A DNA stretch of 49,938 bases, taken from positions 1-49,938 of IMG/VR virus record IMGVR_UViG_3300021375_000041; one strand, written 5' to 3'. The first letter of the stretch is position 1. Each line of letters starts with the position of its first letter. Shown in pieces: positions 1 to 49,938 of this stretch. The notes under the pieces are model-generated. The model saw only the letters and a list, made by a program, of their open reading frames with translations. It was not told the DNA's origin and did no database searches. The position numbers and the translations under genes are program-made. Source of the DNA: a virus.

Positions 1-1314
1 TTCAATGTTAAGCGATGAACTATACCATAATGTACCTTCTGCAAGTGTACCTGTGATTTGTGTTGACTTTGCTTGGTAAGATAATGCTTCCCAAACTGAT
101 GCTGATACTGTAGATGCTGTTAAACCAAACACAGCATGATGTGCCGCTGAAGAAATATTCAACTCTTTACCATCTGTCTTAGTAAAACGAATTTTATTTG
201 TACCAATCTTTTCAACTTTAACGTTTGCTGTATTCAATGCCGCATTTGCCTGCATATCCGTAATAACTGCATCAATTGTGGCAGAACTAAATGTTCTTGT
301 CTCACCTTCGATTATGATACTACCAGTAATTGCTGTAGTACTTGGAAGTACACCTGTAGTAATAACTGATGTAGTTGCACCCGAATGGCGTTTTAGATTA
401 AAATGACCAAAGCCATTTGCCGCTGTGTTGTACATAGCATAAACATCACCTAAAGATGTTAATGTCGCTGATGCTAAATCGTCTGAAGCATATGCTGGAG
501 CCTGAACTGCTGTAAATAAACCTGATGTTGAGTTGTAAACATTTAAGTCTACATCTAACCCGCCGCCTGCAGTCGCTAGACGAACATAAACATCGCCGGC
601 TACTAATGCCGCGCCTGCTGAATTTAATGTTGGTGCAAACATTTTAAATTGGAAGTCACTAGAACCAGTGTCGCCTGCTAAAACCCACGCACTTGCAACT
701 TTTTCATAATATGAAACATTTGCAGTAGATGTTACAACTGCAAAATCGCCTGCTTGGCCAAAGTTGTTCGAAGGAGCCGCAAAGCCACCTGAAATCGCTT
801 CTACGTTTCCTGTTCCTGGTGCATCGTGTAAAACTGAAACTGTTTGGGCTGCCCAAGCAGTACCTGACCACTTAAACATTCCGAAATCTGATTTCGAAGT
901 ATTGTGCCAATATGTACCGTTAGTGATAACACCTGCTGGTGCTGTACTTGATGCTTCTAGTTCTGACAAATCAACGTCTGCACGAATAATGTATGCGTTG
1001 TTTGACACTCCTAGATATTGGTATGCCGCTAATAGTCCGTATTCACTTGTTTCTGAACCTTGAACAACTGAACCGCCAACTTCATAAAATTTTGGTTCGC
1101 CGAATGTTTCGACCAACTCTCTCTGAGATGATACTAAGTAGGCAACTCCTGCGTTTGCTGGTTTAGTACCAGACGCGGTTGCACTTCCTGATGCATCTGC
1201 TTTGTTACTTGCTGTCGCAATAACTAATAATGGTAGGGTACCTTGCGTGGCTGCCGCATATTGCGACTCGTCACTAACTGTTACTGATACACCCGGTGAT
1301 ACTAATGTAGCCAT
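1..1314 (-). CDS. 18: Tail sheath protein gp18, C-terminus beyond window
   Basis: Contractile tail sheath subunit that forms the outer tail cylinder of T4-type myoviruses. The translation starts MATLVSPGVSVTVSDESQY, the characteristic N-terminus of marine gp18 proteins, and stays open for 438 codons to the left window edge, so the C-terminal part is missing. The start is fixed by AGGAGAAA just upstream of the ATG. A TTGACT-N17-TATATT promoter and a CTAAATAGT late-type motif overlap upstream. Neighbouring dNMP kinase and neck genes lie upstream on the same strand. Family assignment is firm; full length cannot be judged. Confidence 0.93.
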   Translation of the reverse strand, partial: MATLVSPGVSVTVSDESQYAAATQGTLPLLVIATASNKADASGSATASGTKPANAGVAYLVSSQRELVETFGEPKFYEVGGSVVQGSETSEYGLLAAYQYLGVSNNAYIIRADVDLSELEASSTAPAGVITNGTYWHNTSKSDFGMFKWSGTAWAAQTVSVLHDAPGTGNVEAISGGFAAPSNNFGQAGDFAVVTSTANVSYYEKVASAWVLAGDTGSSDFQFKMFAPTLNSAGAALVAGDVYVRLATAGGGLDVDLNVYNSTSGLFTAVQAPAYASDDLASATLTSLGDVYAMYNTAANGFGHFNLKRHSGATTSVITTGVLPSTTAITGSIIIEGETRTFSSATIDAVITDMQANAALNTANVKVEKIGTNKIRFTKTDGKELNISSAAHHAVFGLTASTVSASVWEALSYQAKSTQITGTLAEGTLWYSSSLNIE

Positions 1315-1351
1315 AGTATTTTCTCCTTGGTTGATTTAATTACTAATAGTA

Positions 1352-1380
1352 AATATATTTCACTACTACTATTTAGTCAA
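1352..1380 (-). promoter_or_regulatory. Composite promoter of gp18
   Basis: On the minus strand TTGACT (1375-1380), 17 bp and TATATT (1352-1357) form a sigma70-like promoter. A CTAAATAGT motif (1368-1376), related to the late motif found elsewhere in the window, overlaps the -35 box. This would allow both host-polymerase and gp55-dependent transcription of the sheath gene. Confidence 0.45.
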
Positions 1381-1411
1381 AAACACGAAAAAACACTGTT
1401 TTAAGAGTTAA

Positions 1412-2047
1412 CTACGTAGACAACCTATCCGAAACTTTACTATATAATTTCTCTATAGTATCATTGTTATAAAGTATAAAATTGAACTCGTCATTAGTTC
1501 CTATCCATCTCCATTCGCTTTGATGTACATCGGGATAGGTACTTCTCATTAAGTTTGAGCCAGTAGTGTTGTCGAGTATCGCAGTTCCCCACCACTCTGG
1601 TAGTTCGCCTCTTCTGACATTCCAAACTTCACCACCTAAATCTTTAATGATTTTTATCTCATTAGCAAATCGTACATCAGGTACAATGTAATTGGTTTGA
1701 GGGTTATTGATAATTTCTTGTTTTACTAGACTAACCCAGATGCCATCATAAAAGCCATTACGCATACAATCAGTGCCGAACTCTTGTAGTACAAGTCTAG
1801 GAGTAATCTCTCTGCCAGTTTCATTAGTCCAAAAATCATCAACAGTTTCACGCCATTCTCTGCTTTCTACTGTATCACCTTCTAACATAGCACGGTCCCA
1901 ACCGAATACAGTTGCAACTCCATCTTTAAGTTTATCTGCAAAACTCAACTTAATGTAATTATGTTTTTCGACTAGGGTGTCGGCGACTGTGCCTTTACCT
2001 GAACTGATTAGTCCTGTAATACCGATTATCATTTGTTCTTTTCTCAT
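1412..2047 (-). CDS. 1: Deoxynucleoside monophosphate kinase (gp1-like)
   Basis: dNMP kinase, which phosphorylates deoxynucleoside monophosphates for phage DNA synthesis. The P-loop GITGLISSGKGT lies near the N-terminus, followed by the substrate-side stretch TPRLVLQEFGTDCMR and VPDVRFANE, all usual for T4 gp1-type kinases; length (206-211 aa) is slightly below T4 gp1. The upstream ATG at 2047 has almost no leader given the promoter at 2063-2092. An in-frame ATG at 2032 (MIIGITG...), behind GAGAAAAG, is an equally good or better start. It has its own sigma70 promoter, consistent with early expression, although it sits among late structural genes. Confidence 0.88.
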   Translation of the reverse strand: MRKEQMIIGITGLISSGKGTVADTLVEKHNYIKLSFADKLKDGVATVFGWDRAMLEGDTVESREWRETVDDFWTNETGREITPRLVLQEFGTDCMRNGFYDGIWVSLVKQEIINNPQTNYIVPDVRFANEIKIIKDLGGEVWNVRRGELPEWWGTAILDNTTGSNLMRSTYPDVHQSEWRWIGTNDEFNFILYNNDTIEKLYSKVSDRLST

Positions 2048-2062
2048 TTTGTAATATTTTAT

Positions 2063-2092
2063 TATATCACAAAAAATGACTGGTTGTCAACC
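2063..2092 (-). promoter_or_regulatory. Sigma70-type early promoter of gp1
   Basis: Minus strand TTGACA (2087-2092), 18 bp spacer and TATAAT (2063-2068) preceded by TGA, an extended -10. Both hexamers are perfect consensus. The -35 overlaps the last codons of the DUF1289 gene. Confidence 0.8.
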
Positions 2093-2275
2093 GTTTTCTG
2101 AGGTTATATCTCTGGTTTTTAAATCTTTTAGAATGGCATCTTTCATATCATCAGTATAATCAAGCCAATCGAATATTTCGTTCATATGACGTTTACATCC
2201 GATACAGAAGTTTTTCTCGTTATACTTGCATATGCTTACACAAGGACTTTTAGTGTTGAGTGGATGAAAAGCCAC
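2087..2275 (-). CDS. DUF1289 small cysteine protein
   Basis: A 62-aa protein with four cysteines spaced C12-x3-C16-x7-C24-x2-C27 and the sequence CIGCKRHMNEIFDW, the signature of the DUF1289 family, small probably metal-binding proteins common in proteobacteria and their phages. Biochemical function is unknown. The start is GTG at 2275, two bases after the gp13 stop codon (TAACAGTG), so translation is probably coupled to gp13. Its 3' end carries the -35 box of the gp1 promoter. Confidence 0.75.
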   Translation of the reverse strand: MAFHPLNTKSPCVSICKYNEKNFCIGCKRHMNEIFDWLDYTDDMKDAILKDLKTRDITSENG

Positions 2276-2277
2276 TG

Positions 2278-3030
2278 TTAGCCAATCATAACACCTAGTG
2301 GTGCTGAACCATCAATGTACAGTTTCAATTCTGTTTCTAATTTCTCTATATCTGCCGCGGCATCTGCTTTTAAGACATCACCGTTTAATGAAACTCCTCC
2401 TTGTGCGCCAGGAAGTGTAGCGAATTTAGAACGGGCTTCACCAATCATTTTCTTACAATATGCTAATGAGTAATCTCTCATCCAAGATTTTAAGTAAGGG
2501 TCTACTAGTAATTGGTCATCCGGTCTTTCTAAGTAAACGTGAAGAAGAACTGTTTCATCTGCTCTCATTTTTCTTAGAAGTTTAATTTTCTTAGTAGCAG
2601 GATTCCAGATAAATTGAATATCAGTTGCCGCAACTCTGTTTAGAGTTTCACGGTACTGAGAGAATAATTCGTATGTTGAAATACCGCCAACATGGTTGTT
2701 CATAAAGAAATATGAATTTGCATATGCTAATTCAAATGGGTCCATATCAACACCAGAAGATATGCCGTGTCCGAATGAACGATGATGTATCTTCTTTACT
2801 TCTGTTATTTCTTTAGGAAGTGAGTATTCATCTACTTCTTTTTTAAGTATAATAGTATAGAAGTCTTCTTCTACTGCATTCTCTGAGCGTTGTCTAATCT
2901 TATCTAAAGCAATATCAATTGCAAGGTCATAGTGTTCTGGGTCTAGTTCGATGTCAACCATACCGTCACCAAGTAACAGTCTAATCTGTTTAATTACATC
3001 ATTTTTTATCTTATTGCGTTGTTTTGCCAT
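2278..3030 (-). CDS. 13: Neck protein gp13
   Basis: Head-completion/neck protein that together with gp14 closes the portal vertex and joins head to tail. The 250-aa product begins MAKQRNKIKNDVIKQIRLLL, followed by DGMVDIELDPEHYDLAIDIAL, which I recognise as the N-terminus of marine T4-like gp13; it is shorter than T4 gp13 (309 aa). A GAGGG ribosome-binding site precedes the ATG, and a GATAAATAC late motif lies 42 bp upstream, overlapping the stop codon of the preceding gene. Its partner gp14 is about 2 kb away on the opposite strand. Confidence 0.75.
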   Translation of the reverse strand: MAKQRNKIKNDVIKQIRLLLGDGMVDIELDPEHYDLAIDIALDKIRQRSENAVEEDFYTIILKKEVDEYSLPKEITEVKKIHHRSFGHGISSGVDMDPFELAYANSYFFMNNHVGGISTYELFSQYRETLNRVAATDIQFIWNPATKKIKLLRKMRADETVLLHVYLERPDDQLLVDPYLKSWMRDYSLAYCKKMIGEARSKFATLPGAQGGVSLNGDVLKADAAADIEKLETELKLYIDGSAPLGVMIG

Positions 3031-3071
3031 TGTTGACCCTCAAATACATTTACAGTAAACTACTTATAACA

Positions 3072-3080
3072 GTATTTATC
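3072..3080 (-). promoter_or_regulatory. Late promoter motif before gp13
   Basis: GATAAATAC on the minus strand, matching the T4 late consensus TATAAATA in its core. It overlaps the stop codon of the upstream 436-aa gene and sits 42 bp before the gp13 start. Confidence 0.65.
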
Positions 3081-4344
3081 AAAAAACTTTGATAATCAAA
3101 CTATGGTCATTAAATCTGCCGTTCATTTTAACTTCAACACTATTAATAGCACTGAACTCCTTCTGGAATGAACGTTTTGCTATTTTCTTAAACGTTGCTA
3201 ACTGGTCGATTGGCTTTCGTAACGTCTTTTGGACGCTGGTATCTGGGTCATACCCTTGAATAGTTGTACCTTTAACACTAAGTCCAGAGCCATCTCTACC
3301 CATTCCTGTTGGGTCTACATTCTGAGCGTGGTATACTCCAAGTTTTCTTGTCTTGGAATTATATACTATGGCAATATTTGCCCCTACTAAGTCTGCTGGA
3401 TTGACACTAATTGATTTTGTTTCTGGATGATGGTCTAAATATTTAAACTTACTGACTTGCTTTTCAGCACTGACTATCTTCTTCTTACGAGGCTTTCTTG
3501 TCACTTTGCCCTTTAATACGATATTATCACACGCATCCATAATAGTCTTGTACATCTTAAACTGGTTCTTTATGATATTTTTAGATAAATGCGAATAACC
3601 CTCTTTGAGTTGCTCGTGTAAATCTTTTTCAAGTTCATTCATTTTTTTAGTACTAGGAGGATTAACAAGTTCTGCAAAATCATCATATGCTGGCTTGTAT
3701 ATTGATGCGATTATTTTAGCGTGATTTGGTTTAGCCCCAACAATCAATAACATTCTCTGAGGGTCGAAACTGGATAGCATTGTTGTTGTGCCATCGTACT
3801 CTTCGACAAATTCATCTATCTCATCTGACATTTCTAACGATTTGTTGAATAGAAGTTGTTGAATAGATGGCTTATACTTTTTGTCTTCTATAGTATTCTC
3901 TGCCCTTTGCTCTTCTTTGATTGTTTTGCCATAAGCAACAATTTCTTCTATTTGTTGTTTAACAATATCCGAAGCATCACGCAAAGATGTTGCTGAAACT
4001 CCATCTAATGTATCTAAATATTCAGAAATACCGTCATGGTTTTCTGGCATACCTTTTGACAATGCTCTCACATAGCCGGCAAGAGTGCTTTTAGTTCGCC
4101 AATCCTCGGCTGCTTTATATGATTTTATATCTTCGTTAGAATAACCATTTGTTTTCATATAGTCAACAACCCAAGGAATAAAATCTTTTGATTTATGATA
4201 GTAACTATAGAAGTACGGAGTTCTTCCTCGTTCTCTGTAATACTTCTCTGCTGTCCATGTATCTGAGCCTTCCCAAGTTGGTTCTGTGCCGGTGATTGAT
4301 TCATCACTAAATGGATTTTTATTTTTTGCTTTGCTTTTTCTCAT
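3079..4344 (-). CDS. Unknown 421-aa protein of the neck region
   Basis: I do not recognise a catalytic family. The protein is hydrophilic, lysine-rich and largely helical. A basic stretch (KVTRKPRKKK) lies near the middle, and a C-terminal beta-rich part (NPADLVGANIAIVYNSKTRK) looks like a small folded domain. The reading frame extends upstream to a TTG at 4389, but that codon lies about 5 nt from the predicted transcription start (promoter 4401-4429), so the in-frame ATG at 4344 or GTG at 4359 is more likely; neither has a strong Shine-Dalgarno sequence. A dedicated sigma70 promoter suggests early rather than late expression. Its stop codon overlaps the gp13 late promoter. Confidence 0.6.
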   Translation of the reverse strand: MRKSKAKNKNPFSDESITGTEPTWEGSDTWTAEKYYRERGRTPYFYSYYHKSKDFIPWVVDYMKTNGYSNEDIKSYKAAEDWRTKSTLAGYVRALSKGMPENHDGISEYLDTLDGVSATSLRDASDIVKQQIEEIVAYGKTIKEEQRAENTIEDKKYKPSIQQLLFNKSLEMSDEIDEFVEEYDGTTTMLSSFDPQRMLLIVGAKPNHAKIIASIYKPAYDDFAELVNPPSTKKMNELEKDLHEQLKEGYSHLSKNIIKNQFKMYKTIMDACDNIVLKGKVTRKPRKKKIVSAEKQVSKFKYLDHHPETKSISVNPADLVGANIAIVYNSKTRKLGVYHAQNVDPTGMGRDGSGLSVKGTTIQGYDPDTSVQKTLRKPIDQLATFKKIAKRSFQKEFSAINSVEVKMNGRFNDHSLIIKVF

Positions 4345-4400
4345 TGTTTTTGCTGTCACGTTTTGCTCATCTTTACTTTTATATATCAATAATTAATATT

Positions 4401-4429
4401 ACTATACATCACAACGGGCGATTTGTCAA
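4401..4429 (-). promoter_or_regulatory. Sigma70-type early promoter of the 436-codon ORF
   Basis: Minus strand TTGACA (4424-4429), 17 bp, TATAGT (4401-4406). It lies in the 48-bp gap after the dioxygenase stop codon, so the downstream gene has its own start of transcription. Confidence 0.7.
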
Positions 4430-4437
4430 GTTTTCCG

Positions 4438-5139
4438 TCATTTTTTTAATTTACGGGCTGTTTTAGTGTTCTGGTCAAGTTCTCTAATTCTTTTTAAGAT
4501 ATTGACATCAAGTGCATTTATCAGTAAAGCACTTCTAAAATTCTCACTCTTATTTGGCATCGTACTGTGTAAAGTTCTTGCATTATACATCAGTGCATCG
4601 CCAGGATTTGAAACAAATTGAAATCCATCATTAACTAACATCTCATCATAGTCACTCTGATTCTCTTCTATATCTTTATAATAATACATTTCACTGTGTG
4701 AGCCGGGAAGAACACAAGTTGCTCCGTTTTCAAGTGTAAACTTATCTAATGGTATTATACATTGTATGCCAAACACTTCATCATTTGATATACGAGCATA
4801 CTCTTCAAATCTATAAGGAGTATCAATATGTGCCCTAATCTTTGAACTTGCTGGCCTTGTTGTAATACAATCTACTACATGAATATCCCATTCTTTTCCT
4901 TGAAAGAAAGTATCAATGTATCTACTTAAGTTATCTACGATGGGCTGCCACATCTCTCTTGGTGGCACTCTAGTCCACCAGACATTGTATTCTCTACCTT
5001 TACGATGTTTCCCGTAGTATTCCCCATTTACAGCGTTACCACGATGTATGTTGTCTGGGTTCATTGCCCACATTTTAAACTGTTTAACAGTAAAAGGAGA
5101 AATTAACTCTTTTACTGATAAGTATCCTTGATTTTGCAT
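4438..5139 (-). CDS. PhyH-type 2-oxoglutarate/Fe(II) dioxygenase
   Basis: Non-haem iron oxygenase of the phytanoyl-CoA dioxygenase (PhyH) superfamily. The metal ligands are readable: H104-x-D106 in AHIDTPYR and the distal H191 in TLHSTMPNKS, with R202 in the position that binds 2-oxoglutarate; NGATCVLPGSH is the typical strand-turn of the family. The substrate is unknown; phage members are often suspected to modify DNA, protein or small molecules, but nothing here decides. Length 233 aa is normal. A late TATAAATA motif lies about 22 bp upstream of the ATG, so it is probably made late with the virion proteins. Confidence 0.78.
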   Translation of the reverse strand: MQNQGYLSVKELISPFTVKQFKMWAMNPDNIHRGNAVNGEYYGKHRKGREYNVWWTRVPPREMWQPIVDNLSRYIDTFFQGKEWDIHVVDCITTRPASSKIRAHIDTPYRFEEYARISNDEVFGIQCIIPLDKFTLENGATCVLPGSHSEMYYYKDIEENQSDYDEMLVNDGFQFVSNPGDALMYNARTLHSTMPNKSENFRSALLINALDVNILKRIRELDQNTKTARKLKK

Positions 5140-5160
5140 TTATATACCTTCCTAAAACTT

Positions 5161-5168
5161 TATTTATA
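5161..5168 (-). promoter_or_regulatory. Late promoter motif before the dioxygenase
   Basis: Exact TATAAATA on the minus strand, just upstream of the dioxygenase start; it is back-to-back with the plus-strand late motif at 5197. Confidence 0.55.
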
Positions 5169-5196
5169 ATATTCAAATTATATTACTATATTATAT

Positions 5197-5205
5197 GATA
5201 AATAC
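5197..5205 (+). promoter_or_regulatory. Late promoter motif before gp14
   Basis: GATAAATAC on the plus strand, 33 bp upstream of the gp14 ATG, with the GGAGA ribosome-binding site between. It probably drives gp14-gp15-Nudix. Confidence 0.65.
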
Positions 5206-5237
5206 AGTAAGAAGTCAAATTATGGAGAAAAATAGTT

Positions 5238-6245
5238 ATGGCAAGACTTAGCCTATGGAATCCTAAAAAGGGTAACGATTATAAATTTGTTGACAAAACA
5301 GTCAAAGCACACTTTGACCACGGTGGAACATCTCTTCTAATTCATAAGTATGTTGGCTCACAAGATAAGACTGCCGCAGACTATGACCCTGCAAACCCGG
5401 CAATACAAGATTTACTATTCTTAGAAAACCGTGATAGAAAGTATGATGCTGATGTGTATGACCTTAGAGGAGTTTATACTGTATCTGACCAAGATTTTGA
5501 ATTATCACAGTTCGGCATGTTTCTAGGCAATGACCAACAAGTATTCACTTTACATCTAAACGAAATGGTTAATCAACTAGGTCGTAAAATTATGACTGGT
5601 GATGTAATCGAATTGCCTCATATGCGTGAAGATATGATGCTAGAAGGCAACGATGGTGAAGACCCAGATGCAGTCAATCAATATTGGGTTGTACAAGAAG
5701 CAACAAAAGACGCAGGCGGCTTTGATGCTGGTTGGTGGCCACATATTTGGCGTGTTCGTTGTAAACAACTACAAGATACACAAGAGTACTCTGATATTCT
5801 TGGTACTGGTGAAGAAGCGTCAGATTTGAAGAATATCTTATCAACCTACAATAAAGAACTTCAAATCACTGATGCTGTCGTACAAGAAGCGGCCGATAAT
5901 GTCCCTGGAAAATACTGGGACTACAGAACAAACAATCTACAGTATGCAACACAGTCAAATCACCCAGATGATGTGGATTATGCCACAGTAGCATACGGAA
6001 AAGAATTTCCAAATTCTCCAGCAACGGACTCATATTTCTTAAGAACAGATTATACACCATCGAGGTTATTTCAATATAGAGATAGTAAGTGGTACAGAAT
6101 TAACGATGATGATGGAGCGTGGGAAGTAGGACACGCATTACATAATCAATTTATTAACAATAGTGGAACAGTAAAATTAGATGACGGAACTACTATTACA
6201 TCAAAAGTCAATCTGTCAAAAGCAGTGAGACCAAAGGTAGACTAA
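5238..6245 (+). CDS. 14: Neck protein gp14
   Basis: Neck protein that works with gp13 to form the head-tail connector. The 335-aa translation starts MARLSLWNPKKGNDYKFVDK and contains the gp14-like core DADVYDLRGVYTVSDQDFEL, followed by a stretch GRKIMTGDVIELPHMREDM, a pattern shared by T4-type gp14 proteins; T4 gp14 is 256 aa, so this version is longer. GGAGA lies 9 bases before the ATG. It is followed by gp15 after one base, the same gene order as in T4 (13-14-15), although gp13 is here on the other strand. Confidence 0.8.
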   Translation: MARLSLWNPKKGNDYKFVDKTVKAHFDHGGTSLLIHKYVGSQDKTAADYDPANPAIQDLLFLENRDRKYDADVYDLRGVYTVSDQDFELSQFGMFLGNDQQVFTLHLNEMVNQLGRKIMTGDVIELPHMREDMMLEGNDGEDPDAVNQYWVVQEATKDAGGFDAGWWPHIWRVRCKQLQDTQEYSDILGTGEEASDLKNILSTYNKELQITDAVVQEAADNVPGKYWDYRTNNLQYATQSNHPDDVDYATVAYGKEFPNSPATDSYFLRTDYTPSRLFQYRDSKWYRINDDDGAWEVGHALHNQFINNSGTVKLDDGTTITSKVNLSKAVRPKVD

Positions 6246-6246
6246 T

Positions 6247-7623
6247 ATGGCACAAAATCATTTCTATGACAATCAGATTCGAAGATACATTCTACAATTT
6301 ATTAGAATGTTTAGTGGCTTTACAGTTAAAACTGGAAAGAAAATGAATGATGGGACAACTGATTATTATATCAGAGTACCATCCAGATATGGAGATGTGT
6401 CTCGTATGGCGGCAACTATTCTCAAAGGTAACTCTGAGAACGTAGTAAACTCTGCACCGTTCATTGCGGCACATGTTCAAAGTTTACAACCAGATAGACA
6501 AAGACTACAAGAACCATTTTTCAATGACGCTGTAAGTGTCAATGAAAGAAAATTTGATGATGGTTCAAACTCTTATACAAGTGAACCGGGCAACAAATAT
6601 AGTGTAAAACGATTAATGCCAGTTCCTTACTTACTGAATATGCAAGTAGACATATGGACTTCGAATACAGACCAAAAATTACAACTACTTGAACAAATCT
6701 TAGTATTGTTTAATCCAGCATTAGAAATACAGCACAATGATAATCCAGTAGACTGGACAACTATCACAGTAGTAGAAATGACTGACTTACAATGGACAAG
6801 CAGAGGAATACCAGCAGGAATTGAAGACCAGATTGATATCGCAACGATGATATTCCAAATTCCTATTTGGATTAATCCACCTGCACAAGTAACAAGACAA
6901 AATGTAGTTAGAAATATTATCAATAATATATACACATACAACGATTTAGACACACTTGATTATGACCCAGATGCATTTGAATTCTTTGCTGACTTAAAAG
7001 CACAATCAAGTGTCATTGTGACACCAAACAATTACGCACTGAGAGTTTATAAAAATGCAGGAACAGTAGTATGTAGTCCATATGCAAATGGAAATTACGA
7101 TGCTAGTATTCCGTGGGCAACTGTTCTTAAAGATTATGGCACTTTAGATAGTGGAGTTTCAAGGCTTAGACTAAAGTATCATGGCGAAGTAGAAGACTTG
7201 AATGCGGATGTGATTGGAACACTTGCGACTACTAGTGATGTAACAACATTGGCATTTACAATAGACCCTGCTACTCTACCAACAAACACAGTAACTTCTG
7301 TAGATAGAATTATTAATGCCTCTACAGCAAAACCAGGATTTAATAGTGTTCCAAATGTCGCAAATGGACAAAGATATCTAACCTTAGATTCTGCTGATAG
7401 TAGTAGTGTTTGGGGAATAGCAATTGATGCCAATGATATTTTAGAATATAACGGAACAGAGTGGGTAAAAAGTTTTGATGCTAGTGCAAATGTTACCCGT
7501 GAATATGTAACAAACACAACAACATCTCAGCAGTTTAAGTTTGAGAAAGGCGAATGGACTGACACATATCAAGGAATATATGAAGGTGGATATTGGAGGC
7601 TAGAACTAGTAACTACTCCGTAA
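6247..7623 (+). CDS. 15: Tail sheath stabiliser / tail completion protein gp15
   Basis: gp15 caps the finished tail and connects it to the neck. The N-terminus (FYDNQIRRYILQFIRMFSGF, then a short IRVPSRYGD stretch) and the stretches PVPYLLNMQVDIWTSNTDQK and IFQIPIWINPPAQVTRQNVV match the gp15 layout: an alpha/beta N-terminal half containing a strand-rich 'R-V-P' motif and the conserved QILVLFNP segment. At 458 aa it is much longer than T4 gp15 (272 aa); the extra C-terminal part (from about residue 230) is beta-rich and repetitive, like an appended decoration domain. It begins one base after gp14, and its stop overlaps the next ATG (TAATG). Confidence 0.82.
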   Translation: MAQNHFYDNQIRRYILQFIRMFSGFTVKTGKKMNDGTTDYYIRVPSRYGDVSRMAATILKGNSENVVNSAPFIAAHVQSLQPDRQRLQEPFFNDAVSVNERKFDDGSNSYTSEPGNKYSVKRLMPVPYLLNMQVDIWTSNTDQKLQLLEQILVLFNPALEIQHNDNPVDWTTITVVEMTDLQWTSRGIPAGIEDQIDIATMIFQIPIWINPPAQVTRQNVVRNIINNIYTYNDLDTLDYDPDAFEFFADLKAQSSVIVTPNNYALRVYKNAGTVVCSPYANGNYDASIPWATVLKDYGTLDSGVSRLRLKYHGEVEDLNADVIGTLATTSDVTTLAFTIDPATLPTNTVTSVDRIINASTAKPGFNSVPNVANGQRYLTLDSADSSSVWGIAIDANDILEYNGTEWVKSFDASANVTREYVTNTTTSQQFKFEKGEWTDTYQGIYEGGYWRLELVTTP

Positions 7624-8060
7624 TGAAAGAAAACAGGATAAGAGCATCTGGCGGATGCATAATAGCAAAAGACACAGGCCGTATACTTCTACAACAACGA
7701 ACATTAAACGGTTCATTTCCTAGAAACTGGGGATTCTTTGGCGGTAAAGTCGAAGATAATGAGAACGTGTCTCAAGCACTATTAAGAGAATTATCTGAAG
7801 AAATTGATTTAAATACCGAAAACGATGTTATTAAGATATATCCATTAGACCAATATCACACAAGAAAAGGAGAATTTAGTTACTATTCTTTTGTTATATT
7901 AGTTGAAAAAGAATTCATACCCAAAACAAACCATGAAACAGGTGGATACGCTTGGGTCGAAACAAACTATATACCTAAACCGTTGCATCCTGGAACTAGA
8001 CGCACCCTTTTTCGTAAGAAAAAACTAAAGATTATAAAAGACATTATATCGTCACTTTGA
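7623..8060 (+). CDS. Nudix hydrolase
   Basis: Pyrophosphohydrolase of the Nudix fold acting on a nucleoside diphosphate linked to another moiety; the substrate cannot be predicted. The Nudix box runs from G41 to L63 (G-x5-E-x7-RE-L-x-EE), with R55-E56 and E59-E60 intact; the final Gly of the consensus is Asp. Length 145 aa is typical. An upstream in-frame TTG (7593) exists, but the ATG at 7623 that overlaps the gp15 stop codon (TAATG) fits both the family N-terminus and translational coupling. Position behind gp15 suggests late co-transcription, although Nudix enzymes of other phages are often early. Confidence 0.85.
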   Translation: MKENRIRASGGCIIAKDTGRILLQQRTLNGSFPRNWGFFGGKVEDNENVSQALLRELSEEIDLNTENDVIKIYPLDQYHTRKGEFSYYSFVILVEKEFIPKTNHETGGYAWVETNYIPKPLHPGTRRTLFRKKKLKIIKDIISSL

Positions 8061-8076
8061 TATTATCAGATTCATC

Positions 8077-8084
8077 CTAAATAC
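8077..8084 (+). promoter_or_regulatory. Late-type promoter motif before the 233-aa gene
   Basis: CTAAATAC on the plus strand, the same variant seen before the membrane protein at 33886. A start 6-8 bases downstream would place the 5' end of the mRNA at about 8091, directly at the purine-rich region that the minus-strand RNA at 33917-34095 can pair with. Confidence 0.5.
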
Positions 8085-8092
8085 TAGTATAA

Positions 8093-8112
8093 GAGAGAGG
8101 GTTTGGAGGAGA
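8093..8112 (+). promoter_or_regulatory. Ribosome-binding region, predicted antisense-RNA target
   Basis: Purine tract GAGAGAGG-G-TTT-GGAGGAGA that includes the Shine-Dalgarno sequence GGAGGA of the GTG start at 8117. It is complementary to the apical loop of the minus-strand RNA at 33917-34095: 8 pairs, one bulged G, 3 pairs, one G-U, 7 pairs. Confidence 0.5.
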
Positions 8113-8116
8113 TATA

Positions 8117-8818
8117 GTGAATCATCATATCATAAACTTAGAAAAACAAAGATTTATCCGCGACTGTAAGCAAGTTCTTAAGGGTGAAAGAGTGACGGAC
8201 AGCCTACGAAGAACAATAGTTCATTCAAGTCCTGGACATGTAGAATATCTAAAAAGAGATTTAGATGTTACCGAAGCACGTCTTGTAGACATAGTAATCG
8301 CTAAAGTGAAAGAAGAATCAAAGAAGGCTCTATCAGCAAGTAGCCAACGAATCAATATATTGGCTATAAGTGTACTTGAGAACCTAGCGACTGAAAGTCA
8401 GGACTTTGCTATCGAAGAAATTATGAAAAGATACAGGGAAAGTATTAATCCAGTAAAGGCATTGTATTATGACTTACAAGAAATTATGTTTCTATACGAT
8501 AGCAAACCAAAAAACAAACATCATCAGTTTCTTATCAATAAATTTAACAATATAGAATCATTTGAGAAAATATTCGAAGCAATTAACAGAGACATCTCTG
8601 ACTTAAATGAATGTAAACAGAGAGTCAATAAATTAAAATCTGAACATAACTACCCAAACACTACTGAGCATCTAAAAAGAATAGTAGATTTATATAATGA
8701 AATGGTTCAGTGGAAAACACTGTTCGAAAAGTTTCCTGAGTGGATAGAAGATAATTCATTACCTACTGAGCCGAAAGGAAACACCATCTGCTCAACTATC
8801 AAAAAAATATTCAAATAA
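8117..8818 (+). CDS. Unknown 233-aa helical protein
   Basis: No family recognised. The product is predicted to be almost entirely alpha-helical, rich in charged residues, without signal peptide or membrane segment; HHIINLEKQRFIRDCKQVL at the N-terminus and CSTIKKIFK at the C-terminus are notable. Translation starts at GTG (8117) six bases after a strong GGAGGA. A late-type motif (8077) lies upstream, and the purine-rich leader is the best match in the window to the loop of the minus-strand small RNA, so the gene may be under antisense control. It is followed directly by the promoter of the plus-strand structured RNA at 8832. Confidence 0.7.
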   Translation: MNHHIINLEKQRFIRDCKQVLKGERVTDSLRRTIVHSSPGHVEYLKRDLDVTEARLVDIVIAKVKEESKKALSASSQRINILAISVLENLATESQDFAIEEIMKRYRESINPVKALYYDLQEIMFLYDSKPKNKHHQFLINKFNNIESFEKIFEAINRDISDLNECKQRVNKLKSEHNYPNTTEHLKRIVDLYNEMVQWKTLFEKFPEWIEDNSLPTEPKGNTICSTIKKIFK

Positions 8819-8831
8819 TTAAAAAAAGTTG

Positions 8832-8860
8832 TTGACAAAGCGAATCACTTGTGCTATATT
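8832..8860 (+). promoter_or_regulatory. Extended -10 sigma70 promoter of structured RNA 1
   Basis: TTGACA (8832-8837), 17 bp, TATATT (8855-8860) with TGC directly before the -10. No coding sequence follows before the terminator at 9086, so the promoter serves a non-coding transcript. Confidence 0.8.
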
Positions 8861-8866
8861 AGTATT

Positions 8867-9115
8867 ATAAGTAGCAAAAGTCTAATTAACTTTTGTTAAT
8901 AGTGCAAGGAAGAGGCTCCTACCAAAAGAGTCGAACTTGACTAACCAGGGGTGGTACCCAGGCTTTATCTGGAAAACAGAGGGAGTCACATCGAAGTCAC
9001 TTTCGGGGTTAGGTTGTACGGTTTAGAAATGGTATTTCGGTCCGTATTTGTAGGTGTACCCAAGTCCTACCTATTTTACTTACATAAAAAAAGGGAGCCT
9101 TTCGGTTCCCTTTTT
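8867..9115 (+). ncRNA. Structured non-coding RNA 1 (about 250 nt)
   Basis: The 320-bp gap between the 233-aa gene and the 129-aa gene holds a stand-alone transcription unit: strong promoter at 8832, predicted start about 8867, rho-independent terminator at 9086-9115, and no convincing reading frame. Readable helices: TAAGTA 8868-8873 with TACTTA 9077-9082 (closes 5' to 3' end); CAAAAGT 8875-8881 with 8889-8895; AGTC 8929-8932 with 8939-8942; GGGT 8949-8952 with 8956-8959; CCAG 8958-8961 with CTGG 8969-8972 (an alternative); TACGG 9017-9021 with CCGTA 9042-9046 enclosing GAAAT/ATTTC; GTAGG 9050-9054 with CCTAC 9066-9070. A second CCTAC at 8918-8922 could compete for 9050-9054. Closed multibranch shape recalls regulatory RNAs such as 6S, but I cannot assign it to a known family. 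Confidence 0.7.
9086..9115. terminator. Bidirectional rho-independent terminator
   Basis: Twelve-base-pair stem (AAAAAGGGAGCC / GGTTCCCTTTTT, one G-U) with TTTC loop, flanked by A-rich and T-rich tracts on both sides. It ends structured RNA 1 on the plus strand and the 129-aa gene on the minus strand. Confidence 0.9.
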
Positions 9116-9138
9116 CATTTTAAATCTTAATAAAATAA

Positions 9139-9528
9139 TTAAAGTATATCTGACATAGCAAATTCTACATTTGAAGTGCTTAATGCAACACTATCAATTG
9201 TTATTCCGTGAAGAAGTTCTTTCAAAACAGCAATATTATCACCGCTACGTTCAAAAACATCTGCGTGTTCTACTGCGAATTTAAAAACAAATCCTGCACC
9301 TGTCAAAGTCGGAGCAAGTCCGGTTAATGTGACTGATAAAGGAGCATTCATAATTGTAGGTTGTGCTACCAATGATATAATATTAACTACATCATCTAAA
9401 TTTTGTTGTGTCTGGTCTAATATATCACCAGTTGCAGTAATATCCAATGTCTTTATATACATTGTATAAAAGTTAATATTACCTGTTAAATTTTCACTTG
9501 CCGATGCGGCACCATTCTGTCTTGCCAT
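9139..9528 (-). CDS. Small late protein, 129 aa, unknown
   Basis: No family recognised. The sequence (MARQNGAASASENLTGNINF at the N-terminus, then alternating hydrophobic/polar beta-strand-like stretches such as APLSVTLTGLAPTLTGAGFV) looks like a compact virion or fibre-associated protein rather than an enzyme. It lies downstream of the 610-aa fibre and has its own GATAAATAC motif 28 bp upstream and a terminator directly after it. Context suggests a late structural or accessory protein of the fibre locus. Confidence 0.6.
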   Translation of the reverse strand: MARQNGAASASENLTGNINFYTMYIKTLDITATGDILDQTQQNLDDVVNIISLVAQPTIMNAPLSVTLTGLAPTLTGAGFVFKFAVEHADVFERSGDNIAVLKELLHGITIDSVALSTSNVEFAMSDIL

Positions 9529-9555
9529 AATAGTATCTCCGTACTCTTGTTAATA

Positions 9556-9564
9556 GTATTTATC
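9556..9564 (-). promoter_or_regulatory. Late promoter motif before the 129-aa gene
   Basis: GATAAATAC on the minus strand in the 52-bp gap after the 610-aa fibre gene. Confidence 0.65.
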
Positions 9565-9580
9565 TAAATTTACAGTATAA

Positions 9581-11413
9581 TTAAACTGTATCACTATTAC
9601 TTACAAGACCTCTGTCTAATGTATATGATGCTGTATCAGTGTCAGTGATAGAACCATAGTTCGCATTAAAGACTTCAGTATCAGTAATTAAACCATTGTC
9701 TCTGGAATCATTTGATGGAGTCATTCCGCCAAGTTTAACCCAAGATGCACCATTGTAACCTTCAAAAGCATCTATATCAGAATTGAAACGCATCATACCA
9801 ACAACGCCTGTACCTGGTCTTTGTGCCGTTGTGCCAACTGGCATAACGATAGCACCCGTACTTATAATATTTACATTACCACTTCCATGTGGTGCTATCT
9901 CAATATCGCCATTTAATGTTGATGTTATCTTATTGCCATTTACATCAAAATCTCCACCTAGTTTCGGTGACTTATCTTCTTCTAGGGTAATAACGTCATC
10001 TGAGTCTGTTTCTTCATTACCACTTGAATCGTACTTACGTGATTTCATTTTACCCGATGTGGAATCACGTTCAATTTTAATTTTCTTACCGTCAGTATCA
10101 AATAGTTCAATCGCCGCGGCTTTTATTGTTTTTCTAACATCACTTGAGTCTTTGATGTCTAAGTTGCCATCACTATCTTTAGAAAGTTTTGTACCACCAA
10201 TATCAACTGTGCTACCAGCAAGATAGATATCATTGAATCTCATTGTAGAAGAGCCAATATCATATGTTTCGGTAGTATCTGGTAATATATTTCCTGAGAA
10301 TGTATGTGTTGTGCCTTGTCTTCTAAACACTCTAGTCATATCATTTGCAGTATAGCCAGTATCTACAGATGATTGTTCACTGTTTTGTGTACTATTAACT
10401 GAAACATTACTTAATAAAGAACTAGTTCTTGGAATGACATCCATGTCAACTGTTACTGTTCCATAGATTCTTGATAATACTTTAAATGCAAAAATAAATC
10501 CTGATGTTGTTGTTTCTTTTGTCCATAACTGTGGGTCAATATACCTAGCGCCATTATATTCTTCTGAATACTCTACAGTCCAACTTAAATCTGGTAATGG
10601 GTCACCACTTCTAAGTGCGGCATTGAAATTTACTATATGTGTTTCGCCAGCATTTTGTGCCGTAATTCGACCAATAATTTGATAGTTTTCACTATTGCCT
10701 GCTGGAATAATAGTAACAACTTTTTGATATTCATTTGGGTCAAAGTATGAGCCACTAGATGCACCCGTGTACATCTGATTGAATTTCATCATATTTGAAG
10801 TATTATATCTAACTTCTGTAAAATATGGACTACTTGTGCCTGTGCCAAACACAGGAGCATTTAAATTAGGTGCTGTGAATGTTTTATTTGTAAGTGTTTC
10901 TGTTCCTGTTAAAGAAACGAAATCATCACCTTGCATCGCAGTATTAAATTCTGTAAGTGTACCTGAAAGCGTATTAGAATCTAAATCAATTGATTTATTA
11001 GTTAATGTATCTGTTGTTGCTTTACCAACTAACGTATCTGTTGCATTCGGTATTGTTACCGTTCTGTCTGCTGTCGGGTCGACAACTGTTAAAGTTGTTT
11101 CGTAATCATTTGAAGTAGAACCTTCAAACTTTAAAGTATTTTGAACTTGTATCTCTGTTGAGTTTACTGTAGTAGTTGTACCTTGAACTGTTAAGTCGCC
11201 AGTTACAGTTAAATCGGAAGCAGTTGTGATTCCAGACCAAGCGTTTGATACACGAAACTTTACCGTGTTGTTTGACGTGTCAAACCAAACATCGTTTGCG
11301 TTTATAGTATATGTACTACTCGGGTCTGCATCTCCTTGATAGAAGGTGGTTCCAGATTTTCCAATTTTAAAGTAAGGGACACTGGTCCCTCTTGCATTAA
11401 TCGTTACAGCCAT
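9581..11413 (-). CDS. Fibre-like structural protein, 610 aa
   Basis: Long beta-rich protein built like a marine T4-type tail fibre. After a short N-terminal head (MAVTINARGTSVPYFKIGKS) come 'DLTVTGDLTVQGTTTTVNST' strand repeats, two copies of the TDTLTNKS/TETLTNKT motif (about residues 135-175), a beta domain in the middle, and a C-terminal GTGVVGMMRFNSDIDAFEGY knob of the type often found at fibre ends. It lacks the 'YADLAERY' C-terminal domain of the 779- and 1037-aa fibres. It may be a fibre segment, a short-fibre or whisker-like protein; host-range role is inference. A late motif and a leader hairpin (11444-11465) precede the ATG. Confidence 0.72.
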   Translation of the reverse strand: MAVTINARGTSVPYFKIGKSGTTFYQGDADPSSTYTINANDVWFDTSNNTVKFRVSNAWSGITTASDLTVTGDLTVQGTTTTVNSTEIQVQNTLKFEGSTSNDYETTLTVVDPTADRTVTIPNATDTLVGKATTDTLTNKSIDLDSNTLSGTLTEFNTAMQGDDFVSLTGTETLTNKTFTAPNLNAPVFGTGTSSPYFTEVRYNTSNMMKFNQMYTGASSGSYFDPNEYQKVVTIIPAGNSENYQIIGRITAQNAGETHIVNFNAALRSGDPLPDLSWTVEYSEEYNGARYIDPQLWTKETTTSGFIFAFKVLSRIYGTVTVDMDVIPRTSSLLSNVSVNSTQNSEQSSVDTGYTANDMTRVFRRQGTTHTFSGNILPDTTETYDIGSSTMRFNDIYLAGSTVDIGGTKLSKDSDGNLDIKDSSDVRKTIKAAAIELFDTDGKKIKIERDSTSGKMKSRKYDSSGNEETDSDDVITLEEDKSPKLGGDFDVNGNKITSTLNGDIEIAPHGSGNVNIISTGAIVMPVGTTAQRPGTGVVGMMRFNSDIDAFEGYNGASWVKLGGMTPSNDSRDNGLITDTEVFNANYGSITDTDTASYTLDRGLVSNSDTV

Positions 11414-11489
11414 TATCGTTCCTCAACGTTCGTTTTATCATGTCAGTCTTAATAAATTAAGTCTGTCGTTAAAGATTTTAGTTCTGTAA

Positions 11490-11498
11490 GTATTTATC
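11490..11498 (-). promoter_or_regulatory. Late promoter motif before the 610-aa fibre
   Basis: GATAAATAC on the minus strand, 77 bp upstream of the start codon; the leader between them contains a near-perfect hairpin (11444-11465). Confidence 0.65.
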
Positions 11499-11543
11499 TA
11501 ATATGCTAATATTACTCGGTTAACACTTTGGCTATAGACGTAA

Positions 11544-11568
11544 AAAGGGGAACACGAAGTCCCCCTTT
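11544..11568 (-). terminator. Terminator after the 1543-aa fibre
   Basis: Minus-strand stem AAAGGGG/CCCCTTT followed by TTTTT, 45 bp downstream of the fibre stop codon. Confidence 0.85.
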
Positions 11569-11613
11569 CTATTATCACCATGATGGTAATAGTTATTACA
11601 GTTTACTCACAAA

Positions 11614-14600
11614 TTAGATTTGCTTGTATTCCGCAGTAACAATTATCGCACCAGTTGTTGGTGAAGCAGATGAACCACCATTCTGTAAAGTACCAGTAAT
11701 AGTTGCACCACCTGTTGTTGCAAGTTCAAAACCTAAATCAACAATATATAAACCGCCCTCAGAAAGGTCAGCATCAGTTGTTGTCATTAGAGTATTTGTA
11801 CCGTCAGAAACGACTAACTCGTCACATCCAACAAACGCAGTAGTAACTTTTGCAGAGATACGACTTACATAGTAAGACTTTCCTGAAATGTTAGCCATTG
11901 TGCCGATTGTAAATGAAGATGAACCGTTAGCAGTAAATGCCACACGTCTAGTACCTGAAGAACCTGAAGTTGCCGATTTATCGTCAACATAGTCCTTAGT
12001 TGCTAGGGCAGAATCTGCCGCAGATGACATATCATAGCCATTTGGTGCAAGTAGAATACCTGAACCTTTTGGAGCCAATGTCATGTTGACGTTTGTACCA
12101 CCAGCCATTGCTAGTTCTACACCGCCAGTTCCGTTAGTCACTGTTAAAGAGTCAGTTGCACTTGCAGTCTCTACGAAAGTAGCGATTGCTGTGTCATCTG
12201 CACCTTTAATTTGAACGTTTCCGTCTGCTGAGCCACCGTTACCGCCTTTAATGACAACTGAACCTGAAGCGTTACCGCCAGTTCCATTACCACCTTTAAC
12301 GATTAAGTCACCAGCACCACCACCAGAAGCATCACCACCAGATACTGTTAAGTCTGTATCGTCTTCACCTTGAATTAAGGCTTCGCCAGATTGACCAACA
12401 ATAAATACATCACCGCCACCTTGGCCTTGTAGATACATATCTACAGCACCAGATGCCGCCGCGTTTTTGGCTGTTAGAGTTACTTTACCAGTAGCATTAG
12501 TAATTGCAACATATTCACCAGAACCTGAAGTAACGCCTGAACCGTCAATGGCCATAACACCAGTTGAATTACGTAGTTGACCTACATATTCCATACCTAG
12601 TGCTGAACCATCAGAAGTCATAACTTTATTATCAGAACCCGCTGATGTGATACCTGTACCACCATTCGCTATAGGAAGAGTGCCAGTTACGTCAGCAGTT
12701 AAATCTGCTTTAGCGTAACCAAGAGTACCGTTTGCCGCAACTTTAAGTACAGTTGAGTTAGAACCTTTAGCAAGTTCTGTAACTGCACCTGAACCGTCCA
12801 TTGTCATCATTGAAGAAGCCGCAAAACCTGAAGTATCAGTATGCGTACCACCCATTGATAATGGAAGTTCGTTTGTTAGAGCGATTTCAGAAACAGTTAG
12901 GTCGTTAATATGTAAGTCAGCCTTAGCCGCGCCTACATTAAGTTCCCACTTGTCTGAAGTTTCGTTCCAGTTTAGTGCCGCATTGTCAGATGAACCACGC
13001 TCTATAACAACACCACCGTCCTGTGAAGGAACACCAGTTTCGTTTGAGTTAAGAACGATTTCGTTATCTTCAATGTTCACTGTTTCAGATAGAGTAGTTG
13101 TAACTGAACCTGAAACTGTTAGGTTACCACTTACTGAAGCATTACCTGTTACAGATAATGATGCTAAAGTAGAAGCACCTGCATCTAGTGTGTTAGCGCC
13201 GAAGTCACCATTTACACCAAATGTTGCAGTAGTGTCTGACAATGTTAACTTCGTAGAAGTTGCATTATCATCAATACCAGTTGACGCAAAGTCAGAGATA
13301 GTTCCACTATGAACTTTATCACCAGAAATCTGGTTATTAGCCAAAGTTAGAGCGTCTGCTGAAGAAACGTCTAATGTTTTACCCGCACCGACAGTAATGT
13401 CATATGCAGATATTGTTGTACCAGCGGCACCAGCCAATGAAGCACTAGAAATAGTACCACCGTGGACGGCATTACCAGAAACTGAATCAGTACCTAGTGT
13501 TAGGGTCTGACCTGACAAGTCAACATCAGTACCGGAGATTGAACCGCCAGTAATAGTTGCATTGCCTGAGTTTAGGTTTGTCGCTGTTGCTGTTGTCAAT
13601 GACGCTGTACCACCAGTAATAGCCGCACTTGCAGTGGACAAAGTACTAAATGTACCAGCCGCTGATGTGTTACCACCAATAGTTGTGGCATCAATCGCAC
13701 CACCATCAAAATCAACATTAGATGAAGTCAAGTCTGAACCTGAAATCGCACCGCCTGTGATTGTAACATTTGCTGAAGTCAACGCTGAGAAAGTACCAGC
13801 CGCTGAAGTATTAGCACCAATGATTGCTCCGTCTACTGCACCACCGTTTACATCAATAGATGTAAATGTAGAAGTACCAGTTGAAGTTACATCACCACTT
13901 AAGTCACCAGTTACATCACCAGTTACTGCACCAGTGTGAACACCGGCAGAGTTACCTGTTAAGTTACCAGTTACATTACCAGTTACTGCACCAGTTAAAT
14001 CACCAGAGAAACCACCAGAAGCAGATACAGTTGTACCTGAAACTGCGCCAGTATGTGTACCAGCAGAATCACCAGTTAAGTCACCAGTTACATTACCTGT
14101 TACGTTACCAGTTACTGCACCTGTATGAACACCAGCAGTGTTACCAGTTACATTACCAGTTACATTACCAGTTAAGTTACCAGTTACATCACCAGTTACA
14201 TCACCAGTTAGGTCACCAGTTACATCACCCGTAAGTGTTGAAACTTTTAAGTCACCATATGAAGCACCAACTTTTAGTTCGAACTCATCTGTTGTCTCAT
14301 TCCAGTTGATAAGTGCATCATCCGCTGTACCACGGTCGATAGAAATACCTGCTGAACCTTCAGTTACACCAGCACCAGACTCACCATTGTTTAAAACAAT
14401 TGTGTTGTCTTCGATAGTAGTGTTAGTTGAAGAGATTGATGTTACAGAACCGTTAACTGTTAAGTCACCAGTAACTGTTACTGCACCGGCGAAAGTTGCA
14501 GACTCATCAGCCGCTAAAGTTAGGACTGTTTGGTCAGCATTATCGTCAATACCAGTTGAAGCGAAGTTAGAAATTGTTCCGCCATCTATTGAATCACCAG

Positions 14601-16245
14601 ATACTGAATCCGCTGTCAAAGTCAAAGTTTGACCTGACAAGTCGATTGAAGTACCAGAGATTGAACCACCTGTGATAGAAGCACTCGCTGTTGTCATTGT
14701 TGAGAAAGTACCAGCCGCTGATGTGTTAGCACCAATGATTGTTCCATCTACTGCACCGCCGTTAATATCAGCAGTACCAATTGTCGCAGTTGTTAGGTTT
14801 GAAGTTCCAGTTGCTGTTACACCAGCATCTTTCATTACAACGCCGTCAACTGTAACACCAGCCGCGCCAACTCTTTCACTGATTGTATCAGTAATAATTG
14901 ATGTAGTGGCCGTTACTGAACCAGTTACACCAACATCACCAGTAACATCCATTGGAGCATTAACCGCAATGTTTGAACCAGAGTAGTTGTCTAGTACATC
15001 TGTTTTGATTGTACCTGTAGCATCTACGTTTGTAAATGTACCTGCCGCTGCCACATTAGCACCAATAGTTGTACCATCAATAGCACCACCATTAACATCA
15101 ACTGAGTCAGAAGTCATAGTTGTAAACGAGCCAGCCGCACTTGTGGTTGCACCGACAGTCACACCGTCCATATTACCAGATGAAGCGTCAATATCAACTA
15201 CACCATCAACGTCTAGTGTTTTACCAGCCGCAACAGTAATATCAAAACCAGAGATAGTCTTGCCTGCGCCACCTGAAAGGTTCGCTGAGTCAATTGTACC
15301 ACCAGAAATTTTATCACCATTGATTTGGTCGTTTGCTAGAGTTAAAGTACCACTTGATAAATCTACTGAACCGCCAGTAATTGCAACGTTATTCGCTGCC
15401 TGTGTAGCCATTGAGCCCAAACCTAAGTTTGAACGAGCAGTAATTTTACCACCGGCATCAGATGCATCAACACCTAAACCGCCGTTTGCTAATGGTAAAG
15501 CACCAGTAACTGCGTCTGAAGATGTCAAGTTAACCGCGCCATAAGCCACGCCACCTGAACCGTCTGAACGAAGTACTTGACCAGTAGTCGTAGTACCTTT
15601 AACAGTTAGATTGTCTGAACCATCAATTTTCACATAAGTATCGTCAACATTAACAGACATTGCATTACCGGCTTTAGATAAGCCTGCACCTGCTGTTAAC
15701 TGACCAGTACCTGTGAATTGTGTAAAGGCAATTGAAGTTGTATCAACAACGATTGTACCGTCAGTTGAACATACAAAGCCTTGGTCTGAGTTTACAGTAC
15801 CTTCTTCAACAAAGAAGAATGCACCAACAAATTCAGCGGCACCGTCCATATCAGTTGCACGAGTCATTGCTGACGCCGCACCATTGTATACGTAGATACC
15901 GTTTTCAGCCGCTGAGGACTGGTTTTTTAGTAGAACACGGTCATTTGATGCCATAGTTACGCCATCAATTGTTGTGCCCGGTCCACTTAAAGTTACGTCT
16001 GCTGTTGAAGCCGCACGAACTGACTGTTTAACGTCAAGTCCTGAAGCAACTGAGTCAACATAACTCTTGTTTGCCGCATGGTTGTCCGAAGTTGGAGTTG
16101 CGACATTCATGTTACCTAAAGTAGAACCATCAGTTGTTACTTTGAAAAGGGAATTTCCCGAATCATATACAACACGACCGCCCGACTTACCGAACTGAAC
16201 ATCAGCACCTATACCACGGATACCAAAGTTTTTAATATCAGCCAT
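11614..16245 (-). CDS. Giant repetitive tail-fibre protein, 1543 aa
   Basis: Probable distal tail fibre or fibre shaft. N-terminal region has the 'ANKSYVDSVASGLDVKQSVR' segment that is frequent in phage fibres. The shaft is a series of beta repeats ('TITGGSISGTSIDLSGQTLT', 'NGGAVDGTIIGANTSAAGTF'), with a tetrapeptide tract GDVT/GNVT/GDLT at about residues 668-786 and two copies of a 60-residue module (IEDNTIVLNN... WNETTDEFELKVG) at about 602-660 and 1053-1115. The C-terminal part (from about 1250) is glycine-rich followed by a globular beta domain ending in TGAIIVTAEYKQI. There is no endosialidase-type chaperone. Late TATAAATA motif and a 200-nt leader with three repeats precede it. Longest of four fibre-like genes. 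Confidence 0.8.
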   Translation of the reverse strand: MADIKNFGIRGIGADVQFGKSGGRVVYDSGNSLFKVTTDGSTLGNMNVATPTSDNHAANKSYVDSVASGLDVKQSVRAASTADVTLSGPGTTIDGVTMASNDRVLLKNQSSAAENGIYVYNGAASAMTRATDMDGAAEFVGAFFFVEEGTVNSDQGFVCSTDGTIVVDTTSIAFTQFTGTGQLTAGAGLSKAGNAMSVNVDDTYVKIDGSDNLTVKGTTTTGQVLRSDGSGGVAYGAVNLTSSDAVTGALPLANGGLGVDASDAGGKITARSNLGLGSMATQAANNVAITGGSVDLSSGTLTLANDQINGDKISGGTIDSANLSGGAGKTISGFDITVAAGKTLDVDGVVDIDASSGNMDGVTVGATTSAAGSFTTMTSDSVDVNGGAIDGTTIGANVAAAGTFTNVDATGTIKTDVLDNYSGSNIAVNAPMDVTGDVGVTGSVTATTSIITDTISERVGAAGVTVDGVVMKDAGVTATGTSNLTTATIGTADINGGAVDGTIIGANTSAAGTFSTMTTASASITGGSISGTSIDLSGQTLTLTADSVSGDSIDGGTISNFASTGIDDNADQTVLTLAADESATFAGAVTVTGDLTVNGSVTSISSTNTTIEDNTIVLNNGESGAGVTEGSAGISIDRGTADDALINWNETTDEFELKVGASYGDLKVSTLTGDVTGDLTGDVTGDVTGNLTGNVTGNVTGNTAGVHTGAVTGNVTGNVTGDLTGDSAGTHTGAVSGTTVSASGGFSGDLTGAVTGNVTGNLTGNSAGVHTGAVTGDVTGDLSGDVTSTGTSTFTSIDVNGGAVDGAIIGANTSAAGTFSALTSANVTITGGAISGSDLTSSNVDFDGGAIDATTIGGNTSAAGTFSTLSTASAAITGGTASLTTATATNLNSGNATITGGSISGTDVDLSGQTLTLGTDSVSGNAVHGGTISSASLAGAAGTTISAYDITVGAGKTLDVSSADALTLANNQISGDKVHSGTISDFASTGIDDNATSTKLTLSDTTATFGVNGDFGANTLDAGASTLASLSVTGNASVSGNLTVSGSVTTTLSETVNIEDNEIVLNSNETGVPSQDGGVVIERGSSDNAALNWNETSDKWELNVGAAKADLHINDLTVSEIALTNELPLSMGGTHTDTSGFAASSMMTMDGSGAVTELAKGSNSTVLKVAANGTLGYAKADLTADVTGTLPIANGGTGITSAGSDNKVMTSDGSALGMEYVGQLRNSTGVMAIDGSGVTSGSGEYVAITNATGKVTLTAKNAAASGAVDMYLQGQGGGDVFIVGQSGEALIQGEDDTDLTVSGGDASGGGAGDLIVKGGNGTGGNASGSVVIKGGNGGSADGNVQIKGADDTAIATFVETASATDSLTVTNGTGGVELAMAGGTNVNMTLAPKGSGILLAPNGYDMSSAADSALATKDYVDDKSATSGSSGTRRVAFTANGSSSFTIGTMANISGKSYYVSRISAKVTTAFVGCDELVVSDGTNTLMTTTDADLSEGGLYIVDLGFELATTGGATITGTLQNGGSSASPTTGAIIVTAEYKQI
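13886..14240 (-). repeat. In-frame 12-bp tandem repeat tract in the 1543-aa fibre
   Basis: About 350 bp of degenerate 12-bp units coding for GNVT, GDVT and GDLT, interrupted three times by an (A/S)AG(V/T)HTGAV(T/S)G block at regular distance. The tract is prone to expansion or contraction and would set the length of a fibre segment. Confidence 0.8.
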
Positions 16246-16347
16246 TATTATCTCCTATAATTAGCCATTGTTATTGATTACTCCATAGACCATTCCATGA
16301 AATAATATACATAACGTTTATTTTACTTATTTTTATTTTTTATACAT

Positions 16348-16412
16348 CGGAAGGATTCTCAATGTACTGCACGGAAAAGTCTCATGCATTTGATTAGTCG
16401 GAAGATATCTCA
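16348..16412 (-). repeat. Three leader repeats upstream of the 1543-aa fibre
   Basis: On the mRNA-sense minus strand TGAG-N4/5-TTCCG occurs three times (16399-16412, 16372-16384, 16348-16361), about 24-27 nt apart, inside the untranslated leader between the late promoter (16449) and the start codon (16245). It may be a protein- or RNA-binding array; function unknown. Confidence 0.45.
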
Positions 16413-16448
16413 ACTATCGTAAGTGTTTTTCTTTATCACTTACATATC

Positions 16449-16456
16449 TATTTATA
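16449..16456 (-). promoter_or_regulatory. Late promoter motif before the 1543-aa fibre
   Basis: Exact TATAAATA on the minus strand, about 200 bp upstream of the start codon, giving an unusually long leader. Confidence 0.6.
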
Positions 16457-16488
16457 CAATTTATAAAAAAAGATATGTTTATACATAA

Positions 16489-16515
16489 AAAAAGCCCTCA
16501 TAAAGAGGGCTTTTT
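16489..16515 (-). terminator. Terminator after the 85-aa gene
   Basis: Eleven-base-pair stem AAAAAGCCCTC/GAGGGCTTTTT with an ATAAA loop, 20 bp after the stop codon; the minus strand continues into a U-rich tract. Confidence 0.88.
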
Positions 16516-16534
16516 CACTTAATTAAAAGTTTTA

Positions 16535-16792
16535 TTAGTTAGTGAAAGTACAAACTGCTGAAAGAGCCTGTCCTAAAACTTCTGCCGCGTATGCTGATGC
16601 ATCTGGTCCACCTTGAATTGCGAAGTGCATTACACCTGCTAGTGCGCCGTCGATACCTACAACTGTGTGACCTGCATTTTGTAATGCTGCCGAAATTGCG
16701 TCTAATGCCGCTTGGTTAGCCACTGCCGCGTCTGAATCAAGAATTGTAGTAATTGAACCTAAACCGTTACCTACTGTTGCTTTTGCTGCCAT
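16535..16792 (-). CDS. Small late protein, 85 aa, unknown
   Basis: Alanine-rich 85-aa protein (MAAKATVGNGLGSITTILDS...), with two helices around AVANQAALDAISAALQNAGH and a hydrophobic core; no cysteine pair in a metal motif and no signal peptide. I cannot assign a family. It is a monocistronic late unit: GATAAATAA motif 87 bp upstream, a perfect AGAGAT/ATCTCT hairpin in the leader (16831-16845), good AAGGAGAA ribosome-binding site and a terminator right after the stop. Abundant expression is likely, which suggests a virion decoration or fibre-associated protein. Confidence 0.65.
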   Translation of the reverse strand: MAAKATVGNGLGSITTILDSDAAVANQAALDAISAALQNAGHTVVGIDGALAGVMHFAIQGGPDASAYAAEVLGQALSAVCTFTN

Positions 16793-16878
16793 GTTATATT
16801 CTCCTTTAAGAGTGTTAATTTAAACTCAGAGATAATATCTCTTTGTCTTTTCTGTTAGAGTTTCATAACCCTACACTC

Positions 16879-16887
16879 TTATTTATC
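16879..16887 (-). promoter_or_regulatory. Late promoter motif before the 85-aa gene
   Basis: GATAAATAA on the minus strand. Confidence 0.6.
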
Positions 16888-16931
16888 AAAAAGTGAGTTT
16901 TATTAAGATGTTTGTTAATGATTTGGTAATA

Positions 16932-16959
16932 AAAAAGGGAACCCTAAGATTCCCTTTTT
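16932..16959 (-). terminator. Terminator after the 779-aa fibre
   Basis: Ten-base-pair stem AAAAAGGGAA/TTCCCTTTTT, 28 bp after the stop codon, followed on the minus strand by TTTTTTATT. Confidence 0.88.
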
Positions 16960-16987
16960 CGTTGTTTATTTTCAGTAAACTAGATAA

Positions 16988-19327
16988 TTACTTACCTACT
17001 TTAACTTCAACATAACCTTCGCCATCAGTAGTCTTGTCTTCAATAGCAATACCAACATATGCTGTCATACGTGGGTCTACTGTTGATTCTGTCCATACTG
17101 TAGCAGTACCTGAAATATCAGATGCTACTAGGATGTCGCCTTTAGAAACTGTTCCAACAACTTTACATGGTACACGACCCTGTAGAGCGATGAAAGGATG
17201 AGTTTCTGAGTTACCAGCCGCATCGTTCATTGCGAATGCTGGCTTAGTAGAAACTACACCTGCAATCTTAGTTGAACCATAACCTACTGCTGAAGTAACT
17301 TCTGCTTCACCACCAAATGACATTACTGTACCTTCTTCATATGTTGCGTCAGCCGCATATCTTTCTGCAAGGTCGGCATATTTTGCATATGTCGCCGTAC
17401 CGTTGAAGTTAGTAAATGTTGCGTCACCGCCACCAGTGATGTCGTTACCACCCATTGCGATGTTACCAGACATTGTACCACCTGCTAGTGCTAGTTTAGT
17501 AGCAATAGAGTTAGTAACTGTTGTGCTAAAGTTTTCGTCATCACCTAAGGCTGCCGCTAATTCGTTCAGCGTATTCATTGCCGCTGGTGAACTATCAACT
17601 AATGCCGCAATTTCTGTATCTGCGTATGCTTTTGCATCTACTTCTGCCGTATCTGCATATGATTGATATGCTGATGTAATTGCAGTTTCACGTGCATCTG
17701 TATATGCTTTAACAGATTGTTGTGTAGGAACTTTAGTAGCACTATCTGAAGCCATGTTGTCTTCATCAATAACAAACGACATTGCCGCTGTTGTTGAATC
17801 TGATTCCATAACTGCACCGGCTGCCGCTACGTTAGTAGCATCAGTAACATCTGCTGTAGACTCGATAGCGTCTAATTTGCTATGGTCTGCATCAGTGAAT
17901 ACATTTGAGTCCGTTGCCGCTTCAACTGCCGCTCTGATTTCTGCATCAGTTTGGTCTGCTGTCGCACTTGCTTCGATACCATCTAGTTTAGAATGGTCTG
18001 CTGTTGTAAAGTTTTCGTCAGTTTGACTTGCTACAACAAAGTCTAAAGTACCATCAGCGTCATCATAAGTTACAGCAATACCTGTTTCAGTATTACCAGT
18101 AATCATTGCGCCAACAATATCTTGGACTGTTTCATCATTCATAGTGAATGACATAACACCAGTTGTTGAGTTGTAACTTAGCGAACCAGCGCCTGAAATT
18201 GCCGCTCTTGCTAATGTAGTTACTTCTGCGTCAGTTCTTTCTGTGAAAGATACAACGCCACCAGAATAACCCAAGTCGCCACTTACTGAGATAGCACCTT
18301 GTGCCAAAGCGTTAGTGAAGAACTTATTTGAGCCTTCTGTTAAGTCATCAGTGTCATGGTTAGCAATTGAAGATACTGTACCAGTTACGTCACCAGTTAA
18401 GTCACCTTCGAATGTTGCCGCTACAAATGTTTGTGAACCTACTGTCCACTTGTCACTTGTTTCGTCCCATAGTAACTGAACGTTTAATGAATCACCACGC
18501 TCAACATCAATACCAGCATTCTCTGAAGGAGTACCTGTAGTATCGTAGTTAAGAGCAATAATGTTATCACCAATTTCGACATTTGTTGAGTTTACTGTAG
18601 TTGTTGTACCAGAAACTGTTAAGTTACCGCCGACAGTTACGTTACTTGAGAATGCACCAGTAGAAAACGAGCCAGCATTAGAGCCGCCTGTTACTGCTGA
18701 AGCAGACGTTGAATCAACGTATGCTTTGTTTGCCGCATCAGTACTAGAAACCGGAGTTGCTAGTTCTTTAATCAAGTTAGAGTTCATGTCCATGTGGTCA
18801 CCAATTTGTAGGTCACCAGATGTTGCGTTAATCTCACCAGTAACTGAAATACCATTACCTGAAATTAGTTTTAGAGTACCTGTTCCACTTGTAGTGAACT
18901 TAAGGTCTTCGTTTGTGTCCGTTGTGATGTTAATCGAACCGGAATCATCTTCAATAACTTTTTTACCGTTAATGTATAATGAGCCTGGGCCAATATAAAC
19001 ATCTCTCCACATTTTTGTAGTTGAACCTAAGTCGTAAGTCACGTTTGCACTTGGCAAAATGTGACCAGTCATTGTTAGGTTTCCACCCATAGTTGTGGTA
19101 GATGTAACGGCTAGTGTTCCGCCAACTGTTACGTTACTTGAGAACGCACCCGTTGATGATGATACTGCGGCACCTTCTAGTGCCAGGGCGTATCCACCCG
19201 CTGTTGAACCATCGTGTACTACAACTGTCTTCTTAGTTGTATCTACAGTAACCTCACCCACTAAACCCGTGAATGAATTATGTTCTGTTGTTGTACCGCG
19301 ACGGAATTGGATTGCATATGCTGCCAT
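16988..19327 (-). CDS. Tail-fibre protein, 779 aa, with YADLAERY C-terminal domain
   Basis: Fibre-like protein. N-terminus MAAYAIQFRRGTTTEHNSFT, then GEVTVDTTKKTVVVHDGST, is the typical 'GRATP/HDG' head of marine fibres. It is followed by beta-strand repeats, one copy of the (I)GDNIIALNYD... WDETSDKW module (about residues 246-299), the NHDTDDLTEGSNKFF repeat, a helical coiled segment (about 480-600) and a C-terminal domain of about 130 residues beginning KYADLAERYAADATYEEGTV. The same C-terminal domain ends the 1037-aa protein, so the two are paralogues and could be alternative or stacked fibre subunits. It has a structured 240-nt leader with late motif GATAAATAC. Confidence 0.78.
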   Translation of the reverse strand: MAAYAIQFRRGTTTEHNSFTGLVGEVTVDTTKKTVVVHDGSTAGGYALALEGAAVSSSTGAFSSNVTVGGTLAVTSTTTMGGNLTMTGHILPSANVTYDLGSTTKMWRDVYIGPGSLYINGKKVIEDDSGSINITTDTNEDLKFTTSGTGTLKLISGNGISVTGEINATSGDLQIGDHMDMNSNLIKELATPVSSTDAANKAYVDSTSASAVTGGSNAGSFSTGAFSSNVTVGGNLTVSGTTTTVNSTNVEIGDNIIALNYDTTGTPSENAGIDVERGDSLNVQLLWDETSDKWTVGSQTFVAATFEGDLTGDVTGTVSSIANHDTDDLTEGSNKFFTNALAQGAISVSGDLGYSGGVVSFTERTDAEVTTLARAAISGAGSLSYNSTTGVMSFTMNDETVQDIVGAMITGNTETGIAVTYDDADGTLDFVVASQTDENFTTADHSKLDGIEASATADQTDAEIRAAVEAATDSNVFTDADHSKLDAIESTADVTDATNVAAAGAVMESDSTTAAMSFVIDEDNMASDSATKVPTQQSVKAYTDARETAITSAYQSYADTAEVDAKAYADTEIAALVDSSPAAMNTLNELAAALGDDENFSTTVTNSIATKLALAGGTMSGNIAMGGNDITGGGDATFTNFNGTATYAKYADLAERYAADATYEEGTVMSFGGEAEVTSAVGYGSTKIAGVVSTKPAFAMNDAAGNSETHPFIALQGRVPCKVVGTVSKGDILVASDISGTATVWTESTVDPRMTAYVGIAIEDKTTDGEGYVEVKVGK

Positions 19328-19565
19328 TTATTTCTCCCGTTTTATATTTTATAAAATATTCATTTAAAGAGTGTTTCCACTCCCTCAGTTAGTCTGAAGG
19401 ACTAACCTAGTAGAAAATTTAATACCTCCATCTAATTGCATATATGAATTCTCATAGAATTAATTTCGACATCTGATATAATAAGGATGTTCTTTCTCCT
19501 ACTTGATGCTGAAAGGTCCTTCACCTCTTTCGGCATTTGTTCGCAACAGTAAAACTGTTACAATA

Positions 19566-19574
19566 GTATTTATC
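19566..19574 (-). promoter_or_regulatory. Late promoter motif before the 779-aa fibre
   Basis: GATAAATAC on the minus strand, 240 bp upstream of the start. The leader contains hairpins at 19506-19536 (10 bp) and 19388-19406 (7 bp). No terminator separates it from the upstream 1037-aa gene. Confidence 0.6.
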
Positions 19575-19616
19575 GGATTAGTTAAAAAAGCAATACTTAC
19601 AGTTAATAAAAGAATA

Positions 19617-22600
19617 TTACAGAATTACAACTTCTATAACTTTTTTACCTGCTGTCAAGTCTGTTTCGATTGATTTGGCAAACACTGAACGACCTGTGTC
19701 ATTTTTGCCAACACTTTGTGCAAAGCCTGGCTCATTGTCTGCTGTTACGATTAAGTCACCCTTAGATACTGGACCAATTATCTGACACGGGACTCTTCCT
19801 CTTAATGCTACATAAGGATGTGTTTGTGAATTGCCTGCATCTGCATTTAACTTAAGTGCTGGATTAGTTGAGATTACGCCAGCAACTGAAACATCTTGTG
19901 CTTCTGTTGTTGTAGTAACTTCTGCTTCACCGCCAAACACTACAACTGTTCCTGCTTCATATATTCCATCGGCCGCATATCTTTCTGCTAAGTCGGCATA
20001 TGTTGCATGTACCGAATGTCCATATATGTTTGCGTATTTTTTAGTAGTGCTACCTAGGTTATAAGTGTTGTCAGTTGCTGGAATTATATTTCCCGTAATG
20101 TCTGTTGATGTGTTTGTATCAGTACTGCTAATAGTAAAGTTAGGATATGTTCCTGTAATCGTTGTTGCACCAGAACCTGTTAATGATACTGTTTGGTCTG
20201 GAGAATAGTTACTTGCGTGAATTGTTCCCGCACTCGCTTGTGTCCAATCAATGTGTTCATTTGCTACAAATCCTGATAAACTGTCATGGTTTAGTGCCGA
20301 AATTGCGTTAGTCAATTCAGTATCAGTAGCCATTGCGTTTTCAATTTCTACTAATGTATCAAAGGCCGCTGATGCTCCGCCAACTAATGCATCAATTTTT
20401 AATTGTGCCCTAATGTCTGCTCTTGCATCTGCTCTTGCATCTGTGTAGTATAAGTTTGTTCCTTCACTTAAGTTAGTTGTTGATTTTGTTGCTAATCTGT
20501 TATCAAAATCTGAAGTGAATGTTGTGTAAACTGTATCTGTATCGGTGTAATTACTTGCGTGTATAGTTCCCGCACTTGCTGTTGTCCAATCAATGTGTTC
20601 GTCTGCTACGAAACCAGTTAAGTCATCGTGTGTGAAGTCTGAACTTACATAGGTTGTATCAGTGTCGTTAGCCCAAACTAAATCGCCAGAGCCATCAGTC
20701 TTCATTACTTGATTTGCTGTTCCGTCTGCCGCTGGGAATTTGTAAATTAATGCACCGACATTGTTCATCAATCGTAGTCTTCCGTCTGTTGCTGAACCCA
20801 CTGCGATAGATACCTCGTTTCCAGTGCCTGAGTTACCAGTTAATACAACTGGAACATCAGTTATAGTTGATGCTGAAAGATATGAAGTTCCGTCAATCGT
20901 AATCGTTGTTAATCCAGAAAGTATAGATTTATTAGTAGGTTCATCATAGATGAAAGTTCCGACCACTTCGCCAGTAGATAATCCCGCGGTGAAGTTTAAG
21001 TCACCCATTGCGAATATATCATTAGAAGACGATGTTAAAGAGAAACTTTCTGCCGTCATAGTAATACCAGTTTCAGAGAATGTAGAAGTACCCCATTCAA
21101 AAATTGCTGTTTGGGCTGATGCCGCTATTACATCAATGACATCTCCTGCACTCACATCATGTGTCCAGAAAACAATTTTATAACTTGTGCCACCTAAACT
21201 AGTAACTGTCACATGGTCTTTATCGATATAAAAACCGTTAGCATCTCTAAGTTGAATAGTAGAACTACTAAGTGCGGTAGCACTCGTTACTGTCATTTCG
21301 CCATAGGCGTATTGCTTAAAGTAAATATCAGCGTCAAGTGAGTTTATTGGAAATGTTGCGTCTGTTGGTAATGTAAATGTATATTCGTCTGTTGGCGGAG
21401 AATAAACAATAACCATATTGTTTTGTTCTGCACTATCAGATACATCTCTCCAAACAAAATTACTAGATGTTGCTGCCGCACCAAAATAAGTTAATGATAT
21501 CTCGCCTTTAAATGCTAGATTAGTTATTTCAGTACTTGAAAGTGTTATATAACTGCTTACCGCATTTGCGACATCTGCCTGTGTATTAACTGTAACTGTA
21601 GTGTTAGATAAATTTGTCTCAGTTGATGCACCCACTGTACCTTGTGCTGTTACTGGCGTTAATGTGGTTGTTAATGAAACTGTTGGGTCAGTTGTAGTAA
21701 GGTCAAATGTATTTAAATCTAAAGTACCACCTAACTGCGGTGATGTATCTTCTACAAGATTGTTTATTGAAACTGCTTGTGTTCTAGCATCAGTATAATA
21801 TAAGTTTGTTGTACCTTCTGATAAATCATCTGTATCTTTGGCAGTGAATGCTGTGTTGAAATCTGCTTGACTAAAACTTTCTCCTGGAACAAAGTTACTA
21901 CCATTCCATATGATAGTTTGACCTGTTGTAGGAGCCGCTGTGGTAGTATCTACATCATTTAATGCGTCTATACTATGATTGGCAAGACTGCTTGTAGTAG
22001 TTGGAGTGCCCGTAAAATTATTATAATCTAAGTAATATGACCCTGTTTGGCCATCTAATGTTTCTATAAAATTAGAGTCTGCTTGTAGTTGGGCATATCT
22101 TGCATCAACTCTCGCTTGAGTATAATAAAGATTACTTGTGCCTTCTGTTAAATCATCTGTATCGTGGTTAGCGATACTAGTAACTGTACCGGTTACTGCT
22201 CCTGATATCGTAGTTGCGTTTAAAGTTGTGAAAGTACCAGCGGCAGGTGTAGTTGCGCCGATTACTGTAGCGTCTATATTTCCTGGACCATTGATATCTA
22301 TGTCTGCAAATGTTGATAGACCCATAGAGGTAACATTACCAGATAAATCACCAGTAAATGCACCAATCACATTAGTTGTAGTAATTACATTTGCTACAAG
22401 GTCTGCACTTGCAGAGCCAACTTTTAATTCGAATTTGTCGGCAGTTTCATTCCAAAGAATAGATGCGTTATCACTTGTTCCTCTTTCAATTTCGATACCA
22501 CCATTTTCTGTTGGTGTACCGGTTACATTTGAATTGACGAGGAGTATATTGTCAGCAATCGTTACAGTTTCGGACTCTACTACAGTTTGAGTTCCGGAAA

Positions 22601-22730
22601 CAGTCAGATTACCATCAATTTTTAGTGTACCATTTTTAGGTTTGATTACGGCATTACTTGCGCCGTTATCTAAAATTAATGTTTCGCCTTTGAGAAATAA
22701 TTTATCACCAAATTTAATCTGTTCTGCCAT
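19617..22730 (-). CDS. Tail-fibre protein, 1037 aa, with YADLAERY C-terminal domain
   Basis: Fibre-like protein. It begins MAEQIKFGDKLFLKGETLIL and carries, at about residues 52-110, the shared module (IADNILLVNSN... WNETADKFELKVG). Repeats of NHDTDDLTEGTSNLYYTQAR, and variants with LSEGTNLYYTDARADARADI, occur at least four times and look like registers of a trimeric shaft. The C-terminus from about residue 905 (YADLAERYAADGIYEAGTVV) is paralogous to the 779-aa fibre. Length and composition fit a long fibre subunit. Late promoter directly upstream; the gp23 terminator lies just before it, so it is transcribed independently of the head genes. Confidence 0.78.
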   Translation of the reverse strand: MAEQIKFGDKLFLKGETLILDNGASNAVIKPKNGTLKIDGNLTVSGTQTVVESETVTIADNILLVNSNVTGTPTENGGIEIERGTSDNASILWNETADKFELKVGSASADLVANVITTTNVIGAFTGDLSGNVTSMGLSTFADIDINGPGNIDATVIGATTPAAGTFTTLNATTISGAVTGTVTSIANHDTDDLTEGTSNLYYTQARVDARYAQLQADSNFIETLDGQTGSYYLDYNNFTGTPTTTSSLANHSIDALNDVDTTTAAPTTGQTIIWNGSNFVPGESFSQADFNTAFTAKDTDDLSEGTTNLYYTDARTQAVSINNLVEDTSPQLGGTLDLNTFDLTTTDPTVSLTTTLTPVTAQGTVGASTETNLSNTTVTVNTQADVANAVSSYITLSSTEITNLAFKGEISLTYFGAAATSSNFVWRDVSDSAEQNNMVIVYSPPTDEYTFTLPTDATFPINSLDADIYFKQYAYGEMTVTSATALSSSTIQLRDANGFYIDKDHVTVTSLGGTSYKIVFWTHDVSAGDVIDVIAASAQTAIFEWGTSTFSETGITMTAESFSLTSSSNDIFAMGDLNFTAGLSTGEVVGTFIYDEPTNKSILSGLTTITIDGTSYLSASTITDVPVVLTGNSGTGNEVSIAVGSATDGRLRLMNNVGALIYKFPAADGTANQVMKTDGSGDLVWANDTDTTYVSSDFTHDDLTGFVADEHIDWTTASAGTIHASNYTDTDTVYTTFTSDFDNRLATKSTTNLSEGTNLYYTDARADARADIRAQLKIDALVGGASAAFDTLVEIENAMATDTELTNAISALNHDSLSGFVANEHIDWTQASAGTIHASNYSPDQTVSLTGSGATTITGTYPNFTISSTDTNTSTDITGNIIPATDNTYNLGSTTKKYANIYGHSVHATYADLAERYAADGIYEAGTVVVFGGEAEVTTTTEAQDVSVAGVISTNPALKLNADAGNSQTHPYVALRGRVPCQIIGPVSKGDLIVTADNEPGFAQSVGKNDTGRSVFAKSIETDLTAGKKVIEVVIL

Positions 22731-22768
22731 TGTATTCTTCCAAAAAAATAAACTTTATAATGTTAATT

Positions 22769-22777
22769 GTATTTATC
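22769..22777 (-). promoter_or_regulatory. Late promoter motif before the 1037-aa fibre
   Basis: GATAAATAC on the minus strand, 39 bp upstream of the start codon. Confidence 0.65.
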
Positions 22778-22803
22778 TTTATAGCAGGCAAACGGGCAAT
22801 AAA

Positions 22804-22825
22804 AAAGCCACCCGAAGGTGGCTTT
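22804..22825 (-). terminator. Terminator after major capsid gene
   Basis: Nine-base-pair stem AAAGCCACC/GGTGGCTTT with a stable CGAA (TTCG on the transcript strand) tetraloop, 30 bp after the gp23 stop; the transcript continues into TTTTTT. Confidence 0.92.
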
Positions 22826-22854
22826 CTATATTCAATTTATAATATAATAAAATA

Positions 22855-24009
22855 TTATAGGAATGAAAGGTTTGACATAGCAATTTTTGAAACATAGTCA
22901 GCCGCATTACCAAGTGATGATGCAGTGTTGTTTAGTTCAACATAACCATAACGAGTCATGAATGATACTACTGGCTCAAAAGTGCCTGGGTCAACCACAA
23001 CGCCTGATGACATTAATGGAACGTACGGGCAATAGAACGCAGCCGCGTCAATTTCGCCTTGACCTTTATAACCAAGAAGTACTGGTGTAGCATCGTTGGC
23101 ATAAGTGTTTACGTAAATACGCATAGTACCGTTTAGAGTACCAACAAACTTAGTGTTTGTAGGTGCTTCGAAAGTACCTTCAGTAGTACGAGCAAATGCT
23201 GATGTAGTTGCTGACTGTAGCACTGTAAGTGCCGCAGGTGAAACAACTGCCCAGTTTGCCGCGCCTCTACGAGTGCGTTGTGCAATTAAGTTTGCTTCTC
23301 TGTTCATCATAGTTGCAAGTGCCGCATGTTCGTCACCAACAAATGTTGGAGTACCTGTTGCTTGAGTCTGGTCATATGACGCAGAACCTGTTGCTAGGTT
23401 ACCTAATGATGTTAAGATTTCTTGGTCAATTTCAGCAGTGATTTCCATAGCAAGTGCTGCCATGATTTCTGCTTCAACATCCAAACCGTGCATTGAATTA
23501 GCATCTTGTGCCGCTTCAAATGTCCAACGTGCTGATAACTTACGTGTCTTCGCTTCAACTGTTTGCTTTAACACTTGAATTGACATTTTGTTACCTGCAT
23601 CGCCTTCCATTGACGAAGTAGACGCCGGAGCGTTTGTACCGTCGCCAGAATATGCTGTAGCAATATCAAAAGGTGATAGTGCTTCTGAACCTGCTGTAGT
23701 TGAACCTACAGTTTCAGCATATCTTACACGTAGTGTATGGATTTGTCCTACTGGACCAGTCATTGGTTGAACACCAATAATTTCGTTTGCAATTACAGTT
23801 GGCATAACACGTCTAATGATTGGTAAAATAACTTTGTTCAATGTAGCAATATTACCAGCCTGTGATGCACCTGCTGTAGCACTTTCTGTAAGTGCTGATT
23901 TTGTGTTTTCTAAAACTGAAGACATTACGTCACGTTTGTTACCTTCTAGACCGTCTAGTAAAGTTTCACGTGTAGTGTCCCAATTATTTCCTTCGAAAAG
24001 ATTTTCCAT
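22855..24009 (-). CDS. 23: Major capsid protein gp23
   Basis: Main shell protein of the T4-type head (HK97 fold). Recognisable segments: NKVILPIIRRVMPTVIANEI, GPVGQIHTLRVRYAE, VEAKTRKLSARWTFEAAQD and YVPLMSSGVVVDPGTFEPVV. At 384 aa it is clearly shorter than T4 gp23 (521 aa), lacking much of the insertion domain, as in other marine relatives. A plausible gp21 cleavage site is L-T-E42/S43, at the end of the charged N-terminal region (inference from the I/L-x-E rule). It has a good ribosome-binding site (AGGAGAGAAAG), follows gp22 by 22 bp, and is followed by a strong terminator. Confidence 0.95.
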   Translation of the reverse strand: MENLFEGNNWDTTRETLLDGLEGNKRDVMSSVLENTKSALTESATAGASQAGNIATLNKVILPIIRRVMPTVIANEIIGVQPMTGPVGQIHTLRVRYAETVGSTTAGSEALSPFDIATAYSGDGTNAPASTSSMEGDAGNKMSIQVLKQTVEAKTRKLSARWTFEAAQDANSMHGLDVEAEIMAALAMEITAEIDQEILTSLGNLATGSASYDQTQATGTPTFVGDEHAALATMMNREANLIAQRTRRGAANWAVVSPAALTVLQSATTSAFARTTEGTFEAPTNTKFVGTLNGTMRIYVNTYANDATPVLLGYKGQGEIDAAAFYCPYVPLMSSGVVVDPGTFEPVVSFMTRYGYVELNNTASSLGNAADYVSKIAMSNLSFL

Positions 24010-24031
24010 CTTTCTCTCCTGTTTCTGGTTA

Positions 24032-25150
24032 TTATTTAAGTCCAGCCAATTTCTTTAACTGGATTATATTGGCATCGCTACCCTGTGATGGTGACGCTGA
24101 AGTTACTACTTCTTCGTCTCTATCGCCAGTGTGTTCTGTTACTTTGCCTTCATTTAACGATTGTTTTGCCTCTGATGAGACTGTCTCATTCAAAACTGCA
24201 GGTAAATACTTCTTAAATGCAGATTTTAAATTAGTTGTTTTTACTGTTTCAAGTAAGTCAACCATTACTGTACGCTTTTCTTTGCCTAGAGGCGATAAAA
24301 GACTTTCCATGACCTTGTTTCGGTCCATTCTGTCTTCTAACACTTTCTGTGCAGTTTCGGCGCTTGTAATTGCTGATTCTTTCTCAGTAATTGTGTCTTC
24401 TAACTTCGCAATCTTAGTAGCGGATTCTTCTAATTTCTTAGACATCTTAGCAACTTCAGTACCTTCACTTAATTGTGAGGTCATGAATTCGCCTGCGAAT
24501 GTATCAAAAATCTTACGGCCAAACTCGTTTTCTTTCGCCGCTTGGATGTCCTCTTTAAGAACAGCCAATTCAGAACGTAGAGCAGTATCAATTGTCTTTT
24601 CGACTAATTCTGCTGAACGCTTGATAAATGAATTCTTAGTTTTAGTAAGAATTTCTTTACCTTCTGCTACCATGCGTACTTTAGTTTCCACTAAATCACG
24701 CTTATCATCGTGGAACTCTGCCAATTCACGTGAAAGTTGTTTAACAACGAATTCTTTAGTTCTACCTAAATGTTCGTTAACTTTCTTGCGGTCGGCTCTA
24801 AGTTCTTTGACTTCATTTGCTAATTGAGAAGTAATGAATTTTTCAAGGATTGATGCATGTTCAGAAATTGCTTTCTTATATGCAACACGCTCTGCGATTA
24901 GGGCTTCACGGTCTGTTTTAAACTCATCCATTTCAGTTTTGATTGCAGTTGAAAGCATGTTATCCATTGCTTCAACAATCACTGATTTGTCGTGTTCAAA
25001 CTTCTGTGCAAACTCTTCACGCAACTCGGCTGTTATCTCCTCTCTTGCTTCATTTATTTGTGCTTCCCAAGCCTCTGAAATTTGAGTAGAAACTTCTTCA
25101 CTCAAAACATCAGACTCAAGAAGGCCAGCAAGGATTTCATTTTGTGCCAT
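24032..25150 (-). CDS. 22: Prohead scaffolding protein gp22
   Basis: Core scaffold of the prohead, degraded by gp21 during maturation. The 372-aa sequence is almost entirely charged alpha-helix with heptad patterns (for example EIDEFKTD-like and LEESATKIAKLEDTITEKES), begins MAQNEILAGLLESDVLSEEV and ends in a flexible acidic tail GSDANIIQLKKLAGLK, all usual for T4-type gp22; T4 gp22 is 269 aa. Position between gp21 and gp23 is the conserved T4 order. No separate promoter was seen, so it is read with gp21 and gp23. Confidence 0.88.
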   Translation of the reverse strand: MAQNEILAGLLESDVLSEEVSTQISEAWEAQINEAREEITAELREEFAQKFEHDKSVIVEAMDNMLSTAIKTEMDEFKTDREALIAERVAYKKAISEHASILEKFITSQLANEVKELRADRKKVNEHLGRTKEFVVKQLSRELAEFHDDKRDLVETKVRMVAEGKEILTKTKNSFIKRSAELVEKTIDTALRSELAVLKEDIQAAKENEFGRKIFDTFAGEFMTSQLSEGTEVAKMSKKLEESATKIAKLEDTITEKESAITSAETAQKVLEDRMDRNKVMESLLSPLGKEKRTVMVDLLETVKTTNLKSAFKKYLPAVLNETVSSEAKQSLNEGKVTEHTGDRDEEVVTSASPSQGSDANIIQLKKLAGLK

Positions 25151-25170
25151 TGTTGGTTCTCCTTCTTCTA

Positions 25171-25800
25171 TTAAAGTTTAAGTTCTCTTATGAACTTAAC
25201 TATTTCTTTTGACAAGTACTTTTGTGCTGTCTTGTCGTGTTGAACACTCTGTGCTAACTTCCATGTATCAAAGCCGCCATTCATGTTCATTAATCCTTCG
25301 TATATTGCTTTTGGATATGCATCCGGGGCACTTGGCTGTGCCACAATATCAACCGTGATAATTTCATAATTGCTCACTTTGCCACTATTGTCAACTTCAC
25401 CAGAACCACGAGACGAGACACCTAAAGTGGCACCTGATTCGATTAATGTTCTAATAATGTTGCCCATTGGCGTAGGAACAATTTTAAGTTTACCAAATCC
25501 GTCTGCACCGTCCATCCACATATTTTCAATAATGTGTGATACTCGGTCAACGTTGACTGTTAATTCAGGTGGATGGTCGCATTCGCCTAAAACTGGAAAT
25601 CCTTCCTTAATTCTTTGTTGGACTGATTCCACTGCTTTTTGAATTTCGTTCACAGGATACATTCTTTGGTTAGCATTTTTGACGTTACCCTGTACAAAAA
25701 TACCTTCCATAAACATATTCTTTTCACCTGACTCGTTCTCAACAATACGTGATTTAACGTTTGCTTGATTATGTGTATATTTTTCAATAAGAACTGTCAT
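25171..25800 (-). CDS. 21: Prohead core protease gp21
   Basis: Serine protease that matures the prohead by cleaving gp23 and the scaffold. Catalytic residues of the herpesvirus-assemblin-like fold are visible: H76 in GECDHPPEL, S129/S130 in LGVSSRGSG and D151 in TVDIVAQPSAPDA. Length 209 aa equals T4 gp21 (212 aa). It has TAGGAGAAA before the ATG and lies 27 bp after the acidic core protein. The catalytic set is complete, so it should be active. Confidence 0.93.
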   Translation of the reverse strand: MTVLIEKYTHNQANVKSRIVENESGEKNMFMEGIFVQGNVKNANQRMYPVNEIQKAVESVQQRIKEGFPVLGECDHPPELTVNVDRVSHIIENMWMDGADGFGKLKIVPTPMGNIIRTLIESGATLGVSSRGSGEVDNSGKVSNYEIITVDIVAQPSAPDAYPKAIYEGLMNMNGGFDTWKLAQSVQHDKTAQKYLSKEIVKFIRELKL

Positions 25801-25827
25801 TGGTTTCTCCTAAAAAGATTTTATTAC

Positions 25828-26616
25828 TTAGGCTTTTTTCGGCGCTGGCGCTTTTTTATTGCCAACTGTGTTTACATTGCCTGTTTTCATATCTTCTGCT
25901 GATGCTGAACCGCCTGATGTGTTACCATCGTTTTGTCCAACTGGTGCCGCACCACTTTCGTCTGCGCCGCCATCTTTGGCTACTGGTGAAGAACCTTCTC
26001 CATCATCGCCTTCTTTAGCAGTTGCTGGAATAGTATACTCTTCCAACTTCTCTTCTTCTTCTTCGTCTAAGTCTTCAGATGCCGCTTCTTCAACTGGTTC
26101 ATCAGTTTCTTCTGCTTCTTCGAAAGTTTCTTCAACTGACTCTTCCATTTCAGGCTCTTCGATATCTAAATCGATGCCGTCCATATCCATGTCTTCTTCG
26201 CCTTCATCTTCTGCATCATCTTCGCCAGACATAATTTTTTCAAATTCTGCTTCTAGGTCTGATAGTGCTGACTCTAAATCTTCAACTCTGTCTTCGATTT
26301 CTTCTTCCGGTGCTTCTTCATCACTCATTTCTAAGTCATCAACAGCCTCTTCATCAGAAACATCTTCGTCATCAAAGATTTCTTCATTTTCAATTTCGTC
26401 AGAATCTTCTTCGATATCATCTACCAAAGATTCGACTTCTTCTGATTCTTCAATTTCCTCAAGTTCTTCTTCTACAACGGTGTCGCTTTCGTTAAGAGAA
26501 TCCTCATGGATTTGTCGTGCTTGTTCAACAACAAAGTCGTGTAAAAGCGATTCTGCTTTTGCATTTTCTTCGTTGATTAACAATTCTAGCACTTGTTCTA
26601 GTGTACTTCTGGACAT
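25828..26616 (-). CDS. Acidic prohead core protein (gp67-like)
   Basis: The first 45 residues form a helix (MSRSTLEQVLELLINEENAK...), followed by about 150 residues dominated by Glu and Asp and a C-terminal Gly/Ala/Lys tail ending KKAPAPKKA. This is the architecture of T4 gp67, a short helical domain plus acidic tail, and the gene lies between portal and protease where T4 has 67 and 68. At 262 aa it is over three times longer than T4 gp67 (80 aa). It is probably a scaffold/core protein processed by gp21. It has its own CATAAATAC late motif, and a GCCGCA/TGTGGC hairpin sits 30 bases before the ATG. Confidence 0.6.
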   Translation of the reverse strand: MSRSTLEQVLELLINEENAKAESLLHDFVVEQARQIHEDSLNESDTVVEEELEEIEESEEVESLVDDIEEDSDEIENEEIFDDEDVSDEEAVDDLEMSDEEAPEEEIEDRVEDLESALSDLEAEFEKIMSGEDDAEDEGEEDMDMDGIDLDIEEPEMEESVEETFEEAEETDEPVEEAASEDLDEEEEEKLEEYTIPATAKEGDDGEGSSPVAKDGGADESGAAPVGQNDGNTSGGSASAEDMKTGNVNTVGNKKAPAPKKA

Positions 26617-26726
26617 TATAAGTCTCCTTATTAATCTTATTCATAGCCACAAGGTGCGGCGGTTATAGAAACGAACATATATCATACCAGTTAGCAAGTA
26701 AAAGATATGATTTGTTTCATACACAA

Positions 26727-26735
26727 GTATTTATG
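26727..26735 (-). promoter_or_regulatory. Late promoter motif before the acidic core protein
   Basis: CATAAATAC on the minus strand, 111 bp upstream of the start. Just upstream of it lies a perfect CGTATATT/AATATACG hairpin (26748-26766). Confidence 0.55.
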
Positions 26736-26866
26736 GGAGTTATGCTCGTATATTGAAAATATACGGCAAAATGAGTGGTTTTGACGGTTTTAAAGAGGAT
26801 GTTAAGATATTTAGTGAAATATTACTTTTTATAAAGTGATACTTAATTCTATTATTATCTTGTATA

Positions 26867-27091
26867 TTATAAGTCTAGGCCGCCACCTGATGGTGCCTCT
26901 GAAGGTCCACCATACTGTTGTTTTACCTGTGCTTTTTCGGCACCTTTTTGGTATTTCCTATACTCTCTAATTTTTCTTAGTTTAGAAAGATGGGCAAGAG
27001 TCAAGCGAGTTTTACGTGTATCATCTAAATCGATACTTGTAAACTCGTCATCTTCTGGAGAATAATTTTCATTTATCTCAATATATTTCAT
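26867..27091 (-). CDS. Small head-module protein, 74 aa
   Basis: Short protein MKYIEINENYSPEDDEFTSI, then DLDDTRKTRLTLAHLSKLRKIREYRK and a glycine-rich end GGPSEAPSGGGLDL. Acidic N-terminus, strongly basic helical middle. A protein of this layout sits between portal and protease genes in marine T4-like phages; it may be a small prohead core protein in the position of T4 67/68. Function is not established. It is 36 bp after the preceding gene without a promoter between them. Confidence 0.65.
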   Translation of the reverse strand: MKYIEINENYSPEDDEFTSIDLDDTRKTRLTLAHLSKLRKIREYRKYQKGAEKAQVKQQYGGPSEAPSGGGLDL

Positions 27092-27127
27092 TATACTTGC
27101 CCGTCTTTTAAAAAAATCTTAATACGA

Positions 27128-27421
27128 TTACTGGTCATCTGACGATGCTACAGTCCAACCTTCACCAATAGTTGCTGAAGGCATATCTTTGATTTCTGCC
27201 CAAGCAGAATCAGACCATGTTCTAATAATATGAAGGGAATCGCCCGCTTCTGAAAGAGTAGATGTTGCAACTGCTGTACCCTCGGCTGTTGCTTCTTCGA
27301 TTTTTGCTACTATAGCCGCATCTTCTGTACAATCATTATGAAATGCTGTCATTAATGCATCCATATCAGCGTGTGATGTTCCACTATCATCAGTGATAGT
27401 TATTGTTTGTATTACTGCCAT
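27128..27421 (-). CDS. Small late protein, 97 aa, unknown
   Basis: MAVIQTITITDDSGTSHADM...; a beta-strand start, a helical middle and a Trp-containing C-terminus (TIGEGWTVASSDDQ). No family recognised. The frame is open further upstream (to 27445), but AAGGAGAA lies correctly before the ATG at 27421, which is therefore the start. It has its own late motif (27481) overlapping the end of the portal gene. Inferred head- or virion-associated protein because of its position inside the head operon. Confidence 0.6.
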   Translation of the reverse strand: MAVIQTITITDDSGTSHADMDALMTAFHNDCTEDAAIVAKIEEATAEGTAVATSTLSEAGDSLHIIRTWSDSAWAEIKDMPSATIGEGWTVASSDDQ

Positions 27422-27480
27422 TTTATATTCTCCTTGAATAAACAATTATTAAAGAACGATTATTACGCCCCTCGCTTATT

Positions 27481-27489
27481 GTATTTATG
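27481..27489 (-). promoter_or_regulatory. Late promoter motif before the 97-aa gene
   Basis: CATAAATAC on the minus strand, overlapping the portal stop codon. Confidence 0.55.
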
Positions 27490-29197
27490 TATTATCGTCA
27501 GAAATAGTATCTGTATCGCTGTTTTCTGCGCCAGAAATAGGAGATTCTGTTCCGGAAACATTATCATCTTCGTCATCTAAATCGTCTGCATCAAAATCCG
27601 CACTGTCAAAGTCGCCACCTGCTGGTCCTGGAGATGCTCCAACACCTTTAAGCCCATCTTCACTTTGTGCGAGTGGGTCAGACAGGTCACGTTCTTCTTT
27701 CCACAGTGATGCATTTTCTAAGACTTCTTCTTCAGATAGTCCTAAGAAACGTTTCATTGCGAAACGTTTACTGATGTAATCTGCGCCTTCGATACTTGTA
27801 AATACGTTCATTGCTACTTGGTCTACTTCTGCTTGACGATACTTACCAAAGTTCTGAACAACGTTAAATGATAAGTCAAATGAACTACTTTCAATCAAAA
27901 CACCACGGTGCTTTAAGAACATCTTAAATTCTTTATCTAGTTCTTCAACAATAAGTTGTTGTAGTCTTTCACAATACTTTGTAAATCTGAACTCTTGTAT
28001 CATTGCAGTACCAGTTCTACCATCGTTAAACGCAGAACCATTTGCATCCATACCACCCAAGTAACTTGGCGGAACACGCAAACCTCTAAGTAGTTTGTCA
28101 TTGAAGAATTTCAAGTCATCAATTTCTCCTAAGTTCTCACCACCTGGAAGTGTTTCAACTTTAGAACCGCGACCCTCGGCTGTTTGAGCAAAGAAGTAAT
28201 CTTCCATAATAGAAAGTGGATTGTATGCACTGTCAACAACGTTAGCACCACCACCAGTTTTAGATGGGATTCTACGTTGATGAATTTCATTCTTAATACG
28301 TTCTAAGTGTTGACGTGCTTTATGAGTTGGCATATCACCAACATCAATATAAAATACTCTACGTTCTGGCGCTCTTTGAACACGATAGATAATAATACTA
28401 TCTTCTAATAATTCTTTTTGTTTGTATACTTTAAATACAGGCTCAAGCATACTTGTGCCGAACGGCCAGTATTGGTCGATACCTTCACTTAAAGATACGT
28501 GAATAACATGTTTGGCATCAATTGCTGTTGATGATTGGTCTTGAGTAAATCTTCCAGCCTGTGGCGAAGCAGATGAATATCCTTGTTGTGTGCCAGATGT
28601 CTGAGTTGGAATACCCATATGCTGACTTCCTGTTTGTGATAGTTTAACACTGTCTGCTGTGATGTTGAGACTTTGCATATTGATGTCTAAATCTTTAATA
28701 TAATATGCTTCAATCTTTTTACCTTTGCCTTCGTTTACGACAACTTTTTCAACTTTTGCAGGATTTACCCAATATAGTTTATATGTTTCTGGGTCTCTTA
28801 CGAATAATTGGTCGCCGTACTTTACTGTATTTCTAAAAATTCTAAAAATACGTTTGTTCATTTTATTCATTGAACACCACTGACGCAGTGATTTTTGAAG
28901 AACTTCGTTTTCAGTAAATGATGGGTCGTCATTGTATTGAATGTTAAATGGCAGTTTAGTAGTTTCGCTAAAGAGAGTAGAGAACTCAGCAATCGTATCT
29001 AGTGCCGCGTTGACTTCGGAATCCATATCCATTTGGTCGTACTGTCCGTATCTTTGAGCCCTATTGGGTTGTCCCAAATAAACCTCTGGCAGCCAACTGC
29101 TGTATTTTGAACTGGATGCATTGTTTGTTGCTGGTCCAGTGTCTGGCGCACGGCGAGGCACACCATCGTATGTTTTAAAGTACTTTTTCCAAGTCAT
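27485..29197 (-). CDS. 20: Portal vertex protein gp20
   Basis: Dodecameric portal through which DNA is packaged and to which the neck binds. The 570-aa product has the conserved T4-type segments YGQYDQMDMDSEVNAALDTI, YGDQLFVRDPETYKLYWVNP, IIIYRVQRAPERRVFYIDVG and RVPPSYLGGMDANGSAFNDG, and an acidic C-terminus. Length is close to T4 gp20 (524 aa). It is preceded by a sigma70-type promoter (29218-29246) rather than a good late motif, which would separate its expression from the rest of the head genes. Confidence 0.94.
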   Translation of the reverse strand: MTWKKYFKTYDGVPRRAPDTGPATNNASSSKYSSWLPEVYLGQPNRAQRYGQYDQMDMDSEVNAALDTIAEFSTLFSETTKLPFNIQYNDDPSFTENEVLQKSLRQWCSMNKMNKRIFRIFRNTVKYGDQLFVRDPETYKLYWVNPAKVEKVVVNEGKGKKIEAYYIKDLDINMQSLNITADSVKLSQTGSQHMGIPTQTSGTQQGYSSASPQAGRFTQDQSSTAIDAKHVIHVSLSEGIDQYWPFGTSMLEPVFKVYKQKELLEDSIIIYRVQRAPERRVFYIDVGDMPTHKARQHLERIKNEIHQRRIPSKTGGGANVVDSAYNPLSIMEDYFFAQTAEGRGSKVETLPGGENLGEIDDLKFFNDKLLRGLRVPPSYLGGMDANGSAFNDGRTGTAMIQEFRFTKYCERLQQLIVEELDKEFKMFLKHRGVLIESSSFDLSFNVVQNFGKYRQAEVDQVAMNVFTSIEGADYISKRFAMKRFLGLSEEEVLENASLWKEERDLSDPLAQSEDGLKGVGASPGPAGGDFDSADFDADDLDDEDDNVSGTESPISGAENSDTDTISDDNT

Positions 29198-29217
29198 AAT
29201 TTAATCCTAATTTATCT

Positions 29218-29246
29218 ATCTTAACATATTTTATATATATTGTCAA
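29218..29246 (-). promoter_or_regulatory. Extended -10 sigma70-type promoter before gp20
   Basis: Minus strand TTGACA (29241-29246), 17 bp ending in TGT, then TAAGAT (29218-29223). Confidence 0.65.
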
Positions 29247-29260
29247 CCCTATACCTATAT

Positions 29261-31327
29261 TTATTTTAGTTCCCTAACCAAGTCATCAAGTGATTGGGCA
29301 AATCTTTGAATATCCTGATAATTATCTGCCCAAGTTTTGGTTAAACCTTCGTTGTCAGTTATTGCGTCATTATTTCTTACAATTAATGCTTGAGTTGTTT
29401 CGGCTTGTAGTTTAAATGCCGAATACAACTTCTCTAACTCTTTAAGTTTGTCACTGTTGGAAAAATCGCTGTCATCAATTTCTTTCATTGTGTTCTTAAA
29501 AGTGGCCATTCGAGTATCTATAGAACTGTTTAACCCATCAGACCTGCTTCCAAATTCCACCACTGACGGTAAAGTTGTGCCATTTAATTCTGAAGTTAGA
29601 TTCTGTGCATCAATAATAGCCTGTATTGACGGGTCAACTTCGCCAATGGTTACCATTTCAGCAAGTTTGGTAAATGCTGTATTTTTCAGAGTTTGGTAAA
29701 ATGTTGATATTCCAGAAAGGGTGTCTGTTACAGGTACCATGGTAGATAACATCTTGGCCGTTTCAATTGCTAGTTCTCTTTGAGACTCAGTAATTGTTCT
29801 CATATTATCAATGAAAGATTCCATGTGTATGTTTAACGCTGCCTCACTCAAAATAAGTGCCTCTCTTACTTGAATCATACGAGATGTCATCTCTTTCTCT
29901 GCATCGTTTTGTGTGCCTTTTGACGTGCCCTTGTCAGCATCTCCGTAATTTTGAGATGCTTCGATAATCGAACCAACCATCCCTGCTAATTGTGGGTCGT
30001 TAAGTAATTGAACTCCTACGCCCGTTCCTCTTGTCATTTCAATAAGACTGGTTGCAAGTTCTGGAAATCCCTGTGCTAGTGCTGACTGAAAATCTTCGTT
30101 TGACCCTGTTTCTAATGTATTTGCCATTTGTTCAACGAAATTAAGAACTTCTCGTCCTGGTGCAGTTTGTGCCATCTCTTGGTATTCTGCTGTCTGTAAG
30201 AATGCGCCTCTGCTACCCGCCGCTAATCTTTTTGCGAGTGTTTCTGACATAGGATTACCTTGTGCATTTACTGACTGGAATCCAGCCTCAATCGCTTTTC
30301 TTTGTTCTTCAGGTAACATTGCCAATAATGCTACATCAGTTGGTCCGACTGCTTTCTTCATTAATGCCGCCGCTTCTTCCATTGAGATTTTTAATACATT
30401 TGAAGTCATTTCTACATTAGACATAAAATCATTCATTCCAGACCGCATATCTTTATCACTCATAGTACTAAGTTGTCCACCTATTCTTAGTGAGTCAATA
30501 TATTCTCCGGCGATGTTGGCAACTTGGCCAAATTCTAATGCATATTTTCTCATAAAATCACTGCCAGACTCGTCAGCGATACTGTTTGAAAAATCTAATG
30601 CGGCCTTAACTCCCATAACACCGACTGCTCTAGCAAATTCTTTGGTGAATTCTGATGCTTCGCCGAAACTAAAATTAGTTGCAGATATCACCTGTGACAT
30701 CTCTATAAAACCCGCTTCGACATCACTCATATTTCCGAGTAGTCCTGCTTGTCTCATTTCGGCAACCATTGCAAATCTCTCATTAAATCCTTGGCGTAGA
30801 CCGGAAGATGCCGCTTCGGCAATTCCTGCTGTGGCAATAGTAAAACCACCTATAACATCACCCAGTCTGCGATAAAGGTCCATTTGTATTTTTCTATCGG
30901 CGCCCTTTCCAGCGGCTTCATCAGTGAAGCCTTGTTTTTGTAATGAGTGAAAGTACTCATCTCTCTTTTTCTGTTTTCTCTCAACATCAACTATATCTGA
31001 CCTTAAGCCCGTCATAGCAGACAGAGTAGCAAGACCCGTACTTGCTATTTTTTGTTGACTATTGATAACTCTATTGTCTCGTGTCTGTTCTTTTTTGTTA
31101 TTAACTGCTTCAATTCTATTACCTGTTTTAACTGAATCTTTGGCTTGTTTAAGTTCTTTTGCTGATATCTTTGTTCCATTAGCAATATGAGTTAGCATCC
31201 TAATCATGGCATTACCATCTGCTTGAATCTGCTTTAGACTACCCGCAATTTGTGCCTGAGTTGCTTCTGTACTCCAATCTGCTAGACTGGAGCCCGTTAT
31301 ATAAACATTTTGTTCGTCTGTTGCCAT
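29261..31327 (-). CDS. Probable tail tape-measure / large tail protein, 688 aa
   Basis: No close relative recognised from motifs alone. The protein is mostly alpha-helical with long amphipathic stretches, a hydrophobic helix near residues 155-180 (VIGGFTIATAGIAEAASSGL) and a coiled C-terminus. It lies next to the gp26/gp51 genes, which make a chaperone-like frameshift pair; in tailed phages such a pair usually serves the tape-measure protein. Size is near that of T4 gp29 (590 aa). I therefore infer a tape-measure role, but a different structural function is possible. Late motif at 31428. Confidence 0.45.
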   Translation of the reverse strand: MATDEQNVYITGSSLADWSTEATQAQIAGSLKQIQADGNAMIRMLTHIANGTKISAKELKQAKDSVKTGNRIEAVNNKKEQTRDNRVINSQQKIASTGLATLSAMTGLRSDIVDVERKQKKRDEYFHSLQKQGFTDEAAGKGADRKIQMDLYRRLGDVIGGFTIATAGIAEAASSGLRQGFNERFAMVAEMRQAGLLGNMSDVEAGFIEMSQVISATNFSFGEASEFTKEFARAVGVMGVKAALDFSNSIADESGSDFMRKYALEFGQVANIAGEYIDSLRIGGQLSTMSDKDMRSGMNDFMSNVEMTSNVLKISMEEAAALMKKAVGPTDVALLAMLPEEQRKAIEAGFQSVNAQGNPMSETLAKRLAAGSRGAFLQTAEYQEMAQTAPGREVLNFVEQMANTLETGSNEDFQSALAQGFPELATSLIEMTRGTGVGVQLLNDPQLAGMVGSIIEASQNYGDADKGTSKGTQNDAEKEMTSRMIQVREALILSEAALNIHMESFIDNMRTITESQRELAIETAKMLSTMVPVTDTLSGISTFYQTLKNTAFTKLAEMVTIGEVDPSIQAIIDAQNLTSELNGTTLPSVVEFGSRSDGLNSSIDTRMATFKNTMKEIDDSDFSNSDKLKELEKLYSAFKLQAETTQALIVRNNDAITDNEGLTKTWADNYQDIQRFAQSLDDLVRELK

Positions 31328-31366
31328 TAGTACTCTCTATTCTAAAACTTCGTAGTTATTATTAAA

Positions 31367-31375
31367 GATAAATAT
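31367..31375 (+). promoter_or_regulatory. Late promoter motif before gp26
   Basis: GATAAATAT on the plus strand, 74 bp upstream of the gp26 ATG. It faces the minus-strand motif at 31428, so the two leaders would overlap. Confidence 0.5.
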
Positions 31376-31427
31376 TAATGAAGATAATTATATTCATACT
31401 TAATTATCCAATTAATTAACTTATACT

Positions 31428-31436
31428 GTATTTATC
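31428..31436 (-). promoter_or_regulatory. Late promoter motif before the 688-aa gene
   Basis: GATAAATAC on the minus strand, 101 bp upstream of the start codon at 31327. Confidence 0.6.
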
Positions 31437-31448
31437 AAAGGAAACAAA

Positions 31449-32285
31449 ATGAGCGAACAAGCAAACCCATTATCCAAATACTTTCGTAAACCCACAATTT
31501 ATGTACAAATACCAACAGGTGGCAGATTTAATCCAGAAATTCCTAAAACAATATTAGATGAAATTCCAGTGATGCCGATGACTGCTATCGATGAGATATC
31601 AATGCAAAATCCAGATGCACTTCTTAATGGCGAAGCACTAATGACTGTTATTTCAAGTTGTGTTCCGTCAATTCCCGACCCAAGAAATCTATGTAGTATA
31701 GATGCAGACTTATTATTTTTAGCAATCAAATACGCAACATACGGCAAAACTGTTACACATTTACACACTTGCACTAAATGTGAAGAACAAGCAGAATACA
31801 ATATAGATATAAACAACGTGCTTGAAAAGTTTCCGGAAATACAAGAGGTTGAGCCCATTAAACACGGAGACTTAAAAATCTATATTACTCCTCCAAGAAT
31901 AGAAAGTATGACACGCCTAGCATTAATCGATGTTGAGCAACAACGTATTTTGCAAAGCATACAAGCAGTGAGCGAAGATGATATAACTGAAATGGAACTA
32001 GCAAAACAATTTGCAATTAGTTTTAGAAAAGTATCAAAACAAAACGTAGACTTGTTAATTAGTTCAATAAACAGAATTGAGACGCCAGATGAGACAGTGT
32101 CCGACGAAGAAAGTATTATGGAATTTATGAACAATATTCCAGCGACAATTGTCAAAGAAGTTAATGACAGAGTAAAATTGGTAACCAAAAAACCAGAAGA
32201 CTTAACGACATTTGAGTTTACTTGTGATGCTTGTGACCACCGAGATAAAATAAAGTTTGAGTTAAACCCCGTAAATTTTTCCTAG
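31449..32285 (+). CDS. 26: Baseplate hub assembly protein gp26
   Basis: gp26-type protein needed for assembly of the baseplate hub. N-terminus NPLSKYFRKPTIYVQIPTGG followed by RFNPEI is characteristic of the marine gp26 group. Two CxxC pairs, C108/C111 and C259/C262, probably bind one zinc ion. AAAGGA lies 7 bases before the ATG. The frame ends at 32285, but a canonical slippery heptamer at 32273-32279 lets part of the ribosomes continue in the -1 frame into the gp51-like part, giving a 354-aa product. T4 encodes gp26 and gp51 as separate genes. Confidence 0.82.
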   Translation: MSEQANPLSKYFRKPTIYVQIPTGGRFNPEIPKTILDEIPVMPMTAIDEISMQNPDALLNGEALMTVISSCVPSIPDPRNLCSIDADLLFLAIKYATYGKTVTHLHTCTKCEEQAEYNIDINNVLEKFPEIQEVEPIKHGDLKIYITPPRIESMTRLALIDVEQQRILQSIQAVSEDDITEMELAKQFAISFRKVSKQNVDLLISSINRIETPDETVSDEESIMEFMNNIPATIVKEVNDRVKLVTKKPEDLTTFEFTCDACDHRDKIKFELNPVNFS

Positions 32286-32305
32286 GCTGGTTAAAGACTG
32301 CCAGC
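32273..32305 (+). promoter_or_regulatory. Programmed -1 frameshift signal
   Basis: Slippery heptamer A AAT TTT (32273-32279) in the correct zero-frame phase (gtA AAT TTT tcc tag), a 6-nt spacer, and a perfect GCTGG/CCAGC stem (32286-32290 / 32301-32305) with a 10-nt loop. The zero-frame stop follows one codon later. Position and geometry match the textbook frameshift cassette. Confidence 0.75.
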
Positions 32306-32512
32306 GGCGAGGAAATAGTAGAAAAGCAAGAGTCTTATCTAAAAAAACTTGATAATCTACATAAGACTTTATATAAACTATCTTGGTACATGAGGGGTGG
32401 CGTCAGTATATCAGAACTCCACGAGATGCCGGCCAATCATATAGATTATCTAAATGAGATAGTTAGAGACAACTTTGAACTCAGTAAAAACGCTGGAACA
32501 CCTATTTTATAA
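32273..32512 (+). CDS. 51: gp51-like C-terminal extension, read by -1 frameshift
   Basis: The -1 frame is closed by TGA at 32258-32260 and then open to TAA at 32510 without any ATG, GTG or TTG before the internal Met in WYMRGGVS, so independent initiation of a full domain is unlikely. It codes for 77 residues after the slip (FLGWLKTASGEEIVEKQESY... to KNAGTPIL), including KLSWYMRGGVSISELHEMPA and a segment IDYLNEIVRDNFELSKNAG that resembles gp51, the partner of gp26 in T4-type hub assembly. The product would be a gp26-51 fusion made in minor amounts, like the G/GT tail chaperones of other phages. Confidence 0.72.
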   Translation, partial: KFFLGWLKTASGEEIVEKQESYLKKLDNLHKTLYKLSWYMRGGVSISELHEMPANHIDYLNEIVRDNFELSKNAGTPIL

Positions 32513-32539
32513 AAAATACAAAAAAAGTTACAAAAAAGG

Positions 32540-32568
32540 TTGACATCCCTTTTCCACTATGTTAGTAT
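32540..32568 (+). promoter_or_regulatory. Extended -10 sigma70 promoter of structured RNA 2
   Basis: TTGACA (32540-32545), 17 bp ending in TGT, TAGTAT (32563-32568). It lies 28 bp after the gp51 stop. Confidence 0.7.
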
Positions 32569-32574
32569 GGTCAG

Positions 32575-33060
32575 CATAACTAATACAAATCGATTCAAAA
32601 AAACATTTTTAATTCTAATATAAATCCCCAAAGGCTAATAATGATTACAATAAAACAATACATAGTGGAACTGTTAGTCGGGATGCCGACTCGGGATTGA
32701 GGGCGTATATTATACATACGTTCAGACAAGTTGGGTGAAATCCGACACTGCTTCTCGTTAACCACAAATTTTATTTCGTATTTTAACATTCGTTACTCTA
32801 AAGGTAATGAATGACTAGTATTTACCGTACAGAAATGTACAAACCGCGGGTAGGTTAAAACACTACCAACTTTGATGATATTTTATTCTATGTGGATTAT
32901 TCAAAGTGCCGTTGGGTCGAAAGACGCAATGCTAAGTTATGAGGGAATCGCCAACCGACCTCGCCATTGCTAGTGGCTAACTTAGACATAGAATCTGATG
33001 AACAAGAACAGGTTTCATTCGCAATTGTCCAGTGGATGGGCAATTGTGTCTTCCAAACTG
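32575..33060 (+). ncRNA. Large ornate structured RNA 2 (about 490 nt)
   Basis: Non-coding region with dense, mostly perfect helices. AGTCGG 32676-32681/32686-32691; CGTAT 32704-32708/32716-32720; GTTGGG 32730-32735/TCCGAC 32741-32746; a 10-bp stem 32787-32796/32804-32813; GTACA-GAAA-TGTAC 32827-32840 (GNRA loop); GGTAG 32849-32853/32863-32867. ATTCTATGT 32885-32893 pairs over 90 nt with 32986-32994 and encloses GTC-GAAA-GAC (32916-32925), CTAAGTTA 32932-32939/32978-32985, GAGG/CCTC and GCCAT/GTGGC. A 9-bp stem follows at 33022-33030/33038-33046. GTTGG 32911-32915 can also pair with CCAAC 32951-32955, a possible pseudoknot. It is not a recognisable group I or II intron; large phage RNAs of the GOLLD or ROOL kind are the nearest analogy. 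A GIY-YIG gene follows. Confidence 0.65.
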
Positions 33061-33210
33061 AACAAGTAATAAAATAATGGTTTTATAATATAGATATATA
33101 ATTGTATGGAAGAAATAAATATCGAGGAAATCTTCTTTGAGTGGAACGAAAAGAAATTTCTGATGATATTAGGTCTTTAGACCTATTAAGATATATACAA
33201 TGAGACGATA
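33061..33210 (+). other. Leader between RNA 2 and the GIY-YIG gene
   Basis: A-T-rich stretch without a recognised gene. It holds a 24-codon frame (33106-33180, MEEINIEEIFFEWNEKKFLM...) and, in the -1 frame, a second short peptide (GTG 33141 to TGA 33201, VERKEISDDIRSLDLLRYIQ). Read together they could be one small protein broken by a frameshift. A TAGGTC-TTTA-GACCTA hairpin (about 33170-33185) precedes the nuclease start codon. Confidence 0.3.
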
Positions 33211-33648
33211 ATGAGTGAATGGAAATATAACAATAAAGTTGTAAATGAATTACCTGATGATGTTGAGGGATTTGTGTATCTTATTACGAATCTTACAAAT
33301 GACCGAAAATACATAGGTAAGAAGTTAGCGAGATTTAAAACCACTAAACCTCCACTTAAAGGACGTAAGAACAAAAGACGTGGATTTAAAGAAAGTGATT
33401 GGAGAACATATTGGGGTTCTTCTGACCATTTGAATGCGGATGTAAAAAAATTAGGCCCCGATAAATTTTCACGTGAAATTCTACATTACTGTCCGAGCCG
33501 TGGCGCATTAAGTTATGTAGAAGCCAAAGAACAGTTTGACCGTAGAGTACTTGAGACAGATGAGTACTATAACGGCATTATCAATGTACGAGTGGGAAGT
33601 TCGAAAATTCTTACTGAGTATCTAAACAGCGTTAAACAAAAAATATAG
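33211..33648 (+). CDS. GIY-YIG family endonuclease
   Basis: Small GIY-YIG nuclease: the core FVYLITNLTNDRKYIGKKL gives the V-Y-L / Y-I-G-K pair near the N-terminus, followed by the catalytic-arginine/lysine region (RRGFKESDWRTYWGSSDHLN) and a Glu in SYVEAKEQF. Length 145 aa resembles free-standing phage homing nucleases of the Seg type that lack a DNA-binding repeat domain. It does not lie inside an intron that I can see, but directly follows structured RNA 2. Its 3' end overlaps the convergent membrane-protein gene by 17 bp. Confidence 0.8.
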   Translation: MSEWKYNNKVVNELPDDVEGFVYLITNLTNDRKYIGKKLARFKTTKPPLKGRKNKRRGFKESDWRTYWGSSDHLNADVKKLGPDKFSREILHYCPSRGALSYVEAKEQFDRRVLETDEYYNGIINVRVGSSKILTEYLNSVKQKI

Positions 33649-33886
33649 GCGCTAATATCCACTGATATATTCCTATCAAATCAATACATAAGAAAAAGTA
33701 ATTTTGGACTATTAGAGGTTTATCCTTTAATACGGTAAAGACATATATTGCAATCAGATGTCCTGATGCAAATAATGGAAATGCATACTTAGATTGTGGT
33801 AAGTTTAAAGATATCAATGTTCCCGCACACACAAACATAAACGTGGCAAGCCATTTTACTCTTTCAATTGTTTTTGGTGACATCAT
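33632..33886 (-). CDS. Small membrane protein, 84 aa
   Basis: Three hydrophobic segments: about residues 11-27 (VKWLATFMFVCAGTLISL), 37-52 (PLFASGHLIAIYVFTV) and 62-82 (NYFFLCIDLIGIYQWILAPI). Predicted to be an integral inner-membrane protein with no recognised family; related small membrane proteins occur in marine myoviruses. GAGGAG precedes the first of two adjacent ATG codons; a CTAAATAC motif lies 21 bp upstream. Possible roles (lysis timing, superinfection exclusion) are guesses. Confidence 0.65.
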   Translation of the reverse strand: MMSPKTIERVKWLATFMFVCAGTLISLNLPQSKYAFPLFASGHLIAIYVFTVLKDKPLIVQNYFFLCIDLIGIYQWILAPIFFV

Positions 33887-33906
33887 TTAACTCCTCTAAG
33901 ATATAA

Positions 33907-33914
33907 GTATTTAG
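33907..33914 (-). promoter_or_regulatory. Late-type promoter motif before the membrane protein
   Basis: CTAAATAC on the minus strand, directly after the terminator of the small RNA. Confidence 0.5.
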
Positions 33915-33916
33915 GC

Positions 33917-33952
33917 AAAGAAAAACCCAGTAACATTTCTGCTACTGGGTTT
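33917..33952 (-). terminator. Terminator of small RNA 3
   Basis: Ten-base-pair stem AAACCCAGTA (33923-33932) / TACTGGGTTT (33943-33952); the minus-strand transcript continues TTTTCTTT. Confidence 0.88.
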
Positions 33953-34095
33953 CCCGCCTTACATTTCCTTTTTGTGCTTTTTACAGTGGTACGTTAAGGT
34001 CTAACCCACCACTCTCATATGAAATACGAGAGTAAGCAACGATTTTTCTATGTCGATGAGAGAGGTTTAGAGGAGACACAGAAATCATCGTTGAT
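33917..34095 (-). ncRNA. Small RNA 3 with exposed anti-Shine-Dalgarno loop (about 180 nt)
   Basis: Minus-strand unit with strong promoter (34102-34130) and terminator and no reading frame. Hairpin 1: CAACGAT and TTTCTGTGTC (34093-34075) pair with 34054-34037, leaving a 20-nt CU-rich loop (34074-34055). Hairpin 2: a 10-bp stem in 34010-34032 with TTC loop. Hairpin 3: GTGGT/ACCAC (34012-34008 / 33990-33986) with inner GTTA/TAAC. Two positions pair as G-U on this strand but would be A-C on the other, supporting minus-strand transcription. The loop is complementary to 8093-8112, the ribosome-binding region of the 233-aa gene. Family unknown. Confidence 0.7.
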
Positions 34096-34101
34096 TATTC
34101 C

Positions 34102-34130
34102 ATAATAACACATAGTAAACCCATTGTCAA
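34102..34130 (-). promoter_or_regulatory. Extended -10 sigma70 promoter of small RNA 3
   Basis: Minus strand TTGACA (34125-34130), 17 bp ending in TGT, TATTAT (34102-34107). Confidence 0.78.
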
Positions 34131-34151
34131 GTATTTTTGTAGTTTTTTTTA

Positions 34152-34745
34152 TTATTTTTTTCCAGAAAGTGTGAATCTAGTAAAAACATTGAGTTCTAGT
34201 GCGTTTTCGTACTTTATTTCACTAAGAGGATACTTATCTTTGAAGTCTTCTAATGTTTCGCAATTATTTATGTGGTCATCAATTATCAGATTGTTACTTT
34301 GTATAACAAGATGTGTTCCTGGTTTTATTCTATTATACCAATCCGTAGTCATATGTTCACAACTAAGATTAATAACTGTATCAAACTCATTGATTGATTT
34401 AAACTTATCAATGTTTGTAGATTCGTGACCTAGATAATTTTCGAATGTGTAATTGAAACGACCACTAACTTCTTTACATCTTGTGTCCATATCGACTTCA
34501 TAGAAGTTTATGGATGGATATTTTTCAACTAGTGCCCTAGTAAGAAAGCCTAGCCACGACCCAATATATAACACTTTATTAGTATTATTACTTATTGAAT
34601 CAAAGGCTAGACTTGCTTGTTTTTTGCTTTGAATTTGATTTGTATGGAATGCATCCCGTACTTCTTCGATAGTGAGATGTTTAGCAATCTCGCTGTCGTA
34701 CATCATATCTAGGAATTTTGGGATATAACTTTCTATACAAACCAT
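34152..34745 (-). CDS. Class I SAM-dependent methyltransferase-like protein
   Basis: Rossmann-type methyltransferase: motif I is NKVLYIGSWLGFLTRALVEK (residues about 56-75), motif II the acidic strand end NFYEVDMD, and the motif IV region DTVINLSCEHMTTDWYNRIK. The substrate is unknown; the sequence has no DNA N6-adenine DPPY motif, so DNA adenine methylation is unlikely. Length 197 aa. It is the last gene of the gp55-gp47-gp46 operon, starting 2 bases after the 58-aa gene and without its own ribosome-binding site, so translation is probably coupled. Confidence 0.68.
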   Translation of the reverse strand: MVCIESYIPKFLDMMYDSEIAKHLTIEEVRDAFHTNQIQSKKQASLAFDSISNNTNKVLYIGSWLGFLTRALVEKYPSINFYEVDMDTRCKEVSGRFNYTFENYLGHESTNIDKFKSINEFDTVINLSCEHMTTDWYNRIKPGTHLVIQSNNLIIDDHINNCETLEDFKDKYPLSEIKYENALELNVFTRFTLSGKK

Positions 34746-34747
34746 TT

Positions 34748-34924
34748 TTACATAGTATTCTTTTTATCTTGGATTTCTGCTCTACGAACCTTCGTAAGTT
34801 TTCCAATATCGCCTAGTGCTTTTCTGGCACGAGCCGCAGATGCTTTCACACCCTTTTCTTCAAACTTGGCATTCTCTGCTAGATAAGTTTCCATTGCTTC
34901 AACTATTGCTGTATCAGTACTCAT
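34748..34924 (-). CDS. Small basic protein, 58 aa
   Basis: MSTDTAIVEAMETYLAENAK followed by FEEKGVKASAARARKALGDI and a basic helical end KLTKVRRAEIQDKKNTM. Acidic N-terminal helix and lysine/arginine-rich C-terminal helix; I recognise this layout as a conserved small protein found next to gp46 in marine T4-like phages. It may bind nucleic acid, but that is inferred only from charge. TAGGAGTAATAT precedes the ATG and the gene follows gp46 by 9 bases. Confidence 0.7.
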   Translation of the reverse strand: MSTDTAIVEAMETYLAENAKFEEKGVKASAARARKALGDIGKLTKVRRAEIQDKKNTM

Positions 34925-34933
34925 ATATTACTC

Positions 34934-36718
34934 CTATGTTTTGTACATGGCGCTTTCCTCTTCGTGGGAAAAACTTGTGAAACCATTTTCTTTTATTACA
35001 TTAAGGACACTTTCTACTCGTCCTTGTAATTCGTCTTTGTGTGAAATCAAATACACACTTCTATTTCCATCTCTTGCCATCTTCTTAAGAATAGCAAGTG
35101 ATGATTCGACACCGTTTGTGTCCATTCCGCTATCTATCAATTCATCAACAAATAACACGTTAATTGTGCTGTATAATGACTCGAATATATCACGGAAACT
35201 CCAACTTAAACCTAATATAAGTCGATTTCTTTCACCTCTACTTAGATTATCGAAGTCTAAATCACGACCTAATTCAGTGATTTCTACTGACAAATCACTC
35301 TGGAATATAACATCGTGTGGTAATCCTAGTTTATCTAAGTAGTGTGCTAGACGAGAATTTAAGTAACTTAAGTTCTGGTCTATAATCTTCTTACGAATGA
35401 AACTATCTTTATTAGTCAATAGTTTCAATAAGAAGTCTTGGTGGTCTAATAATGATTTTAGTGTATTCATGTGACCGTAGTCTACGTCTTCTAATGCACT
35501 ATCACGCATATCAGCAATTTGGTCAGCATACGGGTCTTCTGTTTTTTTATTACTCTCAATTGCTTCTTGTAATTTTTCCACAGAATTTTGATGTTGATAT
35601 GCATCCGATAATGTATCATAAAATGTTTTAGGTTTATTGCCGATATCACCAATTGTTTCCATTACTGTATTGTATTCGTCTAGCGAACTTTTATTTCCAG
35701 ACAAATGTTCAACTGCTTCATCTTTCTGTGTATTCTTATTTGTTAATATCTCTTCTTGCTTGTCATCGTGTATTTCTTGTCCACAAGCATGGCATTTATG
35801 TTCTTCGATTAGTGTTATCTCTTTTTCTAATCGTTCTATTAGTTTAGATTGCTTTGTATTATCTGCTTCGATACTGTTAATCCAAGATGTTGCTTGATTT
35901 TGGGCAGCCAAATTTTCGTTATATGTTACCAACAACTCGTGGTTCTTTAACTCAGATTCGATATCTAAATGTGATAATGATGACAACTCTGTTTCGAGTG
36001 TTTCCAAATCTGTCTGTTGTTTGTTAGTCCAAACTTTCTGTCTACGCTCGATGTCTTTAATACTTTTTAGAATACGAGCATTTGTATCTTCAGCGGCTTT
36101 TAATGTATATTCTTCTTCTCTTATTTGCTCTTTTGTATTCTTTGAAATCTCTTTTAGTGCTTCTGCTTTACGAGAGAGTTCTGTAATTCCTAGGAGTTCT
36201 TCGATTAACTCTCGTTGGTCTCCTGCTTTTAGAGACAAGAATGGTTCAGTGTATGTGTTCAGTGCAACAATGTGTTTGAACATTGAATGAGAAAGACCAA
36301 TAACATTTTCTACTTCGAATTGGGTCATTCGCATTTCGCCTTGACCAGCATTCTCAATATCATTGTCGCCAAGTTCCATGCCGTCTCGTAAGAAGTGAAA
36401 TACATTTGGTGAACGACCACGCTCAATGCGATAATCATTTCCATTGTAAGTGAAATCAACTGTGACCATCATACCTTTGCCATTAGTCTTGTTGATTAGA
36501 TTGTTCTGCTTAATGTTTGTAAGTGCTTTACCATATAGTCCGTATGATAATGCATTGATTAATGTAGTCTTACCAGTTCCGTTACGAGAACCATCTCCGC
36601 CTAAATCTACATTGTTACCTAATACTAAAGTTAGTTCATCTTGGTCTAACTTTACTGCTTGTGTGACATTACCCACACTCATAAAATTTCTTATTGTTAT
36701 ATTCTTAATTGTTAACAA
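34934..36718 (-). CDS. 46: Recombination endonuclease subunit gp46 (SbcC/Rad50-like)
   Basis: ATPase subunit of the gp46/47 nuclease that resects DNA ends for recombination-dependent replication. Walker A NGTGKT (46-51), a zinc hook CHAC (309-312) between two coiled-coil arms, ABC signature LSRGERNRLILGLSW and Walker B VLFVDEL...DSGMD are all present; 594 aa compares with 560 in T4. The start is TTG (36718), supported by AGAGAGG seven bases upstream, inside the end of the SDR gene. In T4, 47 and 46 are separated only by small genes; here an SDR gene lies between them. Confidence 0.95.
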   Translation of the reverse strand: MLTIKNITIRNFMSVGNVTQAVKLDQDELTLVLGNNVDLGGDGSRNGTGKTTLINALSYGLYGKALTNIKQNNLINKTNGKGMMVTVDFTYNGNDYRIERGRSPNVFHFLRDGMELGDNDIENAGQGEMRMTQFEVENVIGLSHSMFKHIVALNTYTEPFLSLKAGDQRELIEELLGITELSRKAEALKEISKNTKEQIREEEYTLKAAEDTNARILKSIKDIERRQKVWTNKQQTDLETLETELSSLSHLDIESELKNHELLVTYNENLAAQNQATSWINSIEADNTKQSKLIERLEKEITLIEEHKCHACGQEIHDDKQEEILTNKNTQKDEAVEHLSGNKSSLDEYNTVMETIGDIGNKPKTFYDTLSDAYQHQNSVEKLQEAIESNKKTEDPYADQIADMRDSALEDVDYGHMNTLKSLLDHQDFLLKLLTNKDSFIRKKIIDQNLSYLNSRLAHYLDKLGLPHDVIFQSDLSVEITELGRDLDFDNLSRGERNRLILGLSWSFRDIFESLYSTINVLFVDELIDSGMDTNGVESSLAILKKMARDGNRSVYLISHKDELQGRVESVLNVIKENGFTSFSHEEESAMYKT

Positions 36719-36720
36719 AC

Positions 36721-37317
36721 TTATACCTCTCTTGCGTAAGTTCCGGATTGAATAGGGTCAATCGATAATTCGTTGACATTAATGTATTTTGGTTGATTGA
36801 TTATCCATACCACTAACTCTGCTATGTATTCTACATCAATCAATTTTCTATCAGGATGTTTTTTCACTACACTTGCTGTTGTTAAACTTCCTGGTGAAAT
36901 TAATGTTGTCTTTATATTACTGCCGCCCATTGTTCTATATGTTAAATCTCTGTTGTAAGCCTTAAGTGCTTTCTTTTCTGTTGGGTATCTCCATGTTCTA
37001 CCCTTTACACCAGTGTCAGCAGTTGACCCAATGTTTACGATATGCCCAGGTCTGTCTGCTTCTTCCATAGCGTTGTACATCGTTTCTACAGTCATTACTT
37101 GATGAAACTTCCATAATGCAGAATTGTTAATAAAGACATCAAAGTTATTATCAATGTAGTACTCTGCTAATTTGTTCTGTCCGGTACTTGAGTCTAAATT
37201 AAACCCATTACTTCTACTTGCAGTTTCATATTCGATGTCTGATATTGTATCAAACAGGTTACAAATAGCCTCGCATAAGCCGTACTTACGACTTCCAGTG
37301 ATTAGTATTCTCTTCAT
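36721..37317 (-). CDS. Short-chain dehydrogenase/reductase-like protein
   Basis: NAD(P)-binding Rossmann protein of the SDR superfamily. The N-terminal dinucleotide motif is ITGSRKYGLCEAIC (TGxxxxG), INNSALWKF replaces the NNAG strand, IVNIGSTAD supplies the catalytic Ser and YPTEK (Y-x3-K) the catalytic Tyr/Lys. At 198 aa it is short for a classical SDR (about 250 aa). Substrate unknown. It overlaps the gp47 stop by ATGA and abuts the gp46 start, so it is co-translated with the recombination nuclease. A metabolic enzyme here is unusual; acquisition by the phage is plausible. Confidence 0.75.
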   Translation of the reverse strand: MKRILITGSRKYGLCEAICNLFDTISDIEYETASRSNGFNLDSSTGQNKLAEYYIDNNFDVFINNSALWKFHQVMTVETMYNAMEEADRPGHIVNIGSTADTGVKGRTWRYPTEKKALKAYNRDLTYRTMGGSNIKTTLISPGSLTTASVVKKHPDRKLIDVEYIAELVVWIINQPKYINVNELSIDPIQSGTYAREV

Positions 37318-38333
37318 AAATTGTTATAAATTTCTATAAGTACGTTTTTGTCAAAACTGCCGTTATCGTCTAGTGATGCTAATTGCGATACCACAATTTC
37401 ATCTATTGTTTCAAAGTGTATTTCAGCGCCAGTATCATTTTCGTGTTCATTTGTTTTGACTGGTACTAATGTTACATCTCGTAAATTGTATGTTTCTACA
37501 AATGTATCCTTAATAAAATTTGCTTCTTCGTAAGAAATATCGATATCTAGTGATATTTTTACTGTTGTTTTTGGTAGTAGAAATTTTTCTGGTGAATCTA
37601 ATAGTTTTGATAATGCAATTGTTCTGTATTTTGGTGCATCTTTCCAAGTGAAGAACTCTGGTTCTTTATCCCACTCTAAGAACATCCAACCTCTATCATC
37701 ATCCCAATTATCTGAGAAGTTATGAGGGAATGCATTGCCAATATAAATTACATTATCTTTTACTTGGCGCTGATGAAAGTGTCCAGTGAACACATAATCT
37801 TGGTTCTTAAACATACTGCCTTTAAGACCACCGTGGTCAGGCATTTCAATCATTGCATTGAGTTTAAATGTGGGTAACTCTAAATGACTAAAGATGTACT
37901 TTGTCTTTATCTTAGGAATCTTCTTCCATTCATCACCGACTAACCACGGCACAATACCGACATCACCTTCAATAAGTGTGTCACGCACTAATACAATATT
38001 AGGCAAATCATCAATGAATTCCATTGAGTTTACATCACGTGTTTCACGGTAGAATAAATCGTGGTTGCCTAGGATAACATAAACTTTTTCAAACGCCGCA
38101 CTCAGTCTACGAAGACCAGCAAGACTGTATTTCATTGTTGATATGTTTAGACTTGACCTGTTATGATGCCAGTCGCCTAAGAATATACAAGTTTCGCAAT
38201 CTCTTTTCTTTGCGTCTTCTATAAACCAATCAACAAAATCTAAACAATCTTCGTTGTGTTGTTTTGCGTTGTTCTTTAGTCCCCAATGGATATCTGTAAA
38301 ACACGCGGCCTTTTTGAATAGATTATTAGTCAT
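37314..38333 (-). CDS. 47: Recombination endonuclease subunit gp47 (SbcD/Mre11-like)
   Basis: Nuclease subunit of the gp46/47 complex, a calcineurin-like metallophosphoesterase. Metal-binding motifs in order: FTDIHWG (D-x-H), FLGDWHHN (GDxxH), LGNHDLFYR (GNHD) and TGHFHQRQ (GHxH). The product is 339 aa, the same as T4 gp47. The frame is open further upstream, to 38375, but the ATG at 38333 (MTNNLFKKAACFTDIHWGLK) overlaps the gp55 stop by eight bases and matches the N-terminus of marine gp47, so it is taken as the start. Confidence 0.94.
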   Translation of the reverse strand: MTNNLFKKAACFTDIHWGLKNNAKQHNEDCLDFVDWFIEDAKKRDCETCIFLGDWHHNRSSLNISTMKYSLAGLRRLSAAFEKVYVILGNHDLFYRETRDVNSMEFIDDLPNIVLVRDTLIEGDVGIVPWLVGDEWKKIPKIKTKYIFSHLELPTFKLNAMIEMPDHGGLKGSMFKNQDYVFTGHFHQRQVKDNVIYIGNAFPHNFSDNWDDDRGWMFLEWDKEPEFFTWKDAPKYRTIALSKLLDSPEKFLLPKTTVKISLDIDISYEEANFIKDTFVETYNLRDVTLVPVKTNEHENDTGAEIHFETIDEIVVSQLASLDDNGSFDKNVLIEIYNNL

Positions 38334-39195
38334 TGTCGGCATAAATCTCTTTAATGGTTTCTGTTGGAATAGCATCGTCTGTAATTTTTGTTTTGACGAC
38401 TTTCTGCCAACGCTCCTGAGATTTCATTTCGTGTGCCAATTGTCTTGTCCAACTTGGCGCCTGTCCTGCTTTTTCGAGCAAGTCATCACGTATGCCTTGA
38501 TTTTTCTTTTCTATGTTGAGAACACGAGTGAATGAATTGTTTACTACTGTTGTGTAGTAAGCAAATGGGTTATCACTCTTGTCTTCGTTAAATTGTAATC
38601 CAATTTGTGCTAATTGTAGCAATGCTTGACCACGCATCTCATCGATGTATGTATAACCACGCCAGTTAGAACGCTGAGAATATCTTTCTACGAGTTTGAT
38701 ATACATCGTTGCTAATACGGCTGTAATTTTACCAGCACCTAAATCAAATTCTTTGTCTTTGTTATAATGGGAGATTCCGACTTCGTTAAGTTTTCCATCT
38801 ACATATGTGTAATGGGTGAATGCAGGAAATGGCAATTTTACTTTGTGGTCTGCAACTGTTTTCGGATTTGCTTTTCTGCCCGGTTCGTCTGGTATATGGT
38901 CAAAACCCATTACACGAAACACAATTTCATCTTCAGTGAAAGAAGTGGGGTCTACTTCGAAATCAACTTGTTTTTTCTTTTTATCTGTATTTGCGTCCCA
39001 AGCCAATTTTTGTAAGCGTTTTGCTTTGTTTTGTCTTGCCTGTTCTACTGCGTCTGCTATTTCTTTAGTTGAATACAGAATAATATCATGCTGATGATGT
39101 TTATCTCTATCTTCAAACCAAGAATAGTTTGACTTGGAGATATGTATCTGTTTCAACATATCTTTATTGTTTAAGTAGTTCTGTCGTCTTGCCAT
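38326..39195 (-). CDS. 55: Late-transcription sigma factor gp55
   Basis: Phage sigma factor that directs host RNA polymerase to late promoters. The conserved region 2-like core is YTYIDEMRGQALLQLAQIGL, then a segment NEDKSDNPFAYYTTVVNNSF and RVLNIEKKNQGIRDDLL, very similar in layout to T4 gp55 (185 aa); at 289 aa this protein has a longer N-terminal region. AGGAGA precedes the ATG, and a near-perfect sigma70 promoter lies just upstream, so it is made early. It explains the repeated GATAAATAC motifs in front of virion genes. Confidence 0.92.
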   Translation of the reverse strand: MARRQNYLNNKDMLKQIHISKSNYSWFEDRDKHHQHDIILYSTKEIADAVEQARQNKAKRLQKLAWDANTDKKKKQVDFEVDPTSFTEDEIVFRVMGFDHIPDEPGRKANPKTVADHKVKLPFPAFTHYTYVDGKLNEVGISHYNKDKEFDLGAGKITAVLATMYIKLVERYSQRSNWRGYTYIDEMRGQALLQLAQIGLQFNEDKSDNPFAYYTTVVNNSFTRVLNIEKKNQGIRDDLLEKAGQAPSWTRQLAHEMKSQERWQKVVKTKITDDAIPTETIKEIYADND

Positions 39196-39221
39196 AGTAT
39201 AATTCTCCTAATGTTACACCT

Positions 39222-39251
39222 ATTATAACACATAAAAGTTGCGTTTGTCAA
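39222..39251 (-). promoter_or_regulatory. Extended -10 sigma70 promoter of the gp55 operon
   Basis: Minus strand TTGACA (39246-39251), 18 bp ending in TGT, TATAAT (39222-39227): both hexamers perfect. Drives gp55-gp47-SDR-gp46-58 aa-methyltransferase. Confidence 0.85.
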
Positions 39252-39313
39252 GTGGTATAATGCTATATATAGCAAAATTCGTATACTGGCATAATATACG
39301 CACATAATACAAC

Positions 39314-39322
39314 GATAAATAC
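39314..39322 (+). promoter_or_regulatory. Late promoter motif of the baseplate operon
   Basis: GATAAATAC on the plus strand, 27 bp before the gp48-like start, probably driving the genes up to 46870. Confidence 0.7.
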
Positions 39323-39348
39323 TGTTATAATGAATTAGGAGTAAGGTT

Positions 39349-39963
39349 ATGGCATCCCCATATTATACAAAACAACCAGTATATTTAGAAGACCCTAGTG
39401 GGAGATATGAGAATATTTTAACGAATAAAAATGCCTCAATCGGTCCAGCAGGTGCATATGGCAATACTGCAACAAGGTTGAACTTCCCGTTCACCCCTAC
39501 GATATCAATTATCAGTAGTTCGAACTATTCTGAATACGGATTGACGCATTCGAACTTTCAACAACGTGCATTTGACAGTCATTCGAATATGGAACTAAAC
39601 ATAACTGCGCCGATGATTGTAAGAAGCGAAGAAGAAGCAGACTATGTATATAATTCAGCACGATGGATTAGAGGTATGATGAAAATGCAATGGTTAAGAG
39701 ATAATGACCCAGGAATGCCTCCGCCAATATTACGATTTAATGCACATGGAATATACAAAAATGTGCCGTGCGTGATTAGTGACTTTACTTGGAACCTAGA
39801 TTCTGATATAGACTATGTAGAGACTAATAGCGGTATGAGAGTTCCCGTTTCAAATATGTTTGTCTTGTCATTATCGACTACATATTCACCAAAAAGTATA
39901 CGAGAAAACTTCAGTGTTAAAGATTATCTTGCAGGAAATTTAAAGGACAAAGGCTATGTATAA
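39349..39963 (+). CDS. Baseplate tail-tube cap/initiator protein (gp48/gp54-like)
   Basis: T4 gp48 and gp54 are tube-like proteins that cap the hub and start tail-tube polymerisation. This 204-aa protein has the tube-like segments PPPILRFNAHGIYKNVPCVI and DFTWNLDSDIDYVETNSGM, followed by the beta-sheet end MFVLSLSTTYSPKSIR; marine relatives carry a single gp48-type gene here. It is shorter than T4 gp48 (364 aa) and gp54 (320 aa), and I cannot tell which of the two it replaces. AGGAGTAAGG precedes the ATG; it overlaps gp53 by 8 bp. Confidence 0.72.
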   Translation: MASPYYTKQPVYLEDPSGRYENILTNKNASIGPAGAYGNTATRLNFPFTPTISIISSSNYSEYGLTHSNFQQRAFDSHSNMELNITAPMIVRSEEEADYVYNSARWIRGMMKMQWLRDNDPGMPPPILRFNAHGIYKNVPCVISDFTWNLDSDIDYVETNSGMRVPVSNMFVLSLSTTYSPKSIRENFSVKDYLAGNLKDKGYV

Positions 39964-40246
39964 AGAAAATTCTCCGTGGAACAGAACAGCGATTATCGAT
40001 GATACAATATTAGATATAATGAAGAAAAGGTTTATCTATAAAGACCCATACGATACAGAATATACTATACCCGGAAAATTTGACGAGAGGCCAGATTTGT
40101 GTAGTTACGAGATGTATGGCACTGCAAAATACTGGTGGGTATTCGCTCATAGAAATTCAGATATTATGATTGACCCGATTAGAGATTTTTCAGCAGGAAC
40201 TACTATTAAAATTCCGAGTAAAGATAATATTGGTAAAATGGTGTAA
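39956..40246 (+). CDS. 53: Baseplate wedge protein gp53
   Basis: Wedge component that links wedges to the hub. The segment LCSYEMYGTAKYWWVFAHRN, followed by SDIMIDPIRDFSAGTTIKIP, matches the gp53/LysM-like pattern (YGNPQLYWV in T4). It has 96 aa against 196 in T4, so only the core is kept. It overlaps the preceding gene by 8 bp and is followed after 4 bp by the hub gene, indicating a tightly coupled operon. Confidence 0.8.
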   Translation: MYKENSPWNRTAIIDDTILDIMKKRFIYKDPYDTEYTIPGKFDERPDLCSYEMYGTAKYWWVFAHRNSDIMIDPIRDFSAGTTIKIPSKDNIGKMV

Positions 40247-40250
40247 GTAA

Positions 40251-43200
40251 ATGAATAATTCTCAAGCAAGTTCGTTAAATGAGTTAATAGACTCAAACGA
40301 TTTTTTTGAAAACCCACTTGATGTATACGAAAGTTATACATATACACTGGAATGGTTTGTCGTTGACCGAGAGGCCGACATACGATACCAAGAATTTGGC
40401 GAATCTCTTAATGTACAAACAGTCGTTAACGACGGTTGGCCAGGGCCAGAAGATGTAAAAATAACAATAGCAAAAACCGGTGTCACTACAGAATTCAATA
40501 TTGTAGATTTAACAGTAGATGCCCAAGGAGCCGGAATAGCATCATCTAGTAAACTTGCGGGTACAGCCACTTACTTAGAATTCTCTGTCGTAGAAGTAGG
40601 CGAAACAAGTTTAAATGATAATTTACAGAATGCGGTTGCTTTGTGTGGCTGGAGAGGAGTAGACTCCGCTCACTACTATATGAAAATTAATTTCATAGGA
40701 GTTAAACCAGACGGCTCAACAGTTAAAATGCCGCAAACAAAAGTATTAACATTCACACTTCAAAAAGTGACACGACTTTCATCGACAACAGATGCAAGGG
40801 GAACATCTACGGTTCTTCAAGGAACTATTTTAAATGACACTGTAATAGGAAATAAATCATCGGTTAGTAAAACTGAAGGAACTTTCACATATATAGTCGG
40901 AGAAAATCTTTATGATACTTTGGGAGTCACAGAAGATACAGATGGTACACCAAAAGAAGGAAGTTTCATAGATGAATTGAATAAAAATACAAAGCGAAAA
41001 CATCCTCTTTTAGTTGAAGATTTACAAAACACTTATAGAATAACAATGTCTAAGCAGTTTAAAGAATTGATAAAAGATTCAACTATGAGCGGTGTAACAG
41101 CAGATACAATCAAAAATATGAAACCTCCGATGGCTAACCAAGTAGGCCAAGTTCTTCCTCTTCTGAGCATATTTAAAATTATAGATGATATTGTTCTTAA
41201 TACATTAAAGATAAAAGAAGAACTAACTGAGGACAATTCGAAAAGGTCAAAAGTTTATAAAATTATTCCTTGGATAGTTCCAAAAAAGAAAGGATTTAAT
41301 CCAATAACAGGAACAATGGCTTATAATGTCGAATTCTTCATAGATTATGAGAAGAACCTGATAACTCAAAATTCTTTAGATGAGACCGTTAAAATAAAAG
41401 AATTTGGGACTACATTTAAAGAACTTTTAGAAGAACAACATGTCAACAAGATATATCATTATTTGTTCACTGGAAAGAATGACCAGATATTAGATTTTAA
41501 TATCACACAAGACCAGTACCTGGCAAAAACATATTCTGTACCATCAGACTGGTACGCATATCAAAATATTATAAAAGCAGATACAGTAGAGGGAAATGAA
41601 TTATTAGAAAATTTTAAAAATATCCTAAACAAATCACAAGAACAACAAAAAGAGTTAGAAAAGTTACTAATAAAGGCAGATGAAAATTATCAAGCATCAC
41701 TTAAAAGTTTACAAGAATATGATAACGATACCTTTAGGGGTTCGTTAGAACAGGCTTATGCACAAACTTTAGGACCACAATCGGGCGACAGAGCGGCCGT
41801 ATTGTTAAAGCAATTAACTAATGAATTCTTCAAAGGCAAATCAATAGACCAGATACAAACTGAAATCTTGGCACTACAAGGCGAAGATGGGTCATATCCT
41901 ATTCTTGCAGACCAGATTGAAGAAAGAAAGAAACTTAAAGAGATTATTGAAAAAGAAAGAGTTAAGTTAAATAGCCAAAAGAATATAAACAAAGTCCAGA
42001 GTGAAAGCGTAGACAGCCAATATAAAGACTACATTTCTAGTGCGGTCTATGTGACTGGAGAAGAAAGATGGAATAATGGTGTAAAACAAAACGCACAAAA
42101 AATTCTTTCTGGCGCAAAAAACAAAAATTCTAAAAACATAATTCTTTTAGAAGAATTAGACGATGATGTTTTGTCTAAACTATCAAATGATGATTTTGAA
42201 AGTGTAATCAAAAGTCAAGCAAATAATCCTATTATTTACAATAGCGTGTTGCGAGCCTCGGCAGACCCAGATTTTGTACCTACTATAAAATCAACTGACC
42301 CAGAGAACTTAGCACTTGCTAGAGCAAAGTATTATGAGTCAAAGGGCGCATCAGTCAGTATGATTAACGCATCTATGGTCATCAAAGGTGACCCTCATTG
42401 GTTAGAAGGCTATCTTCCTCCTAAAGTATTAAAGGAAGAGTTCGGAGATGTTGGCGCAGTGTCTAAAAAAGGATACAGTATGTTGACTAGTAATAACGGA
42501 TATAATTATCTAATATTAAAATCTGGTAAAGCCGACGGAACTGATTTATACGATAATGTATTAAAAACAGATATGCTAACACACTTATACTGTGTCACTG
42601 CAATTAGTAATAATTTTAGCCAAGGGTTGTTTACTCAGACATTGACAATGGTTAGAGAAACTCGTTTCGATACTGTTACCAGTTTTACTCCTACTATCGG
42701 ACCTCCGTTAGAAGAAAAAGGTGATAAAAATACCAATCTACTAACTGTTGATGACTATAATAGAATTGCTAATGAAAAACTTTTTGCACTTGCTGAACAA
42801 GTAGAAGCAGAAAACGAAGCATCAAAATTAAAAGCAAGAAATGAGATAGAGGCCCTTCAAAATAATATAGGCATGGACAAAAATAGCGAACTTTTTGTCA
42901 CAGAGCCCGACGGTTCAATCACTATTCTTAGTAGTCCACTTGGCGCTGAAGTTGATAAGAGGATGAAAAAGACTGTTGATAGTGCAACAGATGATTTAGA
43001 AGATACTGTAGATATTCTCTCATCAAATCCCGCAAATCCATCAGGAAAGTTGGGATACCATCAAGCCCCAGCCCTTGACTTCATGGTTAGAAGAAACAAT
43101 GCACTTGATACACTAGAAAACTGGGAAAGTTTAGGAAAATCGTGTGCTTCCGGAAAATCTCCTGGAAGTTGTACAGCATTAGAGGAAACCCGAAACGGAG

Positions 43201-44918
43201 TACTAGCCTTAGTAGGATTATCACCCGAAGACAGAGGAACTCCTGCGGCTGTAACAACCATAAATGATTATTTTAATACAGCACTTGCAGACCCAAATGC
43301 TACTCCAGGTTTCGCAGTTTCAGAAGCCGAAGTTGCAATGTACCAGATTGCTGTTGGGGCAGACTTGAATGTTACTGGACACAATCCGGCAGATATAAAG
43401 AAAATAACAGATAAGATAAACCTTGAGAGAACTGCTGAAGAAATTATTACAGAAATTAATAACGGAACATACGATTCTAAGCCATTGGGATTTGCTGCCG
43501 CGGCAGCCGTTGATTCGACAAGTGAGAAAAAACTTCTAACAGGAGAAAAACCATTAGTTAATGATGGCACAGATGGTTTACTAATTAATATTCCAACTTA
43601 CACATGGTCAGAAAAACTGTACAGAGACCAAATAAATTATCCGAACTCAAATAATGACTGGAAAACAACTCATTGGTTTGAAGAATATGTAGACAAAACA
43701 GTAGCGGCAGAAAAATCATTTCAAACTGAATCTAAACTCTTAGAAGTAAAACCCATTGTTGCAAATTCGCTTACTATGGAAGAAGCAAGTGATGTACAGA
43801 TTTTAACTGATAAGTATAATCGTATTATGAACGATGCTTATATAAAGGCTTCCGGCGCACACCAGGCGAAAGAACAAGAATGGCTTGACTCTACAGTTAA
43901 AGCACTAGATGAGAAAATTATAGAAGAAGAAATTGTAGTATCAGATGATGTGAGAAATGCGATGAACCTTAAGGCAGCCGCTCAAATCAGAGCCGCATCA
44001 ACACTTGAGTTAGTCACAGACGAAGAATTTTCTGAATTAGAAGATTTAGCAGATGCAATAAATGGAATAGTTGACCACACTGTGACTAGTGATAGAGGAG
44101 ATATATCAGATGCAATACAAGTTGGAAAACTACAAGGAGAGTTACTTACATCAACTTTGAGACAAAATGAGATTAATGCAACTTCGTATTATTTTGACCC
44201 TAGCCATAGATTAACAGATTCAATAACATTAGAAGTACTAGAAACAGAGGCCGCTATCGCATCACTTACTTTACCAAGTGAAGTGACTACTTCGGTAGCA
44301 GTAACTTCAAATGGCGGTACTACAGAAAAAGTTCACATAAAAAATCCAGTTGACCAGATTGATGTTGATAACGCACCAATATTAGTTGGAACAGATTCAT
44401 ACTTAAATTCCGGTATAGATGTTGTGCTTCCTTCAAGCGTAGATGCAGAATCGATTAGTGCTGGAATTGAACCTAGTCGTGTTGGCGCTGGAGTTGGTTA
44501 CGAATATGCAAAGGCTAATCCGGATAAAGTAGTACAATATAAAGAGGCTTTAAAAATTTACACAGCAATCACAGATTGGGAAAATGGACCTAGAGTTGAA
44601 GTAGTAGACGATAACGGCATAATGCATACAGTACTAGATTATAATAACTTAGCACCGATTACATATACAGACGCAAATGGAGTATCACAAACAATTAGTG
44701 ACCCTAGTAACTTCTTTGGCGTGTACACAATGACATACAACGATATGAATCCATCGTACTTAGCAGACTACGACATCCTAAAAGAAAAAGTTGCTGATTT
44801 ATTTCCGGCAATTAAATCTGGCCAAGAGAAGTCAGTTGATGCCAGAATAAACACGAATACTCCGTTATTGATTACAATCAAAGCAAATAAATTTTATATA
44901 GACGCAACGTCACCGTAA
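40251..44918 (+). CDS. Giant baseplate hub protein (gp27-like core plus long extension), 1555 aa
   Basis: The N-terminal half (about residues 1-440) has beta-rich hub-like parts, including NKIYHYLFTGKNDQILDFNI, a pattern of hub proteins. The segment AISNNFSQGLFTQTLTMVRE (about 785-805) resembles the closing strands of a gp27-type hub domain. Between them lies a coiled-coil stretch (about 450-620). From about 840 to the end the protein is helical, with a final beta part, and I recognise nothing there. It lies directly before gp5, where a gp27-like partner is expected; T4 gp27 has only 391 aa. The hub role is inference; the extension may contribute to tail tip or fibre attachment. Confidence 0.5.
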   Translation: MNNSQASSLNELIDSNDFFENPLDVYESYTYTLEWFVVDREADIRYQEFGESLNVQTVVNDGWPGPEDVKITIAKTGVTTEFNIVDLTVDAQGAGIASSSKLAGTATYLEFSVVEVGETSLNDNLQNAVALCGWRGVDSAHYYMKINFIGVKPDGSTVKMPQTKVLTFTLQKVTRLSSTTDARGTSTVLQGTILNDTVIGNKSSVSKTEGTFTYIVGENLYDTLGVTEDTDGTPKEGSFIDELNKNTKRKHPLLVEDLQNTYRITMSKQFKELIKDSTMSGVTADTIKNMKPPMANQVGQVLPLLSIFKIIDDIVLNTLKIKEELTEDNSKRSKVYKIIPWIVPKKKGFNPITGTMAYNVEFFIDYEKNLITQNSLDETVKIKEFGTTFKELLEEQHVNKIYHYLFTGKNDQILDFNITQDQYLAKTYSVPSDWYAYQNIIKADTVEGNELLENFKNILNKSQEQQKELEKLLIKADENYQASLKSLQEYDNDTFRGSLEQAYAQTLGPQSGDRAAVLLKQLTNEFFKGKSIDQIQTEILALQGEDGSYPILADQIEERKKLKEIIEKERVKLNSQKNINKVQSESVDSQYKDYISSAVYVTGEERWNNGVKQNAQKILSGAKNKNSKNIILLEELDDDVLSKLSNDDFESVIKSQANNPIIYNSVLRASADPDFVPTIKSTDPENLALARAKYYESKGASVSMINASMVIKGDPHWLEGYLPPKVLKEEFGDVGAVSKKGYSMLTSNNGYNYLILKSGKADGTDLYDNVLKTDMLTHLYCVTAISNNFSQGLFTQTLTMVRETRFDTVTSFTPTIGPPLEEKGDKNTNLLTVDDYNRIANEKLFALAEQVEAENEASKLKARNEIEALQNNIGMDKNSELFVTEPDGSITILSSPLGAEVDKRMKKTVDSATDDLEDTVDILSSNPANPSGKLGYHQAPALDFMVRRNNALDTLENWESLGKSCASGKSPGSCTALEETRNGVLALVGLSPEDRGTPAAVTTINDYFNTALADPNATPGFAVSEAEVAMYQIAVGADLNVTGHNPADIKKITDKINLERTAEEIITEINNGTYDSKPLGFAAAAAVDSTSEKKLLTGEKPLVNDGTDGLLINIPTYTWSEKLYRDQINYPNSNNDWKTTHWFEEYVDKTVAAEKSFQTESKLLEVKPIVANSLTMEEASDVQILTDKYNRIMNDAYIKASGAHQAKEQEWLDSTVKALDEKIIEEEIVVSDDVRNAMNLKAAAQIRAASTLELVTDEEFSELEDLADAINGIVDHTVTSDRGDISDAIQVGKLQGELLTSTLRQNEINATSYYFDPSHRLTDSITLEVLETEAAIASLTLPSEVTTSVAVTSNGGTTEKVHIKNPVDQIDVDNAPILVGTDSYLNSGIDVVLPSSVDAESISAGIEPSRVGAGVGYEYAKANPDKVVQYKEALKIYTAITDWENGPRVEVVDDNGIMHTVLDYNNLAPITYTDANGVSQTISDPSNFFGVYTMTYNDMNPSYLADYDILKEKVADLFPAIKSGQEKSVDARINTNTPLLITIKANKFYIDATSP

Positions 44919-44927
44919 GGAAAAAAC

Positions 44928-46241
44928 ATGGCAACTAATACATTAGGAAATATACTTCATAAACAGAAAAAGTCAGAATCGTCTCCGATTTTAGACAATT
45001 TATCTAAAGGTATATACAAAGCGGTAACTGTTCTTCAGAATCCTACTACGAAAGAAGTGTACATTGACCCAGAGGGTCGTGGTAGACTTGCCGCTTATAT
45101 CCCGGCACTTGGTGGCGACCCATCTGACCCACTATTCTTTCATTATGCTGGACCTTATGGTGGCTCAGTCAAAGAAGGCAATTATGGTTTCTTTGGTACA
45201 CCCGTCGGAGAAGCAGTAACTATTTTAGTTTGTTTCACAGAGGGCGGTAATGCAACCGAAGGATATTGGTTTGCAGTAGCACAAGATATTCCCGATGTTG
45301 TATCTGGCGGTCCAGCAGGTAAGGCTAAAGTTACCGGAGACGGACAAGGCGAAAGTGAATTTGAAAATGTTGCCGCTAGTAAAACAGCATATCGAACACT
45401 TGGTGAGGCAGCGAATACAAGAGAAGAAGAACAAGAAAATAATCCAAGAAATAAAGTATTGGCAGACCAAGGAACATACACTGATACATTAAGAGGAACA
45501 TCTACTGCTTCTCCACATAGAGATGCTAAGTATGAATTACCACAAGAGAATAAAGTAGTTGGATTTAAAACACCGGGTGGTGGTTCTTTGTATATAGATG
45601 ACGGCAGTGTTAACGATGACGGAACTATTCATCCAGAACAAATAAGAATGACAACAGCCTCCGGCTCATGTCTGGTATTAGATGGTGCAAACGATTTTGT
45701 CTATGTAATAAATAGTACCGGAACTGGTTGGATAGAACTTGGAGCAGGTGGTGAAATAAATGCATATGCATCGGGTTCAATGAATATGCGAACCGAAAAA
45801 GATTTTAATATTCGAGCCGACAAAAATATAAACATAGAAGCGGGTGAAAATATTCATATGCATAGTGTTAAAGGTGATACTAAAATTAACTCAGGCTCAG
45901 ATGAAGACGGAAGCACAGGCGAAATACATTTAAGAAGTAAAGGTAATCAGTTTTTACAAAGTGAATCTGGAATGAATATTAATATCGGAGTAAACTGTAT
46001 AGTAACAACTGGTGGAAAATTACATTTGAATGGCCCTCTTGCTCCAGAATCAGAACTCATCTTAGTTGGCTCTATGCCAGATATGCAAGCCTTAGAAACT
46101 ACAGAATTGAACAATACGATTCTATCTGAAATGCCAACACACGAACCTTTTATTCGACCACACGCTACTAAACTTTCCACTAGTGAATTTGCAATTTCAT
46201 CTGCAAGTGAAGATGGCTTAAAGAATATGGACAAAGCATGA
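44928..46241 (+). CDS. 5: Baseplate hub spike protein gp5 without lysozyme domain
   Basis: Central spike of the baseplate. Residues about 30-130 form the gp5/VgrG OB-fold (GRGRLAAYIPALGGDPSDPL, then GNYGFFGTPVGEAVTILVCF), and residues about 240-400 the repetitive beta-helix spike (GSMNMRTEKDFNIRADKNIN, then IEAGENIHMHSVKGDTKI). The lysozyme domain that T4 gp5 carries between these parts is absent; residues 130-230 are a polar linker. A lysozyme-like protein is instead encoded by the next gene, which overlaps by 4 bp (ATGA). Length 437 aa against 575 in T4. Confidence 0.88.
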   Translation: MATNTLGNILHKQKKSESSPILDNLSKGIYKAVTVLQNPTTKEVYIDPEGRGRLAAYIPALGGDPSDPLFFHYAGPYGGSVKEGNYGFFGTPVGEAVTILVCFTEGGNATEGYWFAVAQDIPDVVSGGPAGKAKVTGDGQGESEFENVAASKTAYRTLGEAANTREEEQENNPRNKVLADQGTYTDTLRGTSTASPHRDAKYELPQENKVVGFKTPGGGSLYIDDGSVNDDGTIHPEQIRMTTASGSCLVLDGANDFVYVINSTGTGWIELGAGGEINAYASGSMNMRTEKDFNIRADKNINIEAGENIHMHSVKGDTKINSGSDEDGSTGEIHLRSKGNQFLQSESGMNINIGVNCIVTTGGKLHLNGPLAPESELILVGSMPDMQALETTELNNTILSEMPTHEPFIRPHATKLSTSEFAISSASEDGLKNMDKA

Positions 46242-46870
46242 TATACAAAAAGAAAAAAGGCTCATTACTAAACTATATACAGATGCCTCTAAATGTTATA
46301 ACCTCAACTGGAACCTATCTAGGAACAGGATATGATGCGAATGATAACCCATCATATATACTTTCTCACATAAGAGTTAACCTTGAAAACGTGTCAGATT
46401 TAACTTTCTCATCTATGAGCAAGGATGCTATTATATTAGATAATAAGCCAACAATTACTATTAAAAATAACATAGTTGGATATAATTATAAAATATCTGA
46501 TACTGAAATAAATTATGGTTATATTACGGTCGCATCTACCCGAATAGATATCACAACCAATAAGATAACAAAAGGAATGGCAGAATTTATCTTAGAAAAA
46601 CAACTAAGAAATATAGGAAATATATTAGCGAAATTTATTAAAGTAAAAATATCACAACCACATTATGACGCATTATTATATTATTTCTTTAATGAAGGCG
46701 TTGATACTATAGAACATAGTGCTATTATTAAACTTATAAACGCACAAGACTGGTATTCAATAACAGACGAGATTCAAAACGGTATAACGAAAAATGGTAA
46801 AATAAATGAAAGGCTAACTCAGAAGAAAATTAAAACTGCAAAACTTTTCAGTTATGTTCCTGGATTTTAA
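46238..46870 (+). CDS. Degenerate GH24 (phage lysozyme) fold protein
   Basis: From about residue 75 the sequence follows the GH24 lysozyme layout: [10 protein letters not shown] in place of [21 protein letters not shown] in place of IT...[25 protein letters not shown] in place of L.Q..FDAL.SF.FN.G, and [12 protein letters not shown] in place of STLL..LN..... However, the catalytic Glu has no counterpart at the expected position, the His of GYGH is Tyr, and the Asp/Thr positions are changed, so hydrolysis is doubtful. The first 70 residues are not recognised. It overlaps gp5 by ATGA, which suggests a detached, possibly non-catalytic version of the gp5 lysozyme domain. Confidence 0.6.
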
Positions 46871-47457
46871 CGTTTATCTATAACTTTATCTGCAAGACCA
46901 AACGCAACCGTTTCTTCAGCAGACATAAAGTTGTCTCGCTCCATCGCTTCAGTTAATTCTTCAAATGTCTTTCCAGCAGTGTTATGTGTTACATAAATTC
47001 CAGTCAATCGTTCTTTCATCTTAAGAATTTCTTTAACTTGAATTTCCATATCAGTTGCTTGTCCGCCTGCACCACCACTTGGTTGATGAATCATTGTGCG
47101 ACTGTTTGGCAATACGTGTCGTTTTCCTTTAGCACCCGCCTGGGCAAGTAATGAACCCATAGAACACGCTTGTCCCATCACTGTAGTTGCTACTGGAGAA
47201 GTGATAAACTGCATAGTATCATATATTGCCATACCAGATGTAACTGCTCCACCGGGAGAATTGATATAAAAATGTATATCTTTGTCTGAATTCTCTGCTT
47301 CTAAGAACAATAACTGGGCACAAATCAAGTCCGCCTGATAGTCATTCACTTCGCTAGTTAGAAATATAACTCTTTCTTTTAATAAACGAGAGAAAATATC
47401 GTAACTACGCTCTCCATTTGCTGATTGGTCAACGACCATTGGTACTAAATTTGGCAT
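46867..47457 (-). CDS. clpP: ClpP-type serine protease
   Basis: Proteolytic subunit of Clp protease. Complete triad: S99 in [10 protein letters not shown]124 in [11 protein letters not shown] and D175 in [15 protein letters not shown] (67-70) forms the oxyanion region, and the length (196 aa) is that of a bacterial ClpP without long propeptide. It could assemble with host ClpX/ClpA to redirect proteolysis, or act in virion maturation; both are inference. It lies alone on the minus strand inside the plus-strand baseplate operon and overlaps the end of the lysozyme-like gene by 4 bp. A TATAAATA motif overlaps a weaker TTGACT-N18-TATAAA promoter upstream. Confidence 0.93.
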
Positions 47458-47487
47458 CAGATGTTATCCTTGTTGTATTATTACTGT

Positions 47488-47519
47488 TATTTATATGTAT
47501 AATAACACTATTAAGTCAA
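47488..47519 (-). promoter_or_regulatory. Composite promoter of clpP
   Basis: Late TATAAATA (47488-47495) overlaps a sigma70-like TTGACT (47514-47519)-N18-TATAAA (47490-47495) on the minus strand. Confidence 0.45.
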
Positions 47520-47553
47520 AAAGTCAATACTAAAACTACGAATATTATGTCCA

Positions 47554-47562
47554 GATAAATAC
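47554..47562 (+). promoter_or_regulatory. Late promoter motif before gp25
   Basis: GATAAATAC on the plus strand, 32 bp upstream of the gp25 ATG; restarts baseplate transcription after clpP. Confidence 0.65.
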
Positions 47563-47593
47563 ATTAAAGATAAACTACAGAGAAAATAAAGTT

Positions 47594-47950
47594 ATGCCAT
47601 TATTCACTGGTTTTAGTACCAAAAATAAAAATGCAATAAATCACGTACTGTCTGGCAAGGACTTGGTGATTGAAGACATTATGAACCATATTATGACACG
47701 TAAAGGTGAACGAGTAATGTTGCCTAATTACGGGTCAATTATACACGATATGTTATTTGAACCGCTAACTGATGAAACTACTGAGTTAATTGAAGAAGAT
47801 TTAACAAACATCATAAATGATGACCCGAGATGTAATTTCGTTAGCATCGATATTACAGACTCGGACCACACAATAAGTGCTAAATTAAGACTCGATATAC
47901 TGCCCGAAAATGAGACAGTAGAATTGAGTATTGATTTAGACAGAGAATAA
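47594..47950 (+). CDS. 25: Baseplate wedge protein gp25
   Basis: Sheath-initiating wedge protein with the conserved gp25-like lysozyme-derived fold. Characteristic segments are DLVIEDIMNHIMTRKGERVM, followed by LPNYGS and FEPLTDETTELIEEDLTNII. At 118 aa it is close to T4 gp25 (132 aa). It is followed by gp6 after 13 bp, the common 25-6 order of marine T4-like phages. Confidence 0.92.
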   Translation: MPLFTGFSTKNKNAINHVLSGKDLVIEDIMNHIMTRKGERVMLPNYGSIIHDMLFEPLTDETTELIEEDLTNIINDDPRCNFVSIDITDSDHTISAKLRLDILPENETVELSIDLDRE

Positions 47951-47963
47951 TAGAGAGAATAAT

Positions 47964-49938
47964 ATGAGCCAAGAACGCACAGACAATCTATTCGCAAGTG
48001 AGAGTTGGACAACAGTATATACTGCATTTACCAACGTTAGCCTCAAAGCATATGATTTCGATACTATAAGAGAAGCCCTATTAGCATATATAGGACAAAC
48101 TTATCCTGATAAATTTAACGACTTTATTGCAAGTTCAGAATTCATTGCGATTCTCGATTTAGTTGCGTATCTAGGACACAGTTTATCATATCGTTTAGAT
48201 ATGAATACCCGTGAAAACTTTATGGATACTGCTGAACGTAGAGCAAGTATTCTACAAATGGCAAAAACTCTAGGTTATAATAAGACACGCCCAATCAACG
48301 CAAAGGGCTTTATGAAGATTACGAGTTTGTCTACTGACGAGCCAGTATTTGATAATTTGGGTATCTCTTTGTCAGGAAAGACTGTAAACTGGAATGACAG
48401 CAATGATATAGATTGGTATGAAAACTTTATTAGTGTTCTAAATTCAGCATTTTCTGCCACAACTAAAATTCAAAATCCTACATCTACGCTAAATGTGGCA
48501 GAAGTTGACCACTCATTGTATGAGGTAAATGAAACGTCAGCAACAAAAAATATAAATTATACATTTTCTGCAAACGTTGATGGAAAAACTAGAAACTTTG
48601 AAGCGGTTCGTGTAGCATTAGACACAACAAAAACTAGAATAGAAGAAGATGAACCAAATCTTCAAAACAACTTTACGATTATTAACAGAAACGACAATTT
48701 GGGTTCTGCTAGTGACCGAACTGGATTCTTTGTTTACGCCGTTTCGGGCACATTAGGGTTCAAAGATTTCTCTTACGATACCAAACTTTCTAATAGAATA
48801 GAGCCAATAACTGAAAACAACATCTCTAACTCAGATGTTTGGATTCAGAAAATTGATTCAAATAGAAATTATATGTCGTCTGTTGTAAAAGTAGACAACG
48901 AAACAAGAGAGACCGCAATATATAATAGTTTACGAACTGGTTCTGGAGACTTAGTAAGTATAAACTCAGCAGACAATAACGCAATTGCTCTACATTATCC
49001 AGATGGAGTATTTGGAAACGCTGCCTACGGCAACTACAGAACTTGGTACAGAGTAGTAGATAATGATAATTTTTCTGTAAATGCTAATGATATTTCTAAC
49101 GCAACTATAACAATTCCATACACTGGCAGTGATAACAGAACTTATAGATTAACGCTTACATTTTCAAGCACAAGAGATTTTAGTGAAAACTTTTCAGGAG
49201 AAACATACTCCAGTGTACGCAGAATAGCACCTAGAAGTTATTATGCACAAGATAGAATGGTCAATGCACAAGATTATAATGTATATCCATTAACTCTCGG
49301 AAATAATGTCGTTAATAAAGTTAAAGCAGTGAACACTTCATTTGCTGGCAACTCTCGTTTCTATGAGATGGATGATGTTTTAGGACACCACTCTAACTTG
49401 AACATAACTGGCTCTGACGGAAGCGTATTTGTAGAAGATGAACCAATATCTGTTTCATTAAGTTACAATAAAGCAAAAGCAAACACTGATAACTTTATAC
49501 GAAATGATATAGCAGGTGTATTAAAACATCCAAGTCTTTTTAATAAATTCCTTCATACGAACCGACTTAACGCACAAGTAGTTGTGCCACAAACAGGAAA
49601 CAGTTATACAATTAGTAGCACTGACGGAACAACTATAATAGGAACCAGCATGGCTGACCTCGTATATGTTGGAGACAGTATTAAATTACAGACATCATCA
49701 GGAACAATAATCTGGGCAGATGTAAAATCGGTATCAAGCACAACTTATACATTAAATAAACTAATATCAGAGGCTGGTGAAATAAAATCAATTGTACGAG
49801 GATTTAGAACAAAATTCAAGGCTACTGATTTCGTTGGTCAAGGAATAGGAGCAATTAAAAGTAAAATTGACCCTAACACTGAGACCTTTACTTTATACTA
49901 CACATATGCGAGTAGTGTATGGGGCTGGTCACTAACAC
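47964..49938 (+). CDS. 6: Baseplate wedge protein gp6, C-terminus beyond window
   Basis: Main wedge ring protein of the baseplate. The N-terminus MSQERTDNLFASESWTTVYT, then AFTNVSLKAYDFDTIREALL and FIASSEFIAILDLVAYLGHS, is typical of gp6; later segments such as RRIAPRSYYAQDRMVNAQDY, followed by NVYPLTLG, also match the J-type baseplate proteins. The frame stays open for 658 codons to the right window edge, about the length of T4 gp6 (660 aa), so the marine version is probably longer. Starts 13 bp after gp25. Confidence 0.92.
   Translation, partial: MSQERTDNLFASESWTTVYTAFTNVSLKAYDFDTIREALLAYIGQTYPDKFNDFIASSEFIAILDLVAYLGHSLSYRLDMNTRENFMDTAERRASILQMAKTLGYNKTRPINAKGFMKITSLSTDEPVFDNLGISLSGKTVNWNDSNDIDWYENFISVLNSAFSATTKIQNPTSTLNVAEVDHSLYEVNETSATKNINYTFSANVDGKTRNFEAVRVALDTTKTRIEEDEPNLQNNFTIINRNDNLGSASDRTGFFVYAVSGTLGFKDFSYDTKLSNRIEPITENNISNSDVWIQKIDSNRNYMSSVVKVDNETRETAIYNSLRTGSGDLVSINSADNNAIALHYPDGVFGNAAYGNYRTWYRVVDNDNFSVNANDISNATITIPYTGSDNRTYRLTLTFSSTRDFSENFSGETYSSVRRIAPRSYYAQDRMVNAQDYNVYPLTLGNNVVNKVKAVNTSFAGNSRFYEMDDVLGHHSNLNITGSDGSVFVEDEPISVSLSYNKAKANTDNFIRNDIAGVLKHPSLFNKFLHTNRLNAQVVVPQTGNSYTISSTDGTTIIGTSMADLVYVGDSIKLQTSSGTIIWADVKSVSSTTYTLNKLISEAGEIKSIVRGFRTKFKATDFVGQGIGAIKSKIDPNTETFTLYYTYASSVWGWSLT

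Follow-up and report, generated by a model that had tools for sequence, protein, structure and literature searches.

A conserved structured RNA of marine T4-like viruses, probably a new family among the large ornate phage RNAs

We know of only a few classes of large structured phage RNA, none of which has an established function. GOLLD and ROOL, both phage-encoded and of function not established, form RNA-only cages; ROOL is a large RNA with multiple pseudoknots and no known protein partner, while GOLLD is a large phage and marine RNA that is induced during phage lysis (PMC12286853). The manA and wcaG motifs are smaller and probably cis-regulatory (PMC2864571). Here we describe a conserved structured non-coding RNA, rich in helices and containing two pseudoknots, which is present in one copy per contig at a fixed locus. 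It was analysed in the IMG/VR virus record IMGVR_UViG_3300021375_000041, the whole stretch of 49,938 nt being referred to as the window.

The RNA lies on the same strand as both flanking genes, gp26/51 and a SegE-type GIY-YIG gene, in a gap of 698 nt (32513-33210), the length already given in a preliminary description of this DNA. The neighbouring coding features are as follows.

31449-32285, plus strand: gp26 baseplate hub gene (PF12322, E=5.5e-18; phrog_150)
-1 frame of gp26, continuing to 32512, plus strand: gp51-like stretch, from reading of the frame
33211-33648, plus strand: SegE-type GIY-YIG gene (PF19835, E=6.2e-36), adjoining the RNA in the window's subclade and not in others

A canonical -1 slippery heptamer, A AAT TTT, is located at the end of gp26 (32273-32279), and the gp51-like frame runs on without a start codon nearby. 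This arrangement is kept in nearly all relatives examined and suggests that gp26 and gp51 are fused by a programmed frameshift. The portal protein is closest to those of cultured jumbo phages such as PA5oct, Phosso and Atu_ph07 (about 45-53% identity), so that the window probably comes from a T4-like marine virus of the jumbo type and covers part of its genome. The late-promoter motif TATAAATA showed no enrichment within the window. A manA RNA (RF01745, 57.5 bits) was detected at 8875-9080; shortly before it, at 8832, stands the promoter-like sequence TTGACA-N17-TATATT. On the minus strand, a strong promoter-like site at 34102-34130 resembles the promoter of the RNA described here and faces this RNA from downstream of the GIY-YIG gene.

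The core of the RNA was found in about 90 IMG/VR contigs, and core-pattern searches of this database returned 66, 78 (three by chance) and 91 stretches. The pattern matches L151, L154 and L159 (66-67% GC), which are without related genes, were discarded as chance. A search with the GIY-YIG protein led to many loci whose upstream gaps align with that of the window over the full length at 67-93% identity. In all carriers with enough sequence the RNA directly follows gp26/51, and it always occupies the gp26/51-gp46 interval of T4-like viruses. When ten large contigs (78-343 kb) were scanned with covariance models of two domains, every one of them proved to have a single copy. The models of both domains had no match in five cultured phages, a DNA search of the INPHARED phage records gave no match to the RNA, and the core pattern was absent from the searched genomes of 84,980 prokaryote species. 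Judged from these searches, the predicted RNA is common among marine viruses whose cultured relatives are jumbo T4-like phages.

Three elements define the probable ends of the RNA.

32540-32568, plus strand: sigma70-type promoter TTGACA-N17-TAGTAT with extended -10 (TGT), recognised from the sequence, with a predicted transcript start near 32575
32575-32664, plus strand: 5' leader in which CUAAYA motifs recur (CTAATA at 32580, 32615 and 32635)
33171-33184, plus strand: 3' hairpin AGGUCUUUAGACCU, almost invariant and without a U-tract, the last conserved element of the RNA

The promoter is present as first described, with a TG before the -10, and occurs in most of the window's subclade. Its sequence is not conserved over all subclades, and other promoter-like sites are found elsewhere. 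The leader contains on average 4.3 CUAAYA copies per 110 nt (32 sequences) versus 0.40 in shuffles, none of which reached the observed mean. The 3' hairpin, which has a single copy in the window, was found in 107 of 109 loci, viruses without GIY-YIG among them. Given that the CUAAYA leader and the 3' hairpin are kept across loci, the RNA would extend roughly from 32575 to 33184, and its length of about 610 nt exceeds the approximately 490 nt initially assumed. A protein-coding reading was rejected, since stops occur in all six frames of every aligned sequence and the lengths are scattered with respect to multiples of three.

Between leader and 3' hairpin, the comparative alignment gave the following predicted helices.

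32665-32765, plus strand: Domain I, with P1 (32665-68/32762-65), P2 (32676-81/32686-91), P3 (32692-96/32753-57) and the further helices P4 (32702-08/32716-22) and P5 (32730-34/32742-46)
32787-91/32809-13, plus strand: hairpin P6
32827-31/32836-40, plus strand: hairpin P7, GUACA-GAAA-UGUAC, with a GAAA loop; lost in some subclades
32849-53/32863-67, plus strand: hairpin P8, with one pair significant in the phylogeny-aware test
32870-32993, plus strand: Domain III core, in which P9 (32870-75/32901-06) is pseudoknotted with P10 (32886-93/32986-93), and P11 (32911-15/32951-55) with P14 (32941-44/32959-62)
32916-18/32923-25, plus strand: P12 of Domain III, GUC-GAAA-GAC, with a GNAA-type loop
32932-39/32978-85, plus strand: P13 of Domain III, a nested 8-bp helix
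32963-66/32974-77, plus strand: P15 of Domain III
33022-33046, plus strand: hairpin P16, flanked by the direct repeat GAACA(A/G)G (about 33003-33010 and 33060-33066)

The structural elements of the preliminary description can all be recognised in this list. Its two GAAA-capped hairpins correspond to P7 (32827-32840) and P12 (32916-32925), the long helix closing a 110-nt domain (32885-32994) to P10 (32886-32893 with 32986-32993), the nested 8-bp helix to P13 (32932-32939 with 32978-32985), and the possible pseudoknot of 32911-32915 with 32951-32955 to P11. A second pseudoknot results from the position of the 5' arm of P10 in the loop of P9. The two copies of the direct repeat around P16 match within most viruses and differ between clades, the versions observed being GAACAAG, TATCAAG, TGACAAG, GGCAAGT, AGGACAG and GGGACAGA.

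The fold was assessed in alignments of 38 distinct rows for each of two domains (P1-P5 and P9-P15), in which standard pairing reached 94-97% and 31 pairs in total carried compensatory changes on both sides. For P9-P15, the paired cells amounted to 94.0% and the doubly changed pairs to 21, and none of 500 shuffles reached the observed values of pairing, double changes or covariation; the P1-P5 domain was paired to 96.8%, with 10 pairs doubly changed. Because the structure had partly been chosen from the same alignment, slid versions served as controls. These paired to only 29-43% (P9-P15) and 35-51% (P1-P5), i.e. 29-51% over both domains, with 0-5 doubly changed pairs. A phylogeny-aware test that shuffles substitutions on a tree, written for this analysis after the principle of R-scape and used with a cut-off of E<0.05, found 16 of the 80 structure pairs significant versus 0-1 in the slid controls; this number applies to a test restricted to the proposed structure. 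A plain all-pairs covariation test gave just one significant pair. The best pair belonged to the P11 pseudoknot (32915-32951, E=1e-5), and pairs of P2 and P4 were also significant.

Individual helices illustrate these changes. P2 varies from AGUCGG/CCGACU to GAGCGG/CCGUUC, AGUUGG/CCAACU or UGUCGG/CCGACA, P12 from GUC/GAC to UCC/GGA, AUC/GAU or GAC/GUC, and P14 from GAGG/CCUC to GGGG/CCCC or GGAG/CUCC. P9 is built from sequences that differ widely between clades, with a mean helix of 8.2 bp versus 5.2 bp when one arm is shuffled. Covariation speaks neither for nor against P1, P3 and the 3' hairpin, in which there is hardly any variation. Single-sequence folding was only moderately better than that of shuffles (z -2.57, one of 100 shuffles as good). 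We regard the comparative evidence for the predicted fold as decisive. The proposal of a phage-encoded structured RNA, for which a covariation analysis of homologous gaps had been recommended, is thus borne out and proves stronger than first put forward.

Enough sequence was available for 56 distinct loci; in every one of these the RNA is followed by a nuclease gene on the same strand, and in 54 directly; the next gene encodes GIY-YIG in 38 loci, a PDDEXK_15 nuclease in 16 and a radical SAM protein followed by GIY-YIG in two. The PDDEXK loci make up a whole subclade and have no GIY-YIG within 3 kb downstream. A 402-aa radical-SAM gene separates the RNA from GIY-YIG in three loci, L048 (1796-3004), L107 and L133, the first of which is not listed separately in the tally of 56. 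PDDEXK_15 (L170 3826-4368, L163 8095-8640) and GIY-YIG (window 33211-33648) belong to unrelated families, share the slot between the RNA and gp46, and never occur together within about 3 kb; GIY-YIG may here replace a resolvase-like enzyme rather than being a mere homing nuclease. The statement that the RNA is next to a GIY-YIG gene is therefore correct for the window and fails as a rule, since the neighbour differs between viruses. The suggestion that the RNA is mobilised with GIY-YIG finds no support, given the PDDEXK gene in its place in 16 of 56 loci, the intervening radical-SAM gene in three, and GIY-YIG relatives of 79-85% identity, that of the cultured Melnitz included, where the RNA was not found. 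Across the compared loci, the predicted RNA and GIY-YIG may adjoin each other but can also be separated. This disposes of a single mobile unit and makes it less plausible to read the RNA as a guide.

According to that reading, the RNA would be the partner or guide of the adjacent nuclease in an RNA-guided system like HEARO/omega-RNA with IscB, and its constant position beside a nuclease gene would fit. The constant tie to one nuclease family that characterises HEARO/omega-RNA is lacking in the tally above, in which the same RNA precedes two unrelated nuclease folds, and the GIY-YIG relatives where the RNA was not found also speak against a guide. Moreover, the adjacent nucleases are small single-domain enzymes, HEARO gave no match, and Atu_ph07 has a related-looking nuclease frame after gp51 (by eye) with no match to the RNA models. 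We consider a guide function very improbable. Even less credence is given to a self-splicing intron or another mobile ribozyme, or a remnant thereof, carried with a homing endonuclease. A structured RNA beside a SegE-type GIY-YIG gene, from a family rich in homing endonucleases, would fit such an element, but the RNA lies between genes and not within one, its position is fixed in all carriers, one subclade has it without GIY-YIG, and no group I, group II or ribozyme model matched at E<=10.

The main rival holds that the RNA is an exceptionally long, structured 5' leader, through which expression of the nuclease gene behind it (GIY-YIG or PDDEXK) would be controlled in cis. A DNA nuclease as the next gene in 54 of 56 loci fits such a leader and speaks against action in trans. 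The nuclease gene starts about 20-30 nt past the 3' hairpin, which is no intrinsic terminator; as this hairpin has no U-tract, transcription may continue through it into the gene for the nuclease, and the constancy of this short distance to some nuclease gene keeps the leader alive as an explanation. Control could for example be exerted by a switch, because the bases 32911-32914 pair either in P11 or with CAAY at 32927-32930, and both of these mutually exclusive pairings are possible in 49 of 49 sequences counted. A conformational switch between the P11 pseudoknot and the local GUUG/CAAY helix is possible on this basis, but the latter varies on one side only, in one pair. Typical riboswitches are far smaller than this RNA, which has a length of about 610 nt, two pseudoknots and a leader made of repeats, and the same RNA precedes unrelated genes. 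Taken together, control in cis appears possible but rather unlikely.

We consider it fairly probable that this RNA of about 610 nt, with its own promoter, founds a new family among the large ornate non-coding RNAs and acts in trans in the manner of GOLLD or ROOL. The variety of downstream genes (GIY-YIG, PDDEXK, radical SAM with GIY-YIG) argues that the RNA is not tied to one neighbour. Its transcription would be driven by a sigma70-like promoter of the host type, probably at an early stage and without dependence on the structural genes on either side. The leader with its CUAAYA repeats would stay single-stranded, and the core would fold into a compact body with a GNRA-type loop and the pseudoknots. 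Given that GOLLD and ROOL form RNA-only cages, a trans-acting role as an RNA scaffold or decoy that engages machinery of the host or of the phage seems most likely by analogy, and the RNA might, purely by the same analogy, form a homo-oligomer.

RNA-like blocks were also observed in other phages. In the sister clade L049, L052-L062 (L060 3432-4090), a structured non-coding gap lies directly downstream of GIY-YIG; 24 of its 71 predicted pairs are doubly changed, and it resembles the window RNA in its CTAATA repeats and its first hairpin. The L060-type RNA may be distantly related to that of the window, although model scores over the whole loci were not significant. A block of about 500 nt occurs in Salmonella phage Munch (MK268344; L189 3700-4235, minus strand) and L235-L239, and was seen in 31 records of cultured jumbo phages (Munch, 121Q, PBECO4, GAP32, CBB and relatives), most genomes having 4-5 copies. 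It has no Rfam match and is unannotated or overlapped only by hypothetical ORFs; in a joint fold of five copies from Munch, 32 of 96 pairs are doubly changed. Other RNA-like stretches, for which no annotation is convincing, lie near gp26 in PA5oct (L187 4380-5000, minus strand) and Phosso (L190, about 5000-5560), the stretch of the PA5oct group being single-copy. The window RNA models matched neither the Munch nor the PA5oct blocks. The gp26-gp46 interval of jumbo T4-like phages could be an ancient 'RNA locus', and the RNAs of the window, the L049-L062 clade and the multi-copy Munch/121Q/GAP32/CBB type could belong to a single class of large phage RNAs that work in trans, perhaps by assembling with themselves and targeting the machinery of the host; we regard this as an unlikely, speculative extension. 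The RNA-like blocks at the same locus of coliphages such as 121Q and PBECO4 could make the question of function testable in laboratory strains of E. coli.

Among known families, Rfam 15 at the gathering threshold and at E<=10 matched nothing on the plus strand of 32500-33220; a patAB match on the minus strand, at the promoter, was spurious. Within this interval, no match at E<=10 was obtained with the covariance models of GOLLD, ROOL, HEARO/omega-RNA or the group I and group II intron cores, nor did any other family fit, and ARAGORN found no tRNA-like domain with tag frame of a tmRNA in the window. None of the open-licence literature searched appeared to describe the RNA, and a description elsewhere is possible. 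HEARO/omega-RNA likewise is a structured RNA beside a nuclease gene, but the nuclease beside the window RNA is exchangeable. Like manA and wcaG, the window RNA is a structured RNA of marine T4-like phages, and manA even shares the window with it, but it is larger and its structure unrelated. As in ROOL, a large, phage-encoded molecule contains multiple pseudoknots; in contrast to ROOL, which it matches in neither sequence nor structure, it lies between gp26/51 and gp46 in a window without tRNA genes. With GOLLD it shares the large size and the phage and marine origin, while being shorter (about 610 nt versus over 800) and without tRNA neighbours in the window. A long non-coding RNA with covariation-supported structure and pseudoknots is what distinguishes the large ornate phage RNAs, and these features were all found here. 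Together with the lack of a fitting Rfam family, the extensive covariation makes the undescribed class that had been envisaged a probable one: the window RNA is probably a new family of a known kind, the large ornate phage RNAs, outside GOLLD and ROOL. It adds an independent, covariation-supported family for asking what large phage RNAs do.
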